DNA of 33,776 nt from Spartobacteria bacterium. GTDB taxonomy: Bacteria > Verrucomicrobiota > Verrucomicrobiia > Chthoniobacterales > UBA6821. The stretch is taken from contig CANKJN010000016.1 in assembly GCA_947482345.1 (NCBI GenBank), positions 1-33,776 on the forward strand. The letters run 5' to 3'. Positions 1 through 33,776 of this stretch are shown here, piece by piece. Position numbers and translations under genes: made by a program. Under the pieces are notes generated by a model. That model worked only from the letters and a program-made list of their open reading frames with translations. It was not told the DNA's origin and ran no database searches. Position 1 is the first letter of the stretch. Every line of letters begins with the position of its first letter.

Positions 1-114
1 AACCTATGGGACAGCACCCCTCTCAACTGCTCGCCCAGCACTTCAAATCCAGAAATTCTAAAACCACTTCTAACCAAAATCACCCTTCCTACCCCTTCAA
101 TACTTAATCAGCAC

Positions 115-1455
115 TCAGTCTTTATGCCCCTGTGGGATGGCTGTGATTCCAAAGGCATACTTTCCCTCGAGTTTATCACGCCCCAGCTTGGGCTCCCAGC
201 CGAACTCGGAGCAGACATAGAGACCATTGGGGTTCCCCGTGTTTCCATTGGGATGACCCGAGCCGACCGCATTCCACCCCGCGCCGCCGAAGCTCGAGAG
301 ACCGTTGTTGTTCACGGTGCCGCGGGAGTTGGGGTTGGGCTTTCCAAGCTGGCTGGATGGGATGGCCGTGTAGGGGGCCACCTGGGTGGGGGCGTAGACG
401 CCCTGAACGGCTCCGGCGGCGTTCGGGATCGCCAGGTAGAGGCCGCCTATGGCGTAGGTGGATTTGGTGGGTCTGATCCGCAGCGTGCCACCCCATGCAT
501 CGTAGGTGCTCGACCAGGGGATCTTCGCCGCAACGTTGTTGTTGTAGGCGGGATCACCGGCAAAGGTTTCCCGGGCGCCTCCCCCGCTGTTCCCCCCGAT
601 GCCCTTGGCGCTGGCGATCTGGTTGTTCTGAAAGAGCTTGGAGAGCGGTTGTTGGAGGAAGAAATCGTAGGGGTTCATCCATCCGGCATTGATCATGAAG
701 GAGCCGTTCTCGGTCATGTATTCAAGGTACTGGGCCATGAGGCGGAGCTCCTTTCCACTCTGGATGTTGGAGGGATTGAAGCCGTTCGCGGCGCCGGTGA
801 TGAGGTTGATGTCGTCGCCGTCGCGGTATCGGAAATTCGAGTAGGCCTTCAGCCCCTTGAGATGGAGCTTTTTCCCAAAGTCATAGATGAAGGCCAGCTT
901 GATCTGCTCATCGAAGGCACTGCCCGTCCGGTATCCGCCGGCCACGCCTCCGTAATAGTTTCCCTGCCAGTCACCACCGACACTCAACCCGCAATCGGCA
1001 AGCCTGCTCTCGACTCCGTTGATGAGCTCGAATTCCTTGCGTGTGACCGCGTCGAGCGTGGCTCCCGCAAACGACATCTGACTGCCGACTCCCCGATTGA
1101 CGGCCCGACCGCTCTCCTTCAGGCCATCCTGATAGTGGATGGAACTGGTGACATCGGATCCGATTTCCGTGTAGACCGCGGTGAGATCGGAAGGGAAAAC
1201 CATGCGGATCGAATGCCCGATCCTGTCCAGGAGTCCGCCACTGGCCGAGGGCGCGGAGGATGATGCCGCTGCATCAGTCGAGGCTGGGGGAATGGGAGAA
1301 GCAGAAGGGCTGGTTCTCCCCTTTTTCGTGGGGGCATTCCCCTCGAGTTCCTCGGTGGGATCCATGAACTTTGGAGGCAACCCCTGCGCCTCCACCCGGA
1401 TTGATCCGGGAAGAACGCCAAGCAGGACGGCAGCAAGGAGAAGGCGCGTATTCAT
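115..1455 (-). CDS. OprB-family carbohydrate porin, apparently 3'-truncated
   Basis: Probable outer-membrane porin for diffusion of sugars. The chosen ATG at 1455 begins a clean signal peptide (MNTRLLLAAVLLGVLPG, cleavage expected near residue 23 after VEA); an in-frame start 11 codons upstream would put polar residues before it. A Pro/Ser/Ala-rich linker covers about residues 24-75. From about residue 160 the sequence has the aromatic, Gly-rich strand pattern of OprB porins (GDWQGNYYG, then YDFGKKLHLKG and FMINAGWMNPYDFF). The 446-residue product stops soon after GWEPKL...GKYAFG, a point where OprB proteins normally still have over 100 residues and end in an aromatic residue; this one ends GHKD. 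The other two frames also meet stops within about 20 bases, so one nearby frameshift does not restore it. Family moderately sure; truncation is inferred. Confidence 0.7.
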   Translation of the reverse strand: MNTRLLLAAVLLGVLPGSIRVEAQGLPPKFMDPTEELEGNAPTKKGRTSPSASPIPPASTDAAASSSAPSASGGLLDRIGHSIRMVFPSDLTAVYTEIGSDVTSSIHYQDGLKESGRAVNRGVGSQMSFAGATLDAVTRKEFELINGVESRLADCGLSVGGDWQGNYYGGVAGGYRTGSAFDEQIKLAFIYDFGKKLHLKGLKAYSNFRYRDGDDINLITGAANGFNPSNIQSGKELRLMAQYLEYMTENGSFMINAGWMNPYDFFLQQPLSKLFQNNQIASAKGIGGNSGGGARETFAGDPAYNNNVAAKIPWSSTYDAWGGTLRIRPTKSTYAIGGLYLAIPNAAGAVQGVYAPTQVAPYTAIPSSQLGKPNPNSRGTVNNNGLSSFGGAGWNAVGSGHPNGNTGNPNGLYVCSEFGWEPKLGRDKLEGKYAFGITAIPQGHKD

Positions 1456-1596
1456 CACGGTTCCGATTGAATCATGGCTTGTAGCCACCGCCGCTTGAGA
1501 TACTCAAGCGGATCAACGTCACGATTTCGCCATGCGGTTGAGCGATGTTTGCCGGAAGAAATTGCTGATGCCACACCGGAAGGAATTGGCTCCACG

Positions 1597-1631
1597 AAAA
1601 AGCCCCCGGGAGTCTCCTCGTCGGGGGCTTT
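1597..1631 (-). terminator. Intrinsic terminator of pnp
   Basis: On the minus strand a perfect 10-bp stem (AAAGCCCCCG / CGGGGGCTTT, arms 1622-1631 and 1599-1608) with a 13-nt loop runs directly into a five-T tract. It lies 57 bases after the pnp stop codon. The stem itself has an A-tract on the opposite side, so it could work weakly in both directions, but only minus-strand genes flank it. Confidence 0.88.
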
Positions 1632-1687
1632 CTGGAATTTCTCGCGAGGGCTTCAGGCACTCACGGTGACAGGATGGTGGCCTCTGA

Positions 1688-3832
1688 TTAAGCGGCGGTT
1701 CCTGCGGCTGCCTGGTCGCGATCTTTCATCGCGGCCTTGCGGCTGAGCTTAACCTTGCCCCTGTCATCGACGCCGATGCACTTGACCCAGATGACGTCGC
1801 CGTTCCTGACGACATCCTCGACCTTGTTGACGCGGGTGTCCGCAAGTTCGGAGATGTGGACGAGGCCGTCCTTGCCGGGGAGCACTTCGACGAAGGCGCC
1901 GAACTCCTTGATGGAGACAACGGTGCCCTGGTAGAGCTCGCCGACGGTGATCTCCTTGGTCATGCCCTCGATGATCTCCTTGGCGCGCTTGAGGCTCTCG
2001 CCGTTGCTGGAGTAGATGTGGACGAGGCCGAAGTTGCCATCCTCCTCGACGTTGATCTCGGCACCGGTCTCGGCAACGATCCCCTTGATGGTCTTGCCAC
2101 CGGGGCCGATGATGAGGCCGATCTTGTCCTTCGGAATGGTGACGGTCTCGATGCGGGGCGCGTACTTGCTCATCTCTCCGCGGTGTGCGGGGAGGGTCTG
2201 CTTCATGTGATCGAGGATGAGTCCGCGGTTCTTGCGGGCGTCGTCGATGGCGGTGGCCATGAGCTCGTGGCTGATGCCCTTGAGCTTCAGGTCGAGCTGG
2301 AATCCGGTGACTCCGGCCTCGGTGCCGCAGAGCTTGAAGTCCATGTCGCCGAAGTGATCCTCGCTGCCGATGATGTCGGTGAGCAGGGTGTGGCGGGTGA
2401 GCTTGCCCTGATCGTCATTCTCGGTCACGAGACCTACGGAGATGCCGGCAACGGGACGCTTGAGGGGAACACCCGCGTCCATGAGGGCGAGCACGCCGGC
2501 GCAGACGGAGGCCATTGAAGTGGAGCCGTTGGACTCCATGACCTCGCTGGTGACACGGAGGGCGTAAGGGAAATCCTGCTGGCTCGGGATGACCGGGAAG
2601 ATCGAGCGCTCGGCGAGGGCGCCGTGGCCGATCTCGCGGCGGTTCTGCCCGCCGAAGCGGCCGGTCTCCCCGACGCTGAAGGGAGGGAAGTTGTAGTGAA
2701 GCAGGAAACGCTTGGTGGTCTCGCCGCCCCCGTAGGCGTCGATCATCTGGGCCTCGTCGGCGGTGCCGAGAGTGGCCAGGGCCATCGCCTGGGTCTCGCC
2801 GCGGGCGAAGAGGGCCGATCCGTGCGCACGGGGCAGGACGGTGGTCTCGCTGGAGAGCTGACGGAGTTCGGCAAGGCCGCGACCGTCGCAGCGCTTCTGC
2901 TTGTCGAGGATGCTGACGCGGAAGGCCTTCTTCTGAAGGTAATCAAACGCCTGCGAGATTTCGAACTTGGTGGCGGCGGGGAACTTCTCGAGGATCTTGG
3001 CGCTCACCTCGTCGCGGAGTGCACCGACGGCCTTGCCGCGGGCAACCTTGCTGGGGGTGTAGAGGGCGGCCTCGATGCGGTCACCGGCGACCTGATAGGC
3101 GATCTCGAGCATTCCCTCGTCAACATTGAGGAGGGTGAACTCGCGCTTCGGCTTGCCGGCCTTGGCAATGAGTTCGTTCTGTGCGGCGACCAGGGGACGG
3201 GTCTGCTCGCGGGCGAAGTCGAGGGCCTTCTTGAACTCCTCTTCGGGAAGCTCGTTGGCGGCACCCTCGATCATAATGACCTGTTCGCCGTCACCGACGT
3301 AAACGAGGTCGAGATCGCTCTCCTCGCGCTGGGTGTGGGTGGGGTTGACCACGAACTGGCCGTTGATGCGTCCGACGCGGACTGCTGCGATCGGCTTCTC
3401 GAACGGGATGTCCGAGACACAGAGGGCGGCCGAGGCTCCGTTGATGGAGAGGATGTCGGGATCGATCTCGCCGTCCGCGGAGAGCAGGATGCTGATGATC
3501 TGCGTGTCGTAGAAGTAGTTCTTCGGGAAGAGGGGGCGCAGCGGACGATCGGTCATGCGTGCGGTGAGGATCTCCTTCTCGCTCGGACGGCCCTCGCGCT
3601 TGAAGTATCCGCCGGGGAACTTGCCGACGGCGGCGGCCTTCTCCTTGTAATCGACGGTGAGCGGGAAGAAATCCTGGCCTTCCTTCACGGAAGTGGCGGA
3701 AACTGCGCTGACGAGAACGATGGTCTCGCCGGAGCTGACGACGACGGCTCCGTCGGCGAGCTTGGCGATCTTGCCGGTCTCAAAGCTGATGGGGTTCTGG
3801 CCTACTTGGGCCGTGATGGTGGTGTGTGACAT
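1688..3832 (-). CDS. pnp: Polyribonucleotide nucleotidyltransferase (PNPase)
   Basis: Phosphorolytic 3'-5' exoribonuclease of mRNA decay, a trimer that usually joins the RNA degradosome. The 714 residues match the usual length of about 700. Domains in order: RNase PH fold 1 (about 10-145), a helical linker, RNase PH fold 2 (about 325-555) with the phosphate-binding [10 protein letters not shown] segment and the metal-binding aspartates in [11 protein letters not shown], a KH domain with its GxxG loop (IIGPGGKTI, near 575), and a C-terminal S1 domain (about 625-695, [17 protein letters not shown]). The ATG at 3832 (MSHTTITAQ) was chosen because the open frame upstream of it is low-complexity and outside the family. 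No Shine-Dalgarno sequence precedes it; the leader ends CACCCATTCCC. rpsO lies just upstream, the classical rpsO-pnp order. Confidence 0.97.
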
Positions 3833-3895
3833 GGGAATGGGTGTTTGTTGGGTGGGATGCGTGGATCCGATCAGTGCGCGATGATTAGCGGGCGC

Positions 3896-3927
3896 CCGGA
3901 ATGCCGGATGGCATCCGGAGGGATGCC
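3896..3927 (-). promoter_or_regulatory. Two mutually exclusive hairpins in the pnp leader
   Basis: In the RNA sense the order is GGCAUCC-CUCC-GGAUGCC-AUCC-GGCAUUCCGG. The first and second segments form a perfect 7-bp stem with a 4-nt loop (3910-3927). The second and third form a 9-bp stem with one bulge (3896-3918). Both use bases 3910-3916, so only one can form at a time. The structure lies 64 nt before the pnp start and has no U-tract. A role in pnp autoregulation, by RNase III cleavage or attenuation, is inferred by analogy with E. coli. Confidence 0.5.
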
Positions 3928-4094
3928 TGCATAGGTGTGATGTGTCGGTTAAGTGAATCCCCCCGCTGAAAAAGCGCGGAGGGCGTCGGGGTTGCTTGGG
4001 TGGCGGAGTTGCCCGGGCAGTTCCGTTGTCCCCAAGGAGTCCCGGATCCATGAGGATCAGGGAGCCGTGAGGGAACGGAGAACCTGGTGGTCCG

Positions 4095-4355
4095 TTACTT
4101 GCGCAGGTTCAGTTTCTCAAGAACCGCCTGGTAACGCTCGCTGGCGCTATCCTTGAGGTAATCGAGAAGACGGCGGCGCGTGGCAACCATCTTGAGAAGG
4201 CCGCGACGGGAGGAGTGATCCTTGGCGTTGCCTTTGAGGTGTTCGGTCAGGGCGGTGATCCTCTTGGTGAGGGTCGCTACCTGGATATCGGCGCTGCCGG
4301 TGTCCTTCTCGTGCAGCCGGAGTGCTGCGATTTCTGCTGTTTCTGTCGTTGTCAT
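4095..4355 (-). CDS. rpsO: 30S ribosomal protein S15
   Basis: Primary 16S rRNA-binding protein of the small-subunit platform. Its 86 residues are close to the usual 88-89. The hallmarks are visible: [19 protein letters not shown] near the N-terminus, the LTEHLK...[24 protein letters not shown] helix-turn-helix that contacts rRNA, and the C-terminal [13 protein letters not shown]. It is followed after 262 bases by pnp on the same strand. The leader reads CTAAAAA before the ATG, with no Shine-Dalgarno sequence. S15 often represses its own translation through a leader pseudoknot; I could not identify one here. The 243-bp region to divergent valS (4356-4598) must hold promoters for both genes, but no clear -35/-10 pair stands out. 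Confidence 0.97.
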
Positions 4356-4598
4356 TTTTTAGAGGGCCGGAATGTAGCCTCCCCCGGGAATCCTGGCAAG
4401 GAGTTTCGGGAAGTACCTTTGCAACGCCACCGAATCATCGCGGAAATTGCCAAAATAATCAGGAACTCAGTGAAATCCAAGATCCAGCCACTGGAAGCAA
4501 TGATGAGCCGTTTTGAGCTTTCTGCCTCCAACCTAACAGTCTAAAAGCCTACAGCCTCAAAGCCTCTTACTAAGACTCTTCCAAGCCTCTCCTTCATC

Positions 4599-7250
4599 AT
4601 GTCCGAACTTTCCAAAGCCTACGCCCCCGCGGATGTCGAGGCCTCCTGGTATGCCCGCTGGGTCGATTCCGGTTGCTTCACCGCCGATCCCTCCTCCACA
4701 GCCCCCTCCTACTCGATCGTCATCCCCCCGCCGAATGTCACCGGGATCCTGACCCTCGGACACGTCCTCAACAACACCCTGCAGGACATCCTCGCCCGCC
4801 GCGCCCGCCAGACCGGACACGAGGTTCTCTGGCTTCCCGGAACCGACCACGCCGGCATCGCCACCCAGACCGTCGTTGAGCGCCAACTCCGCAAGGAGGA
4901 GAAAAAGACCCGCCACGACCTCGGCCGCGAAGCCTTCCTCAAGAAAGTCTGGGAATGGAAGGAAAAGCACGGAGGCATCATCATCGGGCAGTTGAAGAAA
5001 CTCGGCGCCTCCTGCGACTGGTCGCGCGAGCGCTTCACCATGGACGAGGCGTATGCCCGCAAGGTGCAGGAGGTCTTCGTGGATCTCCACGGGAAGGGCC
5101 TGATCTACCGGGGCAAGCGGATGGTGAACTGGTGCCCCGTTTCCCTCACCGCCCTGAGCGACGAGGAGGTCATCCCCAAGAAGCAGAAGGGTTACCTCTA
5201 CCACTTCAAGCTCGAGGTGGTGGAAGCACCCGGCACCTGGCTTGAGATCGCCACCACGCGTCCCGAGACAATCATGGGTGACACGGCCGTCGCCGTGAAT
5301 CCCAAGGATCAGCGCTACGCCCACCTGATCGGCAAGCATGTCCGCCGTCCCCTCCCACTCGATGTCGAGGTGCAACTCCCGATCATCGGCGACGAGGCTG
5401 TCGATTTCGAATTCGGCACGGGCGTCCTCAAGGTGACACCCGCCCATGACAAGACCGACTACGAGATCGGCCTGCGGCACAACCTCCCCGTCATCGACAT
5501 CATGAATGCCGACGGGACACTCAATGACCTTGCGGGAGAGGGCTTCGCCGGACTCGACCGCTTCGAAGCGAGGGTGGAAGCCGTCGAGCGACTCAAGGAA
5601 CTCGGCCTCCTCACCAGGGAGGAGCCCCATGAGAACAACGTCGGCTTCAGCGAGCGCGCCGATGTCCCGATCGAACCGCGCCTCAGCGAGCAGTGGTTCC
5701 TCAAGTATCCGAAGACGGTCGAGGCCCGTGACGCCGTCCGCAACGGACTCATCAGGTTCTTCCCCAAACGCTGGGAAAAGGTCTACGACCACTGGCTCGA
5801 GAACATCCAGGACTGGTGCATCAGCCGCCAGCTCTGGTGGGGACACCGCATCCCCGTCTGGTATGCGCCGGAGAGCAGCGGCGAAGGACCACGCATCCAG
5901 ATCGAATCTCCCGGCGAGGGCTGGATCCAGGATCCCGACGTGCTCGACACCTGGTTCTCCTCCTGGCTCTGGGCCCACGACACCATGGACGAGGCCGTCC
6001 GCGCGAAGTTCTACCCGACAAGCGTGCTCGTCACCGGACCCGACATCATCTTCTTCTGGGTCGCCCGCATGATCATGGCGGGACTGGAGTACACCGGGGA
6101 GATCCCCTTCCGCGACGTCTACTTCACCGGCATCATCCGCGATAAGCAGGGCCGCAAGATGTCCAAGAGCCTCGGGAATTCCCCCGACCCGCTCGACCTG
6201 ATCGCCAAGTACGGCGCCGACGGCCTCCGCTTCGGCATCATCCGTGTCGCCCCGCAGGGACAGGACATCAAGTTCGACGAGAAGCAGATCGAGGAGGGCC
6301 GCAACTTCGCCAACAAGCTCTGGAACGCCGCCCGCTTCCGCGAGATGCAGGGCCCGTGCAACCCCTCTCCCGATCCGGCCGGACTCCCCCTTCCCGATAT
6401 CGCGATCCACCTCCTGCACCGCTTCGACACCATGCACGCCGCGCTGTGCGGGGCCTATGCCGACTACCGCTTCCATGAGGTGGCGGGCCTGCTCTACGAC
6501 TTCTTCTGGGGCGATTACTGCGACTGGTTCGTCGAGGCGGCCAAGCCGATCCTCAACGGCTCGGATGAGCAGGCCAAGAACGCCATCCTAACCGTCATGG
6601 ACGCCACCCTCTCGGGCACACTGCGCCTCCTCCATCCGCTCATGCCCCATGTCACCGAGGAACTCTGGAAGCGCCTCGGTTTCCAGGCCCCCGCCTCCGC
6701 ATCGGGATCCGGAGAACGCGCCGGCCTGCTTCTCTACACGGTGCCCCCCGCCGAAAAGCTACTCAACCTTCCCGAGACCGAGATCACCGCGGCCAGCACG
6801 CGCACAACCGCGCTCTATACGGCCATCCATGCCGCGCGCAACCTCAGGGCGGAATTCAAGATCCCCTCCCAGCAGCAGGTCCGCTTCCTGCTGGCCCCCA
6901 AGGAAGAGATCCACGACTCCCGGCGCGCCATCTTCGCGGGTCTCACCAGGGCCTCCGGGCTGGAGATCCTAGATAAGATGCCTCCCGCCGGGACTCCCAG
7001 CGTCGTCACCGACCTGGGAACCATCTACATGCCGCTGGAGGGACTGGTCGATCTCGATGCCGAGCGGAAGCGCATCGCCGCCGAGATCACCAAGGTGGAG
7101 GCCGAACTCGTCAAAGTGGAGGCCAAACTGGCCGACACCTCCTTCGTGGAAAAAGTTCCGGCCAACGTGCTCGAGGATCACCGCCAGCGCCGCGAAAAGT
7201 GGAGCGAAAAGCTTGAGACCCTCAAAACCACCCTGCAGGGACTGGGATGA
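4599..7250 (+). CDS. valS: Valyl-tRNA synthetase
   Basis: Class I synthetase that charges tRNA-Val, 883 residues, close to the 880 of Bacillus ValRS. It has the PPPNVTG signature (residues 43-49) leading into the HIGH-box position, which reads TLGH (52-55) instead of the usual HMGH/HLGH. The PGTDHAGIATQ motif follows. The CP1 editing domain is around residues 195-340. KMSKS is intact at 520-524 (RKMSKSLGN). An anticodon-binding helical domain and a C-terminal coiled-coil arm (about 815-883, repeated Lys/Glu heptads) complete the protein. The ATG at 4599 follows the pyrimidine-rich leader CTCTCCTTCATC with no Shine-Dalgarno sequence. It stands alone on the plus strand, divergent from rpsO. The altered first HIGH residue is unusual, but the rest is intact, so the enzyme is expected to be active. 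Confidence 0.97.
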   Translation: MSELSKAYAPADVEASWYARWVDSGCFTADPSSTAPSYSIVIPPPNVTGILTLGHVLNNTLQDILARRARQTGHEVLWLPGTDHAGIATQTVVERQLRKEEKKTRHDLGREAFLKKVWEWKEKHGGIIIGQLKKLGASCDWSRERFTMDEAYARKVQEVFVDLHGKGLIYRGKRMVNWCPVSLTALSDEEVIPKKQKGYLYHFKLEVVEAPGTWLEIATTRPETIMGDTAVAVNPKDQRYAHLIGKHVRRPLPLDVEVQLPIIGDEAVDFEFGTGVLKVTPAHDKTDYEIGLRHNLPVIDIMNADGTLNDLAGEGFAGLDRFEARVEAVERLKELGLLTREEPHENNVGFSERADVPIEPRLSEQWFLKYPKTVEARDAVRNGLIRFFPKRWEKVYDHWLENIQDWCISRQLWWGHRIPVWYAPESSGEGPRIQIESPGEGWIQDPDVLDTWFSSWLWAHDTMDEAVRAKFYPTSVLVTGPDIIFFWVARMIMAGLEYTGEIPFRDVYFTGIIRDKQGRKMSKSLGNSPDPLDLIAKYGADGLRFGIIRVAPQGQDIKFDEKQIEEGRNFANKLWNAARFREMQGPCNPSPDPAGLPLPDIAIHLLHRFDTMHAALCGAYADYRFHEVAGLLYDFFWGDYCDWFVEAAKPILNGSDEQAKNAILTVMDATLSGTLRLLHPLMPHVTEELWKRLGFQAPASASGSGERAGLLLYTVPPAEKLLNLPETEITAASTRTTALYTAIHAARNLRAEFKIPSQQQVRFLLAPKEEIHDSRRAIFAGLTRASGLEILDKMPPAGTPSVVTDLGTIYMPLEGLVDLDAERKRIAAEITKVEAELVKVEAKLADTSFVEKVPANVLEDHRQRREKWSEKLETLKTTLQGLG

Positions 7251-7294
7251 TCACTCCCCATTAGCTATCCCTTAATTCCTTCCCACCAAAATAG

Positions 7295-7368
7295 TGGCTG
7301 CCTCGCATGGATTCGAACCATGACAAGCAGATCCAGAATCTGCTGTGCTACCGTTACACCACAAGGCA
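7295..7368 (-). tRNA. tRNA-Gln (anticodon CUG)
   Basis: A full cloverleaf reads on the minus strand. The acceptor stem is TGCCTTG/CGAGGCA with the U1-A72 pair and G73 discriminator typical of tRNA-Gln. The D arm is TGGTGTAACGGTAGCAC. The anticodon stem is GCAGA/TCTGC around the loop TTCTGGA, giving anticodon CTG. A four-base variable region follows, then the T arm CATGG-TTCGAAT-CCATG. The CCA end is encoded (7295-7297). It decodes CAG, a preferred Gln codon in this GC-rich genome. It lies between valS and the GNAT gene. Confidence 0.96.
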
Positions 7369-7414
7369 GTGGTTAAAATTGAGTTTTTGAGAATGCCCGA
7401 GACCGGGCGGGGTT

Positions 7415-8023
7415 TCAAGACTTAGCTTCGAAAGGCTTGGAAAACGTGACGGATTCCGCAACGCCGCCGAATTTCGGATAGACATGGCGGGCGGCCATCG
7501 TCTTGGCCCGGGTGATACCCGAAGCGACGGTGATTCCGTTTCCCCTCAACGCCTCCAACGAGGAATGCAGAAGGCGGGAACCGATGCCACGATTGCGGTA
7601 TTCCATCAGGACGGCGGGACCGCTGACGAGATGGGAGGAGGCCTCGGGGGAGGGATCGAGCAAGGAGGCCGCGATCAACCTGCTTCCCTTCGGCATCACC
7701 AGGCACAGCGGATCTCCCTCATTGAAGATCCTGGCGACCTCGGCCTTGAGATGCTGTTCGACCATGGCAAACGAATCGTTCCAACCGGAATCCATCGAAA
7801 GTGAAAGAAGAAGTACCCCGAGCACCTCATCCGCCTCCTCACGGTTGGCGGGCCTGATCAGATCGGAACCCGCGGGAGCAGTTCCCGTCTTGTCGGTCTG
7901 CCAGGTAAAACGGAGCCACGGGGAAGAACCCTGGGCGGCCAAACCCGCGGCCGCATCGGGCGAACGGGGAACGGATCCGGGAATTGCGGGAATTGCAAAA
8001 GGAAGTGAATGACTGGATGCCAT
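7415..8023 (-). CDS. GNAT-family N-acetyltransferase
   Basis: Predicted acetyl-CoA-dependent acetyltransferase of unknown substrate, 202 residues. The acetyl-CoA-binding motif A is clear near the C-terminal third (VLMEYRNRGIGSRLLHSSLEAL, with the R-x-x-G-x-G loop). The next strand and helix (GITVASGITRAKTMAARHVYPKFGGV) fit the fold. About 50 N-terminal residues are low-complexity and outside the domain, so the true start may be internal; the ATG at 8023 has a pyrimidine-rich leader and no Shine-Dalgarno sequence. It is transcribed toward tRNA-Gln, with 46 bases between them, and away from purF. No neighbour hints at a substrate. GNAT assignment is fairly secure, specific function is not. Confidence 0.8.
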   Translation of the reverse strand: MASSHSLPFAIPAIPGSVPRSPDAAAGLAAQGSSPWLRFTWQTDKTGTAPAGSDLIRPANREEADEVLGVLLLSLSMDSGWNDSFAMVEQHLKAEVARIFNEGDPLCLVMPKGSRLIAASLLDPSPEASSHLVSGPAVLMEYRNRGIGSRLLHSSLEALRGNGITVASGITRAKTMAARHVYPKFGGVAESVTFSKPFEAKS

Positions 8024-8080
8024 CGTGAAGGGCGGGAAGCGAACGGCAAAAACCTCCGCGGGTCAACGGATTTTTCAATG

Positions 8081-8354
8081 GGAACCGCTGATTAAATCCC
8101 ATGAAGGCCACTGAAGACCATTTGCTGATTTTTGAAGGCGCGAGTGCTGGGCGATACCCGCAGCGGTCTCGCCCGAGCGAGCAACGCCGCAAAAATCGAC
8201 AAATGGCCTCAGCCCTTCGGGTTGCGGAGATAACAGGCCGGGGGCTGCGTTGGCTTCGCGGTTACAGCCCACTGCGGGGATGCGCCCGCGAAGCCGCCTT
8301 GCCCGCGGCCCATTCTTTCCGAAACGGCCTCTATGCGATTTAATCAGCGGCTCC
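8081..8354. repeat. 274-bp nested palindromic element, MITE-like
   Basis: The 409-bp gap between the GNAT gene and purF (8024-8432) is mostly this element. Its ends (8081-8109 and 8326-8354) are inverted copies matching at 25 of 29 positions, sharing the core CCGCTGATTAAATC. Inside lie a second inverted pair (8118-8140 with 8185-8206, sharing CCATTTG and GATTTTTG) and a third (8252-8261 with 8286-8295, GGCTTCGCGG). No protein of credible family is encoded in it, and no clear target-site duplication is visible. It could be a non-autonomous mobile element, a folded RNA or a paired-terminator structure; I cannot tell which. Confidence 0.6.
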
Positions 8355-8432
8355 AAAAGATCGCCAACACACGGCCACAAAGGACTCTAAAGGACGCTTT
8401 TTCCAAATCGTGTTTGATGACCGGGCCAAAAG

Positions 8433-9965
8433 ATGAAAACCTTTGGTGTCCGGCACGCCGGATTCCTTTCACCCGAGCATAACTCTCCAACCCTGCGTTC
8501 CTTGTCCCAGTCCCATCGTCCCAAACATGAATGCGGCGTCTTCGCCGTCTACGGCCACAAGGACGCGGCCATGCTGACCTACTACGGCCTCTTCGCGCTG
8601 CAGCACCGGGGTCAGGAGAGTGCCGGCATCGCCTCAAGCAGCGGCGACGGAAAGGTCTTCCGGCTCCACAAGGGGATGGGCCTGGTCTCGCAGGTCTTCG
8701 CCCAAGAAAACCTGGAATCGCTCGCCGGCACGCGTGCCATCGGCCATGTCCGCTATTCGACGACCGGATCGAGCACCCTTCTCAACTCCCAACCGCTCGG
8801 CGTCGACACGGCACGGGGACAACTCGCCATCGCCCACAACGGAAACCTCGTCAACGCTTCCGCCCTCAGGAACGAGCTTGAGAACCGCGGATCCATCTTC
8901 CAGACCACGGTCGACAGCGAGATCATTCTCCACCTCCTTGCCCAACCCGACGAAACGATGGGCGGGCCGATCGGCGCGCTGCGCCGTCTCGAAGGGGCCT
9001 TTTCCGTGGTGGTCATGGGTGAAAACGAGATCATCGGCTTCCGCGATCCCAGCGGTCTGCGCCCCCTTTCCCTCGGCAAGCTTGATAACGGATGGGTCCT
9101 CTCCTCCGAAACCTGCGCCTTCGACCTGATCGGGGCGACCTTCGTCCGCGACCTCAAGCCGGGGGAGGTTGTCGTGATCGACGATCAGGGAATCCGCTCC
9201 GAGTTCCCCTTCACCGAGTCGCGCGAGGCCTTCTGCATCTTCGAGTATGTCTACTTCGCGCGACCCGACAGCCGCCTGCGCGGCATCACCGTCAGCAAGG
9301 CACGCATCAATATGGGCCGCGAACTGGCACGTCTCCACCCCGTCGAGGCCGACGTGGTCGTGCCCGTGCCCGACTCCGGCATCTATGCCGCGCTCGGCTT
9401 CTCCGAGGAGCTGGGGATTCCCTACGACCCTGCCTTCGTCCGCAACCACTACATCGGCCGCACCTTCATCCAACCGACCCAACTCATCCGCGACTTCAAC
9501 GTCCGGGTGAAGCTCAACCTCATCGGCGAGTCGGTGAAGGGAAAGCGCGTCGTGGTCGTCGACGACTCCGTCGTGCGCGGCACGACCGCCAAGGCGCGCG
9601 TGGTGAATCTCCGCGAGGCCGGCGCCAAGGAGGTCCACCTCCGCATCAGCTGCCCTCCGCACCGCCATGCCTGCTACTACGGCATCGACTTCCCCGATCC
9701 CGAGAAGCTGATCGCCAACCAGCAGACCCATCAGGAGATCTGCGACTACCTCGGGGCCGACAGCATCGGCTACCTTGATGTCGACGGGATGGTGCGGGCC
9801 ACGGGCCTCGAAAAGAACTCCTTCTGCATGGCCTGCTTCAACGGCGACTACCCGGTTCCCTTCGACGCCGCCTTCGACAAGCTGATCATGGAGCGCCGCA
9901 AGGGAAGCGCCCAACTCCTTCCCGACCAGAGCGCGCAACCCCCGCTCTTCCCCCACAAATCCTGA
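8433..9965 (+). CDS. purF: Amidophosphoribosyltransferase
   Basis: First committed step of purine synthesis: PRPP plus glutamine gives phosphoribosylamine. An N-terminal Ntn-hydrolase glutaminase domain begins at the nucleophile Cys34 (HECGVFAVYGH), followed by a phosphoribosyltransferase domain with the PRPP loop VVVVDDSVVRGTT. Cys268, Cys414, Cys465 and Cys468 (contexts EAFCIFEYVYFARPDS, HACYYGID, CMAC) sit where Bacillus-type PurF ligates its 4Fe-4S cluster, so this is the cluster-containing, self-processing class. The ATG at 8433 gives a 33-residue propeptide, whereas Bacillus uses 11. An in-frame TTG at 8502 would give MSQSHRPKHE before the Cys and may be the true start. purM follows after 37 bases on the same strand. 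Confidence 0.96.
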   Translation: MKTFGVRHAGFLSPEHNSPTLRSLSQSHRPKHECGVFAVYGHKDAAMLTYYGLFALQHRGQESAGIASSSGDGKVFRLHKGMGLVSQVFAQENLESLAGTRAIGHVRYSTTGSSTLLNSQPLGVDTARGQLAIAHNGNLVNASALRNELENRGSIFQTTVDSEIILHLLAQPDETMGGPIGALRRLEGAFSVVVMGENEIIGFRDPSGLRPLSLGKLDNGWVLSSETCAFDLIGATFVRDLKPGEVVVIDDQGIRSEFPFTESREAFCIFEYVYFARPDSRLRGITVSKARINMGRELARLHPVEADVVVPVPDSGIYAALGFSEELGIPYDPAFVRNHYIGRTFIQPTQLIRDFNVRVKLNLIGESVKGKRVVVVDDSVVRGTTAKARVVNLREAGAKEVHLRISCPPHRHACYYGIDFPDPEKLIANQQTHQEICDYLGADSIGYLDVDGMVRATGLEKNSFCMACFNGDYPVPFDAAFDKLIMERRKGSAQLLPDQSAQPPLFPHKS

Positions 9966-10002
9966 CCCCTCAATCCACAGCACCCATCACCGCATTCATT
10001 TC

Positions 10003-11133
10003 ATGAGCACCAAGAAAACGAAGAGTCCCTCAAAGAAAGCCTCGAAGAAAGCCACTGGAAAGAAGCCCTCCGCCCCATCTGTCGCAAAGGGTTCCAAGAG
10101 TTCCTATGCGAAGGCCGGCGTCGACGTGGCGCTCGGCAACAGGGTGAAGTCCGGCATCGGGGCCCTTGTCCGACCGACCCACGGCGCCGAGGTACTCGGA
10201 GGCATCGGCGGCTTCGGCGGCCTCTTCCGTCCCGACTTCAAGAAGCGAGGAATCAAGGATCCCGTCCTCGTTTCCAGCGTCGACGGCGTCGGAACGAAGC
10301 TGAAGATCGCCTTTGCCACCGACAATCACGACACGATCGGCGCGGACCTGGTGAACCACTGCGTCAATGACATCGCCGTCACCGGAGCCATGCCCCTCTT
10401 CTTCCTCGACTATATCGCCGCCGCGAAGCTCGACCCGAGAGTGCTCAAGGAAATCATCACCGGCCTCTCCCGTGCCTGCAAAGAGGCGAGATGCGCCCTG
10501 ATCGGAGGCGAGACCGCCCAGATGCCGGGTCTCTATGGGGAAGGTGAATACGACCTGGCCGGATCCATCACCGGCATCGTCGACCGGAAGGATCTGCTCG
10601 ACGGAAGCCGCGTGAAGCCGGGCGACGCGCTGGTCGGACTCCCCTCCAACGGCCTTCACACCAACGGCTATTCCCTCGCCCGCAAGGTCCTCTTCGACCT
10701 CCTCGGCCTGAAACTCTCAGACCGCCCCGCGGGTCTGGGCACCACCGTCGGAGCCGAACTCCTCAAGGTCCATCGCAGCTATCTCCCCACGTTCAGGAAA
10801 CTCCATGCCATGAAGGGCAAGCCGCTTCATGCAGCAGCCCACATCACCGGCGGCGGACTCATCGACAATCTTCCCCGCATCCTGCCCAAGGGCTGCGACG
10901 CCGTCATCGACCCCGGCTCCTGGAAAGTGCCCGCCATCTTCGGGATCATCGGACGCGGCGGCAACGTCGACCCCCTTGAGATGTACCAGGTCTTCAACAT
11001 GGGTATCGGCATGGTTCTCGTCGTTCCGGGTAAGGAAGGTGAGAAGATTGCCAAGACCCTCGGCGGCAAGGTGATCGGCGGCGTCGTCAAGGGAAGCGGC
11101 ATCGTCCGCTTCTTCCCTGAACCGGGCAACTGA
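10003..11133 (+). CDS. purM: Phosphoribosylformylglycinamidine cyclo-ligase (AIR synthetase)
   Basis: ATP-dependent closure of FGAM to aminoimidazole ribonucleotide in purine synthesis. The 376-residue protein has the family's N-terminal SYAKAGVDVALGN segment, the ATP-binding SSVDGVGTKLKIA loop, NDIAVTGAMPLFFLDY, the GGETAQMPG motif and PSNGLHTNGYSLAR. The usual start of PurM would fall near residue 34. Ahead of it is an extension rich in Lys, Ser and Ala (KKTKSPSKKASKKATGKK), which resembles histone H1 tails. There is no in-frame Met at the conserved domain start, so the tail is probably translated. The leader GCATTCATTTC before the ATG has no Shine-Dalgarno sequence. It sits between purF and a hydrolase-like gene only 11 bases downstream, likely one transcript. 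Confidence 0.95.
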   Translation: MSTKKTKSPSKKASKKATGKKPSAPSVAKGSKSSYAKAGVDVALGNRVKSGIGALVRPTHGAEVLGGIGGFGGLFRPDFKKRGIKDPVLVSSVDGVGTKLKIAFATDNHDTIGADLVNHCVNDIAVTGAMPLFFLDYIAAAKLDPRVLKEIITGLSRACKEARCALIGGETAQMPGLYGEGEYDLAGSITGIVDRKDLLDGSRVKPGDALVGLPSNGLHTNGYSLARKVLFDLLGLKLSDRPAGLGTTVGAELLKVHRSYLPTFRKLHAMKGKPLHAAAHITGGGLIDNLPRILPKGCDAVIDPGSWKVPAIFGIIGRGGNVDPLEMYQVFNMGIGMVLVVPGKEGEKIAKTLGGKVIGGVVKGSGIVRFFPEPGN

Positions 11134-11144
11134 CCCGCCGCCGC

Positions 11145-12167
11145 ATGAACGAGGAATCCCAAGGCACCCCGGGCCGTCGCAAGGCGCTCGGAGTCGGCTT
11201 GGGCGCGGGTCTCCTCGGGGCGGTCGCCCTCGCGGTCCGCTACGGCTGGCGCAACACCCTTCGCGGCATCATTCCCGACTCAATCTCCCCGGCTGTCTTC
11301 GCGACCCGGGTGGCCGACACTTCCTCGGGCGAGATCGTCTACCACACCGCCGACAGCCAGACCCCGGGGGCGCCGCTTCTCTTCGTCCACGGCGTCTTCC
11401 CCGGCGCCTCCTCCTTCGAGTGGTCGAAGATCTATACCCGCTTCGCCGAGACATGGCGCGTCCTGGTTCCGGACATGATCGGCTTCGGCGAATCGCAGCG
11501 TCCCGAACCGGCCCCCACCGCCGAGGAGCAGGTGCGCGCGCTGGCCGAGTTCCTCGACCAAACGGTGCCCGGCGAGTCCGCAGTGATCGTGGCCTCAGGC
11601 CTCACCGCCAACATCGCCCTGCTCTTCGCCTCCCGCTTTCCTGAGAAAACAACGCGCCTCATCCTCTGGATGCCCGATGTCGCCCTCGGCAAGGCCAATC
11701 CCTCCCGAGGCTGGCACCGGTTGGGCTGGTTTCCGCGCCTAGCCAGGCTCGTCTACCGGCGCCAACTCTCCACCGAGACTTTCCTGCGTCCCTGGCTACT
11801 CCGTTCGGGATTCGCGGCAGAGGGTCCGGGATTCGAGGAGGCGCTCTCCGTCATCACCTCGACCGCCCAGCAGTACGGTGCCGAGCACTCCTTCCTTGCG
11901 CAGTCCTCCAAGTCCTACTGGCGCAGCCTCCGCACCGGCCTCCGCAATCTGGCCTCGCCCGTCTCCATGCTGCTGGCCACCGGATCCGATCGTGACTCGT
12001 CGGCCGCGATCTCCGATCTCAGGCCGCTTGTCGGGCGCTTCTCCATCGTCGAGGTGCCGGCCCTGGGGATCCTCGCGCCGCTCGCCGAACCCGAAGCCAT
12101 CGCCGCCGCCATCGCCCGGGAACTCATCCCTCCGGAGGCGGAACCCTTGCCGTCCCTCATAAATTGA
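11145..12167 (+). CDS. Membrane-anchored alpha/beta-hydrolase-fold protein, probably non-catalytic
   Basis: A 340-residue protein with an N-terminal hydrophobic segment (about residues 14-32, after RRK), then an alpha/beta-hydrolase fold. The oxyanion-loop region HGVFPGASSFEW (82-93) and VPDMIGFGESQRP (108-120) are typical of the family. The nucleophile elbow, normally G-H-S-M-G-G, reads A-S-G-L-T-A (150-155), placing Gly152 at the catalytic serine. The C-terminal catalytic histidine region, normally GH-x-P, reads GILAPLAEPEA, placing Ile309 at the histidine. Two of three triad residues are therefore missing, and hydrolysis is unlikely. The gene begins 11 bases after purM and precedes argA by 40 bases. 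A binding or scaffold role is only a guess. An alternative use of Ser151 as nucleophile cannot be excluded. Confidence 0.8.
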   Translation: MNEESQGTPGRRKALGVGLGAGLLGAVALAVRYGWRNTLRGIIPDSISPAVFATRVADTSSGEIVYHTADSQTPGAPLLFVHGVFPGASSFEWSKIYTRFAETWRVLVPDMIGFGESQRPEPAPTAEEQVRALAEFLDQTVPGESAVIVASGLTANIALLFASRFPEKTTRLILWMPDVALGKANPSRGWHRLGWFPRLARLVYRRQLSTETFLRPWLLRSGFAAEGPGFEEALSVITSTAQQYGAEHSFLAQSSKSYWRSLRTGLRNLASPVSMLLATGSDRDSSAAISDLRPLVGRFSIVEVPALGILAPLAEPEAIAAAIARELIPPEAEPLPSLIN

Positions 12168-12207
12168 TTGCGCCGACGGGAAAAGCAGTCTCACCATCCC
12201 TCATTCC

Positions 12208-13503
12208 GTGAACGTTTCCGATCTCAGAGAAATCCTCCAGTATGTCCCCCGCTTCCGCGAGCGGATCTTCGTCATCGCGGTAGACGGCGCCGTCGTCGCC
12301 TCCCCGAACTTCCCGAACATCCTGCTCGACCTCGCCGTCCTGCGCTCGCTGAGCGTCCGGGTGGTCCTCGTGCACGGGGCCAGCCACCAGATCGCCGAAC
12401 TGGCCCGCAAGCGCGGCATGAAGATCACCAACAGCGATGGAACCGGCATCACCGACGAATCGACGCTGGAACTCGCCATCGACGCCGCAATCCGGCTCAC
12501 CAACGGGATCATGGAGGGACTCTCGGCTGTCGATCTCCGCGCCGCCTACGCCAACGCCATCATCGCCCACCCCGCGGGGATCCTGGGCGGCACCGACCAA
12601 CTCTTCACCGGACGCGTGGAGCGCGTCGACAACCACGCCTTGGAACTCCTTCTCAAGGAAGGGATCATCCCGGTCATCCCGCCGCTCGGTTTCGACGGCG
12701 AGGGACGGACCTACCGGGTCAACTCTGACGGCATCGCCCTCGAGGTTGCCGAGGCGCTTCATGCCGCCAAGGTCATCTTCCTCGGCGCAGACGACGTGGT
12801 GGGCGGCGCCAACCCGCTTCCCCGCCAGCTCTCGATCGACGAATCCGAGGAGCTGATCAGGAAACTCCGTGCCTCGAACGGCCCCTCCGGCCTGATCTCC
12901 AAGATCGAGTGCGCCTCCCGCGCCTGCCGTGGCGGCGTCCCCCGCGCCCATCTGCTCGACGGTCGGATCAACGAGGCCCTGCTGACCGAGATCTTCAGCC
13001 ACGAGGGGTCGGGCACGATGGTCTATTCCAACGAGTACCAGCAGATCCGCCGTATCTTCAAAAAGGATGTCCGCGCCGTGATGACGCTCATCCGGCAGTC
13101 CGTCGAGGACGAGGAGATCGCGCGCCGGACCCGCGCCGACATCCTCTCCCGCATCGAGGATTACTGGATCCTCGAGGTCGACCGCACCCCAATCGCCTGC
13201 GTTGCCGTCCACATAGATCCCTCCCGCTCGCTTGCCGAGATGGCCTGCCTCTACGTCAGCAAGGCGCATGAGAACAAGGGATTCGGCCGGAAGCTCATGG
13301 CATTCGCCGAGAACCTCGCCAAGGAAAAGGGTGTCGAGCGCATGGTCGCCCTCTCCACCCGCGCGGTGAACTATCTCCAGCAGAAAGGGGGCTATGCGGA
13401 GACCGATGCCTCCATCCTCTCCGAGGAGAGGCGGGCCCTCTACGAGGGAAGCGGCAGGAATTCCCGGATCCTCGCCAAGGAACTGCGCCCGAAGGGCGCT
13501 TGA
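12208..13503 (+). CDS. argA: Amino-acid N-acetyltransferase (N-acetylglutamate synthase)
   Basis: First step of arginine synthesis: acetyl-CoA plus glutamate gives N-acetylglutamate. The 431 residues match the classical ArgA layout: an amino-acid-kinase-like domain (about 1-280, VVLVHGASHQIAELARKRG, IPVIPPLGFDGEGRTYRVNSD), which usually senses arginine, and a C-terminal GNAT domain (about 290-431) with the acetyl-CoA loop HENKGFGRKLM and a typical VALSTRAVNYLQQKGGY segment. It starts with GTG at 12208, behind the leader CCATCCCTCATTCC, which has no Shine-Dalgarno sequence. No other arginine gene is in the window apart from argS. The close plus-strand spacing suggests co-transcription with purF-purM. 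Confidence 0.94.
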   Translation: MNVSDLREILQYVPRFRERIFVIAVDGAVVASPNFPNILLDLAVLRSLSVRVVLVHGASHQIAELARKRGMKITNSDGTGITDESTLELAIDAAIRLTNGIMEGLSAVDLRAAYANAIIAHPAGILGGTDQLFTGRVERVDNHALELLLKEGIIPVIPPLGFDGEGRTYRVNSDGIALEVAEALHAAKVIFLGADDVVGGANPLPRQLSIDESEELIRKLRASNGPSGLISKIECASRACRGGVPRAHLLDGRINEALLTEIFSHEGSGTMVYSNEYQQIRRIFKKDVRAVMTLIRQSVEDEEIARRTRADILSRIEDYWILEVDRTPIACVAVHIDPSRSLAEMACLYVSKAHENKGFGRKLMAFAENLAKEKGVERMVALSTRAVNYLQQKGGYAETDASILSEERRALYEGSGRNSRILAKELRPKGA

Positions 13504-13531
13504 CCGGCGGGTGAGCATTCCACGGTCCGGG

Positions 13532-13545
13532 TAAGGAATTCCTTA
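13532..13545. promoter_or_regulatory. Perfect 14-bp palindrome before the symporter gene
   Basis: TAAGGAATTCCTTA is a perfect palindrome with no spacer. It sits 7 bases before the symporter ATG and 28 bases after argA. Its place within the likely ribosome-binding region and its symmetry suit a dimeric regulator or a dimerising RNA, but no regulator is known and this is a positional inference. Confidence 0.3.
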
Positions 13546-13552
13546 ACAAGCC

Positions 13553-15178
13553 ATGCCTGCGGCAGCCACTTCCGGATTCTGGATCGATGCGGCCGTCATC
13601 CTTCTCTACTTCTTCGGCATCGTGGCCATCGGCCTGCGGGCCGGTCGCGGCAACACGACACTGAAGGAATTCGCGCTCGGCGGGCGATCGATCCCCTGGT
13701 GGGCAGTCCTGGCCTCGATCGTCGCCGCTGAGACCAGCGCCGCGACCTTCCTCGGGACACCGGCGGAGGGCTACAAGACGCGTGCCTTTTTCTACGGCCA
13801 ACTGGCGATCGGCACGGTCATTGCGCGCGTGGTGATCGCCTTCACATTCATCGGGCCATACTACCGCTACGGGGTGGAGAGCATCTACGAGTTCCTGATG
13901 GTTCGCTTCGGGCCGCGGACCAAGAACGCGGCGAGCGGCATCTTCCTCTTCACCCGGGTGCTCGGGATCGGCGTGCGCCTCTACCTCGGCGGCGTCATCC
14001 TGGTGGTTCTCTGGCGCCACCTTTTCCCCGGCGCCCCCGTGACCCTGGGCAACTATTTCTGGGGCATCCTCTTCGTGACCCTGGTCACCACGGGTTACAC
14101 GATTGCCGGAGGCATCAAGGCGGTCGTCTGGACCGACCTGATCCAGGCGACACTCATGCTCGGATCGGTCGGATTCGTCCTCTGGTACCTGATCCATCAT
14201 CTCGGCGGGCTTGCCGCCACGGGTGACGCGATGGGGGGATGGGATCAGTTGCAGTGGATACAGATCGGATGGGACGGCTCCCTGCCCTTTGGCAAGGCGC
14301 TCTCCGCCATGCTCTCCGAACCATACACGATCTTCGCCGCCGTGATCGGCTCGACGTTCCTGACCATGGCGACGCACGGAACCGATCAGGATATGGTCCA
14401 GCGGATGCTGACCGCACCCGATCCCCAGCGCTCCCGACTCTCCCTGATCCTGAGCGGGTTGGCCGACATTCCGATCGCCCTCGCCTTCCTCGGGGTGGGG
14501 ATCCTGCTCTCCCTCTACTACAAGGGTCCGGGCGGAGGCACTCCCGACATCCCGGACAACGAGATCTTCGCCCACTTCATCGTCCACGACCTCCCGGTCG
14601 GCTTTCGCGGCCTGATCATTGCCGGGGTCTTCGCCACGATGATGGGATCGACTTCGGCCGCCCTGAACGCGCTGGCCACCAGCTTCACCTCCGACTTCTA
14701 CCTCCCCTACGTCAACCCCAGCGCCGATGACCGGACCTCGGTGCGGGCGGCCCGAATCGCCACGCTGGTCTTCGGACTGCTGATGGTCGGGGTCGGGACT
14801 CTGGCCGCCTACTCGGTCCTCAACGACCCCCGCCTAACGATCATCCCGATCGCGATCGGCATCCTCGGCTATACCTACGGCGCCCTCCTCGGAATCTTCC
14901 TGCTCGGGATGCTGACGACCGGAAGGGGATGCGATCGGATGAATGTGGCGGCCATGGCCGGGGGAATCGCGTCCGTCCTCTTCCTTTGCAAGATCAGACT
15001 CCCGGGCATTGTCGACTTCGGCCGTTGGATGCCCACCTGGTGGCCCGAAATCGCCTGGCCCTGGTATGTCCTGATCGGCTGTTCAGCCACGCTCCTGCTG
15101 GCAGCGCCGTTCAGGACCGAGGCCATGCGCTCAACATGTTCCCAGCCGGAGGGTCAAGGGCTTTCCAAGAATCCCTGA
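13553..15178 (+). CDS. Sodium:solute symporter (SSS/SGLT family)
   Basis: Inner-membrane Na+-coupled transporter of 541 residues. Many hydrophobic spans are visible, starting with FWIDAAVILLYFFGIVAIGL, consistent with the LeuT-type fold of about 13 helices. Family marks include the early FALGGRSIPWWAVLASIVAAETSAATFLGTPAEGY segment, the GYTIAGGIKAVVWTDLIQATLMLG signature region, and TMMGSTSAALNALATSFTSDFY, which carries the Na+-site serines and threonines of this family. The substrate cannot be named from sequence; sugars, myo-inositol, sialic acid and amino-acid-type solutes are all used by relatives. It lies between argA and dnaA on the same strand, with 88 bases before dnaA. Confidence 0.92.
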   Translation: MPAAATSGFWIDAAVILLYFFGIVAIGLRAGRGNTTLKEFALGGRSIPWWAVLASIVAAETSAATFLGTPAEGYKTRAFFYGQLAIGTVIARVVIAFTFIGPYYRYGVESIYEFLMVRFGPRTKNAASGIFLFTRVLGIGVRLYLGGVILVVLWRHLFPGAPVTLGNYFWGILFVTLVTTGYTIAGGIKAVVWTDLIQATLMLGSVGFVLWYLIHHLGGLAATGDAMGGWDQLQWIQIGWDGSLPFGKALSAMLSEPYTIFAAVIGSTFLTMATHGTDQDMVQRMLTAPDPQRSRLSLILSGLADIPIALAFLGVGILLSLYYKGPGGGTPDIPDNEIFAHFIVHDLPVGFRGLIIAGVFATMMGSTSAALNALATSFTSDFYLPYVNPSADDRTSVRAARIATLVFGLLMVGVGTLAAYSVLNDPRLTIIPIAIGILGYTYGALLGIFLLGMLTTGRGCDRMNVAAMAGGIASVLFLCKIRLPGIVDFGRWMPTWWPEIAWPWYVLIGCSATLLLAAPFRTEAMRSTCSQPEGQGLSKNP

Positions 15179-15266
15179 AAATAAAAAAGCGGATCCCGTC
15201 CGGTTTCTGCTTGAGGGGGGGATAAGGCGGTTTTTATTCTGATTCTCCCCCAAGAACTTCATTCCC

Positions 15267-16691
15267 TTGAACACGACCCTCCGTTCCCTTTCACGCCAGT
15301 CGCAGAACGCCGCCCCCGACGCTCAGGACTCCACCTCAGCCACCCGGTTGGCCGCACTCTGGGAAAACCTCTCCAAGGTCATCCGCGGGCGCGTCAGCTC
15401 CGATAGCTACGACCGCTGGTTCAGCGATGTCTCGGTGCTCGCGACCACTCCCGATTCCGTGACCCTCGGCGTTCCGAATCCGATCCACCAGTTCTTCATC
15501 GAAAGCAACTACTCCGACATTCTCTCTTCCGCGATCCACGAGGTGCACGGCGCCCCAAGGATCCTGCTTTTCCGCTCCCCTCAGGATGCGCATCAGGAGG
15601 AGGAGTCCCGGCCCGCCCTCTCCAAGCCCATCCCTGTCAACCCCCAGGTCGTGAAGAGCGCGGCGGCGGCCACGGGAATGAACCCCTCCTACACATTCGA
15701 CAGCTTCATCGTGGGTGCCAACAACCAGTTCGCCCACGCCGCCGCCATGGCCGTGGCCCATGCGCCAGCCCGCACTTACAACCCCCTCTTCATCTACGGC
15801 GGCAGCGGACTAGGCAAGACCCACCTGCTGCAGTCGATCGGACACCACATCCTTTCGGTCAAGAAGGGGGCCCGCGTCGTCTACCTCCGCAGCGAACAGT
15901 TCACCAACGAGTTCATCGACGCCATCCAGAACAACGCCCTGGTCGCCTTCCGCAGGCGCTACCGTCAGGCCGACATCCTGATGATCGATGACATCCAGTT
16001 CTTCGCCGGCAAAGAGCGCTCCCAGGAGGAGTTCTTCCACACCTTCGGCGCCCTGCACGACGGCCACAAGCAGATCATCCTCTCCAGCGACCGTCCGGCC
16101 AGCGAGATCGCCAACCTGGAACAGCGCCTCGTCTCCCGCTTCGAGTGGGGCATGACGGCCGAGATCCAGCCTCCCGACATGGAGACCCGGATCGCCATCC
16201 TGCAGGGGAAGGCCTCCCGGATGCACATCGAGATCGAGCAATGGGTACTGGAGTTCCTTGCCGACAAGATCCGCAGCGACATCCGGCGCCTCGAGGGAGC
16301 CCTGATGCGCGTCGCTGCCTACAAGTCGCTCAGCGGCCAGTCCCTCACCGGCGACGCCCTGGAGCACCTCCTCCGGGACGTCCTTCAGGAACAGGCCCGC
16401 AAGGCCGTCACCATCGACCAGATCCAGAAAAAGGTGGCCGAGCACTTCGACATCCGACTGGCCGACATGACCAGCAAGAAACGGACGGCCAGCATCGCCT
16501 ACCCCCGTCAGGTGGCCATGTACCTCTCACGCGAGATGACCCCCTCAACCCTTGTCGAGATCGGGGACGCCTTCGGCGGCAAGGATCACGGGACCGTCAT
16601 CCACGCCTGCAAGCTGGTGAAGCAGCGGATGGAGGAGGACCCGAAGACCCGACATCTGGTGCGTCTCCTCGACCAGCAACTCCAGCGGTAG
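15267..16691 (+). CDS. dnaA: Chromosomal replication initiator DnaA
   Basis: Initiator AAA+ ATPase that binds DnaA boxes and melts oriC, 474 residues. Domain I (about 28-95, LWENLSKVIRGRVSSDSYDRWF) mediates helicase loading and self-association. Domain III carries Walker A GGSGLGKT (178-185) and Walker B DILMIDD (236-242). Domain IV ends with the DNA-binding signature, here GGKDHGTVIHACKLV (437-451); the common form is GGRDHTTV or GGRDHSTV, so Lys replaces Arg and Gly replaces the first Thr. The start is TTG at 15267 (MNTTLRSLS), after CTTCATTCCC, without a Shine-Dalgarno sequence. dnaN follows after 102 bases. No convincing DnaA-box cluster was seen in either flanking gap. Confidence 0.97.
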   Translation: MNTTLRSLSRQSQNAAPDAQDSTSATRLAALWENLSKVIRGRVSSDSYDRWFSDVSVLATTPDSVTLGVPNPIHQFFIESNYSDILSSAIHEVHGAPRILLFRSPQDAHQEEESRPALSKPIPVNPQVVKSAAAATGMNPSYTFDSFIVGANNQFAHAAAMAVAHAPARTYNPLFIYGGSGLGKTHLLQSIGHHILSVKKGARVVYLRSEQFTNEFIDAIQNNALVAFRRRYRQADILMIDDIQFFAGKERSQEEFFHTFGALHDGHKQIILSSDRPASEIANLEQRLVSRFEWGMTAEIQPPDMETRIAILQGKASRMHIEIEQWVLEFLADKIRSDIRRLEGALMRVAAYKSLSGQSLTGDALEHLLRDVLQEQARKAVTIDQIQKKVAEHFDIRLADMTSKKRTASIAYPRQVAMYLSREMTPSTLVEIGDAFGGKDHGTVIHACKLVKQRMEEDPKTRHLVRLLDQQLQR

Positions 16692-16697
16692 TGGTCG

Positions 16698-16715
16698 TCC
16701 CCCTGTTTTGGGGGA
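16698..16715. other. Small GC hairpin between dnaA and dnaN
   Basis: TCCCCC-TGTTTT-GGGGGA forms a 6-bp stem with a 6-nt loop, six bases after the dnaA stop. The downstream sequence AGAATCGCTTT has no proper T-tract, so termination is uncertain. The rest of the 102-bp gap holds no obvious promoter or DnaA box. Confidence 0.35.
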
Positions 16716-16793
16716 GAATCGCTTTGACAGCACCCCTCTGAGAATCTATCCAGAGATGCTTGAGATGACATTCAGCCATCCACCCAATCTTCC

Positions 16794-17906
16794 ATGAAAT
16801 TCACGGTCACCAAGCAAGCGCTCCTCGACGGGCTTCAGCGCATCCAGAACATCGTCTCCAACAAGGTCACCCTTCCTGTCCTCTCCAATGTCCTTCTGGA
16901 GACCACGGAGAACGGCATCCAACTCACGGCGACGGATCTCGAAGTCAGCGTCCGCACCGAGACACCCGCGACCGTCGAGAAGGCGGGCTCCACCACCCTG
17001 CCGGCCAAGCGTCTTCTCTCGATCATCCGTGAACTTCCCTCCGAGGAGATCGAACTCGAGTCCGATTCCCGCAACATCACCTCCATACGCAGCGGCCCCA
17101 GTTTCTTCAAGGTGTTCGGTCTTTCCAAGGAGGAATACCCCGCCTTCCCCTCGCTGGAGGAAAAGCGCGGCTTCTCCATGAAGCAGTCCGAGCTCAAGGA
17201 CGGGCTCAAGAAGACCTCCTACGCGATCTCGCTCGACGAGACGCGCTACGTCCTCAACGGCATCCTCTTCTCCTTCCGTGACGGGAGGCTCACCCTGGTC
17301 GCCACCGACGGACGCCGCCTCGCCCTCTGCGACGCGGAACTCGGTGAGATCAAGTATCCCGAGGGTCACGAGCGCGACTTCATCGTTCCCACCAAGGCGA
17401 TCAACGAACTCCAACGCCTCCTTGTCGACGACAAGGAAGTCCGCCTCCACGTCGGTGACAACCTCGTCGCCTTCGACCTCGGCTCCACGGTGCTTGCCAC
17501 CAAGCTCGTCGACGGCACCTATCCGAACTACCGCCAGGTCATCCCCGGCGAGGCCAAGGAGCGTGTCTCCCTCGAGCGCGAGACCCTGCTCCAGTCGACC
17601 CGCCGCGTCTCCCTGCTGAGCAGCGACAAGAGCGGATCGGTCCGCCTGAACTTCACCAAGAACAACCTCGACATCACCTCCAACACCCCGGAGATAGGAG
17701 AGGCAAAGGAGTCGCTCGCCGTCGCCTACAAGGGCCGCGACCTCTCGATCGCGTTCAATCCCGAGTTCCTCATCGACCCGCTCCGCAACCTCTCCGACGA
17801 CACCATCGCCCTCGAACTGATCGACGAGATGAGCCCCGGTGTGATCAAGATCAACTCGGCCCAGCGCTTCCTCTACGTGCTCATGCCGATGCGCGTCTCG
17901 GTCTGA
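16794..17906 (+). CDS. dnaN: DNA polymerase III beta subunit (sliding clamp)
   Basis: Ring-shaped processivity clamp that holds replicative polymerase and repair factors on DNA. The 370 residues match the usual 365-375 and form three similar subdomains. Recognisable parts are the N-terminal MKFTVTKQALLDGLQRIQNIVSNKVTLPVLSNVLLE, the middle LNGILFSFRDGRLTLVATDGRRLA, VDGTYPNYRQVIP, and the C-terminal LYVLMPMRVSV, which ends in the conserved LM-P-x-R peptide-binding region. The ATG at 16794 follows CCACCCAATCTTCC with no Shine-Dalgarno sequence. It is next to dnaA, the widespread dnaA-dnaN order; recF and gyrB do not follow, which breaks the commonest longer cluster. Confidence 0.97.
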   Translation: MKFTVTKQALLDGLQRIQNIVSNKVTLPVLSNVLLETTENGIQLTATDLEVSVRTETPATVEKAGSTTLPAKRLLSIIRELPSEEIELESDSRNITSIRSGPSFFKVFGLSKEEYPAFPSLEEKRGFSMKQSELKDGLKKTSYAISLDETRYVLNGILFSFRDGRLTLVATDGRRLALCDAELGEIKYPEGHERDFIVPTKAINELQRLLVDDKEVRLHVGDNLVAFDLGSTVLATKLVDGTYPNYRQVIPGEAKERVSLERETLLQSTRRVSLLSSDKSGSVRLNFTKNNLDITSNTPEIGEAKESLAVAYKGRDLSIAFNPEFLIDPLRNLSDDTIALELIDEMSPGVIKINSAQRFLYVLMPMRVSV

Positions 17907-17927
17907 TCCGAAGGGCTCTCCTCCCCG

Positions 17928-18845
17928 ATGACTCCCGATACCGTCCCGTTCGGAGGATGGAACAACTGCCTCCGGCTTTCCAACGCGGATGCCGAGCTGA
18001 TTGTCACCCTTGATGTCGGACCCAGGATCCTCTCCTACCGGAGGTCCGGTGGAGCCAACGTCCTCAAAAACTACCAAGGACAACTCGGCGGCTGCGGTGA
18101 GAAGGAATGGATGATCCGGGGAGGGCACCGGCTTTGGATCGCCCCGGAGGACGAGGTGCTCAGTTACCACCTCGACAACGAACCCGTCTCCTGGGTGAAT
18201 GAAGTCGACGGCCGCATCGCGATCTCCAGCCGCATGGCATCCCCCCACCCCCTCCGGAAGGATCTCTCGATCACCTTGGCGGACAAGGGATCCCGCGTCG
18301 ACCTCCTCCACTCGATCACCAACGAGGGCTCCACCCCGATCACCTTGGCCACATGGGCCCTCACCGTGATGGCCCCCGGAGGCACGGAGATCATCCCTCA
18401 ACCTCCCCTTGGCGAGCATCCGCGCGACCTTCTCCCCAACCGGACCGCTGTTCTCTGGCCCTACACGGATCTCAGCGATCGTCGGTGGAAACTCGGCCGT
18501 TCCTTCTTCCTGCTGCGACAGCAGGCGGATGGAACCCCGACCAAGATCGGCTTGGCGCATGGGGAACGCTGGGTTGGATACCTGCTTGGGAAGGATCTTT
18601 TCCTCAAGACATTCCCATTGGTGAAGGGGGCCCCCTATCCCGACGGCGGCTGCAACTTCGAGACATTCACCAACGCCGAAATGCTCGAGATCGAGTCGCT
18701 TGGCCCCTTGGCAACCCTTCAACCCGGCGAAAGCACCTCCCATCCGGAGACCTGGCATCTTGCGGAAGCCCCGGCCGGAATCGATCCGGACGACGAAACC
18801 TCCCTCACGAAACTCCTGACACCCATCCTCCGAGACCTCCCGTGA
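17928..18845 (+). CDS. DUF4380-like protein, aldose-epimerase fold
   Basis: A 305-residue protein resembling DUF4380 proteins, which share the beta-sandwich fold of galactose mutarotase. Supporting stretches are GGWNNCLRLSNADAELIVTLDVGPRILSY at the N-terminus, GGHRLWIAPED near residue 65, and TLATWALTVMAPGG...PQPP...LWPYTDLSDRRW in the middle. No signal peptide or membrane span is seen, so it is probably cytosolic. The reaction is unknown; binding or epimerising a carbohydrate is the family-based guess. It starts 21 bases after dnaN, and its stop overlaps the GTG start of the next gene (GTGA), which suggests translational coupling to the lipoprotein. Confidence 0.72.
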   Translation: MTPDTVPFGGWNNCLRLSNADAELIVTLDVGPRILSYRRSGGANVLKNYQGQLGGCGEKEWMIRGGHRLWIAPEDEVLSYHLDNEPVSWVNEVDGRIAISSRMASPHPLRKDLSITLADKGSRVDLLHSITNEGSTPITLATWALTVMAPGGTEIIPQPPLGEHPRDLLPNRTAVLWPYTDLSDRRWKLGRSFFLLRQQADGTPTKIGLAHGERWVGYLLGKDLFLKTFPLVKGAPYPDGGCNFETFTNAEMLEIESLGPLATLQPGESTSHPETWHLAEAPAGIDPDDETSLTKLLTPILRDLP

Positions 18846-19315
18846 AAAGACTACTTCCCGCCCTGATTGCCTGCACCTTTCTCCTTGCGGGCTGCGAGGC
18901 GCCGATCGTTTACCAGACCCCCCAGGACCGCGCGGCACTTTCCGCGGCCATTGCCGGCGAGAAGCCGGGCCCCTATTACATCGGGCGCCGCTTCTACAAG
19001 GTCGACTACAAGATGTGGGGCTGGGTCAGGAAGCCGGGTGAACCCTGGAAGCAGTCACAGCTTGTCATGTTCAACGAGCAGAAAAAGCTCGCGCCCGACC
19101 GGGAGCATAATGCCATCGGCTCCGACAACAACCATGAGTACCGGCTCACTGGGTATTTCTCGGGCGAGAAGGTCTATGAACCGGCAAGCGACAGCTTCTA
19201 CCCGGAGTTCGTCCTCACCGGTGCCACCGTCATCTCAACGAACGCACCCCTCATCTATCCCGACAAGCGCTGGACCGACCCCGCCGTACGACTCATCAGC
19301 CCGCCGCAGTATTAG
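18842..19315 (+). CDS. Small predicted lipoprotein
   Basis: A 157-residue predicted lipoprotein of unknown function. The GTG start at 18842 overlaps the stop of the preceding gene by four bases. Residues 1-18 (MKRLLPALIACTFLLAGC) form a type II signal peptide with lipobox LLAGC and lipidation at Cys18. The mature part is rich in Tyr, Trp and Lys (GPYYIGRRFYKVDYKMWGWVRKPGEPW) and includes LTGYFSGEKVYEPASDSFYPEFVLTGA. That pattern suggests a small beta-rich domain. I do not recognise a named family. The overlap implies it is made together with the DUF4380-like protein. Confidence 0.82.
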   Translation: MKRLLPALIACTFLLAGCEAPIVYQTPQDRAALSAAIAGEKPGPYYIGRRFYKVDYKMWGWVRKPGEPWKQSQLVMFNEQKKLAPDREHNAIGSDNNHEYRLTGYFSGEKVYEPASDSFYPEFVLTGATVISTNAPLIYPDKRWTDPAVRLISPPQY

Positions 19316-19329
19316 GGAACCGGGTTCCG

Positions 19330-19349
19330 CTGAGCGGCGCTAATTTTTG
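19330..19349 (+). terminator. Possible weak terminator after the lipoprotein gene
   Basis: The sequence CCGC-TGA-GCGG, followed by CGCTAATTTTT, resembles a short intrinsic terminator on the plus strand between two convergent genes. The stem is only 4 bp and the T-run starts after a 6-base spacer, so the call is tentative. Confidence 0.28.
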
Positions 19350-19353
19350 TATG

Positions 19354-19833
19354 CTAAACCGGTGATTTCGCGCGCTCCAAGAGAGCGGTCGTGGAGCGTC
19401 CCGGCACCAACTGGAGAAGGCTGATCTTGGCCCCGACTTCTTCGAGTGCCGCCCGTTCTCCTGAATCAAGTGTCTCCAGGGTGTAGTCCCCTCCCTTGGC
19501 ATAGATGGCGGGCCGTAGGGAGCGGATCACCTCGGTCACACGCTTTCCGGTGAAAATCGTCACATGGTCGACGCAGCGGAGCGCCGCCAGCACCTCGGCA
19601 CGGTCGAATTCGCCGTTGAGGGGGCGCTCGGGGCCTTTGAGTTCGCGGACCGAGGCATCGCTGTTGACGGCCACGATCAGGGCGTCGCCGCACTCGCGCG
19701 CCTGCTCGAGATAGCGGATATGTCCCGTGTGAAGCAGATCGAAACAGCCGTTGGTGAGCACCAGTTTCTTTCCCGTAGCAGCATACTCCGCACCAATGGC
19801 AGCCAGTTCATTCGCCTCGACAAGTCGGTTCAT
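19354..19833 (-). CDS. rfaE2: RfaE2-type D-glycero-beta-D-manno-heptose-1-phosphate adenylyltransferase
   Basis: Nucleotidyltransferase that makes ADP-heptose for lipopolysaccharide core synthesis, homologous to the C-terminal half of HldE. The 159 residues match the length of stand-alone RfaE2. The cytidylyltransferase-type nucleotide-binding signature TNGCFDLLHTGH (27-38) is clear, followed by VAVNSDASVRELKGPERPLN and the AKGGDYTLETL segment. The ATG at 19833 (MNRLVEAN) was chosen because the upstream in-frame extension is basic, low-complexity and not family-like. This start is preceded by GAGGGG, one of few purine-rich leaders here, although the spacing is very short. The partner kinase RfaE1 is not in the window. 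Other cytidylyltransferase-fold enzymes are less likely given the match along the whole length. Confidence 0.88.
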   Translation of the reverse strand: MNRLVEANELAAIGAEYAATGKKLVLTNGCFDLLHTGHIRYLEQARECGDALIVAVNSDASVRELKGPERPLNGEFDRAEVLAALRCVDHVTIFTGKRVTEVIRSLRPAIYAKGGDYTLETLDSGERAALEEVGAKISLLQLVPGRSTTALLERAKSPV

Positions 19834-19917
19834 CCCCTCATGGGAAACCGCCCGAAGCCGAGAGGGAAGCAGATTCTCCTGTTTTGACACTCTCCGTCGC
19901 CCCGATAGCTTTTTCCC

Positions 19918-21930
19918 ATGCCCCCGTCCACCGCCAACCACGACCTCCTCTCACGTCTCATGGAGGGATGCAAAGCCTGCTTCCCTCAGTATGTGGCGCG
20001 TGCTCATGCCCCCTTCGGCGATGATGAAGAGCACGAGGAGTGGCGCCTCATGGCCGCGCTGGCGGCCGGGTGCCTTCTCTTTGGGATCCTTGGCCTTCTC
20101 ACCGAAGGGCTCTTCCATAACAGGAGTGCGGCCACGGTCCTCTATCTCCTAGCCTATCTCTGCGGAGGCTGGGATGCGGCGGGGGACGCCTGGGAACGCA
20201 TCCGGAAAGGACAACTCGACGTCCACTTCCTGATGCTTGCGGTCGCGGTGGGCGCCGGGATCATCGGTGCATGGCGCGAAGGAGCCCTCCTGCTCTTTCT
20301 CTTCTCGGCCTCGGGAGCCATGGAGCACTTCGCGATGGGAAGGACCAAGAAGGCGATCGACGCCCTCTTCCGCGGTGCCCCCAAGACGGCCCGCGTCCTC
20401 CGGGACGGCCGGGAGGAGCAGATTCCGGTCGAGCAACTCTCCCCTGGCATGATCGTGCTGGTGACCACGGGCGAGCAGATCCCCACCGACATGGAGGTGG
20501 TCAAGGGAGAGAGCGCCTGCGATGAGTCGAACATGACTGGCGAAGCCATCCCCGTCCCGAAGCGTCCCGGCGATGCCGCTCTCTCCGGCACGATCAACCT
20601 CTGGGGTGTCCTGGAAGGACGCGTCCTGCGGCCGGCCAGCGAGAGTTCCCTGCAGAAGATCATCCGCCTGATCCAGAACGCCCAGAATCTGAAGGCCCCC
20701 TCCCAGCGCTTCACCGACAAATTCGGCACCGGCTACACATGGACAATCCTCTCCCTCTGCACCGTCATGTTCTTTTTCTGGTGGCTGGCACTCGGCCTAA
20801 CCCCTTTCGAAACGACCGACGGTAACGCCAGCGCCTTCTACCGGACCATGACCCTGCTGGTGGTGGCCTCACCCTGCGCACTGGTCCTCTCGGTCCCCTC
20901 GGCGATCCTCTCCGCGATCGCCAGCGGCGCACGTCGGGGCATCCTCTACAGGGGAGGTGCCGCCATCGAGACCCTCGCAAATGTCAGCGTCGTGGCTCTC
21001 GACAAAACCGGCACCCTGACATCCGGAAACCTGACCCTAGCCGAAATTGAGGTCTTCGAGGGATTGGAGGAACAGTTCCGAAAAGTTGCCCATTCCCTCG
21101 CACGCCTCTCCGAGCATCCCCTCTCCCGCGCCATCCGGAAGATCGCCGCAACTTGGGGAACTCCCGCCATGGAAGCCGCCAACTTCGAGACCATCCTAGG
21201 CAAGGGAGTCCGGGCCAACGTCGACGGGGAGACCTATGTCATGGGAAGCCGGAAGCTCGTTCTGGGGCTCGATCGCTTTGCGAATCGAGAGCTGCCACCC
21301 GCAGGAAAAACAGCGGGAGCCGTCGTCTGGGTGGCAGGCGACAACCTTCTCGGCAGGATGGTATTCACCGACGAGGTGAGGCCGGAATCGGCAGTCACCC
21401 TCAAGGCCCTCCACCAGCAGGGGGTCCGCACCGTCATGCTGACCGGCGATCACCCCGATGCCGCCCAGTTGATCGGCACAAAGGTCGGCATCGGGGAGAT
21501 CCTCTCCGAACTCTCGCCGGACAAGAAAGTCGAGGCCGTCGAGAATCTCAAGGAGGGTGGCAAAGTACGCGTCGCCATGATCGGGGATGGCGTTAATGAT
21601 GCCCCCTGCATCGCGGCCGCCGATGTCGGCGTCGCCATGGGTGCGCGCGGCTCCGATGCCGCGCTCGAGCAAGCCGAGGTGGTGCTAATGAACGATCGGA
21701 TCGAAAACTTCCTACTTGCCCGCCTGTTGAGCGTTCAGGCCAAGGGAATAATCACCCAGAACATCGTCGTCGCCCTTGGCACCGTCCTCGTGATGGTCTG
21801 CGCCGCATTCATCTACCCGGTCCCGCTCACACTCGGGGTAGCCGCCCATGAGGGCAGTACCCTACTGGTCGTCCTGAACAGCCTCCGCTTGCTGGCCATC
21901 AAACTCCCGGAGCCATCAAAAGATAGTTAG
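19918..21930 (+). CDS. P1B-4-type heavy-metal-transporting ATPase
   Basis: Metal-efflux pump of the inner membrane, 670 residues. The transport motif Ser-Pro-Cys lies at 318-320 (VVASPCALVLSVPSAILS). The phosphorylated aspartate is Asp362 in DKTGTLT. The HP motif (SEHPLSRAI) and hinge GDGVNDAP are intact, and the dephosphorylation motif reads TGEAIP. The penultimate membrane helix contains HEGST (644-648). SPC plus HEG(S/G)T is the signature of the P1B-4 subgroup, whose members export Co2+, Fe2+ or Zn2+. There is no separate N-terminal heavy-metal domain, only a CKAC pair at residues 18-21. It diverges from rfaE2 across 84 bases; no metal regulator such as ArsR or MerR is adjacent. The leader GCTTTTTCCC lacks a Shine-Dalgarno sequence. 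Confidence 0.93.
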   Translation: MPPSTANHDLLSRLMEGCKACFPQYVARAHAPFGDDEEHEEWRLMAALAAGCLLFGILGLLTEGLFHNRSAATVLYLLAYLCGGWDAAGDAWERIRKGQLDVHFLMLAVAVGAGIIGAWREGALLLFLFSASGAMEHFAMGRTKKAIDALFRGAPKTARVLRDGREEQIPVEQLSPGMIVLVTTGEQIPTDMEVVKGESACDESNMTGEAIPVPKRPGDAALSGTINLWGVLEGRVLRPASESSLQKIIRLIQNAQNLKAPSQRFTDKFGTGYTWTILSLCTVMFFFWWLALGLTPFETTDGNASAFYRTMTLLVVASPCALVLSVPSAILSAIASGARRGILYRGGAAIETLANVSVVALDKTGTLTSGNLTLAEIEVFEGLEEQFRKVAHSLARLSEHPLSRAIRKIAATWGTPAMEAANFETILGKGVRANVDGETYVMGSRKLVLGLDRFANRELPPAGKTAGAVVWVAGDNLLGRMVFTDEVRPESAVTLKALHQQGVRTVMLTGDHPDAAQLIGTKVGIGEILSELSPDKKVEAVENLKEGGKVRVAMIGDGVNDAPCIAAADVGVAMGARGSDAALEQAEVVLMNDRIENFLLARLLSVQAKGIITQNIVVALGTVLVMVCAAFIYPVPLTLGVAAHEGSTLLVVLNSLRLLAIKLPEPSKDS

Positions 21931-21962
21931 AGGCAATGCTTGGAGGTTCTAGCCTCCTGCCA

Positions 21963-22417
21963 TCATAGTGTTTTGCATATATTTGCAGTTCTTTTGAGGA
22001 TCCGTTCTGTGGTCGCGGTCCAGACGAAGGGGCGCGGGTCGGTGTTATGGGCTTTTGAGATAGGAATGAATCGAGGCGATGAGGTCTCTTCACGAGCCAG
22101 CGGTTCACGGTGGCGTAGTAATGGGAGGAGTAGTTGTCGACCACTAGATGGATTTCCTTGCACTCCTCGGCCTCCCGGGTGACATGGGTCTCGATCTCCT
22201 TCCTCAAGGAGAGGAACTCCTTGGCCCGGTGCCTTCGGTAACATTTGCCGAGCACATCGCCGGTGCGGATATACAGGGCTACGAAGAGCGATACGATCCC
22301 GTCGCGGAAATATTCCGGGATGCGGCCTTCAGGTTTTCCCGGCCGCATCAGTAGCACCGGTTCAGAACATTCGAGAGTTTGGATTCGCCTCCCCAGGTCC
22401 ACACAGGGGACCAGTGC
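21963..22417 (-). pseudogene. IS630-family transposase remnant with internal deletion
   Basis: Only part of a DDE transposase remains. The N-terminal helix-turn-helix is gone; an in-frame stop stands just before PCVDLGRRIQTLE, which matches the CVDEKSQIQALE start of the IS630 catalytic domain and keeps the first Asp. The middle is well preserved (RHRAKEFLSL, EIHLVVDNYSSHYYATVNRWLVKRP, holding the second Asp). The frame then breaks, and in another frame the family's C-terminus appears (NTDPRPFVWTATTERILKR). The roughly 80 residues normally between these parts, including the third catalytic residue, are missing. It cannot be active. It begins 32 bases after the P-type ATPase stop, next to the glycosidase gene. 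No IS ends could be identified. Confidence 0.8.
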
Positions 22418-22474
22418 GTTTTACGCCGTGGTGGCGATGGAAGTGATCCGAGTGAGGGTGATCCCCTTACCGGA

Positions 22475-24547
22475 TCATCTTTCGCTCACCACGGTAAGGG
22501 ACCAGGGCGGGATGCTCACGGGTTCCTCGGCCGGTATCCGCCGGGTGGAAGGGAGCAGGTTCCGCGAGGAATGCCCGTTCTGACCATCCGGTTGCCAGGA
22601 ATATTCCGCCGCCGAGTAGGTTGTGGTCACGGGTGACTTTTCTCCAAATCCCTTCAGCCAGACCCTCAAGGGGTGGATGGTATCCTTGTTCACAAGGAGC
22701 AAGGAGCGTGTTCCGTCGGGTTGCTTCACGCAGTAGGCACCCAGGAGGGCCCGATCCCTGATGCCACGGATCCGCAGCGGGATCACGTTATGTCGGCCTC
22801 CACGGTGATCAATCCACCGATGGGTTAGGAGACGGAGGGCGCGGAAGGAGGCCACCGGAACAAATGATCCGGCTCTCTTGAGCAGCATGAGATGGTTACC
22901 CCAATTCCCATATGTCTGCTCGATATTGTTCGGCTCATAGCCGTAGAAGTAGGCGGCATCACCTCCGCCGCAGAGGAACTGAGCGGCGGTCTCCGCATTT
23001 AGGAGCGCCCCTTCAAGATCGACTTCTTGGCGGCAAGGCCAGACGGACCAGTTGTACTCGCCGATCACAAGGGGCAAGCCGAATCCCCGGAGCCGTTTCA
23101 TGGCCCGATCCATCATTGCGGAAGCCTTGGGAAGCTGCAGGACTGGAGAAGCAAATACATCGTCGAAGGGATACCACTCGAAGGAAAGGAAACGAAGATC
23201 CCCTCCCTGACGGCGACGCTTCAACTCCCCGATGAAATCACGGATCCACCAACGCTTGTCGAAACGGTATGCCAGGTCGTTTGGCTGGACATCAGCCGTG
23301 ACAAAGCTCGGTCCTCCCATCACGGCATCGGGCGCCACGGCACGGATCGCGCGGGCCGACTGCGCGTAGAGTGCCCCGAAGTCACGGGGATCGATCCGCT
23401 GGCCGTCGGGCTCCTCGCCAAGTTCCCAGCGACCCACGGGGTAGCGTGACTTCCTGACATAGCCGGCCAGCGCCGCACCGTTTTCGGGTGTGTCGTAGAA
23501 AACAGGAACGGGGAGCATCACGGGCAGTCCACGGGTGATGCCGCTTTGGAAGATCCTGTCGATGCCAGGCTGTTCCACCTTCGGGTCGCGGTCGTACTCG
23601 CGGTGCCATGGATCCGTGGAGGAGACGTAGCAGAGGGTCTGCTTCTTGTCCTGGGAATGGGCAACATGATCGTCGAAATCAAAAGTTCTGACACCCCCGG
23701 CCATGATCTCCCGGATGGCGTAGCCCATCCCATCGCGAGGGTCTTTTGATCCTTTGGGCGCAATGCCCGAACTCTCCGTCATCCAGATCCGGAGGTAGCG
23801 GACCATGACCGGCTTCTTGGCGAACTGCAGGAACTGCTCACCCCCCTTTCCTCTGGTCACGACGCCATGGGAAAATGTGTGCCAGACATTCCAGGGATGC
23901 TTCCCGAAATAGACCCTTCCCGAGTTCGCGTACTCAATACGGAAACGTTTCGCATAGGGCTCCCCCCAGAGGATGTTGACCGCATTGATCGGGACCGGCT
24001 TCCCGAAATCAAGAACCACCCACTGCGGATGACGGCTCTCCTCCTCACCGGTATAGGCTGAAGTCAGATAGGGGTTGCTCTTCCAGAAAGTGGAGCGGTC
24101 GCCATCATCAAGCATGGAGTAGCCATCGTCATTGGCCTCGTCCGTGGTGGCGCCGCGCCTTGGAAGTTTGTACCCGTAGGAAAGCAGGATCGGGCGCGAT
24201 GGATCAGGCCGTTTCTCGGAGATCCAGTACCCCTGCCGGTGCTGAGGATCGCTCCAAGTACCCTTGGGATTCCAGTGCCATGCCTCGACGGCCAGTTCCG
24301 TCCGCAAGCGTACTGACACAGGCCCGAGCCCCGCCTCCTTCATCCGGCGAACACTTTCCGGCGTGTACATGACCGCGGTCTCTCCCTCCCAGTAACCATC
24401 GAGGCCACCTCCCAGCGCATGACGGGGATCAAAGCTTCCGATCGAATGACTCCCCACCTCCACTCTCGCTTCACGGGGCATCGTCCCGGCTGCACGAAGA
24501 AATCCACCGAGCAGGAACAAGAGCAGCAAGAGTCTTTCCAATTTCAT
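22475..24547 (-). CDS. Secreted glycosidase-like protein with discoidin (F5/8 type C) domain
   Basis: A 690-residue exported protein. Residues 1-20 are a signal peptide (MKLERLLLLLFLLGGFLRAAG). About 118-270 resembles a discoidin/CBM32-type carbohydrate-binding domain (TDEANDDGYSMLDDGDRST, WVVLDFGKPVPINAVNI, RYLRIWM). The rest looks like a clan GH-A TIM barrel: WELGEEPDG around Glu379, the expected acid/base, and LVIGEYNWSVW with Glu497, the expected nucleophile. The acid/base motif in related heparanase-like and GH39-like enzymes is usually N-E-P; here it is E-E-P. Substrate is unknown. A C-terminal beta domain follows (about 590-690). It is a single gene beside an IS remnant, so acquisition by transfer is possible. 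The family call is moderate. Confidence 0.72.
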   Translation of the reverse strand: MKLERLLLLLFLLGGFLRAAGTMPREARVEVGSHSIGSFDPRHALGGGLDGYWEGETAVMYTPESVRRMKEAGLGPVSVRLRTELAVEAWHWNPKGTWSDPQHRQGYWISEKRPDPSRPILLSYGYKLPRRGATTDEANDDGYSMLDDGDRSTFWKSNPYLTSAYTGEEESRHPQWVVLDFGKPVPINAVNILWGEPYAKRFRIEYANSGRVYFGKHPWNVWHTFSHGVVTRGKGGEQFLQFAKKPVMVRYLRIWMTESSGIAPKGSKDPRDGMGYAIREIMAGGVRTFDFDDHVAHSQDKKQTLCYVSSTDPWHREYDRDPKVEQPGIDRIFQSGITRGLPVMLPVPVFYDTPENGAALAGYVRKSRYPVGRWELGEEPDGQRIDPRDFGALYAQSARAIRAVAPDAVMGGPSFVTADVQPNDLAYRFDKRWWIRDFIGELKRRRQGGDLRFLSFEWYPFDDVFASPVLQLPKASAMMDRAMKRLRGFGLPLVIGEYNWSVWPCRQEVDLEGALLNAETAAQFLCGGGDAAYFYGYEPNNIEQTYGNWGNHLMLLKRAGSFVPVASFRALRLLTHRWIDHRGGRHNVIPLRIRGIRDRALLGAYCVKQPDGTRSLLLVNKDTIHPLRVWLKGFGEKSPVTTTYSAAEYSWQPDGQNGHSSRNLLPSTRRIPAEEPVSIPPWSLTVVSER

Positions 24548-24961
24548 GAGGGCATTTGCCGCCTGTGACTCTGAACTAACTGACCCAAAGCGTACAGGCC
24601 ATCAATCCGTGTTTGGAAGTTGATATACGACAGGCGAAAGGATGAAGGATAAATGGGGACTGCGTTGAGGGTCGATAGTCGTGCTGGCCAACAGCCTTCA
24701 GCCTAAACCCCTAACCACGGAACAGCCCGCGACCGTTTCCGGTCGCGGGCTGCCTCTGGGTGGATTTCCCTTTCGGGATCTCGGGGAGGAAATCTTATCT
24801 GGTTTTGACGGAGGTATTTTGGATGCGGGGTCAGGAGCGTGACCCTCCACCACAAGGAGACGAGAGGATTTTGTGTCCCGGCAAGGAGCCCAAGCGATAG
24901 CCGTAGTAAACCTACGGTGAGCGCAGGGCAACTCCGCCGGGGCGCAACAAGCCTCCTTCGC
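24548..24961. other. 414-bp intergenic region with hairpins, no gene seen
   Basis: This gap lies between the glycosidase start and the nrdB stop. I see no credible coding sequence. It contains an AAGGATGAAGGAT stretch near 24640 like those beside argS, an AGCCTTCAGCCT stretch near 24693, the perfect hairpin at 24723-24752, and a folded block at 24880-24962. The promoter of the glycosidase must lie at its left end but is not obvious. Confidence 0.6.
24723..24752. terminator. Perfect 13-bp GC-rich hairpin
   Basis: CAGCCCGCGACCG and its exact complement flank a TTTC loop. It lies 210 bases after nrdB and 176 bases before the glycosidase start in the direction of transcription. Neither side has a T-tract, so it may be a factor-assisted terminator, an mRNA-stabilising stem or a REP-like unit. 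Confidence 0.45.
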
Positions 24962-24962
24962 C
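24880..24962. other. Folded block abutting the nrdB stop codon
   Basis: An outer stem pairs GGCAAGGAG (24880-24888) with CTCCTT-C-GCC (24953-24962, one bulge), and an inner hairpin CCGTAG-TAAAC-CTACGG occupies 24901-24917. The outer stem reaches the first base of the nrdB stop codon (24962-24964). On the minus strand it would form the start of the nrdB 3' UTR. Function unknown. Confidence 0.35.
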
Positions 24963-26023
24963 TACCACTCGAGGGCGCCGGCGTTCTGGTAGGAGGTAAC
25001 CTTGGTCTCGAAGAAGTTGGCTTCTTTGGAGAGATCGGCGACTTCGCTCATCCAAGGGAAGGGATTCTGGCTGCCGAACTCTTGGGCCATGTTCAGGCGG
25101 TCGAAGCGGCGGTCGGCAATGTACTGGACGTACTCGCGGAAGAGTCCGGCATTCAGGCCGAGGATACCACGGGGCATGCAGTCCTGGGCGTAGGCAACCT
25201 CAAGCTCGACAGCCTTGAGAATCATGGCGCGGATCTCGGCCTCAAACTCCTCGGTCCAGATACCGGGGTTTTCGGCGCGGATGCCGTTGATGAGGTCGAT
25301 GCCGAAGTTGAGGTGGATCGACTCGTCGCGCATGATGTACTCGAACTGCTGCCCGATCCCGACCATCTTGTTCTGGCGCTTGAAGGAGAGGAGCATCACA
25401 AAGCCGCTGTAGAAAAAGATACCCTCCATGATGACGTAGAAGCCGACGAGGTTCTTGAGAAAAGTCCTCAACCCCTCGGGGGTGTCGGTCTTGAATCCAT
25501 CGTCCATGAGGGCGGAGGTGAGGGTCATCTCGAAGGCATCCTTGTCGTGGATCGAGTTCACCTCATGGTACATGTTGAAGATCTCGCGCTGGTCGAGCGA
25601 GAGGCTCTCCACGATGTACTGGAAGGTGTGGGTGTGGATCGCCTCCTCGAAGGCCTGACGCAGCATGTACTGGCGTGCTTCGGGGTTGGTGACGTGCTTG
25701 AAGATCGCGAGCACGATGTTGTTGCCCACGAGACTCTCGGCGGTGCTGAAGAAGCCGAGGTTGCGCATGATGACCTGACGCTCCTCTGCCGTGAGCTTGT
25801 TGGATTTCCAGAGCTCGATGTCGCGCTGCATGGAGATCTCGTTCGGCATCCAGTGGTTGGAGCAACCCTTGTTGTAGTAATCCCAAGCCCAGGTGTACTT
25901 GAGGGGCATGAGTTGGTTGACATCAACCTGGTTGCAGTTGACGAGACGCTTCTGGTCGGGATCAATCCGCTTGGTCAGGTCGTGGAACGTGGCGGGTTGG
26001 CTTGAGGAGTTGCAGCAGGACAT
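24962..26023 (-). CDS. nrdB: Ribonucleotide reductase small subunit, class Ic type
   Basis: Ferritin-like radical-generating subunit that drives reduction of ribonucleotides by NrdA; 353 residues. The metal ligands read Glu96 (FFSTAES), Glu127 and His130 (FEEAIH), Glu200 (VIMEG), and Glu234 and His237 (RDESIH). The position of the radical tyrosine (Tyr122 in E. coli) is Phe134 (E-A-I-H-T-H-T-F). All seven positions equal the published Chlamydia trachomatis residues (Glu89, Glu120, His123, Phe127, Glu193, Glu227, His230) shifted by exactly 7, and Glu also replaces the first Asp ligand. This is the class Ic pattern, which uses a Mn/Fe cofactor instead of a tyrosyl radical. It follows nrdA by 99 bases. 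Start ATG at 26023, no Shine-Dalgarno sequence. Confidence 0.96.
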
Positions 26024-26122
26024 GGCGGTGGGGTTCTTGGGTTTGAGTTTAGGGGATTGTTGCGGGTCTTTCCAGCGGTGATACGAACGGGGCGGGGTGG
26101 GGAAACGCTTATTTTCGCTTAT

Positions 26123-28999
<2,877 letters not shown>

Positions 29000-29002
29000 A
29001 AA

Positions 29003-29018
29003 ACACTATATATTGTGC
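29003..29018. promoter_or_regulatory. NrdR box upstream of nrdA
   Basis: ACACTATATATTGTGC closely fits the NrdR consensus (roughly ACACWATATATTGTGT), a near-perfect palindrome found before bacterial ribonucleotide reductase genes. NrdR with bound dATP represses there. Pairs of boxes about 31 bp apart are usual, but I find only one clear copy. Its TATATA core may overlap the nrdA -10 element, which would favour the downstream nrdA start at 28957. Confidence 0.8.
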
Positions 29019-29039
29019 CTCGTGGAGCAAGTAGCCGCA

Positions 29040-29084
29040 ATTTGTAGGTCATACAGCGACTTCGGGTCAACGAGATTTGTAGGT
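29040..29084. repeat. Direct repeat ATTTGTAGGT upstream of nrdA
   Basis: The 10-mer occurs at 29040-29049 and 29075-29084, 35 bp apart, upstream of the NrdR box. The spacing is not far from whole helical turns (3.3), and on the transcribed strand the units read ACCTACAAAT. They could bind an activator of nrdAB; this is positional inference. The remaining sequence up to folC (29085-29249) is T-rich and shows no gene. Confidence 0.35.
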
Positions 29085-29249
29085 AATTCTTCTTTTTCTC
29101 TTTTTTCTCTTTTGAGGGGGGTGGTTCAGGGAGGGGTTTTGATGATTTTCCAAAAGGAACACCCCCCCGCGCAAGCTGAAGAACCCTTTGTGAATAATTA
29201 AACCGGGAAAAAAGGTTGCGCCCCGGAAGCGGCCATCGGGGGCTCTCTT

Positions 29250-30521
29250 TTACTGGCTACGAAGGGTCGCCTCCCCTCCGGAGAGCAAGGCAAGGGCTTC
29301 CCCGACCAGAAAGAGCGATCCGGCAAGCAAAACAGGGTATTCCGGGGTGCCGACCGGAGCCGGGAGGGCGTCAGAGTTGTCCACAAGGGCCTCGCGAAGG
29401 GAGCCTGCAATGTGAACAACCGGCTTGCAGCCACTGGCGGAGGGGGATGCCGCCGCGATCACAGCGGCCAGATCGGCAGGCTTCGCCGAGCGGGGGGAGG
29501 GTACCGGCACGAGCACGACGGAGGCGGCAAGGGGAAGCAGTTCATTGAGCAATGCCGAGGGATCCTTGTCCGAGAGCGCGCCGAAGATCAGTCTGCAGCG
29601 CCTCTCCCCGTGGACTTCGCGCCAGGTGGAGACGAGTTGCCGGGCCGCATGGAGATTATGCGCCCCGTCGAGGATCAGTTCGCCGCCACGGAGGGAGAGG
29701 CGCTGGAAACGTCCCGGCCACGACACATCCCTGAGTCCTTTTGCCACCACTTCAGCGGAGGGTGAAAAACCTGCCGCCCCGATCATAGCGAGCGCCAGGG
29801 CCGCATTCCACCGCTGGTGGGATCCGGCGAGCCCGAGGGGCGTTTTCTCCATCGGCGCGGTGACCCACTCGCACGGCGCACCAATCTCCCCGGCCGCCGC
29901 GGCGAGAGCGTCGGCCGCCTCCCTCTCCTGAGGGGCGATGACGACGGGAATACCGGGGCGCAGAATTCCGGCCTTCTCCCAGGCTATCTTGCCGAGCGTC
30001 TCACCGAGCCATTCCATATGATCGAGACCGATCGGGGTGATTGCGCAGGCAAGCTTGGGCGCGGTGTTGGTGGCGTCGAGGCGTCCTCCCATACCCGTCT
30101 CCAGCACGACGATCCCGCAACCGGCGCGGGCAAAAAGATCGAAGGCGATCGCGGTGACACACTCGAAAAATGTCGGTTGATCCCCCTCTCCCCAGCCTCT
30201 CGTTGCCTCACGCAGGCGGTTGATCGCGGCATCAATGTCCGTGGAGTCGGCATTCACGCCGTCAATCCGGATCCGTTCTGCAAACTCGACGAGATGCGGC
30301 GAGGTGTAGAGTCCCGTGCGGTGACCTGCGGAGCGAAGCACGGATTCCGCGAATGCCGAGACCGAACCCTTGCCGTTTGTCCCGGCCACATGGAGGCAGC
30401 GGAGCTTCTCCTGGGGATCACCCAGCGCGGCCAGAAGCCGCTTCATCCTCTCGAGACCGGGCTGGACTCCCCTCGACTGGGTGGCCATCAGCCACTGGAG
30501 GGGTGTGGAATCAGGAGGCAT
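29250..30521 (-). CDS. folC: Folylpolyglutamate synthase / dihydrofolate synthase
   Basis: Mur-ligase-type enzyme that adds glutamate to dihydropteroate and folates. The 423 residues match FolC length. The ATP loop is HVAGTNGKGSVSAF near residues 44-57. The conserved TSPHLVEFAERIRIDG, ECVTAIAFDLFA, LETGMGGRLDATN and GLDHMEWLG stretches follow, as does the C-terminal domain with PGRFQ and LILDGAHN. I chose the ATG at 30521; a TTG directly before it would add only one residue. The leader TTTGTTTTG lacks a Shine-Dalgarno sequence. It follows accD on the minus strand after a 142-bp gap, the accD-folC pairing also seen in E. coli and other bacteria, where both may be co-transcribed. Confidence 0.95.
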   Translation of the reverse strand: MPPDSTPLQWLMATQSRGVQPGLERMKRLLAALGDPQEKLRCLHVAGTNGKGSVSAFAESVLRSAGHRTGLYTSPHLVEFAERIRIDGVNADSTDIDAAINRLREATRGWGEGDQPTFFECVTAIAFDLFARAGCGIVVLETGMGGRLDATNTAPKLACAITPIGLDHMEWLGETLGKIAWEKAGILRPGIPVVIAPQEREAADALAAAAGEIGAPCEWVTAPMEKTPLGLAGSHQRWNAALALAMIGAAGFSPSAEVVAKGLRDVSWPGRFQRLSLRGGELILDGAHNLHAARQLVSTWREVHGERRCRLIFGALSDKDPSALLNELLPLAASVVLVPVPSPRSAKPADLAAVIAAASPSASGCKPVVHIAGSLREALVDNSDALPAPVGTPEYPVLLAGSLFLVGEALALLSGGEATLRSQ

Positions 30522-30536
30522 CAAAACAAATGAAAC

Positions 30537-30617
30537 TCACAGGGATAAAGGGGATGAAGGAGATTTTTTCGAAATCATCTGCATTCCGGATCCCTTTTAT
30601 CCCCTTTATCCCTGTGA
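30537..30617. repeat. 19-bp perfect inverted repeat between accD and folC
   Basis: TCACAGGGATAAAGGGGAT (30537-30555) is repeated exactly in inverted form at 30599-30617. Pairing extends a few more bases inward with G-T pairs, leaving a loop of about 35-43 nt. There is no T-tract on either side. It could be an mRNA-stabilising stem, a partial terminator controlling folC relative to accD, or a dispersed palindromic repeat. Confidence 0.7.
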
Positions 30618-30663
30618 AATCCTCATTTTCCCTTGATCTGGGGGTCTTCCCACACAACCGCCC

Positions 30664-31506
30664 CTACTTGCCCATCAGGTTTCCGATGATGGTGATGATG
30701 GTCTCGCGCATCTTCGAGCGGGGAACGATCTCGTCCACCAGGCCGTGCTCGAGCAGGAACTCCGCGGTCTGGAATCCGGCCGGAAGCTCCTGGTGCGTGG
30801 TCTCGCGGATGACGCGTGGTCCAGCGAATCCGATCATAGCCCTCGGCTCCGCCAAGGTTATGTCACCGAGGGTTGCAAAGCTGGCCATCACGCCGGCCGT
30901 GGTGGGGTTGGTCAGGACCGCGATATAGGGAAGCCCCGCCTCGCTGTGACGGGCAAGGGCTCCGCTGGTCTTGGCCATCTGCATCAGGGAGAGCATTCCC
31001 TCGTACATGCGGGCTCCTCCCGAGGCGCAGACGATGATGACGGGGCGCTTAGCCTTCGTTGAGGCCTCGATGATGCGGGTGATCTTCTCCCCGACCACGG
31101 ATCCCATGGTGGCCGCGAGAAACGAGAAATCCATGACCGCAAGACCGACCGGTTTCCCACCCATCGCCCCCGATCCGGTGATCACGGCATCGATCAGGCC
31201 GGTCTTTTTCCGGTAGGTCTTGAGACGCTCCTCATAAGTGGCCACCCCCTTGAATCCCAGGGGGTCAACGGCCGTCATGGCGGCGTCGATCTCCTCGAAG
31301 GAGCCCTCGTCAACCAGGGTCGCGATACGCTCCCGGGCACCCATGCTGAAATGATATACGCACTTGGGGCAGACCTTCATGTTCTCCTCGAGGGCGAGGT
31401 GATGGATCATCTCCGAACAGCCGGGGCACTTCGTCCAGAGCCCCTCGGGCATCTCTTTTCTCTTTTTCTCGGAGAACTTGAGGGTCGGTTTTCTGAAAAT
31501 GGTCAT
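30664..31506 (-). CDS. accD: Acetyl-CoA carboxylase carboxyltransferase beta subunit
   Basis: Transfers carboxyl from carboxybiotin to acetyl-CoA, giving malonyl-CoA for fatty-acid synthesis; works as a complex with AccA. The 280 residues fit the family. An N-terminal zinc ribbon uses Cys27, Cys30, Cys46 and Cys49 (CPGC, CPKC). The crotonase-fold body carries VAVMDF-like GLAVMDFSFLAATMGSVVGEKI, IIVCASGGARMYEGMLSLMQMAKT and GFAGPRVI. I chose the ATG at 31506 (MTIFRKPTLKFSEKKRKEMPEGLW), a typical family start; 16 further in-frame residues upstream look unrelated. accA is not in the window. folC lies downstream, with a long inverted repeat between. Confidence 0.96.
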   Translation of the reverse strand: MTIFRKPTLKFSEKKRKEMPEGLWTKCPGCSEMIHHLALEENMKVCPKCVYHFSMGARERIATLVDEGSFEEIDAAMTAVDPLGFKGVATYEERLKTYRKKTGLIDAVITGSGAMGGKPVGLAVMDFSFLAATMGSVVGEKITRIIEASTKAKRPVIIVCASGGARMYEGMLSLMQMAKTSGALARHSEAGLPYIAVLTNPTTAGVMASFATLGDITLAEPRAMIGFAGPRVIRETTHQELPAGFQTAEFLLEHGLVDEIVPRSKMRETIITIIGNLMGK

Positions 31507-31657
31507 GGGATCATGATTCTGCACCAAACCGGGCAGGGATGGGAAGCACGACATCGGCTCCGCTGATGTCGGAAAGATGAAACCGGAAACTGGAAACCTG
31601 ATGCTCCTCGCATTTCAAATGGGTGAAGTCGAGACACGAAAAAAATCAGGAACTCAG

Positions 31658-31685
31658 CCGTAACGGATGCGTAGCTGCGGCCGGG
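31658..31685. repeat. REP-like repeat, copy 1
   Basis: A 28-bp unit starting CCGTAACGGATGCG and ending CGGCCGGG matches the unit at 33702-33729 at 25 of 28 positions. It contains the small palindrome CCGT-A-ACGG. It lies in the 275-bp gap between argS and accD (31507-31781), which has no gene. Confidence 0.6.
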
Positions 31686-31735
31686 TCAGGTTCTCTTCTT
31701 TTAGGTCTCAGATCTCGGCGCAGACTTCAGCTGCT

Positions 31736-31757
31736 CCGGCCTCCTTCAGGAGGGCGG
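31736..31757. other. Hairpin beside an A7/T7 tract after argS
   Basis: CCTCCT-TC-AGGAGG, extended past one mismatch by CCG/CGG, forms a stable stem next to the A-tract 31759-31765. On the minus strand the T7 tract comes before, not after, this stem, so it is not a standard terminator for argS by itself. Confidence 0.4.
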
Positions 31758-31758
31758 C

Positions 31759-31791
31759 AAAAAAACGAAGCCCGCGGATCACTACATCCGC
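31759..31791 (-). terminator. Possible argS terminator spanning its stop codon
   Basis: On the minus strand GCGGAT-GTAGTG-ATCCGC (31774-31791) forms a 6-bp stem whose loop holds the first two bases of the argS stop, followed after eight bases by a seven-T tract. The gap before the T-tract is longer than usual, so the call is tentative. Confidence 0.35.
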
Positions 31792-33494
31792 TCGGGAACG
31801 CCGATACCAAGCAGTGACAGTCCGGTCTTGAGCACCTCCGCGGTGACTCCGGCAAGGGCGAGTCTGGAAGAGCGGACCGATCCCTCCGATTTCAGGATGG
31901 GGCATGCCTCGTAGAAGCGGTGGAAGCGGTCGGCCAACTCGTACAAATAGAGGCAGAGGAGATTCGGTCGCTGATCCTCGAGCACGGTGTGGAGGATCTC
32001 GCCAAACTGAAGGAACTGGAGGGCGAGGGCGCGCTCGGCCGGATCTGAGATGGTGACAGGCGCGGATTCCGTGGAGATCCCCTCTGCGGTAGCCTTACGG
32101 AAAATGGAACGGATGCGGACGTAGGCGTTCTGCAGGTAGGGTGCGGTGTTCCCCTGGAAGGAGAGCATCTTCTCCCAGGAGAAGACATAGTCGGTGAGCC
32201 GGTGCTGCATCAGGTCGGCATACTTCACCGCGCCAAGTCCGATGATCCTGGCCACCTCTTCCTGCCCGGCCTTGGGGAGGTCGGGGTTCTTCTCCGCGAC
32301 AACAGCCAGAGCCCGCTCGATCGCCTCGGCAAGAAGGCCGCCCAGCTCGACGTTCTCACCCGAGCGGGTCTTCATCATCTTGCGGTCTTCCCCGAGAATA
32401 CTGCCGAAGGCGATGTGGCGGAGATCGGTCGTCACCCCCATCCTGCGCGCGGAGGCAAAGACCTGCTCGAAGTGAAGCTGCTGGGGAGCGCCGGTGACGT
32501 ACCAGACAGCATCGGGCTTCCAGCGAGCCTCGCGGTATTCCAGAGTAGCGAGGTCGGTCGTTGCGTAGAGGAATCCGCCATCGCTTTTCCGGATCAGGCA
32601 CGGCTTCTCCTCCAGTTCGGGACTTCCCGGGAAGAAGATGCAGACAGCCCCCTCGCTGACCACGGCGATCTTCTCCGCGAGCAGGCGCTCGACCAATGGG
32701 CCGAGGGCGTCATTGTAAAAGCTCTCGCCCAATCTCTCGTCAAAGCTGACGCCGAGCAGTCCGTAGAGCCGCTCGAATTCCTTCCAGGAGAGGGCGACCG
32801 CCTGCTTCCAGATTTCAAGATTCTCCACGTCCCCCTGCTGGAGCTTCACCAATTCATGGCGGACCGTCTCCTTGATCGCCGGATCGGTCTCCTCCAGCGC
32901 GTTGACCTCGCGGTAGAGGCGGACGAGTTCGGCGATCGGTGCCTGCTCGAGGGCATCCTTATCGAGAAAATGTTTCCAGCCGTAGATAACCTTGCCGAAC
33001 TGGGTGCCCCAGTCGCCGATGTGGTTGTCCGTGATGACGCGGTGGCCGAGGTGGCGAGCGATACGAGAGAGGGAGTCTCCCAGAATGGTACTGCGGATAT
33101 GGCCGACATGCATCGGCTTGGCCACGTTCGGGGAACTGAAGTCGATGATGATGGTCTTCGGTTTCGGAACGGTCTCCACGCCGAGGCGCTCATCCCGAGC
33201 AACCTCATTGACCGCATCCGAGAGCGCGGTGTCGAGCACCGTGAAGTTGATGAAGCCGGCTCCGGCCACGGTGGGTGCCTTGCAGAGATCCTCCACCTTG
33301 AGATGAGACAGGATCGAGGCCGCCACCTCGCGGGGATTCTTCTTGAGCGCCTTGGCCGCAACCATCGCGGCATTGGTCTGGTAGTCGCCGAAGCGGGTGT
33401 CCGCAGCGGTGGTCACCACTGCAAGCGACTCCTCGATCCCGGCGGCGCGCAGGGCAGAAGCGACGCGATGTTGAAGTTCGGACTGTAAAGACAT
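31782..33494 (-). CDS. argS: Arginyl-tRNA synthetase
   Basis: Class I synthetase that charges tRNA-Arg; 570 residues, the usual length. An N-terminal Add-1 domain (about 1-100) recognises the D-loop of tRNA-Arg. The catalytic core has the HIGH box as HVGH (129-132, SPNVAKPMHVGHIRST), typical of ArgRS, and a KMSKS-like loop DRKMMKTRSGENVELG. The C-terminal helical domain (about 440-570, NAYVRIRSIFRKA, LYLYELADRFHRFYEACPI) binds the anticodon. The ATG at 33494 (MSLQSELQHRVA) was chosen over an in-frame upstream start because those 36 residues run through palindromic repeat DNA and are not family-like. The leader TTCATCCTTTCGTTCCC is pyrimidine-rich with no Shine-Dalgarno sequence. Confidence 0.97.
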   Translation of the reverse strand: MSLQSELQHRVASALRAAGIEESLAVVTTAADTRFGDYQTNAAMVAAKALKKNPREVAASILSHLKVEDLCKAPTVAGAGFINFTVLDTALSDAVNEVARDERLGVETVPKPKTIIIDFSSPNVAKPMHVGHIRSTILGDSLSRIARHLGHRVITDNHIGDWGTQFGKVIYGWKHFLDKDALEQAPIAELVRLYREVNALEETDPAIKETVRHELVKLQQGDVENLEIWKQAVALSWKEFERLYGLLGVSFDERLGESFYNDALGPLVERLLAEKIAVVSEGAVCIFFPGSPELEEKPCLIRKSDGGFLYATTDLATLEYREARWKPDAVWYVTGAPQQLHFEQVFASARRMGVTTDLRHIAFGSILGEDRKMMKTRSGENVELGGLLAEAIERALAVVAEKNPDLPKAGQEEVARIIGLGAVKYADLMQHRLTDYVFSWEKMLSFQGNTAPYLQNAYVRIRSIFRKATAEGISTESAPVTISDPAERALALQFLQFGEILHTVLEDQRPNLLCLYLYELADRFHRFYEACPILKSEGSVRSSRLALAGVTAEVLKTGLSLLGIGVPERM

Positions 33495-33551
33495 GGGAAC
33501 GAAAGGATGAAGGACGAAAGATGAATCAAGCCAGTGGGAACTGGCGCGAAA

Positions 33552-33607
33552 GGCTGCGACGAAGTCGCAGCCCGCAGGGCGGCACCGCTTGCCGGGAGGC
33601 AAGTGCC
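33552..33607. repeat. Two adjacent hairpins upstream of argS
   Basis: GGCTGCGAC-GAA-GTCGCAGCC (33552-33572) is a perfect 9-bp stem with a 3-nt loop. It is followed by a bulged stem in which CTTGCC pairs with GGCAAG and GGCA with TGCC (33581-33607). They lie 58-113 bp before the argS start and resemble REP-type units. Confidence 0.55.
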
Positions 33608-33610
33608 GTC

Positions 33611-33644
33611 AATTATGAAGGATTAAGGATGAATTATGAAGGAT
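33611..33644. repeat. Tandem direct repeat AATTATGAAGGAT
   Basis: The 13-mer occurs at 33611-33623 and 33632-33644, a 21-bp period close to two helical turns. Related AAGGATGAAGGA strings occur at about 33507 and 24640, all intergenic. Confidence 0.6.
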
Positions 33645-33701
33645 GAAAAGGCGTGTGGGAACACGACTTAGTCATTCGAGGCGAAAGCCGAGAAGTCCGA
33701 G

Positions 33702-33729
33702 CCGTAACGGATGCGAAGCAACGGCCGGG
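33702..33729. repeat. REP-like repeat, copy 2
   Basis: Second copy of the 28-bp unit at 31658-31685 (25 of 28 identical), in the same orientation. The rest of the region 33645-33776 contains further short inverted repeats (GTGT-GGGA-ACAC) and no gene that I can recognise. Confidence 0.6.
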
Positions 33730-33776
33730 CAAGCAATCTGAAGATCCGAGGATGCCTGATCCGGGAGGATCGGCAG

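Follow-up and report, generated by a model that had tools for sequence, protein, structure and literature searches.

A 274-bp palindromic element before purF in a Spartobacteria genome, likely an IS5-type MITE, contains a paired hairpin module that recurs between other ends

Introduction

Prokaryotic MITEs, of which Chunjie and QMITE2 are examples, are defined in the accessible part of PMC10969869 by their size, their ends and their direct repeats. Another class of short repeats, the GTAG/CGTC REPs, consists of intergenic palindromes that occur in many phyla, and O. terrae (Verrucomicrobia) is given as rich in GTAG repeats in the accessible part of PMC3733652. Here we describe a folded, gene-less element located upstream of purF in a Spartobacteria bacterium (assembly GCA_947482345.1, contig CANKJN010000016.1, positions 1 to 33,776); the whole stretch of 33,776 nucleotides that was analysed is referred to as the window.

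Results and Discussion

A first, sequence-only reading of the window had described a 274-bp element made of nested inverted repeats, and its coordinates turned out to be exact, as positions 8081 and 8354 are the very ends of a repeat family whose copies we compared (Table 1). The 29-nt terminal arms are complementary at 25 of 29 positions (86%), as had been claimed, and the two inner inverted pairs were likewise confirmed by arm pairing, one of 20 nt (8115-8134 with 8190-8209, 85%) and one of 19 nt (8252-8270 with 8277-8295, 79%). Most of the region can indeed fold: the 274 nt reach -147.8 kcal/mol on the plus strand (z -9.1) and -164.3 kcal/mol on the minus strand (z -9.9), and 0 of 200 shuffles were as good on either. 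That the element carries no gene agrees with the 0 Pfam families found for the two overlapping ORFs tested, at 8075-8380 (-) and 8101-8343 (+). It lies between divergent genes, as the same reading had it, a GNAT acetyltransferase gene on one side and purF on the other, the latter being followed by an AIR-synthase-type gene. A tRNA gene occurs near the acetyltransferase gene, at window positions 7298-7368 (-).

Table 1. Coordinates of the element before purF, its parts and its surroundings (window positions, except for the two rows that refer to L001, the window locus)
Feature	Position	Strand	Evidence or remark
Complete copy of the likely MITE, 274 bp	8081..8354	+	commonest size class of the family
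Left terminal inverted repeat, GGAACCGCTGATTAAATC...	8081..8109	+	17/18 bases identical to right end of the G004 IS5-family element
Right terminal inverted repeat	8326..8354	-	arm pairing and family ends
Arm A, hairpin module	8117..8207	+	R3 module read on the - strand, 8128-8197
R3 match to arm A	L001 1548-1617	-	22.8 bits, E 0.002-0.004
Small hairpin separating arms A and B	8210..8224	+	predicted folds
Arm B, inverted second hairpin module	8219..8326	+	R3 core 8237-8308
R3 match to arm B	L001 1657-1728	+	87.5 bits
Left flank with conserved spacer motif GGTCAACGGATTT, without target duplication (AATG)	8061..8080	+	
Right flank (AAAA...) up to conserved motif CCAAATCGTGTTTGA upstream of purF	8355..8417	+	
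purF (glutamine amidotransferase / phosphoribosyltransferase), neighbour	8433..9965	+	
GNAT acetyltransferase gene, other neighbour	7415-8023	-	

The element belongs to a repeat family. In the window's own genome (G000, a draft of 2.36 Mb in 125 contigs), at least 40 copies were found, the first 40 of 53 matches being distinct places with 75-100% identity, a lower bound on the copy number since 40 of 137 first-look candidates were scored. The search for the ends that the sequence-only reading had proposed as a check was equally positive: allowing up to 2 mismatches, we counted 89 forward and 84 reverse occurrences of the 18-base end (173 in total), whereas the same pattern read backwards gave 0 and 0, and the family end is present in 12 of the 16 genomes of the genus. 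Of 58 genomes chosen as relatives, its own among them, 18 gave matches to the element. No match was found in plasmid records for the three elements that were searched.

When ends carrying no more than 4 substitutions were paired within the fetched loci, 88 end-to-end stretches resulted, a set that still counts one row (L296 457-483) that is the left end of an insertion sequence (IS) and not a MITE. Their lengths are 273-276 bp in 52 and 307 bp in six, the rest spanning from 27 bp (with others of 54 bp) up to 577 bp; at 274 bp the element falls under the MITE size limit (<500 bp), which one member, that of 577 bp, exceeds. The four flanking bases are identical on both sides in 36 of the 88 (shuffled mean 11.9, maximum 23 in 2000) and differ in the other 52, and when both flanks have a central TA, identity rises to 34 of 52 (shuffled mean 14.2, maximum 25). 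The commonest flanks are CTAA, CTAG, TTAG and TTAA, which indicates 4-bp YTAR target duplications at the level of the family. The window copy is itself without target duplication, as its flanks are AATG and AAAA.

Some members depart from the common form. Minimal forms of 27 bp (L205 1492-1518) and 54 bp (L195, L196 and L222 1501-1554) are built almost entirely from the two ends; each of them has a YTAR flank on one side or both, and they could be internal-deletion products that still moved. Where longer forms were read (L197, L200, L202, L212, L221 and L224), they contain the short form and, in addition, hairpin-like inserts, including a unit of about 34 nt with TTGCTTCGCATCC that is found twice in L202; this gives the impression of growth by the nesting of palindromes. 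From position 1501 of L198 onward, a copy of the end gives way after about 40 bases to unrelated sequence, which may be another insertion sequence.

When the purF locus was compared among 15 congeners, as the sequence-only reading had suggested for the empty site, the spacer was found without the element in 14, the fifteenth locus (L263, genome G002) being uninformative. The insertion before purF is specific to the window's species. The spacer motifs GGTCAACGGATTT and CCAAATCGTGTTTGA, conserved in seven aligned congeners, flank the site and are both intact in the window; even with the element subtracted, the window spacer exceeds that of those seven by about 22 bp. A copy that sits between two conserved motifs and leaves them undamaged might have been taken over as a control element of purF, acting as a spacer, an insulator or a relief of supercoiling between divergent promoters. 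We consider this quite unlikely, given that the insertion is missing in nearly all congeners and that a sigma-70-type scan of positions 7950-8480 gave no promoter-like site. A position between genes is the rule for the family as a whole: according to a simple codon-usage gene finder, 36 of 37 classifiable copies of G000 are intergenic (42 elements minus three at contig edges and two with genes on one side only), for comparison with a coding fraction of 0.87 in the window (22 predicted genes). The corresponding figure in congeners is 42 of 45, one copy being inside a gene and two having a gene on one side only.

A candidate for the motor of the family was found in a congener (G004), where a 1233-bp element (L296 457-1689) is flanked by a TTAA duplication and contains an ORF of 325 amino acids. 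Its ends differ from the family end pattern by 2 mismatches on the left and 1 on the right, the right end thus sharing 17 of 18 bases. The protein matches the IS5 transposase model NF033581 (E 1.7e-102) and PF01609 (DDE_Tnp_1, E 1.3e-32), and it is well known that IS5 elements favour YTAR targets. Relatives of this transposase occur in three of the 16 genomes of the genus: the gene is intact in G004, G009 has several pieces of it, most of which lie at contig ends, and G001 has pieces with stops. Near-identical IS5-type ends were also seen at L294, L295 and L297-L300 (G004 and G009), most of them at contig ends; these are probably a collapsed multicopy IS.

The best explanation is that the element is very probably a non-autonomous IS5-type transposon, that is, a MITE, as the sequence-only reading had guessed. 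The family occurs in many copies whose ends are exact, it shows target duplications and empty sites, and a congener holds an IS5-family element whose ends match. As judged from these ends, the MITE probably relies on the transposase of an IS5-type element, which would bind its ends of about 18 bp and move it in trans by DDE chemistry. No match to the G004 transposase was found in the assembly of G000, so the family may be stranded there, or its source may lie in an assembly gap; in a draft of 125 contigs such an absence is weak evidence. Four PF01609 transposases of G000 were considered as the source and rejected, as no such ends are near any of them. The interior of the partner IS has nothing detectable in common with that of the MITE and no recognisable module, which argues that the MITE interior is not a remnant of this IS.

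What the interior consists of became clear from covariance models of the two arms. Each model matches the other arm on the opposite strand (L043: E 2.3e-8 and 4.8e-8), and the element can therefore be described as an end, a hairpin module, the same module inverted, and an end. A model of the central hairpin (R3) finds both arms of the window copy, at 87.5 and 22.8 bits. In genomes of another family, only the middle part is matched, within elements that are again mostly 270-276 bp long and have different ends (TAGTGTACCGTCTCC..., AGTGTCCTGTC...). We compared 14 other end types with those of the window without gaps, and they agree in 4-9 of 17-18 positions. Elsewhere in the order and the phylum, and in other lineages, the module is thus found as one copy or two, enclosed by ends that are unrelated.

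The model of arm B (R1) matched nine of 387 genomes of the window's phylum at E 1e-4 (a rough value, as the calibration of the models was short), two of them in the genus and seven in other families. Several of these matches, not all of which were checked for flanking inverted repeats, are again palindromes of 269-276 bp with yet other ends, two kinds of which coexist in G281. Among 50 genomes reached via named records, R3 was positive in two, Desulfosarcina widdelii PP31 (5 matches), which belongs to the Thermodesulfobacteriota, and a Rhodospirillaceae MAG, named after its record title. It was then found in eight of 297 genomes in the phylum of the former and in eight of 299 in that of the latter, the two starting genomes included; all three phylum-wide counts are lower bounds, because 10 or 16 first-look candidates were scored per genome. 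Around the match, outside the model, the inverted repeat was stronger than at every random-place control of the same locus in 17 of 24 loci, and in a second set it passed the same comparison in nine of 11. Two loci below their control (L332 and L342) nonetheless have long inverted ends. The folded middle therefore recurs inside small elements with different ends in at least two further phyla, where most of these elements are about 160 bp long, contain one module and have 3-bp TNA duplications.

Twenty single-module elements had ends that could be placed, 19 of them measuring 156-167 bp and one 173 bp; they were picked for clear ends and are not a random draw. Their 3-bp flanks are identical in 13 of 20 (shuffled mean 6.2, a value this high being reached by 2 of 5000 shuffles), and TNA is the sequence of 34 of 40 flanks, a target type that other IS5 subgroups are known to use. 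One of the end types, f5, occurs 119 times in G025 and 83 times in G051 with up to 3 mismatches (control 0). For these other lineages no mobilising transposase was identified, the nine ORFs beside f5 ends being ordinary genes or without assignment. A 24-base string of the module had 0 matches in viral contigs.

The stems of the module show strong covariation, another check that had been proposed. Across the 52 copies that make up the 274-bp class, both members have changed in 25 of 78 pairs (12.1 in shuffles), and the fraction of pairing cells is 97.7%, whereas sliding the partners brings it down to 44.7% or less. A wide alignment of the module (52 rows, 51 distinct), which was fitted to the structure and so favours pairing, and in which related rows are counted many times, gave 90.5% of cells pairing and 159 cells changed on both sides, against 45.4 in shuffles. 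Its internal-loop columns GCGTTG and CGCCTTG are common to most rows, and mean conservation is about equal in paired (0.68) and unpaired (0.70) columns. The locus is neither single-copy nor unconserved, nor does it lack compensatory changes, three features that the sequence-only reading had named as speaking against an element.

Such a pattern could arise if transposition had spread a folded RNA gene or RNA element, with one transcribed strand whose structure is selected, and the strong fold, the compensatory changes in the stems and the loop motifs conserved across phyla all fit this view. So does the orientation of the G000 copies of at least 240 bp, which point with codirectional flanking genes in 18 cases and against them in four (n=22, p 0.004); however, the bias was not reproduced in congeners (13 versus 8, n=21, p 0.38), the pooled count being 31 versus 12 (p 0.005). 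For the 58 pairs that the two strands predict independently of each other, there are 32 G-U-type and 21 A-C-type cells, and in the wide alignment they number 22 and 21. As the former barely exceed or equal the latter, no strand appears to stand out as would be expected of an RNA. Moreover, the two arms are inverted copies, so that the same module can be read on either strand, and Rfam searches of the window, of the element alone and of 11 loci returned no relevant family. An Acido-Lenti-1 RNA was seen at L333 2572-2617 (-), near an element of another family. We regard the RNA explanation as unlikely. Of the overall interpretation given by the sequence-only reading, the MITE stood while the folded RNA was left without specific support, and the shared interior module was not visible to that reader.

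The covariation seems to point instead to DNA-level causes, namely folded or cruciform DNA, or correction of one arm by the other. Palindromes are known to self-correct, and it is possible, though doubtful, that the covariation has no selective meaning, the arms being corrected by template switching during replication and the widespread module being an old MITE whose ends have diverged. The apparent lack of a strand signature would be expected under this scenario, as would the fact that end variants mostly agree between both ends of one copy. Arm-to-arm correction explains the stems but not the conserved loops: GCGTTG and CGCCTTG are preserved across lineages while the stems vary, which copying between arms would not achieve. 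Divergence of the ends, for its part, is hard to reconcile with duplications that differ in kind, 4-bp YTAR in one case and 3-bp TNA in the other.

The interior of a MITE is usually regarded as filler that the parent transposon left behind. In this case, a folded interior is found more widely than the ends by which each family is supposed to be defined. The most likely reading is that the module would be a cis element working at the DNA level and helping small elements to persist or to move, with selection acting on its folded shape and its loop motifs to maintain it, and that over time it would have been joined to different transposon ends. We tentatively go further and hypothesize, as a possibility that we would not yet bet on, that the module of about 70 nt is the unit of selection, carried between end pairs (4-bp YTAR, 3-bp TNA) and among at least three phyla as single (about 160 bp) or inverted double (about 270 bp) MITE cores, because its folded DNA might recruit a widely conserved host factor or promote single-stranded transposition intermediates. 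If this is true, the module would be a general-purpose mobility helper, and gene-less elements could use many transposases. A module that helps mobility would supply a missing part of how such elements come to outnumber their parents, and this can be tested.

Comparison with known systems

A search of the literature by titles and the starts of abstracts, with subscription papers mostly outside its reach, returned nothing on this MITE family or on the module, and strings of the module in paper texts gave no match in any paper on bacterial repeats, as judged by titles and abstract starts.

The element shares with the GTAG/CGTC REPs, as far as these are described in the accessible part of PMC3733652, an intergenic position, a palindromic structure and an occurrence in many phyla. 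A palindrome of the REP type, mobilised by a RAYT tyrosine transposase, would also fit the high copy number and, in that source, the abundance of GTAG repeats in O. terrae. However, the element is 274 bp long against 20-40 bp for a REP, its ends read GGAA...TTCC instead of a GTAG or CGTC tag, target duplications are present in its family, and the partner with the same ends is an IS5 element, so that size, ends, duplications and type of transposase all differ. We set the REP-type palindrome aside as very improbable.

The IS5-family IS (NF033581, L296 457-1689) resembles the MITE by 17 of 18 bases at the right end and by its TTAA duplication, which fits YTAR, but it is 1233 bp long, carries a transposase gene and has an unrelated interior. 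The prokaryotic MITEs in the accessible part of PMC10969869 are, like our element, shorter than 500 bp, intergenic and strongly folding, with terminal inverted repeats and direct repeats. Unlike the MITEs described there, the element has as its interior two inverted copies of a hairpin module, which is found again with unrelated ends in other phyla.
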